A DNA stretch of 64,000 nt from an uncultured Phascolarctobacterium sp. Lineage in GTDB: Bacteria > Bacillota > Negativicutes > Acidaminococcales > Acidaminococcaceae. The notes under the pieces are model-generated. The model was not told the origin of the DNA, did not search any database, and saw nothing but the letters and a program-made list of their open reading frames with translations. The position numbers and the translations under genes are program-made. Below, piece after piece: positions 1 to 64,000 of this stretch. The stretch covers positions 62,001 to 126,000 of the forward strand of contig CASDXO010000002.1 of NCBI GenBank assembly GCA_949285135.1. Reading direction: 5' to 3'. Position 1 is the stretch's first letter. Each line of letters starts with the position of its first letter.

Positions 1-1013
1 TGGGCATAGAAGCAGAAATGGATGATGCCGGTGAAAAAGCTGGTGGTACCTGTGGTAATGTATGGGCTTATATTAAAGGTAATTATCCGCAGGCCCCAGT
101 ATTGTTTTTTGAAGCACATATGGACTCGGTAGCGCCTACTACCGGAACTAAGGTTGTGCGTAAAGATGGAATTTTGTATTCTGATGGTACAACGACATTG
201 GGCGGTGATGACAAAGTCGGTATTGCAGCAGTATTGGAAGCTGTAAAAGCGCTGCAGGAGGATAATGTGCCCCATGGCGACATCCAGCTGTGTTTTACAA
301 TTGGTGAAGAAATTGGCTGTTTAGGTGTTGTACATATGGATAAAGCGCGTATTAAAGCTGATTTTGGCTACTGCATGGATATTGGTGGCGATATTGGTGA
401 AATAGTTTATGCAGCACCTAAACTGTACGAGTTGTATATCAAAATAACCGGTAAGGCTGCTCATGCAGGTATAGCTCCGGAAAAAGGTATCAATGCCATT
501 ATGCTGGCGGCGGAAGCTTTGCACAGGCTGCCGGCTTATGGCAGGATTGATGAGGAAACGACTTTGAATGTCGGGGTTTTCCATGCTGGTGTTGGTAATA
601 ATGTAGTTGCGCCTGAAGCTGAATTTGTTGTGGATATGCGTTCTCTCAATGTGACTAAACTGGAACAATTAAAAGATGAGGTGTGCACTGTTATTACTAC
701 GGCTGTGGAAGCAGGCGGCGGCAAAGTAGCCATTGATGTGCGCGAAGGCTGCCCGGCAGTGGCAGTGAACCGTAATCATAAATGTATTACTCTGGCGCAG
801 CAGGCTGCCGAAAGAATGGGGCGCAGCTCTGTTTTGAAGACGACAGGCGGTTGCAGTGACGGCAATTATCTGTGCGGTTATGGTCTGCCCTGTGCTCTTT
901 TAGCTACCGGTATGAGCAATGTCCATACCACAGAAGAATATCTGAAAGAAGACGACCTGTTTGGTACAGCTCAATGGGTATATGAAATAATACGTCTGGC
1001 TGCAGAAGAATAA
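1..1013 (+). CDS. PepT-like M20 family peptidase (5' end cut by the window)
   Basis: Zinc-dependent aminopeptidase/deacylase fold of the M20 family, closest in feel to PepT (tripeptidase) proteins; probably trims small peptides in the cytoplasm. The reading frame is open from the first base, and the codons before the ATG at 18 (G-I-E-A-E) fit the family, so the gene starts upstream. The expected metal ligands are visible in order: HMD in FEAHMDS, the GGDD, the GEEIG catalytic/metal Glu pair, CMDIGG, and the final His in NVHTTEEY. A dimerisation domain lies between (KAAHAGIAPEKG). A terminator follows directly, so it ends its transcription unit. Exact substrate cannot be read from sequence. 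Confidence 0.85.
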   Translation, partial: GIEAEMDDAGEKAGGTCGNVWAYIKGNYPQAPVLFFEAHMDSVAPTTGTKVVRKDGILYSDGTTTLGGDDKVGIAAVLEAVKALQEDNVPHGDIQLCFTIGEEIGCLGVVHMDKARIKADFGYCMDIGGDIGEIVYAAPKLYELYIKITGKAAHAGIAPEKGINAIMLAAEALHRLPAYGRIDEETTLNVGVFHAGVGNNVVAPEAEFVVDMRSLNVTKLEQLKDEVCTVITTAVEAGGGKVAIDVREGCPAVAVNRNHKCITLAQQAAERMGRSSVLKTTGGCSDGNYLCGYGLPCALLATGMSNVHTTEEYLKEDDLFGTAQWVYEIIRLAAEE

Positions 1014-1027
1014 AATATCTTGCACTG

Positions 1028-1060
1028 CTCCCTGTATATTATCTGTACAGGGAGTTTTTT
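1028..1060 (+). terminator. Rho-independent terminator after the peptidase
   Basis: Nine-base stem CTCCCTGTA / TACAGGGAG (1028-1036 with 1046-1054) followed by six T residues. It separates the peptidase from the repair operon. Confidence 0.9.
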
Positions 1061-1096
1061 CTTAAACAAAGGTTTGCGAAATTTGCGTGAAAGAGC

Positions 1097-1125
1097 TTTA
1101 AAAAAAAATCTGCTGATGATACAAT
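1097..1125 (+). promoter_or_regulatory. Candidate promoter of the exoA-uvrBAC operon
   Basis: TTTAAA, 17 bases, TACAAT. The -35 is weak. It lies in the only gap upstream of exoA after the terminator, leaving a leader of about 45 bases. No clear LexA/DinR box was seen. Confidence 0.4.
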
Positions 1126-1177
1126 AACAATAGATAATTTTTGTTGATTAGCATATTGTTATAAATTAAGGAGGAAG

Positions 1178-1933
1178 ATGATGAAGCTTATTTCATGGAA
1201 TGTAAACGGACTGCGTGCGTGTATGAATAAAGGGTTTAAAGATTTCATGGACAACATTGACGCTGATATTTTCTGCGTGCAGGAAACCAAGATGCAGCGG
1301 GAGCAGGCGTCCTTCGTCTTTGATGGCTATGAAGAATATTGGAACAGTGCGGAAAAGAAAGGTTACAGCGGTACTGCCGTATTCAGTAAGACTAAGCCGT
1401 TAAGCGTAAGCTATGGCTTGGGCATTGAAGAGCATGACAAAGAAGGCAGGGTTATCACTGCTGAATTTCAGGACTTTTATCTGGTGAACGTATATACGCC
1501 TAATGCTCAGCGCGGACTGGAACGACTGGATTACCGCATGGTGTGGGAAGATGTGTTCCGTAGTTATGTTAAGGAGCTGGATGAGAAAAAACCGGTTATC
1601 ATCTGCGGTGACTTGAATGTTGCTCACAATGAAATAGATTTGAAGAATTTTAAGACCAATGTGGGCAATGCTGGTTTTACCTACGAAGAGAGAGGTAAAA
1701 TGACCGAACTTTTAGCAAGCGGTTTTGTCGATTCCTTCCGTTATCTGTATCCTGATAAGACAGGTGCTTACAGCTGGTGGAGCTACATGTTTAAGGCGCG
1801 TGAGAAAAATGCCGGTTGGCGTATTGACTATTTTATTGTGTCAGAAAAACTGGCAGAAAGAATTCAAGATGCGGTAATTTATCCGGAAGTTATGGGCAGT
1901 GACCACTGTCCGGTAGGGTTGTTGTTAAAATAA
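1178..1933 (+). CDS. exoA: Exodeoxyribonuclease III / AP endonuclease
   Basis: Xth/ExoA-family nuclease that cuts 5' of abasic sites and removes 3' blocking groups in base-excision repair. The 251-residue protein follows the Bacillus ExoA pattern throughout: WNVNGLRA at the N-terminus, QETK (metal-binding Glu), YTPN, GDLNVAH (catalytic Asp/Asn), and the C-terminal WRIDYF and GSDHCPV (catalytic Asp-His). Two in-frame ATGs stand at 1178 and 1181. The Shine-Dalgarno aaggagg (1168-1174) is better spaced for 1181, which gives the family-typical MKLISWN start. uvrB starts 9 bases after the stop, so this is the first gene of a four-gene repair operon. Confidence 0.95.
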
Positions 1934-1942
1934 GGTGAGAGT

Positions 1943-3949
1943 ATGGATTTTAAGATTCAGGCGCCCTTTGAGCCGGCAGGCGATCAGCCGCAGGCTATAG
2001 ATAAGCTGGCGGACGGTGTTAATAAGGGTTTGCGTACGCAGGTACTGCTGGGTGCTACCGGTACCGGCAAAACCTACACCATTGCTCAGGTAATTAACAA
2101 GGTGCATAAACCAACGCTGGTAATCGCGCATAATAAAACGCTGGCAGCTCAGCTGGCCAGCGAGCTGAAAGCATTTTTTCCGGACAATGCTGTGGAATAT
2201 TTTGTTTCCTATTACGATTACTATCAGCCGGAAGCTTATATTCCCCAGTCAGATACTTATATTGAAAAAGATGCTTCCATTAACGACGAGATTGATAAGC
2301 TGCGCCACTCAGCTACCAGCGCTTTATTTGAACGTCGTGACGTAATCATTGTAGCCAGCGTATCCTGTATTTATGGCCTGGGTGCGCCGCAGGAATATTA
2401 TGATATGGTGCTTTCTCTGCGTCTGGGTCAGGTTATCGACCGTCAGAAAATACTGCATAAGCTGGTAGAGATACAGTACGATCGGAACGACATAGACTTT
2501 AAACGTGGTACTTTCAGAGTGCGCGGCGACGTTATAGAAGTTATTCCCGCTGCCTACGGTGAAAAGGCAGTGCGCATTGAAATGTTTGACGATGAAGTGG
2601 AACGTATCATGGAGTTTGATGTGCTGACAGGTGAGATTTTGGCGCAGAGAAATCATGTAGCCATTTTCCCGGCTTCTCACTATGTTACCAGCAGAGAAAA
2701 TCTGGAAAGGGCCATGGAGGATATCAAGGTTGAACTTGCAGAGCGTCTGGAAGATTTAAACAGCCGCGGTAAACTGCTGGAGGCACAGCGGCTGGAACAG
2801 CGCACCAATTATGATCTGGAAATGATGAATGAAATGGGCTACTGTTCCGGTATAGAAAATTATTCCAGACATCTTGCCGGACGTAAGGCGGGTGAGGCTC
2901 CCTTTACGCTGGTAAATTATTTTCCCAAGGATTTTCTGCTGGTTATTGATGAATCGCATGTAACTTTGCCGCAGATACGGGCCATGTATGCCGGCGACCG
3001 TTCCCGCAAGGAAATGCTGGTAGAGCATGGCTTCAGGCTGCCTTCTGCTTTTGATAACAGGCCGCTGACTTTTGACGAGTTCCAGCAGCAGATAAATCAG
3101 GTTATCTATGTTTCGGCAACACCGGCAAAGTATGAGCTGGAGCAGTCTCAGCAGACCGTAGAGCAGATTATCAGACCGACAGGACTGCTGGACCCGGCTA
3201 TTGAAATAAGACCTATTAAGGGTCAGATAGATGATTTGCTGGGAGAAATTCACAAAGTAGCAGATGCAGGAGAACGTATTCTGGTAACGACGCTGACTAA
3301 GCGTATGGCGGAAGATTTAACAGAATATCTGAAACAGGCAGGCGTAAGGGTGCGTTATCTGCACTCTGAAATTGCTACGATTGAAAGGGCGGAAATAATT
3401 GATGCCCTGAGAGCGGGCAAGTTTGATGTGCTGGTAGGCATCAACCTGCTGCGTGAAGGACTTGATTTGCCGGAGGTATCGCTGATTGCTATTTTAGATG
3501 CAGATAAGGAAGGCTTCCTGCGCAGTGATACAGCCATGATACAGACCATAGGTCGTGCGGCACGTAATGCTCACGGACGGGTAATTATGTATGCTGACAG
3601 GATTACTGATTCCATGCAGCGTGCTATTGATGAAACCAACAGGCGCCGTGAAAAACAGCAGGCATATAACCACGAGCATGGCATTGTGCCCAGAACTGTT
3701 TACAAAGAGCAGCGCCAGCTTATCAAGCTGACTAAGGTTGCCGAAGGAGATGGTGCTGCGGCATATGAAGAAAAAGCGCTGAAAAAGAAATCAGCTAAGG
3801 AGCTGCAGAAGCTGGCAAGAGAACTGGAAAAACAGATGCAGGAAGCTGCTAAAGCTCTTGATTTTGAGGCTGCAGCAGAGCTGCGTGATAAATTGATTGT
3901 AATTAAGGGACAGCTGGGACAGAAGCTGGTGCCCAAACGCAGAAAGTAG
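1943..3949 (+). CDS. uvrB: Excinuclease ABC subunit B
   Basis: DNA-damage verification helicase-like subunit of nucleotide excision repair; receives DNA from UvrA and recruits UvrC. At 668 residues it is full length. It has [12 protein letters not shown] at the N-terminus, Walker A GATGTGKT, the beta-hairpin region with [17 protein letters not shown]-like motif IDESH, the helicase motif [15 protein letters not shown] (motif VI), and a C-terminal UVR motif ([12 protein letters not shown]) that pairs with UvrC. The ATG at 1943 follows ggtgag at a short distance. uvrA starts 18 bases after the stop. Confidence 0.97.
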
Positions 3950-3967
3950 GAGAGTATATAGAAGAAA

Positions 3968-6811
3968 ATGCAGGAAAAACTTATTGTCAAAGGTGCAAGA
4001 CAGCACAATCTGAAAAATATTACGGTAGAAATACCGCGTAATAAAATGGTAGTTATCACCGGGTTATCCGGCAGCGGTAAATCGTCACTGGCTTTTGATA
4101 CGATTTATGCAGAGGGGCAGCGCCGCTATGTGGAGTCGCTGTCGGCATATGCCAGACAATTTTTGGGGCAGATGGATAAGCCGGAGGTTGATTATATTGA
4201 AGGGCTCAGCCCGGCTATTTCTATTGACCAGAAGACTACCAGCCGTAATCCCCGTTCTACGGTAGGCACAGTAACAGAGATATATGACTATCTGCGTCTG
4301 TTATATGGACGTGCGGGAGAACCGCATTGCCCTCAATGCGGCAAGCTGATTGAGCAGCAGACGGTGCAGCAGATTGTAGACCGTGTTCTGGAGCTGGAGC
4401 AGGGAACCAAATTCATGGTTATGGCGCCCATGGTACGTCAGCGCAAAGGCGAGCATGTCAGGGTGTTTGACGAGATGCGACGCGCAGGCTATGTCAGGGT
4501 ATTTGTGGACGGCAGTGTTTTTACGCTTGATGAAGATATCAGGCTGGAAAAAAATAAGAAGCACAGCATTTCTGTCGTTGTCGACAGACTGGCAGTGCGT
4601 GACGGTATTCAGCAGCGTTTGTCCGATTCTGTGGAAACAGCGTTGAAGCTGGCGGACGGCTTTGTAGAAATTGCAGTTATCGGCGGCGAGGTACAGCTTT
4701 TCAGCGAACATTTTGCCTGCAATGATTGCGGCATTAGTCTGCCTGCTATTGAACCGCGCCTGTTTTCGTTTAATAATCCATATGGTGCGTGTCCGGCCTG
4801 CACGGGTCTCGGTATGAATATGGAGTTTGACAAGGCGCTTATTATTCCTGACGGCAGCAAGACTTTTGCTGAAGGAGTTGTTCAGTCTTTCAGCAGTAAT
4901 CTTAATTCTTACCGCATGAAACAGCTGGAAGCGGTACTTACTGCATTTGGTTATAGTTTGAATGATACCTGGGACAGTCTGCCTGCCAAAGTACAGCAGC
5001 TGTTATGGGAAGGTACCGGTGAGGAAAAATATCAGTTCTGGTATGAGAATCTGCAGGGAGAAACCAAGCTGCACGAAACAGTTTTTGACGGTATTTTACC
5101 GATTATGAAAAAGCGGTATCGTGAAGCTTTTTCTGACAGTATGCGTCAGGAGCTGGAAGAATTTATGACCAGTAATCCCTGTCCAGTGTGTCATGGAGCA
5201 CGTTTGAAGCCGGAAGTTTTATCTATTCTCATAGGCGGGAAAAAAATCTGTGAAGTTACTTCGCTTACCGTGCGTGACTGTATTAAATTTTTTGAAAAGC
5301 TGCAGCTGACGGAAAGACAGCAGATTATTGCCCGCCAGGTACTGAAAGAAATTATGGCCCGGCTGCATTTTCTTAACGATGTGGGGCTGGACTATCTGAC
5401 ACTGGACCGCAGTGCAGGTACATTATCAGGCGGTGAAGCACAGCGTATCCGTCTGGCTACGCAGATAGGCAGCGGCCTGACAGGTGTACTCTATATTCTT
5501 GATGAACCAAGTATCGGTTTGCATCAGCGTGATAACGGCAAGCTGCTGGAAACGCTCAAACATCTGCGAGATTTGGGCAATACGCTGATTGTAGTTGAAC
5601 ATGATGAGGAAACAATGTATGCTGCGGATGAAATCATCGACATTGGTCCCGGTGCCGGTGAACATGGCGGACAGGTGGTTGCTCAGGGGACGGCAGAGGA
5701 AATCAAGCAGGCTGAAAACTCTGTTACCGGGCAATATCTGAGCGGGCGTCAGTTTATTGCTGTGCCTAAGCAGCGACGCGTGTCTGATGGTCGTTATATT
5801 ACTGTTAAAGGCGCTAAAGGCAATAACCTGAAAAATATAGATGTGTCCATACCATTAGGCGTTTTTACAGTCGTTACCGGTGTTTCCGGCAGTGGTAAAT
5901 CTACACTGATAAATGATATTCTTTATAATGCACTGGCTTCAAAGCTGCACGGTGCCCGTGTGCGTCCGGCGGAATACGGCAGTATTGAAGGTCTTGAGCA
6001 TACTGATAAGGTGATTAATATCGACCAGTCACCAATCGGACGTACGCCGCGTTCCAATCCGGCTACCTATACGGGTGTATTTGATTTTATCCGCGAGTTG
6101 TTCAGCCAGACGAATGAGGCCAAAGCGCGCGGTTATAAGCCGGGACGTTTCAGCTTTAACGTCAAGGGTGGACGCTGCGAGGCCTGTCGCGGCGATGGTG
6201 TAAATAAAATTGAAATGAATTTTTTGCCTGATGTGTACGTTCCCTGTGAAGTTTGTCATGGTTCCCGTTATAACAGGGATACGCTGGAAGTGCATTACAA
6301 AGGGAAAACTATTGCTGAAGTACTGGATATGACTGTAAGCGAAGCCTGTGAGTTTTTCAGGAATATTCCCCGCATTGCCCGTAAACTGGAAGTTTTGCAG
6401 GATGTAGGTCTGGGGTATATCCATCTGGGACAGGCGGCAACAACGCTGTCAGGCGGCGAGGCACAGCGCGTTAAATTGGCGACAGAGCTTTCGCGCCGCA
6501 GCACGGGGCGCACGGTATATATTTTAGACGAGCCGACTACTGGTTTGCATATTGCCGATGTGCATAAGCTGCTGGAAGTGCTGCAGCGTCTGGTAGAAGC
6601 AGGCGACAGTGTAATTGTTATTGAGCATAATCTTGATGTTATCAAGACTGCTGACTATATTATCGACCTTGGTCCTGAAGGCGGCGATAAGGGCGGTACC
6701 CTCGTTGCCTGCGGTACCCCAGAAGAAGTTGCCGGAAACAAAAAATCCTATACAGGTCAGTATATTAAGCAGGTACTGGCGCAAGCCAGAAAAAATGGGT
6801 GGTATCAATGA
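3968..6811 (+). CDS. uvrA: Excinuclease ABC subunit A
   Basis: Damage-sensing ATPase of nucleotide excision repair, a tandem ABC protein. Its 947 residues carry two complete nucleotide-binding sites: Walker A GLSGSGKS and later GVSGSGKS, two LSGGEAQR signatures, and Walker B ILDEPS and ILDEPT. Zinc modules are visible as CxxC pairs (CNDCG ... CPACTG and CEACRG ... CEVCHG). The UvrB-interaction and insertion regions appear intact. Its stop overlaps the uvrC start as ATGA, indicating translational coupling. The Shine-Dalgarno (aggag) is rather far from the ATG. Confidence 0.97.
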
Positions 6812-8649
6812 TTGCGGAAGATTTCAGTGAAAATATTCGGGAAGCATTAGCAGTATTGCCGGATAAACCCGGTGTCTACCTGATGCATGATAAGGATGGC
6901 AAAGTTATCTATGTCGGTAAGGCTGTGGTGCTCAAAAATCGTGTGCGCAGCTATTTTCGCAATTTGGCTTCCCATACGCCCAAAGTTCGTGCTATGGTGG
7001 CCAAGATTGCCGATATTGAAACAATCGTTACCAGCAGCGAGGTAGAAGCGCTGATTCTGGAATGCAATCTGATAAAAAAATATCGTCCGCGGTATAATAT
7101 TATGCTGAAGGACGACAAAAGTTATCCATATTTAAAGGTAACATTGAATGAAGATTTTCCGCGGTTATATGTAACACGCAGGCAAATGCGTGACGGGGCT
7201 AAATATTATGGGCCTTATGCAGATGCCGGTGCCATGCATGCGACGGTAAAGCTTTTGCGCAGCATGTTTCCTCTGCGTACCTGTCATAAGATGAATGCGG
7301 AGCGTCCCTGCCTTAATTACCATATCAAACGGTGCCTTGCGCCCTGTGCGGGGTTTATATCGCGTGAAGAATACGGCAATATGATTAAATCTGTCTGTAT
7401 GGTGCTGGACGGCAGGACAGCGGAGCTGGAACGCGATTTGAAAAAAAGAATGCAGGAGGCAGCAGATAATTATGCCTTTGAAGAAGCTGCCCGGCTGCGT
7501 GACCAGCTGCAGGCCGTTATGCGACTCAATGAGCAGCAGAAGGCTGTTACCGGTCAGGACAGTGATATAGATATCATTGGCTTTGCCAAAGATATGACGG
7601 GCATCTGCATCCAGATCTTTTTTGTACGTAAAGGCAAACTGTTGGGGCGGGATAATTTCTTTCTGCAGGACGAAGGCGAGGCTGAGCAGGAGGTAATTAC
7701 TGCGTTTGTTAAGCAGTACTATAATGAAGCTTCCTATATTCCTCGTGAAATTGCTCTGCCTTTATTGCCGGAAGCGGAGGAACAGGCTGTTATCGAGCAG
7801 TGGCTGGCAGAAAAAGCACAGCGTAAGGCAGAACTGGTGCGCCCTCAGCGTGGTGTGAAGAAAGATTTGCTGCAGCTGGCTAATGATAATGCTGCCAAGC
7901 TGCTGGAAGAAAGGCTGCGCAAAGGCCAGTTGTCGCTGAAAAATGATGTACAGGCAGCAGAAGAATTGCAGCAGGCTCTGGGGCTTCCTGATGCCCTGGA
8001 ACGGATGGACTGTTTTGATATTTCGCATACTCAGGGCAGTGAGACAGTTGCATCCATGGTAGTATTTCGTAATGGCAGTATCAGCAAGAAGGATTACCGG
8101 CGCTATAAGATTGTTTCAGCCGAAGGCAAGCCCGATGATTTTAAATCCATGCAGGAAGTTGTTTACCGGCGTTATAAAGACTATGAAGACTTGCCCAGCC
8201 TGGTAGTAATAGACGGCGGCAAAGGTCAGCTAAGCTCAGCTTTGGAGGTTATCAGAGGTCTTGGACTGCATGACCTGCCGGTTATCGGCCTTGCTAAGAG
8301 AGAAGAAGAAATATTTAAGGAAGGACAGAGTGAAAGCATTTTGCTGGACAGAGATTCTGCTGCACTGCATCTTATTCAGCGTATCCGTGACGAAGCCCAC
8401 CGCTTTGCTATTACCTATCACCGTAAGCTGCGTGGAAAACGTAATTTGGTGTCTGTACTTGACCATGTAGAGGGTATCGGCAGTAAACGCAGGCAGGAAT
8501 TATGGAAGGCTTATAAAACGTTAGATGAGATGAAAGCTGCCAGTGTAGAAGAATTGGCTGCTGTCGAAAGCATGAATTATGCAGCGGCTCAGAAACTGTA
8601 TGATTTTTTCCGATTAGAGTTGCCGGAGAAAAAAGCCATTTTAAAATAA
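6808..8649 (+). CDS. uvrC: Excinuclease ABC subunit C
   Basis: Dual-incision nuclease of nucleotide excision repair. I place the start at the ATG at 6808, which overlaps the uvrA stop (ATGA); an upstream in-frame GTG at 6799 lacks support. The 613-residue product has the N-terminal GIY-YIG nuclease ([19 protein letters not shown]), a conserved Cys cluster region ([13 protein letters not shown]), a UVR motif ([13 protein letters not shown]) matching the UvrB C-terminus, the RNase H-like endonuclease half ([17 protein letters not shown]) and a C-terminal helix-hairpin-helix ([10 protein letters not shown]). It is the last gene of the exoA-uvrB-uvrA-uvrC unit. Confidence 0.97.
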
Positions 8650-8694
8650 TTTAAGTAAATTTCACAATAGCCACTAACGGAAAATAATTATTTA

Positions 8695-8703
8695 TGCTAT
8701 AAT
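8695..8703 (+). promoter_or_regulatory. Extended -10 promoter for rubredoxin
   Basis: TGC followed by TATAAT at 8698-8703 is an extended -10; the -35 position is poor. It gives rubredoxin its own promoter separate from uvrC. Confidence 0.6.
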
Positions 8704-8738
8704 CAAGACAACAGAAGATGTAAAGGAGTGTAGTCACT

Positions 8739-8900
8739 ATGAAAAAATGGGTTTGCAATATTTGCGGCTATGTTTACGATCCTGAAGTTGGCGACCCGGA
8801 TAACGGCGTTAATGCCGGCACTGCATGGGAAGATGTTCCTGCAGACTGGGTATGCCCTCTGTGCGGCGTTGGCAAAGACGATTTCAGCGAAGAAGCATAA
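8739..8900 (+). CDS. Rubredoxin
   Basis: A 53-residue single-iron electron carrier of the cytoplasm, typical of anaerobes, where it serves oxygen/peroxide detoxification or other low-potential transfers. The four iron-ligating Cys are plain: VCNICGY near the N-terminus and [11 protein letters not shown] near the C-terminus, with the conserved aromatic core ([23 protein letters not shown]). Start is the ATG at 8739 with aaaggag ten bases upstream. It stands alone between its own promoter and terminator. The partner reductase or oxidase is not in this window. Confidence 0.96.
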
Positions 8901-8907
8901 TAAAAAG

Positions 8908-8932
8908 GCTCTGCAGCAGCAGAGCTTTTTTT
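8908..8932 (+). terminator. Terminator after rubredoxin
   Basis: GCTCTGC / GCAGAGC stem (8908-8914 with 8919-8925) followed by seven T residues. Confidence 0.9.
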
Positions 8933-8951
8933 ATGTGGATTTTACGCAGAT

Positions 8952-8978
8952 TTAACATAGGAAAACAGGATTTTAACA
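8952..8978 (+). promoter_or_regulatory. Pho-box-like direct repeats upstream of the response regulator
   Basis: TTAACA at 8952-8957, AAAACA at 8962-8967 and TTAACA at 8973-8978 recur with a 10-11 base period. This resembles the TTAACA-type PhoP boxes of Firmicutes and suggests the two-component operon regulates itself. Identity rests on pattern only. Confidence 0.45.
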
Positions 8979-9028
8979 GAATAATGTAAAATTAAATATG
9001 TTAATAATTTTATAAAGAGGTTGTTGAA

Positions 9029-9706
9029 ATGATAATCTGTGTGGAAGATGAACAAAATATTTGCGAACTGGAAGTTTATACTTTGCAGTCAGTAGGTTTT
9101 GAAGCTAAGGGCTGCAGCAGCGGCAAAGAGCTTTTTGCTGAGCTGGAACGGGAAATACCGGAGCTGATACTGCTTGATATTATGCTGCCGGATGAAGATG
9201 GACTCAGCTTGCTGCGAAAGCTGCGCAGTGATAGACGGTATATGTCTATACCTGTAATTATGGCAACAGCAAAGGGATCAGAATTTGATAAAGTAAAAGG
9301 ACTTGACAGTGGCGCTGATGATTATATTGCCAAGCCTTTTGGCATGTTGGAGATGGTATCGCGCATTAAAGCCGTGCTTCGTCGCTGCGGGCAGGAAAAA
9401 CATACCGGAGATATGATAACTGTGGATAATCTGTCAGTTAATCTGTCAGAACATACGGTAATGGTTGGTAACGAGAATATTATTCTAACTTTGAAAGAAT
9501 ATGAGCTGCTGAAAAAATTTTTAACCAATCCAGGTATAGTTTTTTCGCGTGATAAGCTGCTCAATGATATCTGGGGCTATGAGTTCAGCGGTGAGACACG
9601 CACTGTGGATGTACATATACGTACTTTAAGACAGAAATTGGGCAGTGCGGGAGAGCTGATAGAAACTATCCGCGGTGTGGGCTATAGAATGGTAAACAAA
9701 AAATGA
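9029..9706 (+). CDS. OmpR/PhoB-family response regulator
   Basis: DNA-binding response regulator of 225 residues. The receiver domain shows the acidic pocket (E6, D7), the phospho-accepting D50 in LLDIMLP, and the conserved Lys in YIAKPF (K102). A winged-helix effector domain occupies roughly residues 128-222 (LTLKEYELL, SRDKLLNDIWGYEF, TVDVHIRTLRQKLG, IRGVGYR). It overlaps the following kinase gene by ATGA, so the two are one signalling unit. Sequence style and the upstream TTAACA repeats suggest the PhoB/PhoP phosphate-response branch, but phosphate transport genes are absent here, so this is inference. Confidence 0.85.
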   Translation: MIICVEDEQNICELEVYTLQSVGFEAKGCSSGKELFAELEREIPELILLDIMLPDEDGLSLLRKLRSDRRYMSIPVIMATAKGSEFDKVKGLDSGADDYIAKPFGMLEMVSRIKAVLRRCGQEKHTGDMITVDNLSVNLSEHTVMVGNENIILTLKEYELLKKFLTNPGIVFSRDKLLNDIWGYEFSGETRTVDVHIRTLRQKLGSAGELIETIRGVGYRMVNKK

Positions 9707-11385
9707 GACAGAAGATTTTTTACAGTCTCTTTTTTCTTACCTTTACGGCTTTGCTTTTGGCAGCATCACTGTTTTTGTGGGTTACTTACAGACAGGTTTC
9801 CCAGGAAAATATCAATAGCCTGAAAAATCAGGCGCAGATTATGATAGCACTGCATAACGATGGCCAGCTTGATTTTGAAAAGCTGAAACAAACGAGCATT
9901 CTTGATCGCGTTACTGTCTTATCACCGGATGGTAATGTTGTATTTGATAATTATGTTGATGCGGAAACAATGGAAAATCATGCCAGAAGAGAGGAAATCA
10001 GGCAGGCACTGCAAAACAGGGAAGGCTATGCAGTCAGAATGTCCGATACACTTGGCAAAGAAGTGATTTATTATGCAGTCTTAATGCCGGATGGAGATAT
10101 CCTGCGCTTTGCCCGGGTTAACGATACTGTGTTTATGCGTTTTGCCAGTGTTATACATTACGTTCTGGGTATTTTACTGCTGCTGATTGCGGGTGCTTTT
10201 GTTGCGGCTCGGTCCATAACTGCCAGAGTTATAAAGCCTCTGGAAAAAATTGACCTTGACAGACCGCTTACAGGACCGCCGATGACATATCCTGAATTGC
10301 AGCCGCTGCTGGAACGCATCGTTACTCAGCAGCAGAAGCTGGAAAAAGAAATGCGCCGTTATAAAAATAAAAAGCAGGAACTGAAAGCAGTTACCAATAA
10401 CATGGACGAGGGACTGTTGTTTTTGGATAACAGCGGCGAAATTGTATCTATCAATAAAAGTGCTGTGAGATTTTTTGGTTGTGAAAAACAGGAACTGATT
10501 GGTAAAAATTTGCTGACGCTCAGTTTAAGTAAAGATGTAGAAACATTGTTCAGCAAGATAGATGAGGCGGGAAAAGGCAGTCTGCTGCTTACAAAAGGTA
10601 ACAGCTATTATCAGCTTAACGGCAGCAAAATCGGTGATAAAGGTATGGTACTGCTGATTATGGACGTAACGGAAAAGACTGCTTCCGAAAAGTTGAGACG
10701 TGAATTTTCTGCCAATGTTTCACATGAGTTGAAAACACCTTTGCAGTCTGTGCTGGGTTATTCAGAAATTATGCTCAACGGATTGGTCAGAGAAGATGAC
10801 AGACCCAGATTTTTGCGCAAAATTTATGATGAGGCTAAAAATCTTTTGCAGCTGATTGATGATATCATCAAATTGTCAAAACTGGAAGAACAGCAGCAGG
10901 ATATGGTGGAAAACTTTAATTTACGTAAAGTGGCAGAACAGGCGGTGCAGCGACTGGCGGACAAAGCGGAAAAAAATAATATCGCAGTTACCATGGAATG
11001 CAGTATAGCTTCGTGCGCCATGCAGGGGATTCCTTCCATGCTGGAAGAAGTATTTGCTAATTTGTTGGATAATGCCATCAAATATAATCGTCCGGGTGGA
11101 AAGGTTATCCTGCGCCTTACAGAGAAAGAAAACAAATGGGTTGTGTCCATTGCGGATACCGGGATAGGTATTGCTCCGGAAGAAAAAGACAGAATCTTTG
11201 AGCGTTTTTACAGGATTGATAAAAGTCGCCATAAAGCTGTGGAAGGAACAGGATTGGGTCTTTCTATTGTCAAACATGGAATAATTTTCCATAAAGGTTC
11301 TATTAAAGTAAACAGCAATGTAGGGCAAGGTACAGAGTTTATCATTAAGCTGCCCAAAGGGACGCCGGATAAAAATGAAAAATAA
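9703..11385 (+). CDS. PhoR-like membrane sensor histidine kinase
   Basis: Sensor kinase partner of the preceding regulator (ATGA overlap). The 560 residues show a first membrane segment (about 7-27), an extracytoplasmic region of about 120 residues, a second membrane segment (about 148-168), a PAS-like domain (about 225-325), the HisKA phospho-acceptor box ANVSHELKTP with H341, and an ATP-binding domain with N-box NLLDNAIKYN, G1 DTGIGI and G2 GTGLGLSIVKHG. The TM-sensor-TM-PAS-kinase architecture is that of PhoR. The signal cannot be read directly. Confidence 0.85.
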   Translation: MRQKIFYSLFFLTFTALLLAASLFLWVTYRQVSQENINSLKNQAQIMIALHNDGQLDFEKLKQTSILDRVTVLSPDGNVVFDNYVDAETMENHARREEIRQALQNREGYAVRMSDTLGKEVIYYAVLMPDGDILRFARVNDTVFMRFASVIHYVLGILLLLIAGAFVAARSITARVIKPLEKIDLDRPLTGPPMTYPELQPLLERIVTQQQKLEKEMRRYKNKKQELKAVTNNMDEGLLFLDNSGEIVSINKSAVRFFGCEKQELIGKNLLTLSLSKDVETLFSKIDEAGKGSLLLTKGNSYYQLNGSKIGDKGMVLLIMDVTEKTASEKLRREFSANVSHELKTPLQSVLGYSEIMLNGLVREDDRPRFLRKIYDEAKNLLQLIDDIIKLSKLEEQQQDMVENFNLRKVAEQAVQRLADKAEKNNIAVTMECSIASCAMQGIPSMLEEVFANLLDNAIKYNRPGGKVILRLTEKENKWVVSIADTGIGIAPEEKDRIFERFYRIDKSRHKAVEGTGLGLSIVKHGIIFHKGSIKVNSNVGQGTEFIIKLPKGTPDKNEK

Positions 11386-11390
11386 AAATA

Positions 11391-11430
11391 AAACCGATTG
11401 CGGAATTTTCCGCAATCGGTTTTATTTTTA
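11391..11430. terminator. Bidirectional terminator between the kinase and mrp
   Basis: Long stem, 11391-11405 paired with 11408-11422, flanked by A-rich and T-rich tracts, serving both the plus-strand kinase operon and the converging mrp gene. Confidence 0.85.
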
Positions 11431-12282
11431 TTTTTTCCAGGCTGTTTCAAGATAGCTGCAGCAGTCATTGACAGCAGTAATGTCAAGTTCTTCTGCTTTG
11501 CCAGTGTCACAGGCAGCAGCAATAGCCGGGTCTATGGGAAGTTTTGCTAATACTTTCAGACCATACGCAGCGGCAGTTTGTTCAAGGTGGCTTTCACCGA
11601 AAATTTTATAGTCTTTGCCATTATCGGGACAATGGAAGTATGAGTAATTCTCAATAACACCAAGAACTGGGATATGCATCATATTAGCCATTTTTACTGC
11701 TTTGGCAACAATCATGGAAACCAGCTCCTGAGGAGAGGTAACAACTACGATGCCGTCTACAGGCAGCGACTGGAAAACAGTCAGCGGTACGTCACCTGTT
11801 CCCGGAGGCATATCTACGAACATAAAGTCGATATCTGTCCAGACAACATCGGTCCAAAATTGCTTTACCATATTGGCAATCATAGGTCCGCGCCAGATAA
11901 CCGGGTCAGATTCATTCTGCAGAAACATATTAGCAGAAATAACTTCGATACCGGAAGCTGTAGTAAGCGGCATCAGTCCTATTTCGCTGCCAGTGGCCCT
12001 GCCAGTAAGTCCGAAAGCCTTAGGAATGGACGGACCGGTAATATCTGCGTCCAGTACGGCAGTACGATAACCGCGTTTACGCATGGCTGATGCCAGCAGA
12101 GAAGTAACGAGAGATTTACCTACACCACCCTTGCCGCTGACAATACCGATAACTTTCTTAACGCTGCTCATAGGATTAAGAGCTGCAGAAAAGTTAGGCT
12201 GATGCTCTCCCGCATGTTCACAGCCCTCGCAGCTGCTGCGTCCGCAGGAAGTATTACTGCATTGTTTTTCTTGTTCTGTCAT
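11428..12282 (-). CDS. Mrp/NBP35-type P-loop ATPase (Fe-S cluster carrier)
   Basis: Cytoplasmic ATPase of the Mrp/ApbC family that carries or inserts iron-sulfur clusters. The 284-residue protein has a deviant Walker A GKGGVGKS (about 50-57), VDMPPGTGD (Walker B region) and the family helix following VTSPQELV. A Cys-rich N-terminal tail (Cys at about 8, 13, 18, 21) resembles the NBP35-type extension. The C-terminal cluster site normally read as CPxC is here HCPDNGK, with Asn at the second Cys position, so cluster binding may rely on other Cys. It has its own ribosome binding site (ggagg) and no operon partner. Confidence 0.88.
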   Translation of the reverse strand: MTEQEKQCSNTSCGRSSCEGCEHAGEHQPNFSAALNPMSSVKKVIGIVSGKGGVGKSLVTSLLASAMRKRGYRTAVLDADITGPSIPKAFGLTGRATGSEIGLMPLTTASGIEVISANMFLQNESDPVIWRGPMIANMVKQFWTDVVWTDIDFMFVDMPPGTGDVPLTVFQSLPVDGIVVVTSPQELVSMIVAKAVKMANMMHIPVLGVIENYSYFHCPDNGKDYKIFGESHLEQTAAAYGLKVLAKLPIDPAIAAACDTGKAEELDITAVNDCCSYLETAWKK

Positions 12283-12351
12283 TGTATTTTTCCTCCAAAA
12301 GATAAACTGATTATAGAGTCTGCTTTAAGTATACTATACCTTCAGCAGAAA

Positions 12352-12387
12352 GAAAATAAAAGACCTGCAGTTTGCAGCTGCAGGTCT
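12352..12387 (-). terminator. Terminator after brnQ
   Basis: AGACCTGCAG / CTGCAGGTCT (12361-12370 with 12378-12387); reading the minus strand the hairpin runs into a T-rich stretch. Confidence 0.75.
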
Positions 12388-12394
12388 GAAACTA

Positions 12395-13717
12395 TTATTG
12401 TTTGTTGGCGCAGGCTTTCCAGATAAAGCCGATTACAATACCAATTAAACAGGGGACAATCCAGCCAAAGCCGATATCATACAGAGGCATATGAGCTGAT
12501 AACAAGGTATGGATAAAACCAGTGTTAATGCCTGCTGCTCTTAATCCGTCAAAAACAGCAAAAACAGTTGTAAAGAAAATACACGGCCGGAAAATATAAG
12601 GATCGCGTTTAAAAAGTCCGCTGCAGACATTAAGCAGGACAAGGACAATGACTATCGGATACAGCATGCAGAGTACAGGTATAGAGAATTTAATGATATT
12701 ACTAAGTCCTATGTTTGATACTGCGAAGCTGAAAGCGGATATGGCCAGTACATAACGCTGATATTGTACTTTTTCCTTAAACAGGACATTGAAGTAACCG
12801 GAAATGGAGGAAGTAAGACCGATGCTGGTAGTTATGCAGGCAAAGAAAATGATAAGCGCCAGTATTATCTTGCCGAAATTGCCCATGTAATGTACAGCAA
12901 TCTGGTTTAAAAGCTGGCCGCCATTGGATATAATACCGAAAGCCTGAACACTGGTTGCACCGGTATAAGCTAAAGAAGAATAAATCAGAGTCAGGAACGT
13001 AGCCGCAATAACTCCTGCATAAATGCAGAGTCTGGTCAGCAGTTTATGATCCAGAATACCTTTGGATTCAATAGCATTGACAGTAGCGGCGCCGAAAAGC
13101 ATGGCTGCCAGAAGGTCCATGGTATTGTAACCTTCCTGGAAACCTTTGAAAAATGGAACCGCGGCATAATCTCCCTGAGCAGTCTGTGCCGGACCGAGAG
13201 GGTCAATAAGTACGAAGGCAATCAGGATGGCAAGGCAGATAAGCAGCATGGGGGTCATAATCTTGCCGATATTATCAATGATTTTGGATGGATTGACTGA
13301 CAGATAATAGGTCAGCAGAAAGAAAAACAGGCTGTAAGCTATCATCCCGAAGTCATGATACCCTGCCGGTACAAAAGCCAGGATGCCGGTATCAAAGGAA
13401 ACAGCTGCCGTACGTGGAATAGCGAAGAAGGGGCCAATGGTCAGTGCGCAGATAACCACAAGTGCTTTAGCAAAATTACGGTGCACCGGAGATGCCAGAT
13501 TATCCGGGTTATCGCTGCGGTTGATAGCCATTGCTACAATACCAAGTAGTGGCAGGCCTACGCCGCTTATACAGAAACCGAGAGTTGCTGCAAACAGGTT
13601 ATCACCGGCCAATTGTCCGAGTACCGGAGGGAAGATGAAGTTGCCTGCGCCGAAAAAGAATGAAAAAAGCATTAAGCCGATAGGTAATATTAAAGAAAGA
13701 TTGATTTTTTGCTCCAT
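12395..13717 (-). CDS. brnQ: BrnQ-type branched-chain amino acid transporter
   Basis: Sodium- or proton-coupled uptake of Leu, Ile and Val through the inner membrane (LIVCS family). The start is the ATG at 13717 with a good aggag upstream. The longer open frame to 13801 would run through a terminator-like hairpin and is rejected. The 440-residue protein begins with the family signature (LMLFSFFFGAGNFIFPP) and has about twelve hydrophobic segments. It is a single-gene unit with its own promoter and a hairpin in the leader, which suggests attenuation by an unknown signal. Confidence 0.92.
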   Translation of the reverse strand: MEQKINLSLILPIGLMLFSFFFGAGNFIFPPVLGQLAGDNLFAATLGFCISGVGLPLLGIVAMAINRSDNPDNLASPVHRNFAKALVVICALTIGPFFAIPRTAAVSFDTGILAFVPAGYHDFGMIAYSLFFFLLTYYLSVNPSKIIDNIGKIMTPMLLICLAILIAFVLIDPLGPAQTAQGDYAAVPFFKGFQEGYNTMDLLAAMLFGAATVNAIESKGILDHKLLTRLCIYAGVIAATFLTLIYSSLAYTGATSVQAFGIISNGGQLLNQIAVHYMGNFGKIILALIIFFACITTSIGLTSSISGYFNVLFKEKVQYQRYVLAISAFSFAVSNIGLSNIIKFSIPVLCMLYPIVIVLVLLNVCSGLFKRDPYIFRPCIFFTTVFAVFDGLRAAGINTGFIHTLLSAHMPLYDIGFGWIVPCLIGIVIGFIWKACANKQ

Positions 13718-13760
13718 AAATATTCTCCTGAATAGTGTTGATAAAGTTACTGCCGAAAAT

Positions 13761-13792
13761 AAAAAAACTTCTCCAAGCATAAATTGGAGAAG
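13761..13792 (-). terminator. Terminator-like hairpin in the brnQ leader (possible attenuator)
   Basis: On the minus strand CTTCTCCAA and TTGGAGAAG (13784-13792 with 13768-13776) form a stem followed by seven T residues. It sits between the brnQ promoter and the brnQ start, only about 11 bases after the predicted transcription start. It may attenuate brnQ or stop read-through. Confidence 0.6.
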
Positions 13793-13809
13793 AATTCTCA
13801 CTGCGAATT

Positions 13810-13838
13810 ATTATAATAAATTTATAGTAGTTTTGCAA
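13810..13838 (-). promoter_or_regulatory. brnQ promoter
   Basis: Minus strand TTGCAA (13838-13833), 17 bases, TATAAT (13815-13810). Confidence 0.65.
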
Positions 13839-13942
13839 CATTTTGACGTTCACAATATTTATTCAATGTAACATGACAAATATTAGAAAAAACCTTAAAA
13901 TATACAAAATAAGTCTGAAAATTATAATATTTATACAGAAAA

Positions 13943-13978
13943 AGGTAAACCTCCGTCAGAAAAGACAGAGGTTTTTTC
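13943..13978. terminator. Terminator after tyrS
   Basis: AACCTCCGTC / GACAGAGGTT (13948-13957 with 13964-13973) with T-rich tracts on both strands. It ends tyrS on the minus strand. Confidence 0.75.
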
Positions 13979-13980
13979 TT

Positions 13981-15201
13981 TTATTTTACAATCAGACGGA
14001 AGTATTTTTTCTTGCCTTTACGAATTAGCAGACTTTTGTCTTCGTTGAACATATTTTCTGCAAAGCAGGCATCAACATCGTTAAGTACATTATCATTAAT
14101 GTACAAACCACCTTGAGTAATCATCTGGCGTGCTTCACGTTTACTGGAGAAAATCTTGCCGGCGGTAAGTACGTCGATAACTTTACCGGTCATTTCAGCA
14201 GGAGTTATTTCTATGGTAGGTACATTTTCCAGATTGCTGCCGCCACCAAACAGTGCTTCAGCTGCCTGTTGTGCTTTAGTTGCTTCTTCTTCACCGTGTA
14301 CCAGCTTGGTAACTTCGAATGCCAGTACCTTCTTGGCAATATTAATTTCAGCGTCCTTGAGTGCAGCAAGACGGTGGACTTCATCCATAGGCAGGAAGGT
14401 CAGCAGGCTGAGGCAGTTTTCTACGTCGCTGTCATCTACATTACGCCAGTACTGATAAAAGTCATACGGAGAGGTTTTCTCAGGATCCAGCCACAGAGCA
14501 CCTTTTTCAGTTTTGCCCATTTTACGGCCATCGCTGGTAGTAAGCAGTTTGCATGTCATGCAGTAAGCAGGTTTTTGTTCCTTACGGCGGATAAGTTCTA
14601 CGCCTGCCAGCATATTGGACCATTGGTCGTCGCCGCCCAGTTCCATAATGCAGCCGTATTCTTTATTTAAACGCCAGAAATCATAGCTTTGCATAATCAT
14701 ATAGTTAAATTCAAAGAAAGAAAGACCGCGTTCCAGACGTTTTTTGAAGCATTCGGCAGTAAGCATGCGGTTAACGGAAAAATGAACGCCGACTTCACGC
14801 AGCAGCTGGATATAGTTTAAATCAAGCAGCCAGTCAGCGTTATTCGCCAGAATTGCCTTACCGTCAGAAAAATCAATAAAGCGGCTCATCTGCTTTTTAA
14901 AGCAGGCAATATTATGATTAATAAATTCTGTAGTAAGCATTTTACGCATCTCATCTTTGCCGCTGGGGTCGCCTACCATACCGGTACCGCCGCCCAGAAG
15001 GCAGATGGGGCGATGACCTGCTTTCTGCATGTGACTCATCATCATTAAAGCGATAAAATGACCTACATGCAGACTGTCAGCTGTGGGGTCGAAACCTATG
15101 TAGAATGTTATTTTTTCATTTTCCAGTAATTCTTTAATTTCGTTTTCATGGGACATTTGCTTAATAAAGCCACGTTCCTGCAAAACATCAAATACAGACA
15201 T
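13981..15201 (-). CDS. tyrS: Tyrosyl-tRNA synthetase
   Basis: Class I aminoacyl-tRNA synthetase that charges tRNA-Tyr. I choose the ATG at 15201, which has a strong aggaggt and gives the family-typical N-terminus [12 protein letters not shown]; the open frame upstream is the leader. The 406-residue product has [15 protein letters not shown] (HIGH motif as HVGH, about 45-48), the Tyr-binding GGDDQW, the KMSKS-like loop KMGKT, and a C-terminal S4-like RNA-binding domain ([19 protein letters not shown]). The leader is short (about 65 bases) and I see no T-box, unlike many Firmicute tyrS genes. Confidence 0.96.
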
Positions 15202-15273
15202 CAGAATACCTCCTAAATATGGGTAGCAGGCAGCGGGAATACTGCCTTTGTCGCATAAGCTAAAATCTATAAT

Positions 15274-15302
15274 ATTATACAATATCATTGCAGGTTTAGC
15301 AA
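15274..15302 (-). promoter_or_regulatory. tyrS promoter
   Basis: Minus strand TTGCTA (15302-15297), 17 bases, TATAAT (15279-15274). Confidence 0.65.
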
Positions 15303-15369
15303 ACGGAATACATGTTATGGAGGTAACAGGAGCTGCTCCTTATGAAATTTACAGGAATGGGACTCTGGC

Positions 15370-15398
15370 TTGACTGAAAGTAAACGGTAACATATAAT
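15370..15398 (+). promoter_or_regulatory. Promoter of the DnaA-N-like gene
   Basis: TTGACT, 17 bases, TATAAT; near consensus. The leader before the ATG at 15458 is about 53 bases. Confidence 0.75.
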
Positions 15399-15457
15399 AA
15401 AAGACATGTAAAGAGCTTTTATTACTTTTACAAAGTTTAAATATGGAGGAATAAAAA

Positions 15458-15793
15458 ATGCGTCAAGATTTAGTTGTACCTGGTGAAGGTGAAGAAAAAT
15501 TTGTCGTTGCTCGTGATGCGCGTGTGGTAACTGTGCCGTTTTCACCTCTGGAACAGAGGATGGCCGAAGAAAAGCCTTATGTTATGGAAAGATTGCAGAA
15601 ATTAAAAGAAATTTTGGGTGAAGAAACATTTCATCGCCTGATCAGTAAGGTACATAATATTAACTATGCCGGTAACCGTATCCTGCTCGTGGCAGAAAAT
15701 GAGCTGCATCGTACCAATATTGAACGTGAATGCCTGCCTGCTATAGCAGAAGCTTTTGAAGTTACCAGTATTCGTGTGGTAACACAAGGATAA
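15458..15793 (+). CDS. Small protein resembling DnaA domain I, without the ATPase
   Basis: A 111-residue protein with its own near-consensus promoter and a good ggagga ribosome binding site. I do not recognise residues 1-43 (acidic and polar). Residues about 44-109 follow the DnaA N-terminal domain pattern: a helix ([17 protein letters not shown]), a strand after an N-G turn ([17 protein letters not shown], comparable to the TLTITAPNEFARDWLE type of DnaA), a helix and a final strand (IRVV). The usual Trp of that domain is absent and there is no AAA+ or DNA-binding domain. It could be a modulator that mimics DnaA domain I, or simply share its KH-like fold. Confidence 0.5.
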
Positions 15794-15806
15794 TTACAAA
15801 AAAGTG

Positions 15807-15835
15807 TTGACATATTAAACACCTTGTTTTATAAT
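15807..15835 (+). promoter_or_regulatory. Consensus promoter of tRNA-Pro
   Basis: Perfect TTGACA, 17 bases, TATAAT, as expected for a strong stable-RNA promoter. Transcription would begin about 25 bases before the tRNA. Confidence 0.9.
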
Positions 15836-15867
15836 TATCAATGTTGCTGATGCATATCAGTAAAAGT

Positions 15868-15944
15868 CGGGGCGTGGCGCAGTTTGGTAGCGCGCTTGTT
15901 TCGGGTACAAGAGGCCGTGAGTTCGAATCTCGCCGCCCCGACCA
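15868..15944 (+). tRNA. tRNA-Pro, anticodon CGG
   Basis: 77 bases including an encoded CCA end. The acceptor stem pairs CGGGGCG with CGCCCCG, the anticodon arm is CTTGT-TTCGGGT-ACAAG giving anticodon CGG at 15902-15904, and the T arm has TTCGAAT in the loop. It reads CCG Pro codons. It is flanked by a consensus promoter and a terminator, so it is transcribed alone. Confidence 0.96.
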
Positions 15945-15957
15945 GTTTAAAAGTAAA

Positions 15958-15983
15958 ACGCAGTCAGATGGCTGCGTTTTTTT
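15958..15983 (+). terminator. Terminator after tRNA-Pro
   Basis: ACGCAGTC / GGCTGCGT (15958-15965 with 15970-15977) followed by seven T residues. Confidence 0.9.
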
Positions 15984-16023
15984 ACTATATGCTGAGTCTA
16001 AAAATGAAACCCCTAAAATAAAA

Positions 16024-16065
16024 AAGAAGCTGACTTATTGTAAACAGGGCAGCTTCTTTTTTTAT
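16024..16065. terminator. Second terminator-like hairpin downstream of tRNA-Pro
   Basis: AAGAAGCTG / CAGCTTCTT (16024-16032 with 16050-16058), preceded by A residues and followed by seven T residues. No gene of its own lies between it and the first terminator (about 40 bases), so it may insulate lysR or be a leftover of a lost gene. Confidence 0.6.
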
Positions 16066-16141
16066 TTAGGGCGTAAATATGCAGAGTATTTGATTTTGTA
16101 TACAGTATTCTTTTATAAAAGATGACCTATAAAAGGCTATC

Positions 16142-16179
16142 TATAAGAAAAATTTTGGTATAATAAAGAAAAACTTATA
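16142..16179 (+). promoter_or_regulatory. lysR promoter region with a TATAAG inverted repeat
   Basis: TATAAT at 16159-16164 is a probable -10 for lysR. It is flanked by TATAAG (16142-16147) and CTTATA (16174-16179). The same half-site, TTATAAG, recurs over the -35 of the downstream nhaC promoter (17125), so it may be the LysR-protein binding element. This is inference. Confidence 0.35.
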
Positions 16180-16202
16180 ATGAGATTGTCGGAGATGAGA
16201 CC

Positions 16203-17072
16203 ATGAAAATACAGGTGTACCGTTCATTTTTAACCGTAGCACAATGTAAAAGTTTTACGCAGGCGGCAGAATTTCTTAATTTTACCCAGCCGACCATCAG
16301 CAATCATATTGCTGCGCTTGAAGAAACTTACGGAGTAGCTCTTTTTGTACGTGAAGGTAAGAATGTTTATCTTACCGCAGCAGGGCAGGCCTTTGTGCCG
16401 GAAGCACAGAAAATTTTGCAGGAATATGAAGAAAGCATCAAGTTCATGTCAGCGTTTAAGGAACAAAGCATGCATTTAAGGATTGCTGTTTCTACGCAGG
16501 TAATCAACAGTTATTTGCTGGATATTCTGACAAGGATTAAAAAGGAATTTCCGGAACTTGACATAGTGGTTGACCGCCGCATGACTATTGAAGAAATTTT
16601 GGATCGCACAGTTAAAGAGAAATATTATGATTTCGCATTTGTACATATGGATGTACAGCCGCTTTATACTAAAAGAGTGCGTCTGTGGCAGGAAAAGCTG
16701 GTTTGGGTTTGCTCAAAACAGCTGTATGAACGGTTTGAAAGCAGTATGAATATTTACGATTATCCTTTTGTTTCTTATTCGGATAATGGTGTTTACTATA
16801 ATGTGCTGCTGGAAAAGGTGGATATGAAGAAACTTAAAAAAGTAGTTTCTTTCAGTGATTCAGATACGGTTTTGGAAGCAGTGAAAAAATCAATGGGTAT
16901 AGCTTTTGTACCGCTTACTAAGGTGAAAGATGATATCCGCTCTGGAGCAATGATAAAGTTTTCTGATGAGTATGATGCCAAATTCCGCATTTCGGTACTT
17001 TATGATTATGAAATGGAGTTTACTCAACCTAAAAAACGCTTTCTTGATTATTTGCAGGCAGAACGTGAGTAA
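16203..17072 (+). CDS. LysR-family transcriptional regulator
   Basis: Tetrameric DNA-binding regulator, 289 residues, with an N-terminal winged helix-turn-helix (about 3-62: FLTVAQCKSFTQAAEFLNFT, QPTISNHIAALEE, GVALFVREGK) and a C-terminal periplasmic-binding-protein-like effector domain. It reads in the same direction as the transporter and isoaspartyl dipeptidase genes, 124 bases upstream of them, and is the likely local regulator. E. coli iadA also lies next to a LysR-family gene (yjiE/hypT), which supports the link. The effector is unknown. Confidence 0.88.
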   Translation: MKIQVYRSFLTVAQCKSFTQAAEFLNFTQPTISNHIAALEETYGVALFVREGKNVYLTAAGQAFVPEAQKILQEYEESIKFMSAFKEQSMHLRIAVSTQVINSYLLDILTRIKKEFPELDIVVDRRMTIEEILDRTVKEKYYDFAFVHMDVQPLYTKRVRLWQEKLVWVCSKQLYERFESSMNIYDYPFVSYSDNGVYYNVLLEKVDMKKLKKVVSFSDSDTVLEAVKKSMGIAFVPLTKVKDDIRSGAMIKFSDEYDAKFRISVLYDYEMEFTQPKKRFLDYLQAERE

Positions 17073-17124
17073 GTAGAGAAGAATATTGATAAAATTTTTT
17101 TATAAATAGAAAAAATAACGCAAT

Positions 17125-17153
17125 TTATAAGTTCCTTTTCTTTGTAATACAAT
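17125..17153 (+). promoter_or_regulatory. Candidate promoter of the nhaC-iadA-iadA operon
   Basis: TTATAA, 17 bases, TACAAT. The -35 overlaps a TTATAAG element shared with the lysR promoter region. Confidence 0.45.
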
Positions 17154-17196
17154 AAAACCATAGTTTTTTTATTTACATTATTGAGGAGGGTTTTGT

Positions 17197-18636
17197 ATGA
17201 GCAAGGAAAAAAGGAAATTGAGAAAACCTACTTTTTTGGAAGCTTTTACACCTATTGTTGCAATGTTGGTTATTTTAACTTATGGTAAAGGTGTCATGGG
17301 CTATGCTACTGAACCGCTGTTGTTATTAGTAGCTGGTATTGCGGCATTTCTTGCATTTCGTGTAGGTATTACCTGGGATGAGATTATGGATGAGGTATGC
17401 CTGAAAATTGCCAAAGGTATGCCTGCCATTTTGATTCTGGTTTCCGTAGGCGCTCTTGTAGGCACCTGGATGGCAGCCGGAACTATTCCGCTTATGATTT
17501 ATTATGGTGTGCAGATGGTTAATCCCCAATGGATGCTGGTAACGTCTTTCCTGATTACTGCAGTGGTATCTGTAGTTACAGGTACTTCCTGGGGTTCTGT
17601 TGCTACAATGGGTGTGGCGCTGATGGGCATTGCTTCGACTCTTGGCGTTTCTTTACCGGCTACTGCCGGTGCGGTTATTGCCGGCTCATATTTTGGCGAT
17701 AAAATTTCCCCGTTGTCTGATACAACCAACCTGGCTCCCATTGCGGCTGGCAGTACTCTGTATGAACATATTTTCCATATGTTCTATACTACTATTCCGG
17801 CAACTATTATTTCTCTTATTGTTTATGCCTTCATCGGAATGAATGCAGATACTACTGCGACCGTAAATTCTGAATCTGTTACCAGAATGCTGAATCAGCT
17901 TGATTCCATGTACAGCTGGAATATTATGCTGATTATTCCTGTTGTCATTGTTTTGGCAGGCTCTATTTTAAAATGGCCTACTATTCCTGTAATGATGGGT
18001 TCTACCGTGGTAGCTGGTATTGAAGCTATCGCACTGCAGGGTATCAGCCTGAAAAATGTTCTTGCCAGCACTGTCAGCGGTTTTAATGTTTCCATGATTG
18101 CAGCACCTGGTTTTAATGCTGCTTCCTGCACTATGGAAGTTACCAAGCTTTTGAACCGCGGCGGTATGAACAGCATTATGAGTACGACGCTGCTGGTATT
18201 CTGTGCATTTGTATTTGCTGCTATTATGAGCCGTGCCGGCTTCCTTGATGTTGTCTTGCAAAAAATACTCAGTGTTGCCAAATCTACCGGCGCGTTAATC
18301 AGCGCAACCGTTGCTTCCTGTCTTGTTATGGCACTTACCACCGGTAATTCCTATCTTTCCATCCTTGTACCGGGTGAAATGTTCCGTGATGCCTATAAGG
18401 CCCGTGGCCTGGCGGCAAAGAACCTGTCCCGTACTTTGGAAGATGCAGGTACCGTGTTTGTGCCGTTGGTTCCCTGGTCTGCAGCAGGTGCCTATATGAC
18501 TTCCTGTCTGGGTGTGGAAACTCTTGATTATCTGCCGTATGCAATTTTGTGCTATGCAGGCTTTATGATTGCTATTTTCTACGGCTTTACCGGTATCGGT
18601 ATTGCCAAACTGGAAGATGAAGGTAAGGATGAATAA
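17197..18636 (+). CDS. NhaC-family antiporter
   Basis: Membrane transporter of the NhaC family (Na+/H+ or substrate/Na+ antiport), 479 residues with about eleven hydrophobic segments. Family landmarks are visible: GTSWGSVATMGVALMGIA, AGSYFGDKISPLSDTTNLAP, and the C-terminal repeat LTTGNSYLSILVPGEMF. The start is the ATG at 17197 behind gaggaggg. Its stop overlaps the start of the first isoaspartyl dipeptidase (TAATG), so the genes are co-translated. NhaC relatives also include malate/lactate exchangers (MleN), so here it may import a dipeptide or export aspartate-derived products; this is inference from context. Confidence 0.85.
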   Translation: MSKEKRKLRKPTFLEAFTPIVAMLVILTYGKGVMGYATEPLLLLVAGIAAFLAFRVGITWDEIMDEVCLKIAKGMPAILILVSVGALVGTWMAAGTIPLMIYYGVQMVNPQWMLVTSFLITAVVSVVTGTSWGSVATMGVALMGIASTLGVSLPATAGAVIAGSYFGDKISPLSDTTNLAPIAAGSTLYEHIFHMFYTTIPATIISLIVYAFIGMNADTTATVNSESVTRMLNQLDSMYSWNIMLIIPVVIVLAGSILKWPTIPVMMGSTVVAGIEAIALQGISLKNVLASTVSGFNVSMIAAPGFNAASCTMEVTKLLNRGGMNSIMSTTLLVFCAFVFAAIMSRAGFLDVVLQKILSVAKSTGALISATVASCLVMALTTGNSYLSILVPGEMFRDAYKARGLAAKNLSRTLEDAGTVFVPLVPWSAAGAYMTSCLGVETLDYLPYAILCYAGFMIAIFYGFTGIGIAKLEDEGKDE

Positions 18637-19811
18637 TGCATAAATCATTGCTTGTGCGGAATGCAGAGCTGTATGCTCCTGCATATCAAGGCATGCAGGA
18701 TATCCTGATTGTTAACGGACAGATTGTTGCTATAGGTAAAAAGCTGGCTGCACAGGTAAGCCTGCCGGGGCTAAAGACGCTGGATGCAGCCGGGCGCAAG
18801 ATAATACCGGGTTATGTGGATCAGCATGTGCATATTATTGGTGGCGGCGGGGAATCCGGTCCTTATAGCCGCACGCCGGAAGTTATGCTCAGTGATATTA
18901 CTTCTGCCGGAGTGACTACGGTTGTAGGGGTGCTTGGTACTGACGGAACAGGAAGGCATCCGGAATCATTGCTGGCAAAGGCCAGAGGGCTGGAAGCAGA
19001 AGGAATATCGGCTTATATCCTGACCGGCTCATATGAAGTACCACTGCGAACGATTACAGGAGACGCGCGCAGAGATATCATCCTTATTGATAAAGTGCTT
19101 GGAATAGGTGAAATTGCATTGTCTGACCACCGTTCTTCGGAACCTACAAAGGAGGAACTGAAAAGAATTCTGACACAGGCTCGTGTTGGCGGGATGCTGG
19201 CAGGCAAGAGTGGTGTTGTGCAGTTTCATATGGGTGTAGGACGCAAAGGGTTGCAGCAGTTATTTGAGATTCTGGACGAGAGTGAGATTCCGGCAGGACA
19301 TTTTATTCCTACTCATGTTAACAGGAGTATGCCTTTATTTGAAGAAGCCAAGCTGCTGGCACAGCGTGGAGGTTATATTGATATTACGTCAGGCATACGT
19401 GCCAGTGACGGTTTTCCTGATTGTGTAAAGCCCAGTGAGGCCATCAGAATTTTATGGCAGGAAGGCATCGACATGCAGCAGGTAACCATGAGTTCTGACG
19501 GTAATGGCTGTATGAGTGTGCGGCTGCCGGATGGCAGCACAAGGCAGCTGGTGACGAAGCTTGCGTCTCTGCATGAGGAGGTTCGCGATGCAGTACAGGC
19601 AGGCGTACCCTTGGCGGTAGCGGCAGGAGTCTGCACAGCCAATCCGGCGCGGGTTAATGGCCTTTATCCGCGCAAGGGATGCCTGGAGCAAGGCTGTGAC
19701 GGTGATATGCTGATACTTGACGATGATTTAAATATTGATTCGGTAATTGCCGGTGGAGAAATTATGGTTGCTGTCGGTAAAGTACTGGTAAAGGGAACGT
19801 TTGAAGTTTAA
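18636..19811 (+). CDS. Isoaspartyl dipeptidase-like amidohydrolase, copy 1 (Lys-to-Glu active site)
   Basis: IadA-type amidohydrolase, 391 residues, expected to hydrolyse beta-aspartyl dipeptides released from damaged proteins. Seen: the HxH metal pair (H64, H66 in DQHVHIIGGGGESGP), SDHRS substrate loop, metal His H198 (QFHMG), PTHVNR with the second His, and SSDGNG with the catalytic Asp. At the position of the carbamylated metal-bridging Lys (E. coli K162) this protein has Glu159 (GIGEIALSDH). The spacing to H198 is 39 residues, as from K162 to H201 in E. coli, so the alignment is sound. It overlaps nhaC at its start and is followed after 9 bases by a paralogue that keeps the Lys. Confidence 0.85.
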   Translation: MHKSLLVRNAELYAPAYQGMQDILIVNGQIVAIGKKLAAQVSLPGLKTLDAAGRKIIPGYVDQHVHIIGGGGESGPYSRTPEVMLSDITSAGVTTVVGVLGTDGTGRHPESLLAKARGLEAEGISAYILTGSYEVPLRTITGDARRDIILIDKVLGIGEIALSDHRSSEPTKEELKRILTQARVGGMLAGKSGVVQFHMGVGRKGLQQLFEILDESEIPAGHFIPTHVNRSMPLFEEAKLLAQRGGYIDITSGIRASDGFPDCVKPSEAIRILWQEGIDMQQVTMSSDGNGCMSVRLPDGSTRQLVTKLASLHEEVRDAVQAGVPLAVAAGVCTANPARVNGLYPRKGCLEQGCDGDMLILDDDLNIDSVIAGGEIMVAVGKVLVKGTFEV

Positions 19812-19820
19812 GGAGATATT

Positions 19821-20984
19821 TTGATGATAAAACTGTTCAAAAATGCACATGTATATGCTCCGGAAGATTTGGGTATTAAAGATGTGCTTATTGTTGGTGA
19901 TAAAATTTGCCGCGTAGCTGATAAAATTGAAGGCTATGAAGGACTGGCTGAGGCAGAGATTTTTGATTTAGCGGGAAAACTGCTTGTGCCGGGTTATATT
20001 GATCTGCATGTGCATATTACTGGCGGCGGCGGAGAGCAGGGACCTGCGTCCAGAGTTCCGGAATCATACCTGACAGCTTTTACTGCTAACGGCATTACCA
20101 CTGTAGTAGGTCTGCTTGGTACGGATGGTATTACCAGAAGTCTGGAAAATCTTGTAGCTAAGGCCCGTGCACTGACTGAGGAAGGTATTACCGCATACTG
20201 CCTGACCAGTTACTATGCCTATCCGCCGGTAACTATGACTGGAAGCGTGGAAAAAGATATAGCTATGATTACACCTATGATAGGCGTGAAGGTTGCCGTA
20301 TCTGATCACCGCAGCTCCAATCCGACCGGTGAAGATCTGATAGCGCTTGGCGTGCAGGCGCGCAGGGCAGGACTTATCAGTAATACTCCAGGTCTTGTGA
20401 CCCTGCATATGGGCAGCGGTAAAGGAAAGCTTGATCCGCTGTTTTACGCTCTGGATAATTCGGATTTGCCTGTAAAAAATTTCTTGCCTACCCATATGCT
20501 GAGAACAGATGAACTGATTGATGAAGGTGTGAAGCTGATTCAACGCGGTGGGTATATGGACTGTACGGCAGGATCTGATGATAAAGATGTGGAAGTTAAT
20601 GCAGAAAAACTTTATGCATTGCTGCACAGAGATGGCGTTAGCGCCGATCATGTGTCTCTTTCCAGTGATGCGTTTGGCAGTCAGCCAAAATTTGATGCTA
20701 ACGGTGAATGCATTGGTCTGACTTATGCTTCTCCGAAATATCTGCACAAGACCATTCAGAGCCTTGTTCGTCGTGGACTGCCGCTGACTGAGGCTTTGAA
20801 GCTGCTTACCAGTACTCCGGCAGCATTGCTGGCTAAGGAAGGATGTAAAGGCTGCATCTGCAATGGTGCTGATGCAGATATGCTGGTATTGGATCATGAA
20901 CTGAATATCTGCAGCGTATTTGCCAAAGGGAAGACAGCTGTACTTGATGGCGAAATTATTTTAAAAGGACGTTTTGAAGAATAA
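19821..20984 (+). CDS. iadA: Isoaspartyl dipeptidase-like amidohydrolase, copy 2
   Basis: Second IadA-type enzyme, 387 residues, in the same operon. Metal ligands: H63 and H65 (DLHVHITGGGGEQGP), carbamylation-competent K157 (IGVKVAVSDHRS), H196 (TLHMG) and the PTH His, plus the catalytic Asp in SSDAFG, where copy 1 and E. coli read SSDGNG. Copies 1 and 2 are clearly homologous along their whole length but diverged, so this is an old duplication and not a recent repeat. Together with the transporter and LysR gene they form an isoaspartyl-peptide use or repair module. Confidence 0.85.
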   Translation: MMIKLFKNAHVYAPEDLGIKDVLIVGDKICRVADKIEGYEGLAEAEIFDLAGKLLVPGYIDLHVHITGGGGEQGPASRVPESYLTAFTANGITTVVGLLGTDGITRSLENLVAKARALTEEGITAYCLTSYYAYPPVTMTGSVEKDIAMITPMIGVKVAVSDHRSSNPTGEDLIALGVQARRAGLISNTPGLVTLHMGSGKGKLDPLFYALDNSDLPVKNFLPTHMLRTDELIDEGVKLIQRGGYMDCTAGSDDKDVEVNAEKLYALLHRDGVSADHVSLSSDAFGSQPKFDANGECIGLTYASPKYLHKTIQSLVRRGLPLTEALKLLTSTPAALLAKEGCKGCICNGADADMLVLDHELNICSVFAKGKTAVLDGEIILKGRFEE

Positions 20985-20987
20985 AAA

Positions 20988-21018
20988 AACAGGTCTGCGT
21001 ATTGCAGACCTGTTTTTT
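20988..21018. terminator. Bidirectional terminator after the isoaspartyl dipeptidase operon
   Basis: AACAGGTCTGC / GCAGACCTGTT (20988-20998 with 21004-21014) with T and A tracts on either side; it also serves the converging pentapeptide gene. Confidence 0.9.
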
Positions 21019-21038
21019 ACTTGATATTTAAAATTTTT

Positions 21039-21773
21039 TTAAAATTTTGCGCTGTCTTTGAAGGCAGTACCGAATTCTGTATAGGTAAGCTCAGTACGCC
21101 GCAAATCGGCTTTTTCCAAAATAGCGGCATTAAAATCAGCATTGGTAAGGTTTGCCTTATACAAGGAGACTCTGCTCATTTTTGCGCTGCGCAAATTGGC
21201 ATCAGTAAGATCAGAATGCTGCATTTTGGCTCTGTAAAGATTGGCACCGGTAAAAATGCTATTACGCAGCTGTGCTTTATACAGCCAGCAATAAGGCATG
21301 TTTGCATAGGAAAAGTCTGCGTAGTCAGCATTGATGCTGTCAAGAGATGCTTCCTCGGCAAGTATGTTGCGTAAATCAGCATTTAAAAAGCTTGTGCCGC
21401 GCAATTGGCTGCGATAGAATTTTGCTCCCTGCAGTTTTGCCTTGGTAAAATCTGCATCAGGGGCAGATACATAACTAAAGTCAGTTTTTTCTGCTGTGCA
21501 GTTACGCAGATTGGCCTGCTGCAAAAATGCATGGGAAAAGTTTGCTCCGTTTAGTTTGCTGTCTGACAGATTGGTTTTCACAAGCCGTGCTTCTGTGAAG
21601 TTTGTGCCGGTAAAATCACGTCCGGAAAGATTGAGTCCTGAGAGATCGGCACCTGATAAATCGCCTCCGATACAGTTGCTTCCGGCTTTAACTGCTGCAA
21701 CGTCCTGATTGCTGTAAGCGCAGGCAGCGGCAGTATGGCAAAGGAGAAGACAGGTAAGCAGAATTTTTTTCAT
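21039..21773 (-). CDS. Exported pentapeptide-repeat protein
   Basis: A 244-residue protein with an N-terminal signal peptide (MKKILLTCLLLCHTAAACA) followed almost entirely by pentapeptide repeats of the A(D/N)Lxx type (for example GADLSGLNLSGRDF, GANFSHAFLQQANL), which fold as a right-handed quadrilateral beta-helix. The start is at 21773 behind agaggag; the open frame further upstream overlaps the HAD gene. The AAAC stretch gives a weak lipobox, so it is either secreted or a lipoprotein. Function unknown; cytoplasmic family members can mimic DNA (Qnr type), but export argues against that here. It starts 10 bases after the HAD stop and is probably co-transcribed. Confidence 0.8.
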   Translation of the reverse strand: MKKILLTCLLLCHTAAACAYSNQDVAAVKAGSNCIGGDLSGADLSGLNLSGRDFTGTNFTEARLVKTNLSDSKLNGANFSHAFLQQANLRNCTAEKTDFSYVSAPDADFTKAKLQGAKFYRSQLRGTSFLNADLRNILAEEASLDSINADYADFSYANMPYCWLYKAQLRNSIFTGANLYRAKMQHSDLTDANLRSAKMSRVSLYKANLTNADFNAAILEKADLRRTELTYTEFGTAFKDSAKF

Positions 21774-21783
21774 AATTACTCCT

Positions 21784-22476
21784 CTATGCTTCTTCAAATA
21801 GTTTTTGCAATTCTGCAGGATTGTCCGGCAGAGCATCTATTATCTTCCAGGGCTTTACCTGCTGAAAATCTTCCTTCTGATAATTAGAACCCCAAAGGAC
21901 TACAAGGCATTTGGCATCAATAGCATTAGCGCAGATGACATCATTAGGAGTGTCACCAATAAAGATAAAATCGTCGGTGCTGATATCAGGATTTTTTGCA
22001 TAAAAACGTTGCCATGCTATTTTGGCAAGTTCACGGCGGTCTTCACTCAGCTCTCCGAAAACACTGGCATCAAAATCAAAATATTTATCCAGTCCATAGT
22101 GAGCAAGTTTCAGTTTGGCTCCGGTCTTGGTGTTACCTGTAAGCAGGCAGTTGGTGAAGTTAGTGCCGGGCTGAGTAAAGCAGTCAAGTGTTTTTTGCAC
22201 ATTCTTTAATACAGTACCCTGATAGCAATTGAGATATTCCGGCAGCTTCATGTGGTAACGTATAAGCAGACTGGCAGCATCTGCCGCGCTGCACCGACCT
22301 TTAATCTGAGCTACGGCTTCCTTGATTATTTCAGGGTCTGTACGGCCTGCAAGAGATTTGCTGAATCTAAAATCTTTCAGGAAATAGTGTTCTTTTATAA
22401 CGTCGAGCATGGCATTGGCACCGGCTCCGCCGGTGAGCAGCAATGTGCCGTCAATATCCCAGAAAAGATATTTCAT
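21784..22476 (-). CDS. HAD-superfamily hydrolase (phosphoglycolate phosphatase-like)
   Basis: Cytoplasmic phosphatase of 230 residues. Motif I is WDIDGTLL at the N-terminus with the nucleophile and acid Asp, motif II is LLTGN, and motif III/IV is FIGDTPNDV. An alpha-helical cap lies between residues about 15 and 85 (C1-type). The start is the ATG at 22476 with aggaggt upstream. It precedes the pentapeptide gene by 10 bases. Substrate unknown; the layout resembles Gph-like phosphatases. Confidence 0.85.
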   Translation of the reverse strand: MKYLFWDIDGTLLLTGGAGANAMLDVIKEHYFLKDFRFSKSLAGRTDPEIIKEAVAQIKGRCSAADAASLLIRYHMKLPEYLNCYQGTVLKNVQKTLDCFTQPGTNFTNCLLTGNTKTGAKLKLAHYGLDKYFDFDASVFGELSEDRRELAKIAWQRFYAKNPDISTDDFIFIGDTPNDVICANAIDAKCLVVLWGSNYQKEDFQQVKPWKIIDALPDNPAELQKLFEEA

Positions 22477-22512
22477 GATATACCTCCTGTTGTGTTGCTG
22501 ATACATAATAAG

Positions 22513-22533
22513 AAAAGCTGCCGTCAGGCAGCT
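22513..22533 (-). terminator. Hairpin after the AdoMetDC-like gene
   Basis: AGCTGCC / GGCAGCT (22516-22522 with 22527-22533) followed on the minus strand by TTTTCTT. It lies between the speH-like stop and the HAD start. Confidence 0.6.
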
Positions 22534-22537
22534 CTTT

Positions 22538-23008
22538 TTATATGGAACGTGGCTTCATCATCATATTTTTCAGTTTGCCGCCAAAATTCTGGGTGCGGCG
22601 GATAAATTTGATGTTGGAACGGCGATGCGGCTTCATATCGCTTTCCGTACCGAAATCACCGCGATCCAGCAGGGTGATTTTCGATTTGTCAGCATCCAGA
22701 TAATTACGCAGGAAGCGTGCCATACCGGCAGAATCGGCATTTTCATAGCAGCTGTAAACGTCTGCTGTTACAAATCCGACTTCAGGATAAATATGTAAGG
22801 TTACATGACCCTGTTTGCAGATAGCGAAAAGAGAATATTCGTTCTGATCTTCTTCTCTGTTGCGGATAATCTGACACGGCTGCAGGCAGAAATCAGTGCA
22901 TGCCTGTTCCAGAGCCTTTTCAGCGGCGTCTGCATCATTGAGGATCGAAGCACTGCAATTATACATATCAATAGCAATAAGTTTACCGGTTAATTTTTTG
23001 ATTTTCAC
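22538..23008 (-). CDS. S-adenosylmethionine decarboxylase-like protein lacking the pyruvoyl Ser
   Basis: The fold is recognisable from GHVTLHIYPEVGFVTADVYSC, matching the SpeH pattern in which Ser-His-Leu-Thr-Ile-His carries the self-cleaving Ser. Here the residue before that His is Gly67, so the normal route to a pyruvoyl cofactor is missing, although the His (H72) and Cys (C87) of the active site are kept. The start is a GTG at 23008 with aggag upstream, giving 156 residues, longer than SpeH (about 125) because of a basic C-terminal tail rich in Lys, Arg and Met. A perfect consensus promoter drives it. It may be a non-enzymatic or regulatory homologue; no spermidine synthase gene is near. 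Confidence 0.65.
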   Translation of the reverse strand: MKIKKLTGKLIAIDMYNCSASILNDADAAEKALEQACTDFCLQPCQIIRNREEDQNEYSLFAICKQGHVTLHIYPEVGFVTADVYSCYENADSAGMARFLRNYLDADKSKITLLDRGDFGTESDMKPHRRSNIKFIRRTQNFGGKLKNMMMKPRSI

Positions 23009-23039
23009 AATGGCACTCCTAATATTTAAAGTACATAAT

Positions 23040-23068
23040 ATTATAGCGGAAAGATGTATATTTGTCAA
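23040..23068 (-). promoter_or_regulatory. Consensus promoter of the AdoMetDC-like gene
   Basis: Minus strand TTGACA (23068-23063), 17 bases, TATAAT (23045-23040). Confidence 0.85.
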
Positions 23069-23099
23069 AATATGAAGGTTTTCTTTTGCGCCGGAATCG

Positions 23100-23108
23100 T
23101 GCTATAAT
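23100..23108 (+). promoter_or_regulatory. Extended -10 promoter of recD2
   Basis: TGC TATAAT (TATAAT at 23103-23108), no good -35. It is back-to-back with the promoter of the AdoMetDC-like gene. Confidence 0.5.
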
Positions 23109-23146
23109 ACAAAAGAGAACGTTTGTTTTATTATGGCGGTGAATAT

Positions 23147-25309
23147 ATGGACAAGCTGGAAGGCTTACTGGAAGATATAATATTTCAAAGTGATGACGGT
23201 ATGTTTTGCGTACTGCGGCTGAGCAGCCGCAGTGAAGGCAGAGTGACTGCTGTTTATCATGGTTCGGCGCCTTTTTTGGGTGAAAATATTGTACTTGAAG
23301 GGCAATGGACGGAGCACAGCAGGTTTGGAAGGCAGTTTGATGCAGCCATATGCAGCGTGCAGCAGCCTACGTCTGTTGCAGGTATCGAAAGATTTCTGGC
23401 TTCAGGTGCCATTAAAGGTATCGGTAAAGTTACTGCGGCGAGGATAGTAGAACATTTTGGACGGGAAACTCTTGAGATATTAGGCAGCAGTCCTGAGCGT
23501 CTTGCTGAAATCAAGGGAATCAGTGCCAAAAAGGCAGCTGATATTGGCAGTGCTTATGCTGAACTTTCAGAGATGCGTGAGTTAATGCTGTTTTTGGAAT
23601 CACATGGTGTCAGCGGCGGTTATGCTGCCAGACTGCAGGCTGTATACGGAAATACTGCCATTGTCAGGATTAAAGATAATCCCTATTGTCTGGCCGGTGA
23701 TATCAGCGGTATCGGTTTTAAGACTGCGGACAGAATTGCCATGTCCCTGGGCATGGAGCGTGACTGCAGTGAAAGGATTATTGCAGGCCTTAGTTATGCT
23801 GTAACGCAGGCGGCAGCTGCCGGTCATACCTGCGTGCCGGAAGAACTTTTAATCAGGGAGACCGTTAGACTTTTACAGGTTGAAACAGTAACAGTGCAGC
23901 ATGTATTTAACGACCTTTTGCAGAAGGATTTGCTGCGTACAGAAGAAGTTGGCGGTATGCGGCTGATTTATCCGGAATATTTGTACAGGGCAGAGGTTGG
24001 TACTGCGCGCCGGCTGTTACTGCTCAGAGATAATGCCCATTCTGTAGGGCGAGTGGATGTAGATAAGGTTATTTCTGAATGGGAAAAGGAAGCGGGTATT
24101 ATATTGGCTGCAGCGCAGAAGGAGGCTATCAATGCTTCGCTCAGGCATGGTGTCTTTGTTCTGACCGGAGGACCTGGTACAGGCAAGACTACTGTTGTAA
24201 AAGGAATTATTAACGTACTGGAAAAAGCCGGCTGCCGTATTCTGCTGGCTGCTCCTACCGGCAGAGCCGCACGCAGACTGGCTGAATCTGCCGGACATCC
24301 GGCACTTACCGTACATCGGCTTTTGGAATACCAGCCCGACAGCAGCGGTTTCAGTTTTGGCAAAGATGACAGCGAACCGCTGGATGCCGAAGCTATCATT
24401 GTAGATGAAGCTTCCATGCTGGATATAAATCTGACCTATCATCTGTTAAAAGCAGTTCCGGGAGGCTGCCGCCTGATTTTTGTGGGCGATGTGGACCAGC
24501 TGCCGTCGGTGGGCGCCGGCTCCGTACTTAAAGACATGATACGATCCGGCAAATTGCCTGTAGTAAGGTTAGAGAATGTTTTTCGGCAGGCTGAGGTTAG
24601 TCCGATAGTAATAAACGCACATAAAATAAATCACGGACAGATGCCTGAATTTGTGGCAGGCAGCGACTTTTCACTGGTAGAATTTGCTGATGAAAATGAC
24701 GCTGCCGAATATGTTGCGCGTACCTATTCTGCGTTGACTGCTGCCAGCGACTGGCGGAGCGTACAGGTACTGACGCCAATGCATAAGAACCCCTGCGGTG
24801 TGCAAAACCTTAATAAACTTTTGCAGCAATATCTTAATCCACCTGCTTATGGCAGGGCGGAAATTAATGTTTCTGGCAATGTGCTGCGTACTGGTGACAA
24901 AGTTATGCAGATACGTAATAATTACGAAAAAGATGTTTTTAATGGCGATATCGGCAGGATTATAAGAATTGATGGTAAGGCTGTAACGGTGGCGTATCCT
25001 GAGCGTGCCGAGGGCGACTATGTAAGCTACACTCAAAGTGAACTTGAAGAATTGCAGCTTGCTTATGCCATGAGCGTGCATAAGTCTCAGGGCAGCGAAT
25101 ATCCTTGTGTATTGCTTTTGATGGTACCAAGTCATTATATTATGCTGCAGCGTAATCTGCTTTATACGGCTGTCACACGAGCAAGAGAAAGGGTGCAGGT
25201 TATAGGCAGCAGGGCTGCTGTACGTACAGCGGTAGAAAATGACAGGACAAGGCGTCGTTATTCGCTTTTAGCGGAAAGATTGCAGGAAGACAGCGATGTT
25301 TTCGGTTGA
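23147..25309 (+). CDS. recD2: RecD2-type DNA helicase
   Basis: Superfamily 1B 5'-3' helicase acting in replication-fork maintenance and repair without RecBC. I use the ATG at 23147 (MDKLEGLLEDI) and not the TTG upstream, giving 720 residues. Domains in order: N-terminal OB-like region, helix-hairpin-helix repeats (ASGAIKGIGKVTAARIV, LAEIKGISAKKAADIG), Walker A GGPGTGKTT, Q/motif Ia APTGRAARR, DEASMLD (motif II), GDVDQLPSVGAG, and C-terminal motifs (SVHKSQGSEYP, LYTAVTRAR). It overlaps comF by 14 bases and leads a recD2-comF-permease-dinB run. Confidence 0.94.
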   Translation: MDKLEGLLEDIIFQSDDGMFCVLRLSSRSEGRVTAVYHGSAPFLGENIVLEGQWTEHSRFGRQFDAAICSVQQPTSVAGIERFLASGAIKGIGKVTAARIVEHFGRETLEILGSSPERLAEIKGISAKKAADIGSAYAELSEMRELMLFLESHGVSGGYAARLQAVYGNTAIVRIKDNPYCLAGDISGIGFKTADRIAMSLGMERDCSERIIAGLSYAVTQAAAAGHTCVPEELLIRETVRLLQVETVTVQHVFNDLLQKDLLRTEEVGGMRLIYPEYLYRAEVGTARRLLLLRDNAHSVGRVDVDKVISEWEKEAGIILAAAQKEAINASLRHGVFVLTGGPGTGKTTVVKGIINVLEKAGCRILLAAPTGRAARRLAESAGHPALTVHRLLEYQPDSSGFSFGKDDSEPLDAEAIIVDEASMLDINLTYHLLKAVPGGCRLIFVGDVDQLPSVGAGSVLKDMIRSGKLPVVRLENVFRQAEVSPIVINAHKINHGQMPEFVAGSDFSLVEFADENDAAEYVARTYSALTAASDWRSVQVLTPMHKNPCGVQNLNKLLQQYLNPPAYGRAEINVSGNVLRTGDKVMQIRNNYEKDVFNGDIGRIIRIDGKAVTVAYPERAEGDYVSYTQSELEELQLAYAMSVHKSQGSEYPCVLLLMVPSHYIMLQRNLLYTAVTRARERVQVIGSRAAVRTAVENDRTRRRYSLLAERLQEDSDVFG

Positions 25310-25979
25310 TTTTAGTGCTTATAAGGACGTACTGGTTTATAATGCGCAGCTGCTGAGAGAAATATTTTATCCGCGGCGGTGTTTTGTATGTGGTACTGTA
25401 ATAGATGCCGGGTGTTTCTGTGCAGATTGTCGCCGCAGTTTTTTGCTGCAGATGGTCATAAAAGATGCTTATCCTCTGAGAGAGGTTTTTCTGTTATATA
25501 AATACGAACAGCAGTTAAAAGAAATGCTGCACGGAGTAAAATTTGAAAATCGTGGAATATTGCTGCCGCTTTTATATGAAGAAGCAAAATTTGCTCTGCC
25601 GTTAAGGCCGGAATATTTTTTCTCTGATTTTGATTTGATTGCCTGTATCCCTACTTCTCCTGAACGACGAAAGAGCAGGGGATTCGATGTTCCGGAAAGA
25701 ATTTTTTCTTTTATGGAATATGACTGTCAGCCGAGACAGGTGCTGGAGAGAGTGCGTAATACCATTCCACTGTATGAACTGGAGCCTGTGCTGCGGCGTC
25801 AGGAACTGCAGGGATGTTTTCGTGTGAATATGCCTGTTACAGGGAAAAAGATACTGTTGTGTGATGATATTTATACTACCGGCAGTACGATGAAAGAGGC
25901 AGCGTGTGCATTATTGGCTGCCGGTGCTGAAAGAGTCAGCGCGCTGGCCTTTGCTGCCAGCAGAGATAACTGGCGGTAG
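25296..25979 (+). CDS. comF: ComF-family phosphoribosyltransferase-like protein
   Basis: ComF/GntX family protein, 227 residues, linked in other bacteria to DNA uptake and post-replication processing of incoming DNA. It has an N-terminal Cys cluster (CFVCG ... CFCADCRR, a four-Cys zinc site) and a C-terminal PRPP-binding loop (LLCDDIYTTGSTM). The start overlaps the end of recD2. Neighbouring recD2 and dinB support a DNA-metabolism role. No other competence genes are in the window. Confidence 0.88.
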   Translation: MFSVDFSAYKDVLVYNAQLLREIFYPRRCFVCGTVIDAGCFCADCRRSFLLQMVIKDAYPLREVFLLYKYEQQLKEMLHGVKFENRGILLPLLYEEAKFALPLRPEYFFSDFDLIACIPTSPERRKSRGFDVPERIFSFMEYDCQPRQVLERVRNTIPLYELEPVLRRQELQGCFRVNMPVTGKKILLCDDIYTTGSTMKEAACALLAAGAERVSALAFAASRDNWR

Positions 25980-26006
25980 AATATGAGGAAAGTGATGAAT
26001 TAAGTA

Positions 26007-27137
26007 ATGTTAAGCAATTTTTTGAGCAGGCTGAAAATTTTTATAAAACAGGAAACAGTTTTAAGTGCCGCAGTTGTAATGGCAATTATTTCTTCTGTTT
26101 TTTATCGTCCTCAGCTATCGTATATCGACTGGGAAGTTTTATGTGTTTTATGGGCGCTGATGCTTGTGGTAGCCGGGCTGAAAAGTGTAAGATTTCTTGA
26201 CTGGAGTGCGGTGGAACTGCTGCAGTACTGTCATAGCAGGCGACAGATAACGTTGGTGCTGGTAGGCATAACTTTTTTATCTTCCATGTTTGTTACCAAT
26301 GATGTAGCTCTGCTGACCTTTGTGCCATTAGCGCTTGTAATTGGTAAGGCTGCGAAAATGGATATGCCGCTGGTAATCATTCTGCAGACATTGGCTGCTA
26401 ATCTTGGCAGTATGTTTACACCTGCCGGTAATCCACAAAATCTGTTTTTATATGCACATTATGATTTTACGGCAGCGAGCTTTTTCAAAATAATGACAGT
26501 GCCTACGTTGCTGTCGGTAATTTATATTTTAGCGATTATCTATAATATACACGACCGGAAACTGTCGCTGCAGCTTGATCGGATGAAGTGTCCTGAACGC
26601 AGGATAACGGCTGTCTATCTATTGCTGCTTTTCTTGAATATAGGCGCCGTGCTGCATTTTGCCGATAAATATGCGGCGCTGGTAGTAACTGTTGCTGCAG
26701 TGCTTGTTATGAACAGAAGGCTGCTGCTGCAGGTAGATTATTCTCTCCTGGTTACTTTTATCGGCTTTTTTATCTTTATTGGCAATATAAGTCATACTGA
26801 TATTGTGCAGTTTTTGCAAAACAACGTGCTCAACAGTGCTACCGGTACATATCTGGCCGGATTGCTGAGCAGTCAGCTAATCAGCAATGTTCCTGCTGCT
26901 ATGCTGCTGGCAGCGCTGACCAGGGAGGCTGAAGCACTGCTTCTGGGGGTAAATATCGGTGGTCTGGGGACGCTTATTGCTTCTATGGCCAGCGTTATTT
27001 CCTATAAGCTTTTTGCTGCTGAGCATCCCTATCAGGCTGGACCTTATCTGAAGATGTTTTTGTTCTATAATTTTGTTGGCCTGCTGCTTATTGGTGCTGC
27101 CGTATATTTTCTGCTAATATGGAAAGCTGGTGCGTAA
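26007..27137 (+). CDS. SLC13/ArsB-like anion permease
   Basis: Integral membrane protein of 376 residues with about ten hydrophobic segments, of the ion-transporter superfamily (CitM/ArsB/SLC13). Seen: MFVTNDVALLTFVPLAL (family loop with Asn-Asp), MFTPAGNPQNLFLY (a substrate/Na+ binding Thr-Pro-Xaa-Gly-Asn-Pro loop) and, in the second half, SQLISNVPAAMLLAAL (Ser-Asn-Val-Pro). Likely imports a carboxylate or other anion; the substrate cannot be read. It lies 27 bases after comF and its stop abuts dinB, so it rides in the same operon although functionally unrelated. Confidence 0.8.
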   Translation: MLSNFLSRLKIFIKQETVLSAAVVMAIISSVFYRPQLSYIDWEVLCVLWALMLVVAGLKSVRFLDWSAVELLQYCHSRRQITLVLVGITFLSSMFVTNDVALLTFVPLALVIGKAAKMDMPLVIILQTLAANLGSMFTPAGNPQNLFLYAHYDFTAASFFKIMTVPTLLSVIYILAIIYNIHDRKLSLQLDRMKCPERRITAVYLLLLFLNIGAVLHFADKYAALVVTVAAVLVMNRRLLLQVDYSLLVTFIGFFIFIGNISHTDIVQFLQNNVLNSATGTYLAGLLSSQLISNVPAAMLLAALTREAEALLLGVNIGGLGTLIASMASVISYKLFAAEHPYQAGPYLKMFLFYNFVGLLLIGAAVYFLLIWKAGA

Positions 27138-28277
27138 ATGCTCAGATGGATAATACATGTGGACATGGATGCTTTTTTTGCTTCAATAGAGCAACTGGAT
27201 AATCCTGCGCTGCGGGGCAAACCTGTCATTGTCGGCGGGCAGTCCTGTCGCGGCGTAGTTTCGACCTGTTCTTATGAGGCACGCCGTTATGGCGTACACT
27301 CAGCCATGCCCATGGCTGAGGCAAGAAAACTGTGCCCGCATGGAGAATATGTTCCGGTAAGGATGCGTCGCTATCAGGAGATATCCGGAAAGGTAATGGC
27401 GATTTTTAGAGAATCGGCACCGATAGTGGAGCAGCTTTCCATTGATGAAGCTTTTCTTGATGTGAGCGGAATGGAAAAGCTGTATCATAGTCCGGAAGAC
27501 ATTGGCTGGATGATAAAAAAACGTATTGCCCATGAAGTAGGGCTGACTGCTTCCGTTGGTTTGGCTCCCAACAAGTTTTTGGCTAAAATGGCTTCTGATA
27601 TGCAAAAACCGGATGGTTTTACAGTCATCAGACATGCAACAGCGGCAGAGTTTATTTCCAGACTGCCCGTGACTAAAATATTCGGCATCGGCAAGATGGC
27701 AGAAAAAGCCCTGCTGCAATATGGTATTGTTACTATAGGACAGCTGGCAGTGGCGGAAAAGGATATCCTGAGAAAAGTATTTGGTAAAAATTCAGAGAGT
27801 GTGCATCTGTTGGCGCAAGGCATAGACCATCGTCCGGTTGTGGCTCAGTCTGCTCCTAAATCTATTGGCAGAGAAACTACTTTTGCAAAAGATTTGTTTA
27901 CGGAGGAGCAATGCCGTCGAGAGCTGCTGATACTGAGCGGACAGACAGGATTCAGACTGCGGGGGAAGGGTTACAGCGGACATACGCTGACCTTGAAAGT
28001 CAAGTTTACTGATTTCAGAATCTGTACTCGCAGTATTAGCGGGGAAAGTGATATTTGCTGTGATGAAGAAATTTATGCTTTGGCAGTGAAACTTTTGCAT
28101 GGAATAGATGTCAGTAAAGGTGTGAGGCTGCTGGGGATTACTGTTTCCAGTCTTACGGACGGAGCATCCGGTACACTTGGGTTTGAGGAAGACAAAAGAC
28201 AGCTGCAGCGTAATGAGGCTGTAGATGCACTGAAAAAACGCTTCGGCGAAAATATTATCAAAAGAGGCAGTATTTGA
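27138..28277 (+). CDS. dinB: DNA polymerase IV (Y-family)
   Basis: Error-prone translesion polymerase, 379 residues. Catalytic carboxylates are visible in HVDMDAFFASIE and SIDEAFLDV; the little-finger domain follows residue about 240. N-terminal PVIVGG and CSYEARRYGV are family signatures and the thumb helix-hairpin-helix is at KIFGIGKM. The start immediately follows the permease stop. No LexA-type box is evident nearby, so SOS control is not supported by what I see. Confidence 0.95.
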   Translation: MLRWIIHVDMDAFFASIEQLDNPALRGKPVIVGGQSCRGVVSTCSYEARRYGVHSAMPMAEARKLCPHGEYVPVRMRRYQEISGKVMAIFRESAPIVEQLSIDEAFLDVSGMEKLYHSPEDIGWMIKKRIAHEVGLTASVGLAPNKFLAKMASDMQKPDGFTVIRHATAAEFISRLPVTKIFGIGKMAEKALLQYGIVTIGQLAVAEKDILRKVFGKNSESVHLLAQGIDHRPVVAQSAPKSIGRETTFAKDLFTEEQCRRELLILSGQTGFRLRGKGYSGHTLTLKVKFTDFRICTRSISGESDICCDEEIYALAVKLLHGIDVSKGVRLLGITVSSLTDGASGTLGFEEDKRQLQRNEAVDALKKRFGENIIKRGSI

Positions 28278-28287
28278 AGTTAACTGT

Positions 28288-28330
28288 ATTGTAAAACAGG
28301 TTGACTGCAAATACTGCTTTGTTTTATAAT
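28288..28330 (+). promoter_or_regulatory. Promoter with an overlapping dyad upstream of the hydratase-bioY operon
   Basis: TTGACT (28301-28306), 18 bases, TATAAT (28325-28330). The half-sites ATTGTAAAAC (28288-28297) and GTTTTATAAT (28321-28330) form an inverted repeat around the promoter. The half-sites look somewhat like BirA boxes but the 23-base spacer is longer than the usual 14-16. Confidence 0.6.
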
Positions 28331-28359
28331 AATTTACAGCATGAAAGGATGTTGAAAAT

Positions 28360-28896
28360 ATGCTGGAACTGGCACAGGCATTGGCAAAATGCGATCAGGA
28401 AGTGTTCAAAGGCTGGGTCATTGCCGGAGTTGATGCAGAAATTAGCGGCAAAGCTGAGATATACAGTAATGAGATACTGGTGCAAAACAAACGCAGGAGT
28501 ATTATCCTTGTGCAGGGAAGAAGCAATGACGGCAAGTTGCAAAAACAGCTGAAGGTGATACTTATGCTGCCCCGTCAGCTTGGACGTGCTGATACGCAAG
28601 ACGAGGAGCTTGCGGATAAGCCTTCCTATGAACATATATTCTCTGTTGCGGAAGTATCTGAATATCTTGCCCGTGTGGGTGATGAGAATATTATTCACAG
28701 ACAGCCGCGGCCTATAGTTCCGGGAATGCTGCTGTTAAGCTGGCTGCAAAAAACAGCAGGAATTGCAGCGCTGAACTGGAAGGTACGTTTTGTACAGCCG
28801 GTTTACAGTGGTGAAACAGTGAGCTGTTGTTTTCAGGAGCAGACAATTACAGCATATGTCAATGGAGCCAAAGTGTTTATAATCAGTAAAAAATAG
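28360..28896 (+). CDS. MaoC-like hot-dog hydratase
   Basis: A 178-residue protein whose second half (about 92-170) matches the MaoC/(R)-enoyl-CoA hydratase pattern: FSVAEVSEYLARVGDENIIH with the catalytic Asp108 and His113 five residues apart as in PhaJ, then IVPGMLLLSWL and the strand RFVQPVYSGETV. Residues 1-90 are not recognised and may be a decayed first hot-dog domain. It is the first gene of an operon with bioY, a thiolase and an acyl-CoA ligase, so it probably hydrates an enoyl-CoA in that pathway. Confidence is moderate because overall similarity is thin. Confidence 0.6.
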   Translation: MLELAQALAKCDQEVFKGWVIAGVDAEISGKAEIYSNEILVQNKRRSIILVQGRSNDGKLQKQLKVILMLPRQLGRADTQDEELADKPSYEHIFSVAEVSEYLARVGDENIIHRQPRPIVPGMLLLSWLQKTAGIAALNWKVRFVQPVYSGETVSCCFQEQTITAYVNGAKVFIISKK

Positions 28897-28914
28897 ATTA
28901 AGAAGGTGTTTTAT

Positions 28915-29454
28915 ATGAATTCTTCCGTGAGCAAGACTGCCGAAATGACTAAGATTGCACTGCTGGTGGCAATGAATTGTGTATCAGCGTATATTGTAAT
29001 ACCTTTGCCGTTTTCGCTGTCGCCGATAGCGTTGCAGACGATGTTTGTCAATTTGGTGGCATTTTTACTTACGCCGCGTCAGACTTTTATGACGATGCTT
29101 GTATATATCCTGATTGGGCTGGCAGGCATACCTGTGTTTACCGGCGGCACGGCAGGACCGGCAAAATTGTTTGGCCCCACAGGAGGATATATTTTCGGGT
29201 TCATGGTTGCGGCAGTGCTGATTGCCCTGCTGCGCGGCAGTGAATACAGTTTTAAACGTTACAGCATAATAGGTATTGGTGTCGGCATACCGGTAATTTA
29301 CCTGCTGGGTGCACTGCAGCTTAAATTTGTTACGGGTATGGACTGGCAGGCTGCTGTTGTGACCGGCGTGCTGCCGTTTGTACCGCTTGACGTAGTTAAA
29401 TGCCTTGCGGCAGCTTTTCTTGCAGGACCTATCCATAGGGTTTTTTCCAGGTGA
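28915..29454 (+). CDS. bioY: BioY biotin transporter (ECF S component)
   Basis: Substrate-binding membrane protein for biotin uptake, working with a shared ECF module or alone. The 179-residue protein has six hydrophobic segments and the BioY landmarks: IPLPFSLSPIALQTMFVNL, GLAGIPVFTGGTAGP, KLFGPTGGYIFGF, and a C-terminal VPLDVVKCLAAAFLAGPI. I use the ATG at 28915; the GTG at 28906 is part of the ribosome binding region. The thiolase begins 3 bases after the stop. The order bioY-thiolase-ligase resembles B. subtilis yhfU-T-S and its staphylococcal counterpart, which are BirA-controlled. Confidence 0.92.
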   Translation: MNSSVSKTAEMTKIALLVAMNCVSAYIVIPLPFSLSPIALQTMFVNLVAFLLTPRQTFMTMLVYILIGLAGIPVFTGGTAGPAKLFGPTGGYIFGFMVAAVLIALLRGSEYSFKRYSIIGIGVGIPVIYLLGALQLKFVTGMDWQAAVVTGVLPFVPLDVVKCLAAAFLAGPIHRVFSR

Positions 29455-29457
29455 TGC

Positions 29458-30594
29458 ATGATGAATAACGCTTATATTTTGGGAGGACTGCGCAGCTATG
29501 TAGGAGTCTGCAACGGCATGTATCGGCACGTGCCTGCAGAAGTTCTTGGTGCAGCAGTACTGCGTAACGTTATGGAAAAATATCATATTGTGCTTCCTGA
29601 CTATATCATTGCCGGCAACGGCGTGGGTGCAGGCGGCAATATTGCCAGGCTAATGGCGTTGGAGGCAGGTGTGGATATTTCCGTGCCTGCTTTTACTGTA
29701 GATGTTCAGTGTGGCAGCGGCTTGGAAAGTATTGCAGTTGCTGCTGCCAAGATTGCAGCAGGAGAAGCGGACGTAGTTATTGCCGGAGGTTTTGAAAGCA
29801 GTTCCACACAGCCAAGACGCGGCTATAATCCCAATCATCCTGCTTATACGGGTGATAACTGGTATAGCGTAGCTAAGTTTATGCCAGGCATTCACAGAGA
29901 AACTGTCATGCTTGAAGGGGCAGAGCTGGCAGCAGAACAGGAGAATATAACCAAAGAGGAAATGGATGCCTGGGTGCTGCGCAGTCATGCTCTTGCTGTA
30001 CAAACACAGCAGAAAGGGCTGCTGAAAGACGTGGTAACTTCCGTATGTGGCGCAAAGGCAGATGAAGGGATAAGACCCAGAATGAGTCAGCGGCTGCTGG
30101 ACAGGATGCCTAAAGTGCTGCCGGAAGGAAAGTTCATCACTGCAGCTAATTCCTGTCTGATAAATGACGGAGCAGCTTTTCTGGTGCTTTGCTCAGAAAA
30201 GTATTTACAGCAGCATCATCTGCGGGCACAGGCAAAAGTGCTTGGCTCTGCTGCCTGCGGCGGTGATCCGCTTGTAAGTCCTAAGACGGCTATTCTGGCT
30301 CTGCAGAAACTGCTGCAAAAGCAGGGATTACAGGAGCAGGATATTGACGGATTTGAACTCAATGAAGCTTTTGCGGTGATTGACGTATTATTTGCCAGAG
30401 CATTTCCGCAGAGCATGGAAAAATACAATGTTTTTGGCGGAGCACTGGCTTATGGACATCCTTACGGAGCTTCCGGAGGGATTATCCTGCTGCATTTGCT
30501 GGAGTCGCTTAAACAGCGTAACGGCAGGCTTGGCTGCTGCAGTGTGGCTGCGGCCGGCGGTGTGGGAACGGCGCTGTTAGTTGAAAGGGTGTAG
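29458..30594 (+). CDS. Thiolase-like enzyme with an atypical active site (YhfS-like)
   Basis: Thiolase-fold protein of 378 residues, 3 bases after bioY. Seen: nucleophile Cys85 in DVQCGSGLES, ELNEAF, and GHPYGASGG with His334. The second catalytic Cys of thiolases sits in a GLATLCxGGG motif; here the aligned stretch is GCCSVAAAGGVG, so that position is Ala364. The acetyl-CoA acetyltransferase reaction would therefore be altered; acyl transfer or a C-C bond reaction with another base is possible. It probably acts with the neighbouring ligase and hydratase on an acyl-CoA tied to biotin supply, as inferred for yhfS of B. subtilis. Confidence 0.8.
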   Translation: MMNNAYILGGLRSYVGVCNGMYRHVPAEVLGAAVLRNVMEKYHIVLPDYIIAGNGVGAGGNIARLMALEAGVDISVPAFTVDVQCGSGLESIAVAAAKIAAGEADVVIAGGFESSSTQPRRGYNPNHPAYTGDNWYSVAKFMPGIHRETVMLEGAELAAEQENITKEEMDAWVLRSHALAVQTQQKGLLKDVVTSVCGAKADEGIRPRMSQRLLDRMPKVLPEGKFITAANSCLINDGAAFLVLCSEKYLQQHHLRAQAKVLGSAACGGDPLVSPKTAILALQKLLQKQGLQEQDIDGFELNEAFAVIDVLFARAFPQSMEKYNVFGGALAYGHPYGASGGIILLHLLESLKQRNGRLGCCSVAAAGGVGTALLVERV

Positions 30595-30597
30595 AAT

Positions 30598-31815
30598 ATG
30601 GATTATCTTACTTTACTGGCACAAAAGCAGCAGGATAAAGCTGCGCTGATAACTGATGAGAGGTCGTATTCTTATGGTGAGTTGGTCAGTCTGGCTGCCG
30701 CAATACGCGGCAGTGAAGTTTTACCAGCACAGGCTGTCTTTATACACGCTGGCAGGATAGCTGAGCAGCTGGTACAGTTTCTGGCCTACAGCGGCACTTT
30801 ATCGGTACCGGTAATTGCAACAGAAGTAAGCAGAGCGCAGCAGTTCAATATAGAAGATATTCCTGCAGAAGCCTGTATGGGAGTTATGACTTCTGGCTCT
30901 ACCGGGCGCAGTAAGCTTTTATGGCGCAGCTATCGTAGCTGGGCAGATTTTTTTCCGCAGCAGAACAGAATTTTCGGTATTGATAATAGTACGGTTATTT
31001 TCTGTCAGGGAAGCCTTGCTTTCACGGGAAATCTCAATATTTATTTAAGCGTACTTGCTGCAGGCGGAACTATTGTGGCAACAGAAAAATTTCGTCCCCG
31101 TCACTGGCTGGAAATGATAAAAAGTTTTGGCGTAAATACAATGTATCTGATACCGTCGAAACTGCTGCTGCTTGCCAAAATGGTCAGAGAAGCGGAACAA
31201 GGTGTACGTCATATTGTCAGCGGTTCTCAGAGTCTTGGCAGAAAAGATGCGGAAAAACTGAAAAAAGCTTTTCCCCGTACGGAAATAACTCTCTATTATG
31301 GGGCCAGTGAACTCAATTATATAACCTACATTAAAGACAGCGAGATGACGGAAGACCGTACCAATATAGGACGAGCTTTTCCGGGCGTCCATGTCTCCGT
31401 AAAAAATGAGGAAATATTCGTTGATACTCCTTATGGCGTCGAAGGAATAGCAATGCCTTTTTCGTTAAAAGACAGAGGATATCTTGCTGACGATGGCAGT
31501 CTGCATTTTTTGGGCAGGATTGATGATATCTGCAATGTAAATGGGATGAAGATTTCGGCAGGCAAGGTTGAACAGGCTCTGACGGACATCAGTGAAGTTA
31601 CGGAGGCGGCTGTTATGGCTGTGCATCGTAATGATGCTGACAGTCTGGTAGCTTTTGTGGCCGCTGAAAAGCGTTATTCCAAACAGGAATTATTGCTGCT
31701 TTTAAAAGAAAGTCTGACGGAATATGAAGTTCCAAAACAATTTATATATTTGCCGGAGCTGCCAAAAAATGAAAGTGGTAAAATTGACAGATTAAAACTG
31801 GCAGAGAAATTATAA
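30598..31815 (+). CDS. AMP-forming acyl-CoA ligase (YhfT-like)
   Basis: ANL-superfamily enzyme that activates a carboxylic acid with ATP and CoA. At 405 residues it is short for the family (about 500), chiefly in the N-terminal domain. Core motifs are present: MTSGSTGRSK (ATP loop), LYYGASELNYIT (A5-like), YLADDGSLHFLGRIDD (A7-A8 hinge) and the C-terminal catalytic Lys in PKNESGKIDRL. It follows the thiolase by 3 bases and is the last gene before a strong terminator. The acid is unknown; a medium-chain or pimelate-type acid is attractive because of bioY. Confidence 0.83.
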   Translation: MDYLTLLAQKQQDKAALITDERSYSYGELVSLAAAIRGSEVLPAQAVFIHAGRIAEQLVQFLAYSGTLSVPVIATEVSRAQQFNIEDIPAEACMGVMTSGSTGRSKLLWRSYRSWADFFPQQNRIFGIDNSTVIFCQGSLAFTGNLNIYLSVLAAGGTIVATEKFRPRHWLEMIKSFGVNTMYLIPSKLLLLAKMVREAEQGVRHIVSGSQSLGRKDAEKLKKAFPRTEITLYYGASELNYITYIKDSEMTEDRTNIGRAFPGVHVSVKNEEIFVDTPYGVEGIAMPFSLKDRGYLADDGSLHFLGRIDDICNVNGMKISAGKVEQALTDISEVTEAAVMAVHRNDADSLVAFVAAEKRYSKQELLLLLKESLTEYEVPKQFIYLPELPKNESGKIDRLKLAEKL

Positions 31816-31850
31816 AAGCGAAGGAAACCAAATTGTTTCCTTCGCTTTTT
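31815..31850. terminator. Bidirectional terminator after the BioY-ligase operon
   Basis: Fourteen-base stem, 31815-31828 with 31835-31848, ending in T residues; it also serves the converging acyltransferase gene. Confidence 0.9.
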
Positions 31851-31862
31851 GTCCTTATCAAG

Positions 31863-32969
31863 TTATTTTTTCCCGGCCAGCAGTCTGGCTGCCACCGGAC
31901 AATGAGCAAGAAGTCTGGTAAGCAGTATGCTTGCCGTCAGTGATGCAGCTACCAGCAGTATATAAGAAGCACATACCTTTTTAACAGTCATGACAATGCC
32001 GTAATGGTTGTAAAAACTGCTCATCCAGTCAAGAATAAGCGGGTGAATCAGATAAATAAATAAAGAATTGGATGAAAGCAAATCAAGAAGATAATAACTT
32101 TTTGTGCCTGTTTTTATTTTTGGCAGAAAAGTACAGAAAAAGGCCAGTGAAGCAGTGGTATAGACGAGCCCTTGCGGACTGAGCTGATGGTAAGTATTGG
32201 CAAGGTCTAACAGACTGTAGCCCTGGTAATAAAAAGAATGGACACTGCTGCCGACAATATAGACAATAGAAGCGATATAAAAAGCTGTTACTGTTTTAGC
32301 ATGCTGCTGCAGCCAGCCTAAAAATTGCTGCTGGTAAATTGCTGTAAAGCCGCCGCAGATAAAAATGAACAGATAGTGAAGCGGTAAATAGTTGAGTCGA
32401 TAGAGAAAAAAGTTCTGCCACAGAACATTCCAGGTACTGGTATCTATACCGGGATGAGTGGTCCAGTAATTGAACAGCAGCTGGAAGATAAATAAAAGCA
32501 CCAGGCCTGTCTTGACATTAAAGCGGTTAATATACAGCAGCAGGCTTTTCCAGAGGGGGAAGCAGAGGTAGAACCAGAGCAGGATAACCATGAAATACAG
32601 ATGGTAACAGCCAAGACCGAAGAAAAGTGTGAAGCCTACATGCAGAGGATTCCAGCTTACATAACCTGGCGGCAGGATAAGCCAGAAATAAAACAGGTAC
32701 AGCAATGACCAGCTGATATAAGGAACACCGACGCTGCGGAAACGTTTTTTGATAAAATCAAGATAAGGGATATTGCCCGTATACTGCAGCTGGCAAAAAA
32801 GGCCATAGCCGGAAATGAAGAAAAAAGAAGGAACGCTGTAGCGTGATAATACCTCCAAGAGTACATAGAGAGGAAAACTGCCTGCAGGCAGGGCGAGCGA
32901 GCCGATATGGATGGCGATTACGCCCAGCATACAGATGCCGCGCAGATTATCTATAACATGATTTCGCAT
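31863..32969 (-). CDS. Acyltransferase-3 family membrane protein
   Basis: Integral membrane O-acyltransferase-like protein of 368 residues with about ten hydrophobic segments (OafA/NodX family). The N-terminus has the typical IDNLRGICMLGVIAIHIGS with the conserved Arg and His. Such enzymes add acetyl or other acyl groups to cell-surface sugars. The start is at 32969 behind aaggag. It stands alone, converging on the BioY-ligase operon, with no polysaccharide genes in the window to point to a substrate. A TATAAT lies upstream on the minus strand near 33020. Confidence 0.8.
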   Translation of the reverse strand: MRNHVIDNLRGICMLGVIAIHIGSLALPAGSFPLYVLLEVLSRYSVPSFFFISGYGLFCQLQYTGNIPYLDFIKKRFRSVGVPYISWSLLYLFYFWLILPPGYVSWNPLHVGFTLFFGLGCYHLYFMVILLWFYLCFPLWKSLLLYINRFNVKTGLVLLFIFQLLFNYWTTHPGIDTSTWNVLWQNFFLYRLNYLPLHYLFIFICGGFTAIYQQQFLGWLQQHAKTVTAFYIASIVYIVGSSVHSFYYQGYSLLDLANTYHQLSPQGLVYTTASLAFFCTFLPKIKTGTKSYYLLDLLSSNSLFIYLIHPLILDWMSSFYNHYGIVMTVKKVCASYILLVAASLTASILLTRLLAHCPVAARLLAGKK

Positions 32970-33134
32970 ATTTATCTCCTTGAGCCAGGTATATTACTGA
33001 GATTCTTTAAATAATAATTATACTATATTTAAGCCTGCTTTGCACTGATAAAGAGGCAGGGTAATGCCAGTAAACAGTAAAGGAAAATTCATGTAAAATA
33101 TTAAGTTTTCCTGATAAAATAACTGCATAAAAAT

Positions 33135-33163
33135 TTGACGTATCAATATGAGTGTTGTACAAT
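33135..33163 (+). promoter_or_regulatory. Promoter of the pyr operon
   Basis: TTGACG, 17 bases, TACAAT, upstream of the PyrR-type leader. Confidence 0.8.
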
Positions 33164-33180
33164 ATAAATATCAAATTTGT

Positions 33181-33271
33181 ACCTTTAAATTGGTCCCGTG
33201 AGACTTCAAGGTAGACTTTTAGAAATGCTCTAACGGCCTTCTTGTATCCTCAGGGACAAGAAGGCTTTTTT
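33181..33271 (+). promoter_or_regulatory. PyrR-type transcription attenuator
   Basis: The leader has the PyrR-binding loop GGTCCCGTGAGAC closed by ACCTT (33181-33185) with AAGGT (33208-33212), and downstream a terminator GCCTTCTTGT / ACAAGAAGGC (33236-33245 with 33256-33265) plus T6. TTGGTCCCGTGAG can pair with CTCAGGGACAAG near 33250-33260, which would form an antiterminator. Uridylate-bound PyrR stabilising the first hairpin would favour termination. pyrR itself is outside the window. Confidence 0.88.
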
Positions 33272-33298
33272 ATTACATAAAAACAGGAGGTTAAGCTA

Positions 33299-34255
33299 AT
33301 GGCTAAAGCAAATGTATCTCTCGGCGGCAGAGATATACTCGACCTGGAAAGTCTCAGTGTTGAAGAAATTGAGCTTGTGTTAAAAACAGCTGGAGAAATG
33401 AAAAAGATTATGAAGAGGGATATCAAAAAAGTTCCTTCTTTAAGAGGTAAATCTATCATTAATCTTTTTTATGAACCCAGCACCAGAACCAGAACTTCCT
33501 TTGAACTGGCAGGTAAATACCTTGGCGCTGATGTAGTCAATATTACCACATCTTCTTCCAGTGTAGTAAAAGGTGAATGCCTGCGCGATACCATTCTGAC
33601 CGTGCAATCCATGGCCTGCGACGCGATTGTAATGCGTCATCCCATTGAAGGTGCGGCAGCTTTTGCGGCAAATGTTGCCGACCCTGTTATTATCAATGCC
33701 GGTGACGGTGCACATGCGCATCCTTCTCAGGGTCTGCTGGATCTGTTCACCATCCGTGAGCAGGGCAAAGACATCAAGGGCCTGAAAATGGCAATCATCG
33801 GTGACGTACTGTACAGCCGTGTTGCTCGTACCAATATTGCAGCATGGACAAAACTGGGTGCTGATGTACATGTAGCCGGTCCTATGACGCTGCTTCCTCA
33901 TGATGTTGAATCTTTAGGTGTTACTGTACATAAACGTGTGGAGGAAGCAATCGAAGGCGCTGATGTAGTTGACATCCTGCGCATTCAGCTGGAACGTCAG
34001 AAAAAAGGTCTGTTCCCGTCTCCGCGTGAATATGCCCGCATCTTTGGAATTAATGAAAACCGTCTGAAACTGGCTAAGCCGGATGTAACCGTGCTGCATC
34101 CCGGTCCTATGAACCGTGGCCTGGAAATTTCCTGGGAAGTAGGTTACTGTGACAATGCGGCAATCCGTACGGAAGTACAGAACGGTGTAGCTGTACGTAT
34201 GGCACTTTTATTCTTGACTTTGACAGGGGGTAAACACATTGAAAACATTGATTAA
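33299..34255 (+). CDS. pyrB: Aspartate carbamoyltransferase, catalytic chain
   Basis: Second step of UMP synthesis: carbamoyl phosphate plus aspartate to carbamoyl aspartate. The 318 residues contain the carbamoyl-phosphate motif YEPSTRTRTSFE, VMRHPIEGAA, DGAHAHPSQGLLDL and HPGPMNRG. Strong aggagg precedes the ATG. It is first in the operon and lies just behind the PyrR-type attenuator. No pyrI regulatory chain is present, so feedback control probably acts through PyrR and not through CTP. pyrC overlaps its end by 17 bases. Confidence 0.96.
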   Translation: MAKANVSLGGRDILDLESLSVEEIELVLKTAGEMKKIMKRDIKKVPSLRGKSIINLFYEPSTRTRTSFELAGKYLGADVVNITTSSSSVVKGECLRDTILTVQSMACDAIVMRHPIEGAAAFAANVADPVIINAGDGAHAHPSQGLLDLFTIREQGKDIKGLKMAIIGDVLYSRVARTNIAAWTKLGADVHVAGPMTLLPHDVESLGVTVHKRVEEAIEGADVVDILRIQLERQKKGLFPSPREYARIFGINENRLKLAKPDVTVLHPGPMNRGLEISWEVGYCDNAAIRTEVQNGVAVRMALLFLTLTGGKHIENID

Positions 34256-35531
34256 AAACGGCAGGGTAGTAGACCCCAGCCAAAATCTCGATGCTGTAAT
34301 GGATGTCCTTGTTGAGGACGGAAAAATCAGCACTTTGGGCAGCAATCTTACTGTCGAAGCTGACGAAGTTTATGATGCTACCGGTCTGGTTGTTACTCCT
34401 GGTTTGATTGATTTGCATACTCATATGCGCGAACCTGGTTTGGAGGCCAAAGAAGATATTATCAGCGGTACCAAGGCTGCTGCTGCCGGTGGTGTTACCA
34501 CTGTAGCCTGCATGCCTAATACCAAACCTGTCATTGATAATTCCATTATCGTATCAGGTATTAAACAGCGTGCTGCAGAAGAAAGCTACGCTAATGTAGA
34601 AGTAATAGGTGCCATCAGCAAAGGTGAACAGGGAGAAGAACTGGCTGAGCTGGGCGATATGGCAGAAAAAGGTGCCATGGCTTTTTCTGACGACGGACAT
34701 TATGTAAAAAGCTCCAGATTGTTCATGTTAGCGGCAAAATATGTTACTGCTTTTGATAAAGCGCTTATCTGTCATGCCATAGATCCGGAACTTGCTGCTG
34801 AAGGCTATATGCATGAAGGCGCTGTTTCTGCACGTATCGGTGTGCCCGGTGTGCCTGCTATTTCTGAAGATATTGCGGTTGCCCGCGACTGCCTGATTGC
34901 TGAATATACCGGGGCACATGTGCATATTGCACACGTTGCCAGCAAGGGTGCCATCGATATTATCCGTCAGGCTAAGAAAAAAGGTGTAAATGTTACCAGC
35001 GAAGTAACTGTACACCATCTGACACTGACTGACGATGCCTGCGCAGGTTATAATTCCGCAACCCGCGTATCTCCGCCGCTGCGCAGTTGGGATCACGTGG
35101 AAGCAATGCGTGCAGCTGTACTTGACGGTACTGTAGATGCAATCGTTACCGACCATGCACCGCATGCTCCGGAAGAAAAAGACGTAGAGTTCAGGTATGC
35201 TCCCTGCGGTTTCTGTGGTCTGGAAACATCTCTGGGTGTTATGCTGACAGACCTGTATCATACAAATGTATTTGATCTCAATACCATAATCAGCAAAATG
35301 AGCTGTGAACCTGCCAAATTGTTCAAATTAAAAGGTGGTACCTTGAAAGAGGGTTCTGTAGCTGATATTACGATTATGGATCTTGATAAAGAATGGACTG
35401 TTGACAGCTCCAAATTCTATACCCGCGGCAAGGCTACTCCGTATGAAGGTAAACACTGCAAGGGTAAAGCCGTTGCGACTATACTGGCGGGCAAATTTGT
35501 AATGAGAGATGGTGTAGTATGCACAAAATAG
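34239..35531 (+). CDS. pyrC: Dihydroorotase
   Basis: Zinc amidohydrolase that closes carbamoyl aspartate to dihydroorotate. The start is a TTG at 34239, overlapping pyrB, with ggggg upstream. The 430 residues show DLHTHMREPG (metal His pair), a carbamylatable Lys region, and DHAPHAPEEK (catalytic Asp), the type-I (multifunctional-like) PyrC arrangement with about 430 residues. It overlaps carA by 13 bases, continuing the tight operon. Confidence 0.95.
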   Translation: MKTLIKNGRVVDPSQNLDAVMDVLVEDGKISTLGSNLTVEADEVYDATGLVVTPGLIDLHTHMREPGLEAKEDIISGTKAAAAGGVTTVACMPNTKPVIDNSIIVSGIKQRAAEESYANVEVIGAISKGEQGEELAELGDMAEKGAMAFSDDGHYVKSSRLFMLAAKYVTAFDKALICHAIDPELAAEGYMHEGAVSARIGVPGVPAISEDIAVARDCLIAEYTGAHVHIAHVASKGAIDIIRQAKKKGVNVTSEVTVHHLTLTDDACAGYNSATRVSPPLRSWDHVEAMRAAVLDGTVDAIVTDHAPHAPEEKDVEFRYAPCGFCGLETSLGVMLTDLYHTNVFDLNTIISKMSCEPAKLFKLKGGTLKEGSVADITIMDLDKEWTVDSSKFYTRGKATPYEGKHCKGKAVATILAGKFVMRDGVVCTK

Positions 35532-36595
35532 CAAGAAAAGGTAAATTAGTATTAAAAGACGGCAGCGTTTTTGAAGGCGATTTCTATGGCAAACGCAATG
35601 CTGTGGGTGAAGTTGTATTCACAACTGGTATGAGTGGTTATCAGGAAACTCTTACCGATCCTTCTTTCTGCGGACAAATTGTTGTTATGACCTATCCGCT
35701 GGTTGGTAACTACGGTATCAATCCCATGTTTAATCAAGGTAAAAAATCTTATTTCCAGGGCTATGTAATCAGTGAGTTATGTGATTATCCCAGCAACTGG
35801 CGCAGTGAAGAAAGCCTGGAAGCATTTCTTGACAAGCAGGATGTACCTACCTTAGTGGGTGTGGATACTCGTGCTATTACCAGGAAAATACGTAAATACG
35901 GTGTTTTGAAAGGTGTTATCGTTCCGGCAGAAACTTCTCAGGAAGAAATTGATGCATTACTGGCAACCCCTGATGTGCATGACCAGATTGCTCAGGTTAC
36001 CACCAAAGAAGTTTATACCCTTGGTAATGGTAAATACCATGTAGCAGTGCTGGATTTTGGTATCAAACAAAATATTTTAAACTATCTGCAATGTTTTGAC
36101 TGCCGCCTGACCGTATTCCCGGCTTATACTCCGGCAGAAGAAGTGCTGGCAGTAAATCCTGACGGTATTTTCCTGTCCAATGGACCTGGAGATCCGAAGG
36201 ATGTGCCTGAAATTATTGCCAATGTACAAAAATTAATGGGCAAAAAACCTATCTTCGGTATCTGCATGGGTCATCAGATTTTGGCTTTGGCTAATGGCGC
36301 AGACACCTACAAAATGAAATTTGGTCATCGCGGTGTTAATCAGCCGGTTAAAGACCTTAGTACCGGTAAAATTGTAATTTCTTCTCAAAACCACGGTTAT
36401 GCAGTAGATGAAAAATCTCTGGAAGGAAAGAATATCAGAATTTCCCATATTTCCATGAATGACGGTACTATCGAAGGTCTGGAATATGGCGATCATCCTT
36501 CCTTTGCAGTACAGTATCATCCGGAAGCTTGTCCCGGCCCCGGCGGTCACGAAGCTTTATTTATACGTTTTATTGATATGATGGAGGGTCGTTAA
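35519..36595 (+). CDS. carA: Carbamoyl-phosphate synthase small chain
   Basis: Glutamine amidotransferase subunit, 358 residues, that releases ammonia for CarB. An N-terminal CarA-specific domain ([13 protein letters not shown]) is followed by a class I GATase with SNGPGDP, the nucleophile Cys in GICMGHQ, and a C-terminal His-Glu in [11 protein letters not shown]. It overlaps pyrC by 13 bases and carB starts 2 bases after its stop. Confidence 0.97.
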
Positions 36596-36597
36596 GC

Positions 36598-39500
36598 ATG
36601 CCGAAACTTAAAAATATAAAGAAAGTCCTTGTTATCGGCTCTGGTCCTATTATTATCGGACAGGCTGCCGAATTTGACTATGCAGGTACTCAAGCCTGCC
36701 GTGCTCTGAAAGAAGAAGGTCTGGAGGTTGTACTGGTAAACAGTAACCCGGCAACCATTATGACCGATGTTAATATCGCTGACCGTGTTTATGTTGAGCC
36801 TATCAATGTTGAATTTCTGGAAAGCGTTATTAAACGTGAACGCCCTGATTCCCTGCTGGCTACACTTGGCGGACAGGTAGGTCTGAACCTGGCTATGGCT
36901 CTGGATGAAAAAGGTATCCTGAGCGAATATAATGTAAAACTGCTGGGCACTCAGATTGCCAGCATCAAACGCGGTGAAGACCGTGAACTCTTTAAAGAAA
37001 CTATGGAAAAAATCAATCAGCCGATTCCCGAAAGCACCATCGTTGAAACTGTTATGGCTGCCTGTGAATTCGGTAAAAAGATTGGTTATCCTTTGATTGT
37101 ACGCCCTGCATATACTTTGGGCGGTACCGGCGGCGGTATTGCCAATGATGAAGAAGAACTGATTGATATTGTGCAGAAAGGCCTCGGCTACAGCCCGATC
37201 AGTCAGTGCCTGATTGAACGCAGTATTGCTGGCTGGAAGGAAATTGAATTTGAGGTTATCCGTGATGCTGCTGATAACTGCATCACTGTCTGCTCCATGG
37301 AAAACGTCGATCCTGTCGGCGTACATACTGGCGACTCCATCGTAGTTGCACCGGCGCAGACCCTGAACGATAAGGAAGTACACATGCTGCGTCAGGCTTC
37401 TATCGATATTGTCCGTGAATTGGGCGTATGCGGCGGCTGCAATGTACAGCTTGCTCTGGATCCGTTCTCTGAAAACTATTATGTAATTGAAGTAAATCCT
37501 CGTGTAAGCCGCAGTTCGGCGCTGGCTTCCAAGGCTACCGGTTATCCGATTGCCAAAGTTACTACCAAGATTGCCGTAGGTTATAATCTGGATGAGATTG
37601 AAAATGCTGTAACCAAGAAAACCAAAGCCTGCTTTGAGCCTTCCATCGACTATATTGTTTTGAAATTCCCGCGTTGGCCTTTCGATAAATTTGTAACTGC
37701 TGACCGCACTCTCGGTACTCAGATGAAAGCTACCGGTGAAGTAATGGCTATTGAACGCAGCTTTGAAGCTTCCATGCTGAAAGCTATCCGTTCTCTGGAA
37801 ATTGGTCTGACACATCTGGAAATGCCTGAGCTGAAAGCTTTGAGCGACGAAGAAATTAAAGACCGCATCAAACTGATTGATGATCAGAGAATATTTGTTA
37901 TTACCGAAGCGTTGCGTCGCGGTGTGACTATCGACTATATTTACGATATTACCAAGATGGATAAATGGTTCCTGTACAAAATCAATAATATCGTAAAAAT
38001 GGAAAAAGCTTTGCAGACCCATACCCTTACTCCGAGCCTGCTGCTGAAAGCAAAGAAAATGGGATTTGCTGACAGCGTTATCGGCGGCTACGTAGGTAAG
38101 AGCATGATGGAAATCCGTGAAATGCGTAAAGCTAACGGTATTCTGCCTACTTATAAGATGGTTGATACCTGCGCTGCGGAATTTGAAGCAGAGACTCCGT
38201 ATTACTATTCCACCTATGCAACAGAAGATGAAGTTACTGTCAGTGACAGAAAAAAAGTTGTCGTACTTGGTTCCGGTCCTATCCGTATCGGTCAGGGCGT
38301 AGAATTCGACTATTGCTCCGTACATTCTGTCTGGGCACTGAAAGAACTGGGTTACGAAACTATCATCATCAACAATAACCCTGAAACTGTTTCTACCGAC
38401 TTTGATATTTCTGACAAACTGTATTTTGAACCTTTGACTCTGGAAGATGTTCTGAACGTAATCGACAAAGAACAGCCGGAAGGCGTTATTGTACAATTTG
38501 GTGGCCAGACTGCCATCAATCTGGCAGGTCCGCTGGATAAAGCAGGTGTCAAGATTCTTGGCAGCAGCGTAGACAGCATTGACCGCGCCGAAGACCGTGA
38601 ACGTTTTGAACAGCTGCTTACCGACTGCGAGATTCCTCGTCCGAAAGGACATACCGCATTTGATACAGAAGGCGCACTGAAAGCTGCTGATGATGTAGGC
38701 TATCCGGTTATGGTACGTCCTTCTTACGTACTGGGCGGACGTGCTATGGAAATCGTTTACAACGATGAAGAACTGAAACATTATATGTCCAGTGCCGTAA
38801 AGGCTTCCAGAGAACATCCTGTACTGGTAGACCATTACCTGCAGGGTACTGAAGTAGAAGTTGATGCTATCTGCGACGGTAAGGAAGTACTCATCCCCGG
38901 CATTATGGAACACGTAGAAAGAGCGGGCGTTCACTCCGGTGACTCTATCGCCGTATATCCGCCGCGCAGTCTTTCTGAATCTGTAATCAGAACTATCATT
39001 AACTATACCAATAAGATGGCGTTGGGACTGGAAGTTAAAGGTATGATCAATATCCAGTACATTGTTCGTAACGACCATGTATTCGTTATTGAAGTAAATC
39101 CGCGTTCTTCCAGAACCGTGCCGTTCCTGAGCAAAGTAACCGGTGTGCCCATGGTAAATGTTGCTACCAAGGCAGCGATGGGCTGCAGCCTGAAAGAACA
39201 GGGTTACAGAGCTGGGCTGAAGTTGTTCCCAGATTATTATGCAGTTAAGGCTCCTGTATTCTCTTTCAATAAGATGAGTAACGTTGATATCACCCTTGGG
39301 CCGGAAATGAAATCTACCGGTGAAGTAATGGCTGTTGACTATCAGTATAGCCGCGCTTTGTATAAAGCATGTATCGCTTCCGGCATCAATGTGCCGCACG
39401 AAGGCTCTATCCTGATTACCGTTGCCGACATGGATAAGGAAGAAGCTGCTGAAATTGCCAAAGGTTTTGAGGAACTTGGCTATAAAGTAACAGCTACCGG

Positions 39501-39807
39501 CGGTACTGCTGAATATCTGAAACAACATGATATCGAAGTGCGTGTTGCTACAAAAGTAAGCGAAGGTACTCCTAATATCCTTGACGACATCAAAGAAGGC
39601 CATATCAGCATGGTAATCAATACTACCAACCATGGCCGTGATGCAGAACGTGACGGCTTCAAAATCAGACGTTCCACTGTTGAACATGCTATTGCCTGCC
39701 TGACTTCTCTGGATACTGCACGTGAACTGCAGCATGTTATGAGTGCGATGCGCCGTCGTCGTGTTATCAGTATCGTAGCTTTGCAGGATCTGGCTTGGGA
39801 GGACTAA
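36598..39807 (+). CDS. carB: Carbamoyl-phosphate synthase large chain
   Basis: Makes carbamoyl phosphate from bicarbonate, ammonia and two ATP. The 1069 residues contain two ATP-grasp halves, each introduced by a related N-lobe ([19 protein letters not shown] and [19 protein letters not shown]), [13 protein letters not shown] and [12 protein letters not shown], and a C-terminal allosteric MGS-like domain ([10 protein letters not shown]). It is full length. A long open frame on the opposite strand is a coding shadow. The pyrK Shine-Dalgarno lies in its last codons. Confidence 0.97.
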
Positions 39808-39809
39808 AA

Positions 39810-40577
39810 ATGCCAAAAACAATTGCTGAAGCAAAAGTTATTGGACAAAAGGTACTGAACAGTACTATTAAAATGATAGAAGTTTATGCACCTGAAATTG
39901 CAGAACAGGCTGTTCCCGGACAGTTTGTTAATGTACAGGTGTGCAGAAATTCTGCTCCGCTGCTGCGCCGTCCTTTCGGCGTGGCCGGAGTAAATAAAAA
40001 GAACGGTACTTTTACCATGATTTACAGAATCATCGGCGAAGGTACACACATTCTGGCTGATGTATGTACAGGGGATAAACTAAGTATTGTAGGCCCGTTG
40101 GGTCATGGTTTTGACATGAGTGCCGAAAAACCGCTGCTTGTCGGCGGCGGACTTGGCCTTGCGCCGCTGCTGTTTCTGGCCTCAGGTTTTGGTGCAGGTA
40201 AAACGGATTTGCTGATGGGCGGACGTAATAAAGAAGAAGTTTTCTGGTCCTGCCTGTATGACAGTCTGTGTTCTGACATCTTTGTTACTACCGATGACGG
40301 CAGCGAAGGTACTAAAGGTACGGTTATGGCGCTGCTGCCGGAATTGCTGCAGCAGAAAGGTTATGACTGTGTCTATGTCTGCGGACCTGTACCTATGATG
40401 AAGGCAGTTGCTGAAGCATGCCTGAAAGCAGGCGTAAAATGTCAGGTATCGCTGGAAAAATATATGGCCTGTGGTTTAGGTGCATGTTTGTCCTGTGCCT
40501 GCGGTGGTATTGGCAAACGCATGAAGGTTTGTACTGACGGGCCGGTGTTCTGGGCAGAGGAGGTAACGGAATGGTAA
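39810..40577 (+). CDS. pyrK: Dihydroorotate dehydrogenase electron-transfer subunit
   Basis: Iron-sulfur flavoprotein that links PyrD class 1B to NAD+. I use the ATG at 39810 behind gggagga, giving 255 residues; the in-frame TTG at 39795 is inside carB. Seen: FAD-binding RRPFGVA and [11 protein letters not shown]-binding [10 protein letters not shown], and the [2Fe-2S] Cys set [11 protein letters not shown] ... VCTDGPVF. pyrD starts within its last few codons. Confidence 0.95.
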
Positions 40578-41530
40578 AGTCTTTATATGAAGGCAGACTG
40601 GCAGTGGATATTGCCGGTTTGAAAATGCAGACTCCTGTTACTACCGGTTCCGGTACTTTTGGTTTTGGCCTTGAATTCTGTGATTTTCTGGATTTGGAAA
40701 AAGTTGGTGCTGTTACCGTAAAAGGTACATCACTTTTGCCTGCTGCCGGTAATAAAGGTCAGCGTGCTGTGGAAACGCCATCCGGTATGCTTAACTGTAT
40801 TGGTCTGGAAAATCCTGGCAGCGATTATTTTCTGGAGCATACTTTACCCCAGCTGCGTAAGTATGATGTACCGGTAATTGTCAATATCTACGGACATTCC
40901 CCGGAAGAATACGGTGCCGTAGCTAAAAAACTGGATGTAGACGGGGTAGATGCGCTGGAAATTAATATTTCCTGCCCCAATGTCAAAGAGGGCGGCATTG
41001 TTTTTGGAACTTGCCCGGATGCTGCTGCAGAAGTTATTAAACAGGTAAAGAGTAATACATCCAAGATGGTTATTACCAAATTATCACCCAATGTAACTGA
41101 TATCGTTGCTATGGCAAAAGCGGCAGAAGCTGCAGGTACGGATGCTATTTCCCTTATCAATACGCTGATAGGTACCAGGATAGATATTGAACGTCAGCGT
41201 CCTGTACTGGGTAATATTATTGGTGGTTTGAGCGGCCCTGCAGTAAGACCTGTAGCAGTACGCATGTGCTATCAGGTAGCTCAGTCAGTAAGCGTACCGA
41301 TTATTGGTATGGGCGGCATTATGAATGCCGAAGATGCTATTGAATTTATGCTGGCTGGCGCCAGTGCAGTAGCTGTTGGTACAGCTAATTTTGTGCATCC
41401 TGATATTGCAGAAACCATTGCACACGGTATGCTGGCGTATCTTGACCGTCATAATGTGCGTAATATAACAGAAATTATTGGTCTGGCTTTGCCGGAAGGT
41501 AAGGCAAGTATGCCTCTTTTTAACAGATAA
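40571..41530 (+). CDS. pyrD: Dihydroorotate dehydrogenase, class 1B catalytic subunit
   Basis: FMN enzyme oxidising dihydroorotate to orotate, cytosolic and NAD-linked through PyrK, as suits an anaerobe. The 319 residues have the FMN/substrate motifs NCIGLENPG, the class 1 catalytic Cys in EINISCPN, Lys in ITKLSPN, and the FMN phosphate loop [11 protein letters not shown]. It overlaps pyrK by 7 bases. A 47-base gap follows before pyrF. Confidence 0.96.
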
Positions 41531-41577
41531 AATAACTGGCAATGTGGATTATTGCCGTAAGGTAAGGAGGAGATTGT

Positions 41578-42294
41578 GTGCAGCACGATGATCGTTTGAT
41601 AGTGGCGCTGGATTTTCCAACTCTGGAACAGGCAAAAAGCTGTGTGCTGGAGCTGGGAGATGCAGTAAGTTATTATAAGGTTGGTATGGAATTGTACTAT
41701 GCTGTAGGCAGCGAGATTATCCGTTTCCTGAAAAGTCAGAATAAACAGGTATTCCTTGATCTTAAACTGCAGGATATCCCTAATACTGTAGCGCATGCGC
41801 TGACAGTTCTCAGCGGACTGGGGGCTGACATGATGAATGTACATGCTGTTGGCGGCCGCAAGATGATGAGCGAAGCTGTTAAGGCAGTACATGCTGCTGC
41901 AGAAGCTGCGGGTAAACCGGCACCGAAACTGATTGCTGTTACCATTCTTACCAGTATGGATAATGAGCAGTTTGCTAATCTTAATTACCAAAATACCATT
42001 GCTGAACAGGTAATTGCTCTGGCAAAATTAGCCAAAGAAGCAGGCATGGATGGTGTTGTTGCTTCTCCGCAGGAAGCATCTGCTATCAGAGAAGCATGTG
42101 GTAAAGATTTCCTGATTGTTACTCCCGGCGTGCGTCCGGCAGGTGCATCTCTTGACGACCAGAGCCGTGTGGCAACACCGGCAGGTGCTTTTAAAAATGG
42201 CTCCAGCCATATCGTAGTTGGGCGTCCTATTACTAAAGCAGAAAACAGGCAGGCTGCTGCAGAAGCAATTGTGGAAGAAATCAAAGGAGTGTAA
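41578..42294 (+). CDS. pyrF: Orotidine 5'-phosphate decarboxylase
   Basis: Last step of UMP synthesis. The start is a GTG at 41578 with aaggagg nine bases before it. The 238 residues carry ALDFPTLEQA, the catalytic array DLKLQDIPNT (Asp-Lys-x-x-Asp), and TPGVRP with the phosphate-binding VVGRPIT. It is followed by pyrE after 5 bases. Confidence 0.96.
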   Translation: MQHDDRLIVALDFPTLEQAKSCVLELGDAVSYYKVGMELYYAVGSEIIRFLKSQNKQVFLDLKLQDIPNTVAHALTVLSGLGADMMNVHAVGGRKMMSEAVKAVHAAAEAAGKPAPKLIAVTILTSMDNEQFANLNYQNTIAEQVIALAKLAKEAGMDGVVASPQEASAIREACGKDFLIVTPGVRPAGASLDDQSRVATPAGAFKNGSSHIVVGRPITKAENRQAAAEAIVEEIKGV

Positions 42295-42299
42295 GACTG

Positions 42300-42875
42300 A
42301 TGTTGGAAGAAAAAGATGTAATGAAAATGCTGGAAGAAACTCAGGCTGTGCTGCATGGTCACTTTTTGCTGACCAGCGGTTTGCATAGCCCCATGTATGT
42401 TGAAAAATTCAACGTACTGCAGCATCCTAAATATACTGAAAAACTGTGCCAGGAAATTGCCCGTCGTTATGAAAATGACAATGTAGAGCTGGTTGTAGGT
42501 CCTGTAACCGGCGGTATTCTTTTAGCCCACGAAGTAGGTAAGGCTCTTGGTACACGTGCTATCTTTACTGAACGTGAAAACGGCAAAATGACCTTGAAAC
42601 GCGGCTTCCACATCGAACCGGGTACCCGTGTGCTGGTAGTTGAAGATATTGTTACTACCGGCGGCAGTGTACGTGAGGTTATGGAAGTTGTTAAAGAACA
42701 TGGTGGTGAGCTGGTAGGTGTAGGTCTGTTAGTTGACCGCAGCGGCGGTAAAGTTGATTTTGGTATCCGTACAGAAGCTTTGCTGCATCTCAGTGTAGAA
42801 ACCTTTGACCCCAATAATTGCCCGCTGTGTGCAAAAGATATTCCTTTTACCAAACGTGGCAGAACAGGGAAATAA
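42300..42875 (+). CDS. pyrE: Orotate phosphoribosyltransferase
   Basis: Transfers ribose phosphate from PRPP to orotate. The 191 residues include the PRPP loop VLVVEDIVTTGGS and a C-terminal Cys pair (NNCPLCAKDIP) found in some Firmicute-type PyrE proteins. It is the last gene of the pyr operon before a strong terminator, so all steps from carbamoyl phosphate to UMP are encoded together here. Confidence 0.95.
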   Translation: MLEEKDVMKMLEETQAVLHGHFLLTSGLHSPMYVEKFNVLQHPKYTEKLCQEIARRYENDNVELVVGPVTGGILLAHEVGKALGTRAIFTERENGKMTLKRGFHIEPGTRVLVVEDIVTTGGSVREVMEVVKEHGGELVGVGLLVDRSGGKVDFGIRTEALLHLSVETFDPNNCPLCAKDIPFTKRGRTGK

Positions 42876-42891
42876 TTTTAAAGCGCAAATA

Positions 42892-42926
42892 AAAAACCAG
42901 ACTGCATTGATTGCAGTCTGGTTTTT
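42892..42926. terminator. Bidirectional terminator after pyrE
   Basis: Fifteen-base stem, 42892-42906 with 42912-42926, with A and T tracts. It ends both the pyr operon and the converging hydrogenase operon. Confidence 0.92.
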
Positions 42927-42941
42927 AGTTTATCTGAAAGC

Positions 42942-44666
42942 TTACAGATAGTTTCTTTCTTCTACATGATTGGAATGCAGAAGTTCTTCAGCACGTTCAC
43001 TGAGTGGTTTGGTAAGATATTTAGCATAAAGTTCCTGTACATCAGGATTGTTATGAGATTGTTTCAGCGGGCGTTCATCGTCCAGCTGATACAGTTTCTG
43101 GCCGCGGCTGCCGGCAAGTTCGCAGCCGTCGTGGATGGGTTGTCCGCCGCCGCCTACACAGCCGCCAGGGCAGGCCATAATTTCAACAAAATCGTATTTA
43201 GCCTTGCCTGCTTTGATATCTTCGAGCAGTTTACCTGCGTTACCAAGTCCGCTGACGGTACAGGTACGCAGCACTTTGTCACCAAGTTTAAATTCTTTTA
43301 CCTTACGTCCTGCTTCGCCGCGTACATCGACAAAAGCATCGCGAGGAGCTTCTTTGCCTTCTACAACAGCATACGCAGTGCGCAGTGCGGCTTCCATAAC
43401 GCCGCCCGTAACACCGAAGATAACTGCTGCGCCGGTACTCTTGCCTAAAGGATTATCAAAAGGCATTTCTTGCAGTGTGGTGATATCGATATGTTCAGCA
43501 CGAATCATACGGGCAAACTCACGAGTTGTCAGTACAATATCAACATCACGGGCACCACTGTCATTCATGCTGGGCAATGCAGCCTCACGTTTTTTGGAAA
43601 CGCAGGGCATGATGGAAATAGAGCAGATATCCTCAGGAGCCAGACCTTTAGCCTGTGCAAAGTAGGTTTTCAGAATAGCGCCAAAAATCTGCTGCGGTGA
43701 TTTTGTTGTGGAAAGATAAGGTACGAATTCAGGATATTTTTTTGTTACATAGCTTACCCAGCCGGGGCAGCAGGAAGTAAACATAGGCCATTTATGGTTT
43801 TCAGGTGCCTGCAGATGTTCCAGCAGTTCGCTGCCTTCTTCCATAATGGTTACGTCAGCAGAAAAGCTTGTATCAAATACATAGTCAAATCCCATGCGTT
43901 TGAGTGCTGCTACCATCGTTCCTTCTGTTGCTTTGCCTTCCGGCAGGCCCATAGCTTCAGCCCATGCAGTACGTACAGCAGGAGCAACCTGGACAGCTGT
44001 TACCTTGCTGTTGTCAGCCAGGGCCGCAAATACTTTGGGTACATCATCGCGTTCACGCAGTGCTCCGGTAGGGCAGTGAGTAATACATTGTCCGCAAAGG
44101 CTGCAGTCTGCAGCAGCTATGCTAAGATTGCCAGTGACGCCTACAGTAGTGCGGGAACCAGTATTTTGCACTTCCCAGATATTAAGCCCCTGGACTTTAT
44201 CACATATCTGTACGCAGCGCATACATTTAATACATTTTTTTGAGTCACGAATGAGCGGGAAATCCATATCCCAGGGAAGATCGGCAACATCCTTGGCAAA
44301 GGGACTTTCCAGAATTGCCAGATCATTGGCCGTTTTTTGGAGATTGCAGTTGCCGCTGCGTACACACATGGCACAGGTACAGTCATGCTGGGAAAGAATA
44401 AGTTCGACATTGGTGCGTCTTGCAGCACGAACCTTGGGAGAATTGGTATAGACAACAAGGCCGTCTTCAGCAGGAGTATTGCAGGAAGTGGCCAGCTTAT
44501 TTTTGCCCTGTATTTCTACTACGCAGACTTTGCAGGCACCTATTTCATTAATCCCTTCCAGAAAGCAGAGGTGGGGAATATTTATACCTGCAGAGGCAGC
44601 AGCCTTCATAATAGTAGTGCCTTCAGACACGGTTATTTTCTGACCGTCAATAGTTAAAGTTACCAT
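42942..44666 (-). CDS. [FeFe] hydrogenase catalytic subunit, multi-cluster
   Basis: H2-evolving or H2-oxidising enzyme of 574 residues. N-terminal [2Fe-2S] domain (LCFLEGINEIGACKVC), the His-Cys3 [4Fe-4S] site (HDCTCAMCVRSGNC), a two-cluster ferredoxin (CIKCMRCVQICD, CSLCGQCITHCPTG), then the H-cluster motifs TSCCPGW, MPCVSKK and MACPGGCVGGGGQP. All four H-cluster Cys are present, so it should be active if the maturases HydEFG (not in this window) exist. Its ATG lies inside the last codons of the upstream flavoprotein gene (7-base overlap), indicating a two-subunit enzyme. Confidence 0.95.
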   Translation of the reverse strand: MVTLTIDGQKITVSEGTTIMKAAASAGINIPHLCFLEGINEIGACKVCVVEIQGKNKLATSCNTPAEDGLVVYTNSPKVRAARRTNVELILSQHDCTCAMCVRSGNCNLQKTANDLAILESPFAKDVADLPWDMDFPLIRDSKKCIKCMRCVQICDKVQGLNIWEVQNTGSRTTVGVTGNLSIAAADCSLCGQCITHCPTGALRERDDVPKVFAALADNSKVTAVQVAPAVRTAWAEAMGLPEGKATEGTMVAALKRMGFDYVFDTSFSADVTIMEEGSELLEHLQAPENHKWPMFTSCCPGWVSYVTKKYPEFVPYLSTTKSPQQIFGAILKTYFAQAKGLAPEDICSISIMPCVSKKREAALPSMNDSGARDVDIVLTTREFARMIRAEHIDITTLQEMPFDNPLGKSTGAAVIFGVTGGVMEAALRTAYAVVEGKEAPRDAFVDVRGEAGRKVKEFKLGDKVLRTCTVSGLGNAGKLLEDIKAGKAKYDFVEIMACPGGCVGGGGQPIHDGCELAGSRGQKLYQLDDERPLKQSHNNPDVQELYAKYLTKPLSERAEELLHSNHVEERNYL

Positions 44667-46510
44667 CTGAAGGTTCGACCTCCTTTCAACGAACTCATAC
44701 CGAATTTATCGCAGCGCAGGCATCTGCCGGCTTCCTGACATGCTTCCTGCAGAGTCATACCACATTCAAAAGCGTCAAAGCTGGTTTTTCTCTGGCTTGC
44801 TTCTTTTTCGTTCATCTGGATTCTGCCGCAGGGCTGTTTATCTGCAAGTTCAGGAGCAGGTATTTCTATATTGCAGGATATTTCATGGTGATAGCCGAGA
44901 TATTCATCAATATTGGCTGCGGCAACTTTACCGGCTGCAATAGCACGGATAACTGTTGCAGGACCTGTTACACAATCACCGCCAGCAAAAATTTTTCCCT
45001 CATCCGGCAGTTTTGTGGTGTCCAGAGCTTCGATGCTGCCGCGTTTTACTTTAATGCCGGCATTTTCAAAAGATTGCAGTTCAATGCCCTGACCAATAGC
45101 GACGATGACAATATCACAGGGAATGCGCAGTAACGGCAGATCGGCACGTACAGGACGGGCACGTCCCCAGTCATCGATAGGTCCGATAATCTGCGGTTCA
45201 ACCCATAAAGCAGCAACTTTGCCATCAGCATCTTTTTCTATTTTATGAGGAGCTTTCAGACTGTACAGTTCTGCGCCTTCGGCAATAGCGCCTTCGATTT
45301 CTTCAGGCAGTGCCGTCATATCTTCCTGACGGCGTCTGTAAGCGATGCCAACTTTGGCTGCGCCAAGGCGGATTGCACTGCGGGTGCAGTCCATGGCCAC
45401 GTTGCCGCCGCCTACGACAAGTACGGTTTTACCGGTAAAATCAGGCATATTGCCATCACCAATATTGCGCAGCAGTTCTACTGCGGAAACTACACCGTCT
45501 GCATCTTCGCCTTCAATACCAATTTTTTTATCCGTATGAGCACCGATAGCGATATAAATGGCATCATAGTCTTTATTGAGCTGTTCCAGAGGGATTTCTC
45601 CGGGAGCATCACCTGTTTTGCTGTTCAGGCGAATTTCAGTGCCGGTAGCCAGGATAGCATCTAAATCCTGCTGCAAACGTTCACGCGGGAAACGATAACT
45701 GGGAATGCCATAACGCAGCATACCGCCAAGCTTGCTTTTAGCTTCAAATACAGTTGTATGATGTCCCATCAGTTCCAGATAGTAAGCAGCGGTAAGACCG
45801 CTGGGGCCGCCACCGATGATTGCGACACGTTTGCCTGTAGACGGAGCTTTTTCCGGCAGAGGTACAGTATTGCTGGGAGCATTGTCTACAGCCATACGCT
45901 TCAGTCCGCGGATATTAACAGCAGTGTCGATAATATTGCGGCGGCAATGAGCTTCACAGGGATGCTCACAGATCAGGCCGCAGGCTGTTGGAAAAGGATT
46001 ATCCTTACGGATAAGGCTTACTGCGTCTGCATAACGACCGGCAGCCACAAGGGAGATATAACCCGGTATATCGACTTTGGCCGGACAGAATGCAGTACAA
46101 GGGATTGCTGCTTCTCCCATACCGGAACAGGCACCAGTTCGGATATGGTGAAGGTAGTCATCCATGAAGCCGTTCATGCCGGTAAGAATCATGCTGGCAG
46201 CTTCATAGCCGATAGCACAGTCGGCGGAATCACGAATATTTTCCGCTGTGCTTTTAATAGTTGTTATGGTATTTTCTGTTGCTTTGCCTTCGAGAACATC
46301 CTCCAGCAGATGTTGCAGCTGGCCGAGTCCAATGCGGCAGGGAACACATTTGCCACAGGTCTGAGCATGGCAAAGTTTGAGAAATGACAGCTGCAGATCA
46401 ATCGGGCAGGCTCCCGGAGGACTGGCGATGAGGTAACGTTCGAGGTCTTTATACAGGCGTTCAACTGTACGTTGGGCCTGTGTTTGTTTGTCAAGATTCA
46501 GACGACTCAT
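44660..46510 (-). CDS. GltD-like flavoprotein fused to a NuoF-type iron-sulfur domain
   Basis: Predicted electron-transfer partner of the hydrogenase. The start is the ATG at 46510 with a clear ggaggg; 616 residues. Residues about 45-110 match only the C-terminal [4Fe-4S] domain of NuoF (TCGKCVPCRIG with C52, C55, C58 and a later Cys), without the FMN/NADH part. The rest is a glutamate-synthase small-subunit-like module: two N-terminal iron-sulfur Cys sets (CTAFCPAKVDIPGY, CGLICEHPCEAHC), FAD site IIGGGPSGLTAAYY, NAD(P) site VVGGGNVAMDC and a terminal CLRCDKFG. This gene pair fits the glutamate-synthase-linked class of [FeFe] hydrogenases (group A2). Confidence 0.88.
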   Translation of the reverse strand: MSRLNLDKQTQAQRTVERLYKDLERYLIASPPGACPIDLQLSFLKLCHAQTCGKCVPCRIGLGQLQHLLEDVLEGKATENTITTIKSTAENIRDSADCAIGYEAASMILTGMNGFMDDYLHHIRTGACSGMGEAAIPCTAFCPAKVDIPGYISLVAAGRYADAVSLIRKDNPFPTACGLICEHPCEAHCRRNIIDTAVNIRGLKRMAVDNAPSNTVPLPEKAPSTGKRVAIIGGGPSGLTAAYYLELMGHHTTVFEAKSKLGGMLRYGIPSYRFPRERLQQDLDAILATGTEIRLNSKTGDAPGEIPLEQLNKDYDAIYIAIGAHTDKKIGIEGEDADGVVSAVELLRNIGDGNMPDFTGKTVLVVGGGNVAMDCTRSAIRLGAAKVGIAYRRRQEDMTALPEEIEGAIAEGAELYSLKAPHKIEKDADGKVAALWVEPQIIGPIDDWGRARPVRADLPLLRIPCDIVIVAIGQGIELQSFENAGIKVKRGSIEALDTTKLPDEGKIFAGGDCVTGPATVIRAIAAGKVAAANIDEYLGYHHEISCNIEIPAPELADKQPCGRIQMNEKEASQRKTSFDAFECGMTLQEACQEAGRCLRCDKFGMSSLKGGRTFRW

Positions 46511-46691
46511 ATTTCCCTCCAAAGTATAATCTAAAATTGGCCTTAACTTAAAGTGTATACTATATAACCTTAAATGCCATAATAGTATGCAATAATTATA
46601 ACGAATTTTTCTCAGTTTGGCAATTAAAATGTTACTTCGTGCCGGAACAGGACGCTTTTTGTTACTTTTGATAAAAAATATTTTTAGTATA

Positions 46692-46700
46692 TGTTATACT
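46692..46700 (+). promoter_or_regulatory. Candidate promoter (extended -10) of the symporter gene
   Basis: TGT TATACT (46695-46700) with no matching -35 at 17 bases. The region between the divergent hydrogenase and symporter genes (46511-46740) is AT-rich; besides this I see only weak dyads around GTATAC at 46554. Confidence 0.4.
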
Positions 46701-46740
46701 AAGTAAAGAAATAAGTTATTGCATACAGGAGATGGGGATA

Positions 46741-48123
46741 GTGCAGTTATCCGTTACGCATATTATCAGTCTGCTTCTGACATTGGCAGTCAGTATACTG
46801 CCTGGAATAATAATTGCCAGAAAGATAAAATCAGTTGACGACTATAATGTAGGGGGACGCAGTGCAGGCGTAAGCATGGTGGCAGGCAGCATTATCGGTA
46901 CGTTAGTGGGTGGTGCGGCTACGGTAGGAACGGCTCAGCTTGGTTTTACTCTCGGACTGACAGCCTGGTGGTTTACATTAGGCAGCGGCATTGCATTATT
47001 GATAATGGCCGCTTTTTATGCTGTGCCGCTGCGCAGAAGCGGTTTAACTACTGTAAGTGAATTCCTTGTTAATGAATATGGAAAAAAAGCCGGTGTCCTT
47101 ACAAGTTTATCTGCGTCAGCCGGTATTTTCTTCAGTATCGTTGCCAGTACACTGACAGCTCTGCATTTGGTAGCCGGTATCTTTAACGTGGAAATTATGA
47201 CGAGCGCTGTCATTATTGTGCTGATTACAGCCGGATTTGTATTTTTTGGCGGTATAAGTGGCAGTGGTATAGCTGGGCTGCTTAAAATCTTATTTATTTT
47301 TGCAACCATTTTTGTGGGAGGCATAATGGCCTACACTGATTTGGGAGGCTGGCAGGGCTTACATAAAACATTTCCGGAGCATCCATGGTTTAGTCTGTTC
47401 GGACGTGGTGTGCAGGATGGTATTTTCAGTCTGCTTTCCATGATTGTCGGCGTGATTTCAACTCAGAGTTATGTACAGGCTATTTTTTCTGCTAAAGACA
47501 GTAAAACGGCAGCTAAAGGTTGTATAGCCGCAGCTTGCATCATTATTCCTGTTGGCTTGCCGTCGGTGATGATAGGTATGTTCATGCATGTGCAGCATCC
47601 TGAAATAAGTTCTATTGATGCGCTGCCCTTATATTTACTGCATTATCTGCCAGACTGGCTGGGTGGTATAGGGCTGGGTGCGCTGCTGTTATCGGCATTG
47701 GGTTCTATCGCCGGATTAGCGTTGGGAATAGGCACGATGATTTCCCGCGACTTGATTAGCAAAATATGGCGCAGTGCAACTCAGGTGAATTTGTTGTGGA
47801 CCAACCGCTTCTGTGTTTTGTTAGTGACGGTATGCGCAATTGTGTTTGTTTTCTTTCATCTACATTCTTCTGTATTGGAATGGAATTATCTTTCCATGGC
47901 GCTGCGCGGCAGTGGCATTTTTCTGCCGCTTACTTTTGCCGTGTTCTTTCCCTGGCAGGTACCAAGTAAGGCTGGATTGTTGGCAATCTTTTCTGGTATA
48001 GCAGTTGCCTGTCTGTGGAGTTTCTGGTCTCCGTGGGCTATTAACAGTTTGTTTCTGGCATTATTATTTAATCTTATCTTTCTGGTACCGGGAATCATTT
48101 ATTATCGGATACATAAAAAATAA
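46741..48123 (+). CDS. Sodium:solute symporter family transporter
   Basis: Inner-membrane Na+-coupled uptake protein (SSS family) of 460 residues with about thirteen hydrophobic segments. I prefer the GTG at 46741 to the ATG at 46732 because aggag ends at 46731, directly against that ATG. Family signs: N-terminal SVDDYNVGGRSAG, GGAATVGTAQLGFTLGLTAWW, and the central GIAGLLKILFIF region. Closest in style to proline/pantothenate symporters; the solute is unknown. dnaE begins 28 bases downstream. Confidence 0.82.
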   Translation: MQLSVTHIISLLLTLAVSILPGIIIARKIKSVDDYNVGGRSAGVSMVAGSIIGTLVGGAATVGTAQLGFTLGLTAWWFTLGSGIALLIMAAFYAVPLRRSGLTTVSEFLVNEYGKKAGVLTSLSASAGIFFSIVASTLTALHLVAGIFNVEIMTSAVIIVLITAGFVFFGGISGSGIAGLLKILFIFATIFVGGIMAYTDLGGWQGLHKTFPEHPWFSLFGRGVQDGIFSLLSMIVGVISTQSYVQAIFSAKDSKTAAKGCIAAACIIIPVGLPSVMIGMFMHVQHPEISSIDALPLYLLHYLPDWLGGIGLGALLLSALGSIAGLALGIGTMISRDLISKIWRSATQVNLLWTNRFCVLLVTVCAIVFVFFHLHSSVLEWNYLSMALRGSGIFLPLTFAVFFPWQVPSKAGLLAIFSGIAVACLWSFWSPWAINSLFLALLFNLIFLVPGIIYYRIHKK

Positions 48124-48151
48124 AGCAATTATTATATAGGTAGAGGTTGTT

Positions 48152-51100
48152 ATGGAGCAAAAATTTACGCATCTGCATGTACATACAGAATATAGCCTTT
48201 TAGATGGCGCATCTAAAATTACCAATCTGTTGAGTTATGCCAAAGAACTGGGCATGGACAGCATTGCTATTACGGATCACGGTGTTATGTATGGTGTAGT
48301 CGATTTCTACCAGGAGGCAGTTAAACAGGGCGTTAAACCTATTATTGGCTGTGAAGTTTATGTGGTGGATAATCATTTGGAGAAAAATAATCGTAGCATG
48401 CACCATCTAATTTTGCTGGCTGAAAATAATAACGGGTATCATAATCTGATGAAGATTGTGTCCAGAGGGCAGCTGGAAGGCTTCTATTATAAGCCGCGTG
48501 TAGATAAAGATATCCTGCGGCAGTATAGTGAGGGTATTATCTGTCTGAGTGCCTGCATTGCCGGCGAGGTACCTTCCTATATCATGCGGGATAATATGGA
48601 TGGGGCGAGACGTGCAGTTGGTGAATATATAGATATTTTTGGCAGAGAAAACTATTTTCTTGAGATTCAGGATCATAATCTGCCGGAAGATAAGAAAATC
48701 AATCGCGGGCTGAAATTATTGGCGGAAGAGTATGGATTAGGGCTTGTTGCCACTAATGATTTGCACTATGTAAAAAAACAGGATGCTGAAGCGCAAGACG
48801 TCCTGATGTGCATTCAGACAAACAGTACGGTTGATGCCCCGGAACGCATGCGTTTTCCTAATGATGAATTTTATTTGAAAAGCTATGATGAAATGGCAGT
48901 ACTGTTTGCCGACTGTCAGGAGGCGCTTACTAATACGCAGCTTATTGCTGAGCGCTGCAATGTGACGCTGGAATTTGGTAAGCTTTTGCTGCCGGAATTT
49001 CCAATACCAGCAGGATTTAACGATGCTAATGAATATCTGCTGCATTTGTGTCAGGAGGCGATTCCTGCTAAATACGGCAGTGAAAGTAAAGCTGTTTTGG
49101 AGCGGCTTAATTTTGAACTTGATATTATCAGGACGATGGGATATTCCTGTTATTTCCTTATAGTCTGGGATTTTATCGACTACTGTAAAAAGCATGATAT
49201 TCCGGTAGGGCCGGGCAGAGGCAGTGCTGCCGGAAGTATCGTTGCTTATTTGCTTGGTATTACCAATATAGACCCTCTTAAATATCATTTGCTGTTTGAA
49301 CGTTTCTTAAATCCTGAACGTGTAAGTATGCCGGATATTGATACTGATTTTTGTTATGTAAAACGCGATCAGGTACTGGATTATGTAGTGCGTCGATATG
49401 GGCAGGACCGTGTAGCGCAGATTATTACCTTTGGAACCTTGCAGGCAAGAGCTGCAGTCCGTGATGTGGGACGCGCATTGGGTATGACATACGGAGCGGT
49501 AGATGCAGTAGCCAAGATGATTCCTCGTGAGCTTGGCATTACTTTGGACAAGGCATTGGCATCAAGTAATGATTTGCGTGACATGTACGAACAGAACGAT
49601 GAGGTACACAGGCTGATAGATCTGGCTAAAAGCGTAGAGGGAATGCCACGTAATGCCGGTACACATGCTGCCGGAGTAATTATTGCGCCGCAGGATTTAA
49701 AGAATTATGTACCGCTGCAGCTTGGCAGTGAAGGGTCTGTAATTACCCAGTATGATAAGGACAAAGTGGAAAATCTTGGCCTGCTGAAAATGGACTTTCT
49801 GGGACTGCGCACGCTGACTGTTATTGGTGACGCGATTCGTTTTATTGCAGAAACTACAGGTGAAAAAATAGATATTGACAATATTCCCCTTGATGATAAA
49901 AAAACCTGTCAGATGCTGTGCGAAGGCGATACTTATGGAGTATTCCAGCTTGAATCTGCCGGTATTACCAAGCTGGTAATGGATCTGGCACCGGAAAGCT
50001 TTGAAGATTTAATCCCGCTGGTTGCGCTGTATCGGCCTGGCCCTTTGGGAACAGGTATGGCGGAAGATTTTATTGCCGGCAGGCACGGACGGCGTACAGC
50101 AGAAATACTGCATCCTTTAATGGAACCCATACTTGCCGATACATATGGAGTAATACTTTATCAGGAACAGGTTATGCAGATAACATCAGTTCTGGCAGGC
50201 TTTACTCTTGGACAGGCAGATATACTGCGCCGGGCTATGGGCAAGAAGAAGGCAAAAGAACTGGACTCCATGCGGGAGGCTTTTGTTGAAGGTGCACGCA
50301 GGATTAATAATATATCTGAAGAGTTAAGTAACAGAATCTTTTCTTTGCTGCAGCATTTTGCAGGATATGGCTTTAATAAATCACACTCGGTTGCCTATGC
50401 TCTGGTTGCCTATCAGACTGCGTATCTGAAAGCACACTGGCCGGCACAGTATATGGCGGCGTTTTTAAACAGCGTTATCAGTGATGCAGACAAAATAAGC
50501 TGGTATATTTCTGTCTGCCGTAATGCCAATATTAAAATACTGCCGCCGGATGTTAATGAAAGCGGATTTGATTTTACGGTTCATAAGAAAAATTCTATCC
50601 GTTTTGGCTTGGCAGGTATTAAAAGTGCTGGAGAAGCTGCTGTTAAAGAAATAATTCGCGCACGGGAAGAAGGAGGGCAGTTTACAGGACTGGTGGATTT
50701 CTGCCGCAGGGTAAATATGCGCCTCGTAAATAAGCGTGTAGTGGAAAATCTGATTAAATGCGGCGCTATGGATTCATTTGGTGCTAAACGTTCACAGCTG
50801 CTGGCAATTGCTGCGCAGGCGGCTGAACTGGGGGCAAGCTATCAGAAAGATTATGCCTGCGGACAGATGGGGTTATTTGATGACGGTGACAGCGGTTTTG
50901 AAGAAATAAATGATATCAGACTGCCGGATCTTGATGAAATACCGAGAGCAACCGTGCTGCAGAACGAAAAAGAGCTGATAGGGTTTTATGTAACCGGACA
51001 TCCTTTGGATGAATATAAAGCTGTACTGGACAAATATACTCCGCTTTACTGGCTGCAAAATGAAAATAATATTTCAGATGGTCAGCATATCAATGTTGCC

Positions 51101-51556
51101 GGTATCATTTCAGAATGTGTTATCAAAACTACCAAAAGAGGCGATACGATGGCTGTCCTGACGCTGGAAGATTATACAGGACGGGTTGAGGTGCTGGTAT
51201 TTCCGTCTGTTTATCAATCCTGCATGAAGGAAACCTACAAAGAAAATATTGTAGCAGTAGAAGGACGGCTCAATATAGATGAACGCAGCAAAAGTATTAA
51301 TGCGGTAAAAATAGGCAAGCTGAGTAACAGTGCTGGCGAAGTCAGAATAAAGATTGTACCCTATCTGGAAAACCAGCTTGTCCAGAGAGAACTGACCAGA
51401 GTTTTCAGCAAATTTAAAGGCAATGATATTGTTTACCTGCATTTGATGGGCTCACGAAAAATAATTAAGACAGTGCCGACATTTTGGGTTGACAGTACGG
51501 CGGAAGGTTTTAAAGAGGCAATCGAGAGAGTTTTGGGAAAGGATTGTTTTCTTTAA
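48152..51556 (+). CDS. dnaE: DNA polymerase III alpha subunit
   Basis: Replicative polymerase catalytic subunit, 1134 residues, DnaE1 length. It has an N-terminal PHP domain with FTHLHVHTEYSLLDG (metal His), the palm motifs PVGPGRGSAAGSIVAYLLGI and the catalytic PDIDTDF, fingers and helix-hairpin-helix regions, and a C-terminal OB domain (INVAGIISECVIKTTKRG). The start follows agaggt. No adjacent accA or pfkA, unlike several Firmicutes, but pyk follows 2.3 kb downstream. Confidence 0.96.
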   Translation: MEQKFTHLHVHTEYSLLDGASKITNLLSYAKELGMDSIAITDHGVMYGVVDFYQEAVKQGVKPIIGCEVYVVDNHLEKNNRSMHHLILLAENNNGYHNLMKIVSRGQLEGFYYKPRVDKDILRQYSEGIICLSACIAGEVPSYIMRDNMDGARRAVGEYIDIFGRENYFLEIQDHNLPEDKKINRGLKLLAEEYGLGLVATNDLHYVKKQDAEAQDVLMCIQTNSTVDAPERMRFPNDEFYLKSYDEMAVLFADCQEALTNTQLIAERCNVTLEFGKLLLPEFPIPAGFNDANEYLLHLCQEAIPAKYGSESKAVLERLNFELDIIRTMGYSCYFLIVWDFIDYCKKHDIPVGPGRGSAAGSIVAYLLGITNIDPLKYHLLFERFLNPERVSMPDIDTDFCYVKRDQVLDYVVRRYGQDRVAQIITFGTLQARAAVRDVGRALGMTYGAVDAVAKMIPRELGITLDKALASSNDLRDMYEQNDEVHRLIDLAKSVEGMPRNAGTHAAGVIIAPQDLKNYVPLQLGSEGSVITQYDKDKVENLGLLKMDFLGLRTLTVIGDAIRFIAETTGEKIDIDNIPLDDKKTCQMLCEGDTYGVFQLESAGITKLVMDLAPESFEDLIPLVALYRPGPLGTGMAEDFIAGRHGRRTAEILHPLMEPILADTYGVILYQEQVMQITSVLAGFTLGQADILRRAMGKKKAKELDSMREAFVEGARRINNISEELSNRIFSLLQHFAGYGFNKSHSVAYALVAYQTAYLKAHWPAQYMAAFLNSVISDADKISWYISVCRNANIKILPPDVNESGFDFTVHKKNSIRFGLAGIKSAGEAAVKEIIRAREEGGQFTGLVDFCRRVNMRLVNKRVVENLIKCGAMDSFGAKRSQLLAIAAQAAELGASYQKDYACGQMGLFDDGDSGFEEINDIRLPDLDEIPRATVLQNEKELIGFYVTGHPLDEYKAVLDKYTPLYWLQNENNISDGQHINVAGIISECVIKTTKRGDTMAVLTLEDYTGRVEVLVFPSVYQSCMKETYKENIVAVEGRLNIDERSKSINAVKIGKLSNSAGEVRIKIVPYLENQLVQRELTRVFSKFKGNDIVYLHLMGSRKIIKTVPTFWVDSTAEGFKEAIERVLGKDCFL

Positions 51557-51577
51557 AGAAGAAAATATTATGTATAC

Positions 51578-51607
51578 TTGCAAGTAGAACTGTAAAAATG
51601 TTACAAT
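51578..51607 (+). promoter_or_regulatory. Promoter of the etf operon
   Basis: TTGCAA, 18 bases, TACAAT, between dnaE and etfB. Confidence 0.5.
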
Positions 51608-51648
51608 AAAGAGAAAATATTTTGTTATTATGCGCAAGGAGGTTGCTC

Positions 51649-52443
51649 ATGAATATTATAGTTTGTCTTAAACAGGTACCGGATACAGAAGCGGTAAAAT
51701 TAAATCCAGAAACCAATACTTTGGTGCGCGATGGTGTGGAAAACATCATGAATCCTTTCGACAGACAGGCGCTGGAAACTGCGCTGATGCTGAAAGATAA
51801 GGAAGGAGCCAAGGTTACAGTACTTACCATGGGCCTGCCGCAGGCAACGGATATCCTTAAGGAAGCCATTGCCATGGGTGCTGATGAAGGCATTTTGCTG
51901 AGCGACCGTGCGCTGGCCGGCTCAGATACGCTGGCAACAAGTATAGCCCTGGCTGCTGCTGTTAAACATATCGGAGATTATGATCTTGTTATGTGCGGCA
52001 AACAGGCTGTTGACGGTGATACTGCCCAGGTTGGCCCTGAAATGGCTGAACATCTGGGTATCCCTCAGATTACCGGAGCTTTGAAGGTTGATTTTGCTGA
52101 CGGCAGGTTTGTTGTTGTGCGTGAGAATGAAAGCAGTGTACAGACTCTGGCCTGTGCTGCTCCTCTGCTCGTCACTGTAACCAGAGCCGAAAAAGAACCG
52201 CGTTTTGCCAGCATCAAAGGCAAGATGAAAGCGCGTAAAGCTGTTATTCCTACTCTTACTGTTGCTGATTTGGCTATTGATACCAAGCTTGTAGGACTTT
52301 CCGGCTCTCCGACTAAAGTAAAAAAGGTATTCACTCCTGAAGTTGCTGTTGTGGAAAGTGAAATTATTAACGAAGAAGATACGGATAAGGCAGTAGACAT
52401 GCTGTTTAACAAGCTTGTTGAAGCTAAAATTATTACTCGCTGA
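51649..52443 (+). CDS. etfB: Electron transfer flavoprotein beta subunit
   Basis: Beta subunit of an ETF heterodimer, 264 residues, starting at the ATG at 51649 with aaggagg; the upstream frame is leader. Seen: MNIIVCLKQVPDTEAV at the N-terminus and CGKQAVDGDTAQVGPEMAEH, the stretch typical of clostridial, electron-bifurcating EtfB. It pairs with the following EtfA (11 bases away). No acyl-CoA or lactate dehydrogenase partner is in the window, so the bifurcating partner is unknown. Confidence 0.93.
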   Translation: MNIIVCLKQVPDTEAVKLNPETNTLVRDGVENIMNPFDRQALETALMLKDKEGAKVTVLTMGLPQATDILKEAIAMGADEGILLSDRALAGSDTLATSIALAAAVKHIGDYDLVMCGKQAVDGDTAQVGPEMAEHLGIPQITGALKVDFADGRFVVVRENESSVQTLACAAPLLVTVTRAEKEPRFASIKGKMKARKAVIPTLTVADLAIDTKLVGLSGSPTKVKKVFTPEVAVVESEIINEEDTDKAVDMLFNKLVEAKIITR

Positions 52444-52454
52444 GGTGAAAGAAA

Positions 52455-53651
52455 ATGGCAGTTTATGTAGATAGAGAAAAATGTATCGGTTGTGAGTCCT
52501 GTGTGGCAGTTTGCCCTGTTGGTGCGCTGAACATGGAAGATGGAAAAGCGGAGGTTGATGGAGATAAATGTATTTCCTGTGGTGCTTGCATTAATGAATG
52601 TCCGGTAGAGGCAATTTCCCGTGAAGCAGTCGTACGTGAAGTAAAAAATAACGAAGGCAGCGACCTTTGGGTTATGGCAGAACTGGAAAATGGTGAGCCT
52701 GTGGGAGTTACTTATGAACTGTTAGGCGTAACTTCCGAGTTAGCCAAAAAAGCCGGTGAAAAATGCTGCGCTGTACTTATCGCAGCTGATGCAGCAGATA
52801 TTCCGCAGAAGCTTATTGCTGCAGGTGCGGATAAGGTGTATGTAATTACTGATGGTCGTTATGCTGAATATAATACGGACCTTTATACTGACGCTTTTTG
52901 TCAGCTGGCAGAGGCATACAAACCGAATGCTGTACTGTTTGGCGCTACTGCTGATGGTCGTGATTTTGCTCCCCGTGTAGCGGCAAGACTGCATACCGGT
53001 CTGTGTGCTGACTGCACTGCGTTGGATATTGCAACTGAAAATAATATCGTTGAATGGACGCGTCCTGCCTTGGGCGGCAATATTCTTGCTACTATTCTTT
53101 GTGACGAACATCGTCCTCAGATGGGTACAGTTCGTCCTAAAGTGTTTAAAGCTGCAGTTGCAGATACTTCCCGCAGCGGAGAAGTAATTAATTTTACTGT
53201 TCAGGATGTCAAAGTGTCTCCGGTAGAACTGCTGCATAAAGAAGCAGTAGAAACAAGTGGCTCCATTAAAATTGAAGATGCAGAAGTAATCTGCTCCGGC
53301 GGTCGTGGCATGGGCTGTCTGGATAATTTTAAATTGCTGGAAGAAATGGCTGCTCTGTTTGAAAACGGTGCGGTTGCAGGTTCTCGTGCCGTAGTTGACG
53401 AAGGCTGGATTGGTCATGGTCATCAGGTAGGTCAGTCCGGTAAAACCGTAACTCCAAAAATTTATTTTGCCTGCGGTATTTCCGGTGCTATCCAGCATAT
53501 TTCCGGTATGAATGCTTCGGATATTATCATTGCAATAAATAAAGATGCCAATGCGCCGATTTTTAAAATTGCGCAGTATGGTATCGTTGGCGATATCAAG
53601 GAAATCCTTCCTAAACTGATTGCTAAAATTAAAGCATATAAAGAAGCCTGA
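52455..53651 (+). CDS. etfA: Electron transfer flavoprotein alpha subunit with an N-terminal ferredoxin domain
   Basis: 398-residue protein with two [4Fe-4S] ferredoxin motifs in residues about 10-55 (CIGCESCVAVCPVG and CISCGACINECPVE), followed by a standard EtfA body ending in the FAD-binding GQSGKTVTPKIYFACG ... ISGMNASDIIIAINKD. This fusion is known from Acetobacterium CarE and LctC, where the ETF confurcates or bifurcates between NADH, ferredoxin and an enoyl-CoA reductase or lactate dehydrogenase. Here it implies an ETF able to handle low-potential electrons. It is co-transcribed with etfB and followed closely by a 64-residue protein and pyk. Confidence 0.93.
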   Translation: MAVYVDREKCIGCESCVAVCPVGALNMEDGKAEVDGDKCISCGACINECPVEAISREAVVREVKNNEGSDLWVMAELENGEPVGVTYELLGVTSELAKKAGEKCCAVLIAADAADIPQKLIAAGADKVYVITDGRYAEYNTDLYTDAFCQLAEAYKPNAVLFGATADGRDFAPRVAARLHTGLCADCTALDIATENNIVEWTRPALGGNILATILCDEHRPQMGTVRPKVFKAAVADTSRSGEVINFTVQDVKVSPVELLHKEAVETSGSIKIEDAEVICSGGRGMGCLDNFKLLEEMAALFENGAVAGSRAVVDEGWIGHGHQVGQSGKTVTPKIYFACGISGAIQHISGMNASDIIIAINKDANAPIFKIAQYGIVGDIKEILPKLIAKIKAYKEA

Positions 53652-53672
53652 GTTTTGCCGGAGGAGCTTCCC

Positions 53673-53867
53673 ATGTGGAAAGTTGTGTATATTGAGCAAA
53701 ATGAAGATAATGCAGAAAAAATAAAAAAAATGCTTACTGATAATGGCTTCCTTATAAAGGTAAAAGCTGCTGGTGGTAAGCATAATAAGGCTTATGAAAT
53801 ATGTGTACCGTTTTCAGAAGCGGAAGATGCTTATGAAGTTCTTTGCGAGCATAAATTTAAGGGTTAG
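53673..53867 (+). CDS. Small conserved-looking protein, 64 residues
   Basis: I use the ATG at 53673, which has ggaggag at proper distance. The protein has a beta-alpha-beta look (WKVVYIEQN, then a helix with EDNAEKIKKMLTDNGF, a strand, and a final helix with SEAEDAYEVLCEH), reminiscent of small putative signalling proteins of the DUF2007 type. I do not recognise a function. It sits 21 bases after etfA and 14 bases before pyk, so it is probably co-expressed with both. Confidence 0.65.
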   Translation: MWKVVYIEQNEDNAEKIKKMLTDNGFLIKVKAAGGKHNKAYEICVPFSEAEDAYEVLCEHKFKG

Positions 53868-53881
53868 CGGGGATTTCGTTT

Positions 53882-55633
53882 ATGAAGAAAACTAAGATTA
53901 TCTGTACCGTAGGGCCAAGTACTGACGATGTCGGACTGTTGGCAAAAATGCTTCTTGCAGGTATGGATTTAGCGCGTTTTAATTTTTCCCATGGCTCTCA
54001 TCAAGATCATGCGGTCAGGTTGCAGCTGGTAAGGGAGGCTGCGGCGAAAGCTGGTAAAACAGTAGCATGCATTGCTGATACTAAGGGTCCGGAAATGCGT
54101 TTGGGAAATTTTGCTGACGGCAGTGTCTATCTGCAGGAAGGGGCCGAATTTTCTCTTACAACAGATGATATTTTAGGTAATGAAAGAATTGCCTCTGTAA
54201 ATTATTCAGGCCTGCCTGATGAAGTAAGCTGCGGCAGTAAGATATTGCTTTCTGACGGTTTGCTGTCATTAGAAGTAACTGGAATAGACGGGTGTGTTAT
54301 TCATACAAAGGTTACGCACGGCGGTGAATTAAGCTCACGCAAGCGCGTTGCCTGCCCGGGTATAGAGCTTAAGCTACCTTTTTTATCGGAACAGGATAAG
54401 GAAGATATATGCTTTGCAGCACGAAATGATATGGATTATATCGCAGCGTCTTTTGTACAGAAGGCAGACGATGTGCTGGCTATTCGCAGGGTGCTTGAAA
54501 AAGCAGGGTCTTCGATGGGTATTATTGCCAAAATCGAAAACGAGGCTGGCGTAAAACATATCGACGAAATAATTAATGTTGCTGACGGCATCATGGTTGC
54601 AAGAGGGGATCTTGGTGTAGAAATTCCCTATGAGGTTGTGCCGTTAGTGCAGAAGGAAATTATTGCTGCCTGTAATAAGGCTGGCAAGCCGGTGGTAACA
54701 GCTACCCAGATGCTTGAGAGCATGATACACAGCTATCGGGCAACCAGGGCAGAAGCAAGTGATGTAGCCAATTCTATTTTTGATGGCACTGATGTTATTA
54801 TGCTAAGCGGCGAAACTGCTTCAGGGAAATATCCTTTGGAAGCAGTGCAGACTATGGCTAAGATTGCGGAACGTACTGAGTCGGCACTTGATTATGCGGC
54901 TATTTTCCGTAAAAAAGGTATAAGCGACAGTATTCATGCAACAGACGCTATCAGTCATGCAACGGTGCAGATAGCTCACGAGCTGCAGGCGGATAATATC
55001 CTGACCATCACAGAAACTGGCTTTACTGCCAGGATGATTGCCAAGTATAAACCGCAGGCTTCTGTAGTGGCAGTGTCAAGGCTGCCTGAAAAAGTACGGG
55101 CCATGCAGCTTTATTGGGGTGTGCAGCCATTACTGGGACCGTCATCGGACAGCACTGATGAAATAATTGACCTGTCTTTGGAATGTGCGTTGCAGCACAA
55201 TGTAATAAAAGATGGTTCCTGCGTAGTTATTACGGCAGGAGTACCTGTTGGTATGACTGGAAGTACCAATTTGATCAAGGTGGTTAATGTGGGGAATAAA
55301 CTTGTGTCTGGCACCGGTATAGGCAAAGCATCGGTGAGCGGCAAGGTTTGCATAGCCGTAAGTGCTGCTGATTTTGTTGATAAACTGCAGCAGGGGGATA
55401 TTCTTGTTGTTGATATTCTGGATGATGAGTTTGTAGCTTTGGCTTCTAAAAAAGCAGCAGCTATTATTGCGCAGGAAGGCGGGCTGACATCGACGACGGC
55501 AATTGTAGGTGTTACCTGCGGCATTCCTGTAATTGTCGGTGCTGCTTCTGCAGCTGATATTTTGCAAGATGGGCAAATAGTAACGGTGGACACTGTATCC
55601 GGCGTTGTGTATGAAGGCAAGATAAATTTGTAA
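53882..55633 (+). CDS. pyk: Pyruvate kinase with a C-terminal PEP-utilising domain
   Basis: Converts phosphoenolpyruvate and ADP to pyruvate and ATP, the last ATP-yielding step of glycolysis. Residues 1-470 are the standard enzyme (TKIICTVGPS, ARFNFSHG, TKGPEMR, AKIENEAG, ARGDLGVEIP, TATQMLESM, MLSGETASGKYP). Residues about 475-583 form the extra domain seen in Bacillus-type pyruvate kinases, related to the PEP synthase swivelling domain. Its usual TSHAA His is Thr here (GGLTSTTAIVG), so no phospho-His transfer is expected, as in other kinases of this type. The hypothetical gene follows after 15 bases. Confidence 0.95.
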   Translation: MKKTKIICTVGPSTDDVGLLAKMLLAGMDLARFNFSHGSHQDHAVRLQLVREAAAKAGKTVACIADTKGPEMRLGNFADGSVYLQEGAEFSLTTDDILGNERIASVNYSGLPDEVSCGSKILLSDGLLSLEVTGIDGCVIHTKVTHGGELSSRKRVACPGIELKLPFLSEQDKEDICFAARNDMDYIAASFVQKADDVLAIRRVLEKAGSSMGIIAKIENEAGVKHIDEIINVADGIMVARGDLGVEIPYEVVPLVQKEIIAACNKAGKPVVTATQMLESMIHSYRATRAEASDVANSIFDGTDVIMLSGETASGKYPLEAVQTMAKIAERTESALDYAAIFRKKGISDSIHATDAISHATVQIAHELQADNILTITETGFTARMIAKYKPQASVVAVSRLPEKVRAMQLYWGVQPLLGPSSDSTDEIIDLSLECALQHNVIKDGSCVVITAGVPVGMTGSTNLIKVVNVGNKLVSGTGIGKASVSGKVCIAVSAADFVDKLQQGDILVVDILDDEFVALASKKAAAIIAQEGGLTSTTAIVGVTCGIPVIVGAASAADILQDGQIVTVDTVSGVVYEGKINL

Positions 55634-55648
55634 TCTGGCGGTGACTAT

Positions 55649-56710
55649 ATGGAAAAGACTGATTTAAATATTACTGTTACTGAAGCAGAAAAGTGGCAGT
55701 ATATTTTAGAGCAGTCTTTTTCTGCGTTGAGCGCAGCAGCGGATGAGCAGGAAAGACAAAGATACATCCGACAGGCAGGGCTCTATGGTTGTCTGGCCTT
55801 GAAAAATTTTTCGGATGTATGTGCTGAAAAGTTTTTCTTGCAGCTGCTCCAAACAGCTAAAGATAACAGTGACAATAAAGTTTTGCTTATAGCCATCAGA
55901 GCTATGCTGTCTGTTGCGGCACGGCTGAGAAAAAAGACATTGTTTTGCAGCTGGCTGCGGCATGCGGAAGCATTTCTTGCCAAGATGATTATTGCCAGAG
56001 ATAATCCTGATGAGGTAAGCGGATTTTTGCAAAGTATGGCTTTTATTGTGTGCGACAGAAGGAATAATGATGCCTTTGCTGTTATGCGAAACTTGATGGT
56101 TCTGTTTGTGAGCGTATCTGTGAATAAAGCCGTTTTAAAAAATTTTGTCAGTGAATGGACAAACCTTATTGCCCGGATGGTCAGAAGAAAATGGTTTGAT
56201 GTAAGTGATTTTCTTCTGTCTGCTCTGTTTAAAGCCTTGTGGCGAAAAAAAGATAGCGGGTTACTGACATCAACGCTACTGCAGCTGCATTTGCATGTTC
56301 AGATGTATTGCAGGTGGGACGGAGCAGAGAATGCCTTTATTGCTTACAGAAAACTGCAGTATTTTTATTTTATTATTGCAGCATATGCAGGTAATAAAAG
56401 ATTTGCTGCCGAAAAAAGATATTGCTGTTTGCGTGTGGTACTGTTAAATGTGCGTGAGCTTATCGCCAATATGGCAAGAACCATAATGCAGGATGAATTA
56501 CAGATAATCCGTATCTGGCATGATTGCCTGCTGCGTGAAGCAGGTGACAGGATGAAAAAACGTGTAAAAATTTTTGTTCAGCTTGAAATAAATTATTGGA
56601 GCATGACAAAGCCTAAAACAAGCAGAAAACAGTTAGCATATCTTGCTGATTTACTGCAGCCTGATCTTATTAATGCAGATTATGCAAAGATTTTAGCTGA
56701 GATATGTTGA
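55649..56710 (+). CDS. Hypothetical alpha-helical protein
   Basis: I do not recognise this 353-residue protein. It is almost wholly alpha-helical by composition, rich in Leu, Ala, Lys and Arg, with several Cys (for example LYGCLAL, DCLLREA), no signal peptide, no clear membrane segments and no P-loop. Helical-repeat or scaffold-like character is possible. It has a weak ribosome binding site (ggcggtga) 15 bases after pyk, so it may be translated from the pyk message. A poor functional guess is not warranted. Confidence 0.7.
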   Translation: MEKTDLNITVTEAEKWQYILEQSFSALSAAADEQERQRYIRQAGLYGCLALKNFSDVCAEKFFLQLLQTAKDNSDNKVLLIAIRAMLSVAARLRKKTLFCSWLRHAEAFLAKMIIARDNPDEVSGFLQSMAFIVCDRRNNDAFAVMRNLMVLFVSVSVNKAVLKNFVSEWTNLIARMVRRKWFDVSDFLLSALFKALWRKKDSGLLTSTLLQLHLHVQMYCRWDGAENAFIAYRKLQYFYFIIAAYAGNKRFAAEKRYCCLRVVLLNVRELIANMARTIMQDELQIIRIWHDCLLREAGDRMKKRVKIFVQLEINYWSMTKPKTSRKQLAYLADLLQPDLINADYAKILAEIC

Positions 56711-56820
56711 TATTTTTGTACAGAAAAAAGGAAAATGCAGTACTAAAGTAGAAATTTAATAAGATATCAGAATTTTTATTTAATACTGATTAAGATATAT
56801 TTGTACTGAGAGGTAGAAAG

Positions 56821-57699
56821 ATGGCTAAAATAGTTGTTATTGGCAGTTGCAATATAGATGTTACCGTAGAGTGTGGCAGATGGGCAAAGCCGGGCGAAAC
56901 AATTTTCGGTAATCGCTTAATTGTTTCTCCTGGAGGCAAGGGTGCCAATCAGGCTGTTGCAGCTGCGCGTTTAGGTGCTGAGGTTACCATGGTTGGCTGC
57001 ATTGGTGATGATGTCTATGGTGAAATGATTGTCAGAAACTTAAAGAAAAATGGTATTAATACTGATTTCGTGAAGGTCCTGCCCAATGAAAACAGCGGTA
57101 CTGCTCATATAACTGTGGCAGAAGATGATAATACGATTATTGTTATCAAGGCTGCTAATGACCTTGTTGATGCAGAACTGGTAGATCAGGCTGAAGAAAA
57201 AATTAAAGAAGCAGATCTTGTTTTGCTGCAGCATGAGATCCCGTTTGAAACTATTACCTATACTGTGGAAAAATGCTGGCAGTTAGGTGTACCGGTATTG
57301 CTGAACCCTGCTCCAGTTGCGCCGGTACCGCAGAATGTATTGGATAAAGTAACTTATCTGACTCCTAACGAACACGAAGCAGCTATACTGTTTGATAATA
57401 TGGCAACAGAAGATATTTTGAGCCGCTACGCGGGTAAAGTGCTGATGACTCTTGGTAGTAAAGGTGTTGCGTATTATGAAGAAGGTGAAGTTCAGATAGT
57501 ACCTGCCTTTAAGGTAACACCTGTTGATACGACCGGTGCAGGTGATACTTTTAATGGCGCATTTGCTGTTGCACGTGCAGCAGGAAAAAATATGGCTGAA
57601 AGCGTCAGGTTTGCAAATGCTGCTGCTGCGGTTTCTGTGCAGAAGATTGGTGCCCAGGGCGGTATGCCGTATTTAAAAGAAGTAGAGGAGATGCTTTAA
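56821..57699 (+). CDS. rbsK: Ribokinase
   Basis: PfkB-family sugar kinase that phosphorylates ribose to ribose 5-phosphate. The 292 residues show GSCNIDVTVECGRWAKPGETI, SPGGKGANQAVAAARLG (ribose loop) and the catalytic TTGAGDTFNGAFAV with its Asp. First gene of an rbsKDACB operon with the same order as in B. subtilis but without an rbsR in front. RbsD starts after one base. Confidence 0.95.
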   Translation: MAKIVVIGSCNIDVTVECGRWAKPGETIFGNRLIVSPGGKGANQAVAAARLGAEVTMVGCIGDDVYGEMIVRNLKKNGINTDFVKVLPNENSGTAHITVAEDDNTIIVIKAANDLVDAELVDQAEEKIKEADLVLLQHEIPFETITYTVEKCWQLGVPVLLNPAPVAPVPQNVLDKVTYLTPNEHEAAILFDNMATEDILSRYAGKVLMTLGSKGVAYYEEGEVQIVPAFKVTPVDTTGAGDTFNGAFAVARAAGKNMAESVRFANAAAAVSVQKIGAQGGMPYLKEVEEML

Positions 57700-57700
57700 G

Positions 57701-58099
57701 ATGCAGAAGGTTGGTATTTTAAATAGTTCTATTGCTAAGGTGCTGGCAGATCTCGGACATACAGATACGATAGTTATCGGCGACTGCGGCTTACCGGTAC
57801 CAGCAGGGGTACCTAAGATTGACCTTGCGCTGAAGCTGGGAACACCTACTTTTATGGAAGTTGTTACTGAAGTAGCAAAATATATGGAAATAGAAAAGGT
57901 GGAAGTAGCTGCTGAAATAAGGGAGAAAAATCCGAATATTTATGATGCGCTCAAGGAGCTCTTTCCGCAGCAGCAATGGATAATCGACAAGAATCATGAA
58001 GCATTTAAAGCAGCTACAGCTAAGGCCAAAGCTGTTATCCGTACGGGTGAGATAACTCCCTATGCTAATATAATCCTTCACAGTAATGTAATTTTTTAA
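57701..58099 (+). CDS. rbsD: D-ribose pyranase
   Basis: Interconverts pyranose and furanose forms of ribose so ribokinase can use it. The 132 residues match the family: KVGILNSSIAKVLADLGHTDTIVIGDCGLP with the active His, an acidic central helix and the C-terminal EITPYANIILHSNVIF with the conserved Tyr and Asn. The start is one base after the rbsK stop (ATG at 57701). Confidence 0.94.
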   Translation: MQKVGILNSSIAKVLADLGHTDTIVIGDCGLPVPAGVPKIDLALKLGTPTFMEVVTEVAKYMEIEKVEVAAEIREKNPNIYDALKELFPQQQWIIDKNHEAFKAATAKAKAVIRTGEITPYANIILHSNVIF

Positions 58100-58115
58100 T
58101 AAGGCAGGAACCAAC

Positions 58116-59597
58116 ATGGAGATTGAATTAAGGAATATCCATAAAGCCTTTGGCAGCAATGAGGTTTTAAAGGGTGTTAATTTAAAACTTAAAAGCGGTG
58201 AAGTCCATGCTTTGATGGGAGAAAACGGTGCAGGTAAATCTACGCTGATGAATATACTGACTGGCCTGCATAAACAGGATAAGGGATCAGTCTTTGTTGA
58301 CGGACAGGAAATGAGCTTTAAAAATCCTGTCGATGCTGAAAAATACGGTATTGCTTTTATTCATCAGGAATTGAATATCTGGCCTAATCTTTCCATACTT
58401 GAAAATTTGTTCCTGATGCATAGTATTACCAATAAATTTGGTATGCTGGATTTTCAGAAGATGCGTCAGATTGCTGAAGAAAAATGTCGGGAAATACATA
58501 TTGAATTACCGCTGGATATGGAAGCAGGCGAGTGCTCTGTCGGGCAGCAGCAAATGACTGAGATTGTACGTAACCTGTTGCTTGATGCTAAGGTAGTCAT
58601 TATGGACGAGCCCACGGCAGCCCTTACCGATCGTGAAACAGAGAAGCTGTTTGAAGTTATGAAATCATTAAAAAAACGCGGCGTGGCGATGGTTTATATT
58701 TCTCACCGTATGGAAGAAGTGTTTAATAACTGCGATGTTATAACTGTTATGCGCGATGGTATTTCCGTAGATACAAGACCTGTCAATCAATATGGATTGG
58801 ATGAAATTGTCCGTGATATGGTAGGACGTTCAATAACAGAGTTTTATCCGGAAAGACGTAATAAGCCTCAAGAAGTTATTATGGAGGTTAAAAACTTTAA
58901 TCAGCCGGGACTGTTCCATGATGTTAACTTTAACCTGAAAAAAGGTGAAATTCTGGGGATTGCTGGACTGATGGGCAGCGGCAGAACAGAAATTATGCGT
59001 GCAATTTTCGGCGTCGATAAATGTCAGAGCGGCGAAGTATTCTTCAAAGGACAGAAGCTGAAAATTGATAAACCGGAAGATGCAATTAAAGCTGGATTTG
59101 GCTTTATTACGGAAAACAGAAAAACAGAAGGTCTGATTCTTGATTTTTCCATTATGCGTAATATTGCCTTGCCGAGTATTGATGAATTTGCCAGAAAGAG
59201 TATCATAGATTACAAGCGGGTAAATGAATTTTCCCACGATTTGGCTGATAAGCTGGGTGTAAAAGCTCATACGCTTGATTTGGAGGCCGGAGCATTGTCC
59301 GGTGGTAATCAGCAAAAAGTAGTAATTGCAAAATGGGTCGGCATGAATCCTGAGGTAATCATCATGGATGAGCCTACACGCGGCATTGACGTAGGTGCCA
59401 AAAGAGATATTTATGAGCTGATGAATGAGCTGACAGCCAGCGGGGTGTCAATTATCATGGTTTCCTCCGAGCTGCCTGAAGTTTTGGGTATGAGTGACCG
59501 TATTCTGGTAATTCACGAAGGCGGTATTGCCGGAGAACTGATGAGAGAAGAGGCTACTCAGGAAAAAATCATGTCACTTGCAACGGGAGGTTTGTAA
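58116..59597 (+). CDS. rbsA: Ribose ABC transporter ATP-binding protein
   Basis: Tandem ATPase of a CUT2-type sugar transporter, 493 residues. The first domain has Walker A GENGAGKST, SVGQQQMTEI signature and VIMDEPTAALT; the second has a degenerate Walker A (GLMGSGRTE), signature LSGGNQQKV and IMDEPTRGIDVG, the usual asymmetry in RbsA. It is followed by rbsC after 6 bases. Confidence 0.95.
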   Translation: MEIELRNIHKAFGSNEVLKGVNLKLKSGEVHALMGENGAGKSTLMNILTGLHKQDKGSVFVDGQEMSFKNPVDAEKYGIAFIHQELNIWPNLSILENLFLMHSITNKFGMLDFQKMRQIAEEKCREIHIELPLDMEAGECSVGQQQMTEIVRNLLLDAKVVIMDEPTAALTDRETEKLFEVMKSLKKRGVAMVYISHRMEEVFNNCDVITVMRDGISVDTRPVNQYGLDEIVRDMVGRSITEFYPERRNKPQEVIMEVKNFNQPGLFHDVNFNLKKGEILGIAGLMGSGRTEIMRAIFGVDKCQSGEVFFKGQKLKIDKPEDAIKAGFGFITENRKTEGLILDFSIMRNIALPSIDEFARKSIIDYKRVNEFSHDLADKLGVKAHTLDLEAGALSGGNQQKVVIAKWVGMNPEVIIMDEPTRGIDVGAKRDIYELMNELTASGVSIIMVSSELPEVLGMSDRILVIHEGGIAGELMREEATQEKIMSLATGGL

Positions 59598-59603
59598 TTT
59601 ATA

Positions 59604-60533
59604 ATGGATGTGAAAGCTATAATGAAAAAATCCGGTTCTTTAATCGGATTGGTAGTATTATTTGTTGTTATTGCCTGCTTGAACAGCAGTTTTATTGACC
59701 CTGGTAATCTGAAAAACCTGTTGCGTCAGGTATCTATTAATGCGCTCATTTCTTTTGGTATGACTTTTGTTATCCTGACTGGCGGTATTGATTTGTCTGT
59801 TGGCAGTATTCTCGCCTTGTCCAGTGCTTTGATGGGCAGCTTTATTGTTGGTGGTCTTGACCCGATACTTGGTATTGTAGTGGCATGTCTCATTGGTGCT
59901 GCTCTGGGCGCGGTAAATGGTCTGGTAATTACCTACGGCAAGGTTGCTCCCTTCATTGCTACACTGGCTACCATGACTATCTTCAGAGGCATGACTCTGG
60001 TTTATACTAATGGTAATCCTATTAGCGGTCTTACGGAAAATGAAGCCTTCCTTAACTTTGGTCAGGGGTATTTCCTTGAACTGCCTGTGCCTGCGGTAAT
60101 GATGTTGATTATGTTCGGAATTTTGTATTTTATTCTGCATAAAACTCCGCTTGGCCGTAAAACCTATGCTGTAGGTGGTAATGAGAAGGTGTCCTTTATT
60201 GCAGGTATCAAAATCAACAGAATCAAGATTTTTGCCTATACTGTAACCGGTATGCTCTGCGGTATGGCAGGCGCTATCCTGACCAGCCGTCTGAACAGTG
60301 CTCAGCCTACTGCCGGTACCGGTTATGAGCTTGATGCTATCGCTGCTGTAGTACTTGGCGGCACCAGCCTGTCTGGCGGTAAAGGCCGAATTGTAGGGAC
60401 TCTGGTAGGTGCTCTGATTATTGGTACTCTGAATAATGGTTTGAATATCCTTAATGTATCCAGCTTTTATCAACAAGTTGTCAAAGGCATAGTTATTTTG
60501 CTTGCAGTTCTTATGGACCGCAAAAAATCTTAG
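59604..60533 (+). CDS. rbsC: Ribose ABC transporter permease
   Basis: Membrane component of the ribose importer, 309 residues with about nine hydrophobic segments. Landmarks: LTGGIDLSVGSILALSSALMG and the EAA-like loop (TYAVGGNEKVSFIAGI), AAVVLGGTSLSGGKG. It overlaps nothing but lies 6 bases after rbsA and 15 bases before rbsB. Confidence 0.95.
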   Translation: MDVKAIMKKSGSLIGLVVLFVVIACLNSSFIDPGNLKNLLRQVSINALISFGMTFVILTGGIDLSVGSILALSSALMGSFIVGGLDPILGIVVACLIGAALGAVNGLVITYGKVAPFIATLATMTIFRGMTLVYTNGNPISGLTENEAFLNFGQGYFLELPVPAVMMLIMFGILYFILHKTPLGRKTYAVGGNEKVSFIAGIKINRIKIFAYTVTGMLCGMAGAILTSRLNSAQPTAGTGYELDAIAAVVLGGTSLSGGKGRIVGTLVGALIIGTLNNGLNILNVSSFYQQVVKGIVILLAVLMDRKKS

Positions 60534-60548
60534 GAGGAATTTCATCTA

Positions 60549-61463
60549 ATGAAAAAACTTTTCTTGGTTATGATCTATATCGTTGCTATGGCTATGATGA
60601 TAGTTGGCTGCAGCAGCGGTGAAAAAAAAGAAGCAAAACCTGCTGATGGCAAAAACATCACTATTGGTTTCTCTGTTTCTACTCAGAACAATCCCTTCTT
60701 CGTTACTTTGCGTAACGGTGTGGAAGCTAAAGCCAAAGAGCTTGGTGTTAACGTAAAAATCGTTGATGCGCAAAACGATCCTGCTAAACAGGCTAATGAT
60801 ATTGCCGATCTGCTGCAGCAAAATATCAGCGTCCTGCTGGTAAATCCTGTTGACTCTGCGGCAATCTCTACTTCTGTAAAAGCTGCCAACAAGGCTAATA
60901 TTCCTGTAATCTGCCTGGACCGCAGTGCTGATGAAGGCAAGGTAACTTCCCTGGTTGCTTCCGATAACGTAAAAGGCGGCGAAATGGCTGCTGAATACAT
61001 TGTTAAAAAACTGGGTGAAAAAGTAAAAGTTGCTGAACTGGAAGGTATCCCTGGTGCCAGCGCTTCTCGTGAACGCGGTGAAGGCTTCCATAAAATTGCT
61101 GATCAGAAACTGACTGTTGTTGCTAAACAGTCTGCTGATTTTGACAGAAGCAAGGGTCTGACCGTTGCAGAAAATATGCTGCAGGCAAATCCTGATATTC
61201 AGGCTATTTTTGCTCAGAATGACGAAATGGCTTTAGGCGCTATTGAAGCTGCCAAGAGCGCTAATAAGAAAGTATTTATCGTTGGCTTTGACGGTACTGA
61301 AGATGGCGTAAAAGCTGTTGAAAACGGTATCATGTCCGCTACTATCGCTCAACAACCTGATATTATGGGTCAACAGGGCGTAGAAGTTGCTGTAAAAGCA
61401 GCTAAAGGCGAAAAAGTTGATGCTAAAGTTTCTGCTCCGTTAAAACTTGTTGAAAAAAAATAA
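60549..61463 (+). CDS. rbsB: Ribose-binding lipoprotein
   Basis: Extracytoplasmic sugar-binding protein, 304 residues. The N-terminal signal (MKKLFLVMIYIVAMAMMIVG) ends in a lipobox IVGC so it is probably lipid-anchored in the outer face of the membrane. The body is a type I periplasmic-binding fold: VGFSVSTQNNPFF, the ribose-binding DRSADEG and QNDEMALGAIEA regions. It ends the operon, before a strong terminator. Confidence 0.94.
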   Translation: MKKLFLVMIYIVAMAMMIVGCSSGEKKEAKPADGKNITIGFSVSTQNNPFFVTLRNGVEAKAKELGVNVKIVDAQNDPAKQANDIADLLQQNISVLLVNPVDSAAISTSVKAANKANIPVICLDRSADEGKVTSLVASDNVKGGEMAAEYIVKKLGEKVKVAELEGIPGASASRERGEGFHKIADQKLTVVAKQSADFDRSKGLTVAENMLQANPDIQAIFAQNDEMALGAIEAAKSANKKVFIVGFDGTEDGVKAVENGIMSATIAQQPDIMGQQGVEVAVKAAKGEKVDAKVSAPLKLVEKK

Positions 61464-61496
61464 CTTATCCGTAACACTTTGACAACTTGTAATTCT

Positions 61497-61530
61497 AAAA
61501 ACACCTGCCTGTATAGGCAGGTGTTTTTGC
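61497..61530 (+). terminator. Terminator after rbsB
   Basis: AAAACACCTGCC / GGCAGGTGTTTT (about 61498-61509 with 61516-61527) followed by T residues. Confidence 0.92.
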
Positions 61531-61604
61531 TTATACTTGATATTGGGCTGATAAATAATATTAAGTACTATTGGATCAAAGTAAAAGTATGCATTTGATG
61601 AAAT

Positions 61605-61632
61605 AAAAAAGCAGGCAACTATTGCTGCCTGC
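61605..61632 (-). terminator. Terminator after the OFA transporter
   Basis: Minus strand GCAGGCA / TGCCTGC (61632-61626 with 61617-61611) followed by TTTTTTAT (61610-61603). Confidence 0.85.
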
Positions 61633-61665
61633 CTGTAAAGCAAAATATGAAAATTTTATTATTTA

Positions 61666-62880
61666 TTACATACTTTTTTGGGTTTTAAGTTTTAAAATTA
61701 CGGCAATTAACAGACTGAGCACAAAACAGCCGGAGAAGAAATATAAAGTAATGGAATAACTGTTAGTCGTTTCTTTAATCCAGGATAACAGCAGAGGGCC
61801 GGCAATGCCAGCAAGACCCCAGGCAGTAAGGATACGGCCATGAATAGCGCTAAGCTGTTTGGTGCCGAAAAGATCACTTAAATAAGCAGGCATGCAGGAG
61901 AAACCGCCGCCATAACAGGTAATGATAAGGAAGATAAGCGCCTGGAACAGGAAGCTGTCGCTGACGCTTGCCAGAAGGTAAAAGGCTGCAATTTCGATTA
62001 AAAAGAACAGTATGTAAGTATTGCGTCTGCCGATGTAATCGGAAATAGTAGACCAGACAATGCGGCCAAGACCATTGAGCAGGCCAATGATACCAACCAT
62101 GGAAGCTGCGGCCAGCGGGGTCATATGGATGACTTCCTGTGCCATGGGAGATGCTACTGCCAGAAGCCCGATACCACAGGTGATGTTAGTAAAGAAAATC
62201 CACCATAAAGCATAAAACTGCCAGGTTTTCATAGCTTCGTTAACAGTGTACTGAGTCTGAGTAGCTGCTGGCACAGAAGCGAGTTTGGCTTTGGCTTCAG
62301 TAACAGGTGCTGCTTTAGGAGGTTCAAGATAAAGTGAAGAGGCTGTCATAACTATCATATAAATGCAGCCAAGAATAATAAAATTATTAATCAGACCGTA
62401 TTTGGCAATCAGCAGCTGCATAACGGGGCCGGCGATAAGGCTGGCGAAGCCGAAACCCATGATAGCCAGGCCTGTAGCAAGACCGCGGTTATTGGGAAAC
62501 CATTTTACGAGGGTAGAAACAGGAGTTATATAACCTGTACCAAGGCCGATGCCGCCGATAACGCCGTAAAAAAGATACATTAACGGCAGACTGTGCTGCG
62601 ACAAGGCAAAAGCGGTACCGAACATACCCAGTCCAAAGAAAACAGTAGAAACAAGTCCGCTGCGACGAGGACCGTGCTTTTCAACATAACTGCCCAAAAA
62701 GCCGGCGGATAAACCCAGAAACAAAATAGCCAGAGAAAAAGTCCAGGTAGTTTCCTGCAGGGTGAAACCCATGGCCTGCATAATCGGTTTGGTCAACACA
62801 CTCCAGGCATAAACACTGCCTATGCAGATATGGATTCCGATAGCGGAAAGAACGATGAGCCATTTGTTTTTTTTCATCAT
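61666..62880 (-). CDS. OFA-family MFS transporter (oxalate/formate-type)
   Basis: Major facilitator superfamily protein of the oxalate/formate antiporter family, 404 residues, about twelve hydrophobic segments. The start is the first of two adjacent ATGs (62880) with agaggt upstream; the longer frame runs into the leader RNA and is not used. Family markers are SVYAWSVLTKPIMQAMGF, the loop between TM2 and TM3 (GSYVEKHGPRRSG) and GTGYITPVSTLVKWFPNNRGLATG. Members move oxalate, formate, lactate or other small carboxylates. The upstream ZTP-type riboswitch points to a link with one-carbon (formyl-folate) status, making formate an attractive substrate; this is inference. Confidence 0.88.
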   Translation of the reverse strand: MMKKNKWLIVLSAIGIHICIGSVYAWSVLTKPIMQAMGFTLQETTWTFSLAILFLGLSAGFLGSYVEKHGPRRSGLVSTVFFGLGMFGTAFALSQHSLPLMYLFYGVIGGIGLGTGYITPVSTLVKWFPNNRGLATGLAIMGFGFASLIAGPVMQLLIAKYGLINNFIILGCIYMIVMTASSLYLEPPKAAPVTEAKAKLASVPAATQTQYTVNEAMKTWQFYALWWIFFTNITCGIGLLAVASPMAQEVIHMTPLAAASMVGIIGLLNGLGRIVWSTISDYIGRRNTYILFFLIEIAAFYLLASVSDSFLFQALIFLIITCYGGGFSCMPAYLSDLFGTKQLSAIHGRILTAWGLAGIAGPLLLSWIKETTNSYSITLYFFSGCFVLSLLIAVILKLKTQKSM

Positions 62881-62917
62881 CAAAACCTCTTTCTGTTCAT
62901 TGTTTTTGACCGGAAGA

Positions 62918-63016
62918 AAATAAAAACCATCCGGGTCAATAAGATTGCCCAGACGGTCGGCAGTGTTCATGGTGCAGTACATGTGGTCAATTCCACTTAT
63001 CCGTCAGTCCTGCATC
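62918..63016 (-). ncRNA. ZTP (pfl) riboswitch with overlapping terminator
   Basis: Read on the minus strand, the leader has GGACTGACGG (63008-62999), a GTGGAA/TTGACCAC hairpin (62996-62983) and then GCCGACCGTCTGGGCA (62961-62946), the highly conserved 3' part of ZTP riboswitches. The CCGTCTGGG block also pairs with CCCGGATGG (62935-62927) to make a terminator stem followed by TTTTTATTTT. Aptamer folding and the terminator are thus mutually exclusive, the expected expression platform: ZTP/ZMP binding would allow transcription of the OFA gene. Confidence 0.8.
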
Positions 63017-63038
63017 AGAATATTGAATTGTAATTCAT

Positions 63039-63066
63039 ATTATAAAGATTTTTAAGGATATGTCAA
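63039..63066 (-). promoter_or_regulatory. Promoter of the OFA transporter leader
   Basis: Minus strand TTGACA (63066-63061), 16 bases, TATAAT (63044-63039). The start point would fall just upstream of the riboswitch. Confidence 0.8.
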
Positions 63067-63130
63067 GTAAAAAATAACAATATTTTGAGAGTAAATAATA
63101 TAAAAATACTATATGTAGATGATAAGGTGT

Positions 63131-63159
63131 TTGACAGATTAAGCAGAAACAAGTATACT
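63131..63159 (+). promoter_or_regulatory. Promoter of the thiS operon
   Basis: TTGACA, 17 bases, TATACT. The leader to the thiS start is about 118 bases. Confidence 0.85.
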
Positions 63160-63212
63160 TAGTAGTAAGCCATGTATAGCATAGAAAAATAATATTGACA
63201 GAGAGTGAACGA

Positions 63213-63264
63213 AGTTCATGAAGGGGTACACCACCGCGGGTGTAGATTCTTCATGGACTTTTTT
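63213..63264 (+). ncRNA. Structured thiS leader ending in a terminator-like hairpin
   Basis: AGTTCATGAAG (63213-63223) pairs with CTTCATGGACT (63249-63259) and the inner TACACC / GGTGTA (63227-63232 with 63239-63244) pairs within it, followed by TTTTTT. It is not a TPP riboswitch (no CTGAGA or ACCTGA boxes). It may be an attenuator or a different regulatory RNA; the identity is unknown. Confidence 0.55.
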
Positions 63265-63283
63265 GTTTTCCGGAGGTAAAAAG

Positions 63284-63478
63284 ATGCAGGTGAACGGAGA
63301 AAAAATATTGTTGACGAGAAGAATGTCACTGGAAGAATTCTTGTTGCAGAGGTGTTACCGGCTGGATAGAGTGGTGGCAGAGCTCAACGGTGAAATCATA
63401 AGTGTAGACAGATATGGGCAAGTTATGCTTGCTGATGAAGACGTGCTGGAAATTATCAGTTTTGTAGGAGGCGGCTGA
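63284..63478 (+). CDS. thiS: Sulfur carrier protein ThiS
   Basis: Ubiquitin-like small sulfur carrier for thiazole synthesis (thiamin precursor), 64 residues. The start is the ATG at 63284 with ggagg at 63272-63276; an upstream in-frame ATG at 63218 lies in the leader hairpin and is rejected. The fold pattern (MQVNGEKILL, DEDVLEIISFVGGG) and the C-terminal Gly-Gly-Gly, where ThiF adenylates, match B. subtilis ThiS. thiF begins 4 bases after the stop. Confidence 0.92.
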   Translation: MQVNGEKILLTRRMSLEEFLLQRCYRLDRVVAELNGEIISVDRYGQVMLADEDVLEIISFVGGG

Positions 63479-63482
63479 CAGA

Positions 63483-64000
63483 ATGGTTGATAAGACGTTA
63501 TTAAATCAGGCGCTGTGCGGCAGGCATGGAAAAGTATTTGCGGAGAAAATGGCGAGAGCACATGTGGCTGTTGCCGGGCTTGGCGGTCTTGGCAGCAACG
63601 TGGCTGTTATGCTGGTACGTATGGGGATAGGGCATTTGCATCTCATTGACTATGACAGGGTAGATATCAGCAATTTAAATAGGCAGCAGTATACTGTTGC
63701 CGATATTGGCAGATATAAGACAGAGGTACTGCAGAAATATTTATTGCAGATCAATCCTTATGTGGATATTAAGGCTGACTGTCTGAAGCTGTCGGCAGGA
63801 AATATTGTAGAGGTACTCGCACGTGATGAAATAGTCTGCGAGGCTTTAGATGCTCCGGACGCCAAGGCCATGCTTGTCAACGAAGTGCTTACTGTTTTTA
63901 CTGATAAAAAGGTGGTGGCAGCTTCTGGGATGGCAGGACTGGGCAGTGCCAATGATGTGGTAACACGTAAAATCAGTGACAGACTGTATATCTGCGGTGA
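63483..64000 (+). CDS. thiF: ThiF-type sulfur carrier adenylyltransferase (3' end cut by the window)
   Basis: E1-like enzyme that adenylates the C-terminus of ThiS. The visible 172 residues include the nucleotide-binding GLGGLGSNVAVMLVRMG, the LIDYDRVDISNLNRQQYT loop with the catalytic Asp/Arg residues and the start of the adenylate core (EALDAPDAKAMLVNE). It is open to the end of the window. With thiS it marks a thiazole-synthesis operon whose thiG and thiH should follow beyond the edge. Confidence 0.9.
   Translation, partial: MVDKTLLNQALCGRHGKVFAEKMARAHVAVAGLGGLGSNVAVMLVRMGIGHLHLIDYDRVDISNLNRQQYTVADIGRYKTEVLQKYLLQINPYVDIKADCLKLSAGNIVEVLARDEIVCEALDAPDAKAMLVNEVLTVFTDKKVVAASGMAGLGSANDVVTRKISDRLYICG

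Follow-up and report, generated by a model that had tools for sequence, protein, structure and literature searches.

What does a biotin importer gene do in one operon with a hydratase, a thiolase and an acyl ligase? The question is raised by a four-gene cassette in the window, the whole 64,000-nucleotide stretch of DNA analysed here, from an uncultured Phascolarctobacterium sp. Related operons, yhfU-yhfT-yhfS in B. subtilis and bioY/yhfS-yhfT in S. aureus, are controlled by BirA, and the functions of YhfT and YhfS are unclear. The features of the cassette, in window coordinates, are:

28279-28305, no strand assigned: BirA-type operator (GTTAAC-N15-GTTGAC), which overlaps the -35 box
28301-28330, + strand: sigma-70-type promoter TTGACT-18-TATAAT, 11 of 12 consensus matches
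28360-28896, + strand: hot-dog gene, 178 aa, predicted compact double-hot-dog R-specific enoyl hydratase/dehydratase with the motif D108-x-N110-x-x-H113
28915-29454, + strand, start ATG at 28915: BioY gene, an ECF S-component (Pfam PF02632) with similarity to L. lactis BioY 4DVE
29458-30594, + strand: Cys378-less thiolase gene, 378 aa; C85, N302 and H334 kept, A364 at the Cys378 position
30598-31815, + strand: short AMP-forming acyl ligase gene, 405 aa, with ATP-loop and C-terminal Lys
31814-31849, no strand assigned: hairpin terminator at the operon end, with a T-run on the + strand too

As an earlier, sequence-only reading had described, the four genes form one operon. Their reading frames (28360-31815) are intact, lie on the + strand and nearly touch, with gaps of 18, 3 and 3 bp; the promoter and the BirA-type palindrome sit 5' of the hot-dog gene. 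Pfam places BioY far above its cut-off (5.3e-39, 133.8 bits versus 25 for PF02632) and recognizes Thiolase_N (5e-40) and Thiolase_C (4e-28) in the thiolase, and AMP-binding (4e-27) and AMP-binding_C (4e-11) in the ligase. No hydroxyacyl-CoA dehydrogenase gene is found among the four, again as first read, and reductases from outside are needed. The proposed kinship with the yhf operons also holds for the layout, in that BioY, an AMP ligase and a short thiolase stand together under a BirA-type operator. Unlike yhfU-yhfT-yhfS, the cassette adds a hot-dog dehydratase, and its relatives add FabV, a thioesterase, an MDR reductase or bioB. Among equivalog-level models, the thiolase comes closest to PRK06690 (after the broad TIGR01930) and the ligase to PRK07638, with scores far under the cut-offs (250.2 of 498 bits, NF005212, and 147.3 of 518 bits, NF005797, respectively). 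The cassette is a new form of the orphan yhfU-yhfT-yhfS operon, and a testable one.

Searching the 1.89 Mb genome with the operator pattern GTYAACN{14,16}GTTRAC gave only four matches: one at the cassette, one before the ECF-S/bioWF genes, one before bioY1-bioD-bioA, and one at C3:24003, ahead of ecfA genes. We rejected the last as a terminator hairpin followed by a T-run. The motif is conserved in relatives and lies 5' of the cassette in 45 of the 78 named loci; these 45 sites lie at the cassette starts, which together span 34.8 kb, versus nine in the remaining 959 kb. The genome also encodes a 341-aa BirA with an N-terminal helix-turn-helix (HTH_11, BPL_LplA_LipB and BPL_C), scoring 66.6 bits against TIGR00122, slightly below the cut-off of 70. 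The operator predicts that biotin would repress the cassette, not induce it.

The hot-dog protein matches Pfam MaoC (PF01575) weakly, at an E-value of 0.0024 and 17.9 bits, below the gathering cut-off of 27. The catalytic dyad D108/H113 that the first reading had picked out is intact and, together with N110, invariant across 38 homologues. Since a sequence search found no match in the PDB, a predicted structure was required. The AlphaFold (AF2) model (pLDDT 95.7) best matches R-specific hydratases, its closest structures being HtdX, itaconyl-CoA hydratase and MFE-2 hydratase 2. Like R-specific enoyl hydratase 2/HtdX, the protein has the D-x-N-x-x-H motif, and its predicted fold matches 3wew with Z 17.3 over 164 residues at 2.2 A; it is shorter, however (178 aa versus about 235-340), and falls under the MaoC cut-off. 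We therefore predict a small R-specific hydratase/dehydratase. Many cassettes are without the hot-dog gene, and some in the Negativicutes carry in its stead a FabA-like gene whose catalytic His is poorly conserved.

The thiolase, already called odd from its sequence, belongs to a family that has lost one of its two cysteines. In thiolases, Cys378 is the base of both non-decarboxylative condensation and thiolysis, and Asn316 and His348 stabilize the enolate. The cassette enzyme shares with Zoogloea PhaA and C. acetobutylicum ThlA the family, the nucleophile Cys89 (C85), Asn316 (N302) and His348 (H334), and these residues are kept throughout its own family. In contrast to PhaA and ThlA, Ala or Gly replaces Cys378 in 104 of the 104 aligned family thiolases that have this column, and a further conserved Arg (R121) marks nearly all members. 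A beta-oxidation thiolase from Deinococcus, unlike the cassette family, has Cys at 378.

The four-gene set recurs and is not due to chance: among 79 named thiolase loci, a ligase lies within 4 kb in 76, BioY in 61 and the hot-dog gene in 46. In the Lachnospirales, two of 373 sampled genomes carry it, one being the sample's centre genome. The ligase-thiolase pair also adjoins BioY in Clostridia, Azospirillum (ecfA-ecfT-bioY-ligase-thiolase), Sinorhizobium, Shinella and an actinomycete, Streptantibioticus. A simple pattern search found no BioR-like sites in the Azospirillum stretch, and R. etli-type plasmid copies have no adjacent BioY. The pair is tied to a biotin transporter across three phyla, mostly in biotin auxotrophs. 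FabV adjoins the cassette in three loci, bioB lies within the operon in five, an MDR reductase and a 4HBT thioesterase accompany the pair in rhizobia and Streptantibioticus, and a 4HBT thioesterase is present at cassette loci L194/L076. The reductase and thioesterase partners point to synthesis and release. Genes for an acyl-CoA dehydrogenase or a hydroxyacyl-CoA dehydrogenase did not recur next to the cassettes. The first reading had suggested that thiolysis could help to shorten or rearrange a fatty acid; we reject shortening by thiolysis as unlikely because Cys378 is missing across the family and the added partners are reductases.

The gene set, the operator, the missing Cys378, the hydratase motif with its predicted fold, the partner genes and the independence from BioF can be read from sequence. 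The type of condensation, the direction, the substrate and the product that we infer are those of a module that activates, extends, reduces and in some cases releases an acid imported by BioY, adding two carbons to it. The acid would most likely be biotin with a shortened side chain, such as bisnorbiotin. We put this reading, in which the cassette is a biotin-starvation module switched on when biotin is short, at a little short of even. With biotin plentiful, BirA would repress the cassette; with biotin low, BioY would import a biotin-related acid and the ligase would convert it to its CoA thioester. The thiolase, in which the base for deprotonating acetyl-CoA is lacking, may then act as a decarboxylative ketosynthase, adding C2 from malonyl-CoA or malonyl-ACP. 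Reduction of the 3-oxo product would involve a cellular FabG-type reductase and the hot-dog dehydratase together with an enoyl reductase, which in some relatives is FabV or the MDR enzyme, and a thioesterase would free the lengthened acid. Bisnorbiotin or a relative, two carbons short, would thereby be returned to biotin; as the core occurs mostly in bacteria unable to make the vitamin, the cassette may repair it and not synthesize it de novo.

The ligase bears on the substrate in both directions. At positions matching the NRPS acyl-pocket code, the Bacillota ligases conserve Thr143, Asn147, Tyr233 and Tyr241, residues that would probably accommodate a polar ring more readily than an alkyl chain. 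The ligases of Azospirillum and the rhizobia do not keep these residues, a point against a shortened-biotin substrate. Malonyl-CoA synthesis is itself biotin-dependent, and this too counts against malonyl-based extension under biotin shortage. The R. etli-type copies without a neighbouring BioY, and the cassettes with no hot-dog gene or a FabA-like one in its place, weigh against the proposal as well.

The strongest competing explanation places the cassette in fatty-acid metabolism when biotin is limiting. When acetyl-CoA carboxylase is limited by biotin, outside fatty or short acids would be activated and extended by a separate enzyme set, with BioY linked to it only through BirA control. The cassette enzymes are of fatty-acid type, and chain elongation on CoA can employ FabV and R-hydratases. 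However, the BioY-ligase-thiolase link holds in Alphaproteobacteria and an actinomycete, groups in which BirA is usually not the regulator, and bioB joins the cassette operon. Loss of Cys378 also removes the base on which malonyl-free condensation depends, and no other chemistry would bypass the carboxylase. We consider this explanation unlikely, if still a serious competitor.

Transacylation, in which Cys89 would take the acyl group and hand it to a carrier protein or other acceptor so that a biotin-like acid is loaded without extension, would explain why Cys89 is invariant and Cys378 absent. It leaves the dehydratase, FabV and MDR reductase partners unexplained, and the enolate-stabilizing Asn316 and His348 are kept too; we regard it as improbable.

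Slightly more improbable still, and largely refuted, is the role first proposed, synthesis of pimelate or pimeloyl-CoA, for instance from glutarate and a C2 unit to supply BioW. BioY is not known to carry dicarboxylates. In favour of this role, BioW's pimelate has no established origin, and BioZ, a KAS III-like enzyme, performs a decarboxylative C2 extension of glutaryl-CoA with malonyl-ACP toward biotin (PMC11089781). The chemistry that we propose for the cassette would likewise be a single decarboxylative C2 extension of an acyl-CoA, but its enzyme comes from the thiolase family rather than FabH and is found mostly where BioF is absent. The first reading asked whether bioF, bioA, bioD and bioB occur here in the absence of bioC/bioH or bioW: a fused bioWF, bioD, bioA and bioB are present and a BioC route was rejected (best match 1.1e-12, far below the cut-off), but the genome is not free of bioW. 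A BirA-controlled ECF S-component gene directly upstream of bioW may provide a separate and simpler pimelate supply. Cassette and BioW occur together in this genome and 15 other relatives, yet across 61 relatives the cassette is associated with neither BioF nor BioW (Fisher p 0.44 and 0.61), and 11 of the 28 cassette-bearing relatives have no BioF. Among 47 named cassette genomes, 42 lack BioF and therefore could not use pimelate (five have it at E<=1e-50, four of them over the cut-off), 36 lack BioD and 20 have no BioB over the cut-off; the cassette thus operates without need for these enzymes. Catabolism, the beta-oxidation of biotin or fatty acids, is very improbable: the ligase, hydratase and thiolase belong to enzyme classes of beta-oxidation, but the recurrent neighbours include no acyl-CoA or hydroxyacyl-CoA dehydrogenase, the added enzymes are reductases, the Cys378 required for thiolysis is gone, and the operator predicts repression by biotin.

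Re-extension of shortened biotin would constitute an undescribed vitamin-repair pathway, a prospect that we rate as plausible but somewhat below even. Starved bacteria would import biotin shortened by beta-oxidation and rebuild the vitamin with the ligase, the Cys378-less thiolase, a dehydratase and a reductase, a capacity common to gut Bacillota, rhizobia and actinomycetes that would account for the orphan YhfT and YhfS. A limited literature search found no earlier description of bacterial bisnorbiotin re-extension or salvage, nor of BioMNY or the BirA regulon together with a thiolase. Whatever the substrate, the distribution of the cassette argues against pimelate as a general answer, and YhfT and YhfS gain a defined, testable chemistry in a thiolase family that lacks the second cysteine and is linked to biotin importers. 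If the proposal is true, shortened biotin from hosts and microbes would be a usable nutrient, and predictions of biotin dependence between organisms in the gut and the root zone would change.

The four-gene operon described in the sequence-only reading, D108 and H113 of its hydratase included, is borne out: all four genes are present, preceded by dinB and ended by a hairpin terminator.

Cassette genes in the window
28360-28896, + strand, hot-dog protein gene, first of four
28915-29454, + strand, BioY gene (start ATG), second
29458-30594, + strand, thiolase gene, third
30598-31815, + strand, AMP-forming ligase gene, fourth

Elsewhere in the window, a ZMP/ZTP riboswitch (57.2 bits) lies at 62940-63021 on the minus strand.

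The hot-dog protein has a barely detectable Pfam match. Its AlphaFold model (38 sequences as input, pLDDT 95.7) has as its best structural matches M. tuberculosis HtdX (Z 17.3, 2.2 Å, 164 residues), itaconyl-CoA hydratase and the MFE-2 hydratase-2 domain, and only D108, N110 and H113 are invariant among the 38 aligned sequences. The protein is thus most likely a small version of an R-specific hydratase/dehydratase, although having a fold in common with these enzymes is no proof of activity. At six loci in other Negativicutes, a FabA/FabZ-like gene 3' of the ligase stands in for the hot-dog gene; the catalytic His position of its product is poorly conserved.

Thiolase catalytic residues are Cys88/89, Cys378 and His348 (PMC4595758). 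Aligned to solved thiolases, the window thiolase keeps C85 (Cys89), N302 (Asn316) and H334 (His348), and has A364 at the Cys378 position. This position is Ala in all 78 named-locus thiolases having that column; with Negativicutes, Azospirillum and Rhizobium added, the count is 94 Ala and 10 Gly, many sequences being related and some from the same genome. Gly occurs in Sinorhizobium, Shinella and Streptantibioticus; a control, the Deinococcus beta-oxidation thiolase, has Cys. Cys378 deprotonates acetyl-CoA in condensation and also acts in thiolysis, while Cys-His-Asn enzymes such as FabH work with malonyl thioesters, the enolate arising by decarboxylation. From these residues and the known mechanism, we infer a decarboxylative ketosynthase.

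A palindrome, GTTAAC-N15-GTTGAC (28279-28305), overlaps the -35 box of the cassette. The pattern GTYAACN{14,16}GTTRAC occurs four times in the whole 1.89 Mb genome, its backward control not at all. Two further sites lie 5' of bioY1-bioD-bioA and 5' of a putative S-component/bioWF pair. The fourth (contig C3:24003-24030; about 1501-1528 of locus L239), just upstream of ecfA genes, is a terminator hairpin plus run of T with arms mimicking the operator, and was rejected. Across 78 named cassette loci, the region from -300 to +150 around the first cassette gene, 34.8 kb in total, contains 45 sites, and the other 959 kb contains nine. Because the operator is scarce genome-wide and sits at cassette starts, and a BirA with an N-terminal HTH is encoded, BirA control is strongly predicted.

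The BioY-ligase-thiolase core recurs in other lineages, with varying partners: bioB inside the operon (five loci), a FabV enoyl reductase gene just 3' (three loci, 604-618 bits, cut-off 400) and a 4HBT thioesterase gene. Sinorhizobium, Shinella and Streptantibioticus, an actinomycete, carry an ecfA-(ecfT)-bioY-ligase-thiolase set on large replicons, accompanied by genes for a 4HBT thioesterase and for an MDR reductase that is kin to quinone and acryloyl-CoA reductases. Azospirillum has ecfA-ecfT-bioY-ligase-thiolase; the stretch covered there shows neither a thioesterase gene nor an MDR gene. Copies in R. etli, R. leguminosarum and R. ruizarguesonis combine thioesterase, ligase, thiolase and MDR reductase without an adjacent BioY; rhizobial plasmid copies (R. 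etli p42f and two other loci) have a Cys378-less thiolase and a divergent MDR reductase. Combined with the ligase and the ketosynthase-like thiolase, a dehydratase, an enoyl reductase and a thioesterase make up an acid-plus-two-carbons module, whose usual companion is a biotin importer. In one Phascolarctobacterium MAG the cassette is decaying, with thiolase C-terminus and ligase interrupted.

On our best reading, when biotin is scarce BioY would import an acid that is activated, lengthened by C2, reduced and released. For C2 addition to yield biotin, the starting acid would have to be bisnorbiotin, the product of one beta-oxidation round of biotin. In human urine, bisnorbiotin accounts for 13-23% of the biotin excreted (PMC9106636). 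Where the operon carries bioB, the dethiobiotin counterpart is a possible substrate. Thr and Asn at ligase acyl-pocket positions are conserved in Bacillota but not in Alphaproteobacteria, so the pocket hints weakly at bisnorbiotin. The main rival is that the cassette serves fatty-acid metabolism when biotin is limiting, but this does not easily account for the link to the transporter in other phyla.

A role in making pimelate or pimeloyl-CoA, the earlier suggestion, is unlikely as the general one, given the cassette genomes lacking BioF, where pimelate would be useless to the cell, and the lack of association with BioF or BioW. The window's genome encodes fused BioW-BioF, BioD, BioA and BioB, with no BioC above cut-off. 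Among 61 relatives, where p values are only a guide as related genomes are not independent, BioF occurs in 17/28 with the cassette versus 16/33 without (p 0.44) and BioW likewise shows no association (p 0.61), whereas BioB goes with the cassette (27/28 versus 23/33, p 0.008), most clearly in BioF-less relatives (11/11 versus 7/17, p 0.0016). In the 47 named cassette genomes (picked by likeness to the window thiolase, completeness not stated; among them isolates such as Butyribacter intestini, Lachnotalea glycerini, C. difficile and Anaerovibrio lipolyticus), BioF is missing from 42, BioD from 36 and a BioB over cut-off from 20. It is common for gut auxotrophs to have BioB alone or to lack all four enzymes (PMC6593275). 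A second BioB type (two loci), which shares about 45% identity with the main type and has BirA-type sites upstream, is the sole BioB in some BioF-less genomes.

According to a review (PMC11089781), it is not known where BioW obtains its pimelate. In about 20 Negativicutes loci a membrane protein of about 155-167 aa adjoins bioW, nearly always directly upstream.

The pair in the window's genome (contig C6, locus L096)
9289-9789, - strand, bioW-adjacent membrane protein, BirA-type site upstream
7394-9289, - strand, fused BioW-BioF, 632 aa, a fusion seen across this genus and in a few relatives

The membrane protein has no Pfam or NCBIfam match, but its predicted fold is that of an ECF S-component: membrane components of ECF transporters take the top 22 places among its matches (Z 11-14.6), the next match scoring Z 6.8. 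It is a candidate pimelate importer, perhaps BioX of bioXWF.

BirA represses bioY and yhfS-yhfT in S. aureus (PMC6391492), as it does in B. subtilis according to a review (PMC11089781). The literature searched contained no proposal of biotin side-chain re-extension. The cassette represents a newly recognised form of this orphan yhfS-yhfT operon, one for which a specific, testable function can be proposed.

Follow-up and report, generated by a model that had tools for sequence, protein, structure and literature searches.

ZTP signals a lack of 10-formyl-THF, and the known targets of its riboswitches are purine and formyl-THF genes (PMC2864571; PMC7266159). Why, then, would such a switch precede the gene for a monocarboxylate transporter, and what would that transporter move? 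Both questions are raised by a minus-strand locus in an uncultured Phascolarctobacterium sp., within the 64,000-nucleotide stretch of DNA that was analyzed as a whole (here called the window). An initial reading of this DNA made without database searches (the sequence-only reading) had proposed a ZTP (pfl) riboswitch in the leader of an oxalate/formate-type (OFA) transporter gene.

A ZTP aptamer and an overlapping terminator in the transporter leader

The Rfam covariance model for ZMP-ZTP riboswitches (RF01750) matched positions 62940 to 63021 on the minus strand over its full length (model positions 1 to 86 of 86) with a score of 57.2 bits, relative to a gathering score of 39. The E value of this match was 1.2e-6 when the whole window was searched and 1.1e-8 when 601 bases were searched. 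The segments by which the motif had originally been recognized, GGACTGACGG, the GTGGAA..ACCAC hairpin, and GCCGACCGTCTGGGCA, are all present and fall within the model alignment. Twenty-seven aptamer columns are invariant across the window copy and 43 relatives, with all invariant positions kept, and P1 covaried over 44 relatives; 8 of the 16 predicted pairs showed double changes. The covariance-model score and P1 covariation bear out the proposed ZTP riboswitch, and judged by its sequence, the aptamer is an ordinary, standard member of this known riboswitch class. A predicted sigma-70 promoter at 63039 to 63066 on the same strand agrees with the consensus at 12 of 12 positions (TTGACA at 63066-63061, a 16-nt spacer, and TATAAT at 63044-63039), so that transcription would begin about 10 bases 5' of the aptamer.

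A terminator hairpin, GACCGUCUGGG...CCCGGAUGGU, is predicted at 62925 to 62958 on the minus strand. It reuses the aptamer 3' arm, CCGUCUGGG, which alternatively pairs with CCCGGAUGG; UUUUUAUUUU comes next, and the U tract, TTTTTATTTTCTT, occupies 62914 to 62926 (minus strand). The calculated stability of the hairpin was -19.5 kcal/mol (z score, -5.87), a value equaled in 0 of 200 shuffles. When we folded growing transcripts, the P3 hairpin formed first and was supplanted by the terminator at a leader length of about 108 nt. By a strict test, the terminator was present in 58 of 68 related leaders. Because the terminator reuses an aptamer arm and has a U tract, the leader displays the anatomy of an ON switch, in which a ligand-held aptamer would block the terminator. 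The sequence-only reading had anticipated the pairing of this same segment into a terminator with a T tract, which was confirmed at 62925-62958 and is conserved in relatives. It had also anticipated the ON logic, which as predicted anatomy is supported by the covariance model, P1 covariation, and the conserved terminator. These analyses support a transcription-terminator expression platform with predicted ligand-ON logic. The interval from 62918 to 63066, to which the riboswitch had been assigned, takes in the promoter, the aptamer, and the terminator.

A second leader region in the vicinity belongs to divergent ThiS-like and ThiF-like genes. At window positions 63205 to 63265 on the plus strand, it contains an attenuator-like long hairpin followed by TTTTTT, for which an Rfam search returned no significant match.

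The controlled gene encodes an SfMCT-like member of the OFA/MCT group

The gene predicted to be under control of the switch lies at 61666 to 62880 on the minus strand and encodes a 404-amino-acid MFS transporter of the OFA/MCT group; a probable Shine-Dalgarno sequence, AGAGG, was identified by eye at 62886 to 62890 (minus strand). Folding indicated a terminator-like hairpin 3' of the gene at 61610 to 61633 (minus strand), and the neighboring gene at 60549-61463 is convergent, so the transporter gene is probably transcribed alone. The protein matches PF07690 (MFS) and passes NF049980, the curated model for the SfMCT L-lactate transporter, with 407.4 bits versus a cutoff of 320. The nearest solved structure is likewise SfMCT (PDB 6g9x; E value, 1.6e-40). 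TIGR00890 and TIGR04259 were also matched, both under their curated cutoffs (159.7 versus 335 for TIGR04259).

Mapping onto solved structures indicated that the SfMCT carboxylate site is largely retained, with Tyr117, Asn269, Arg273, Tyr323, and Phe327 of the transporter as the equivalents of SfMCT Tyr119, Asn276, Arg280, Tyr331, and Phe335. The two proteins differ at SfMCT Leu28 and Leu145, which are Val23 and Phe143 in the transporter (Val and Phe clade-wide), and in the placement of the transporter gene under a ZTP switch. OxlT (TIGR04259; PDB 8hpj) belongs to the same superfamily group, and its Arg272 is retained as Arg273, whereas OxlT Lys355 is replaced by Trp354, Trp324 by Tyr, and Gln34 by Val. 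The Lys355-equivalent residue is Trp in 66 of 67 ZTP-linked homologues, with a gap in the remaining one. Roles have been described for OxlT Arg272 and Lys355, and OxlT cannot transport oxalate without Lys355 (PMC10070484), so its replacement makes oxalate an unlikely substrate here. The assignment to OFA in the sequence-only reading therefore stands for the broad family, but its oxalate/formate-type label was too specific for a protein that passes the SfMCT model, fails TIGR00890 and TIGR04259, and has lost Lys355. Lactate, pyruvate, propionate, and butyrate were the substrates examined in the SfMCT study, whose text contains no reference to formate (PMC6573034); the structure family thus neither supports nor excludes formate. 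A comparison of pocket residues between ZTP-linked and unlinked relatives revealed no difference and no substrate clue.

The switch-transporter pair is conserved in Negativicutes

Among named taxa, the window's genome (1.89 Mb) is nearest to Phascolarctobacterium and other Acidaminococcaceae. ZTP switches occur in it twice, at purH and at the transporter gene, and it has one full-length fhs gene. Searches of this genome for pyruvate formate-lyase (PFL) and for an FNT formate/nitrite channel found neither, and no oxalyl-CoA decarboxylase scored above the cutoff. The window copy resembles other RF01750 riboswitches in its full aptamer, the terminator over the 3' arm, the predicted ON response, and the purH target in its genome; it differs in having a monocarboxylate transporter as its target rather than a purine or formyl-THF synthesis enzyme. 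A literature search, with the primary ZTP riboswitch paper and its gene lists outside its scope, found no ZTP-controlled transporter of this type, and within the papers covered this transporter appears to be undescribed as a ZTP target.

ZTP switches occur in 57 of the 59 genomes of the window's family, where they control purH most often, the transporter gene next, and fhs and pfl in a few cases. At 25 family loci, the switch lies directly upstream of the transporter gene, with 47 to 133 nt between aptamer and start. We also compared the leaders of 80 named transporter relatives from a wide genome collection. The switch was directly upstream in 35 of 35 Negativicutes copies, including one weak match (L141; 31 bits), and in 0 of 45 non-Negativicutes relatives, nearly all of which are from Bacillales. 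Negativicutes with the pair include Megasphaera, Veillonella, Dialister, Selenomonas, Anaerovibrio, Megamonas, Pectinatus, Schwartzia, and others. When presence or absence of the switch was mapped onto the transporter tree, it required 4 changes compared to 17.7 with shuffled labels, and one of the 4 is an artifact because the L207 contig ends at the gene. This recurrence, the tree, and the terminators conserved among related leaders indicate that the pairing is old and conserved, apart from a small number of losses or unlinked paralogues.

The two species of genus g2 without PFL have transporter copies (L103:774-1976 and L074:553-1770) that group with those of the Selenomonas/Veillonella type, so switch and gene may have been acquired together, although branch support is weak.

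Distribution of the pair relative to PFL and FNT

Within the family (f1; 59 genomes), the ZTP-transporter pair was found in 25 genomes, PFL in 10, and full-length FNT in 14, and these were never found together. The same pattern was apparent within genera. PFL is present in seven species of genus g2, and the two species without it have the pair; FNT is present in 11 species of genus g18, and the three species without it have the pair. A family-level Fisher test gave a P value of 1e-8, which is naive in that it ignores relatedness, and a tree of fhs yielded three supported independent contrasts, of which two to three agree with the expectation and none goes against it; these are too few to test. 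The cutoff for full-length FNT (E value, 1e-40) was chosen after the data had been seen. A shorter FNT relative occurs in several g2 genomes, including both with the transporter pair (G003 and G006 carry one), and the g18 FNT protein that we checked (L212) falls under the curated FocA cutoff.

Across the class, PFL and the transporter occur together in 26 of 130 genomes, with no significant association (Fisher P = 0.07), and the transporter and an FNT match occur together in 11 genomes. We therefore rejected exclusivity as a general rule both for PFL and the transporter, which holds in the family, with three supported contrasts, but fails in the class, and for FNT and the transporter, which also fails in the class.

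Unlinked transporter relatives are located directly behind a SAICAR-synthetase-family gene at L193:3633-5666 and L194:3488-5484. They come from two genomes in which a ZTP switch controls PFL, and they present a purine link without a riboswitch at the transporter relative.

Proposed formate import and alternative roles

We propose that a build-up of ZMP/ZTP, a sign of a shortage of 10-formyl-THF, would block the terminator and turn the transporter gene on. The OFA/MCT-group monocarboxylate transporter would then most likely import formate, which Fhs (formate-THF ligase, encoded elsewhere in the genome) would turn into 10-formyl-THF, and this in turn would let PurH, whose gene is under the second ZTP switch, consume ZMP. 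We infer the ligand response, the direction of transport, and formate as the substrate. Formate is indicated by three indirect lines: the ZTP signal, the distribution of the pair relative to PFL and FNT within the family, which fits formate import for 10-formyl-THF synthesis, and the SAICAR-synthetase-family adjacency. The SfMCT residues that bind carboxylate (Arg, Asn, and Tyr) are also retained in the pocket; against formate, the curated model names L-lactate. Considering the few contrasts, the class-level co-occurrence, and the post hoc FNT cutoff, we place a ZTP ON switch governing an OFA/MCT carrier that imports formate for Fhs and PurH at only somewhat better than even odds (about 60%). 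The recurrence of the pair across the class hints, short of proof, that purine synthesis in these bacteria draws on imported formate. A class-wide formate-uptake arm of the ZTP regulon in Negativicutes, replacing PFL or FNT where these are missing, is more tentative, and we would put it slightly short of an even chance.

The ZTP ON switch might instead control movement of a different small monocarboxylate, such as lactate, acetate, or propionate, that feeds carbon or redox metabolism and not the formyl pool. This is a possibility to be taken seriously, if a rather unlikely one, as the best curated model and nearest solved structure are both SfMCT, the five site residues agree with its lactate site, and its tested substrates were lactate, pyruvate, propionate, and butyrate, with no mention of formate (PMC6573034). 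However, lactate import would yield no formate here because PFL is absent, ZTP switches mainly control purine and formyl-THF genes (PMC2864571), and the family pattern of the pair relative to PFL and FNT also argues against this role. Oxalate:formate antiport, with imported oxalate as the formate source, would accord with the lower-scoring TIGR00890 and TIGR04259 matches. These matches are below the curated cutoffs, the Lys355 of OxlT (PMC10070484) is Trp in this protein and in nearly all ZTP-linked homologues, and the genome has no oxalyl-CoA decarboxylase over the cutoff; on these grounds we rejected oxalate import, which we regard as highly improbable.

MCT-type carriers are reversible and proton-coupled, and the transporter could thus export a carboxylate such as formate or lactate during folate stress. 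We consider this improbable, since formate export would deepen the very deficit that the switch senses and the usual source of formate, PFL, is absent from the genome. It is scarcely conceivable that the match arose by chance or reflects a decayed, nonregulatory element, a reading refuted at the sequence level by the retention of all invariant aptamer positions, the compensatory P1 changes, the conserved terminator, and the conserved position of the motif across families.

The interest of this locus lies in the class-wide transporter target and not in the RNA; the pairing recurs in a class of gut and rumen bacteria. Formate import under ZTP control, if correct, would give a large and misnamed group of transporters a physiological substrate and would place nutrient uptake besides synthesis under a folate-stress alarmone. 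Cross-feeding of formate would then be expected to serve as a purine lifeline for gut bacteria that use succinate and lactate. The riboswitch offers a straightforward experimental route to the substrate.

Tandem ZTP aptamers

A review counts five tandem ZTP cases, four linked to THF metabolism and one to moeA (PMC9481103). The window copy has a single aptamer, unlike these two-aptamer riboswitches. Three transporter leaders outside the family, in genomes G075, G107, and G111, are likewise doubled, with two ZTP aptamers in tandem at L200:1066-1265, L201:1148-1351, and L202:1094-1304. Tandem ZTP aptamers were also observed at L203:1701-1952, upstream of a MoeA-like gene (L203:2100-3323), an association that corresponds to the unusual moeA link described in that review.
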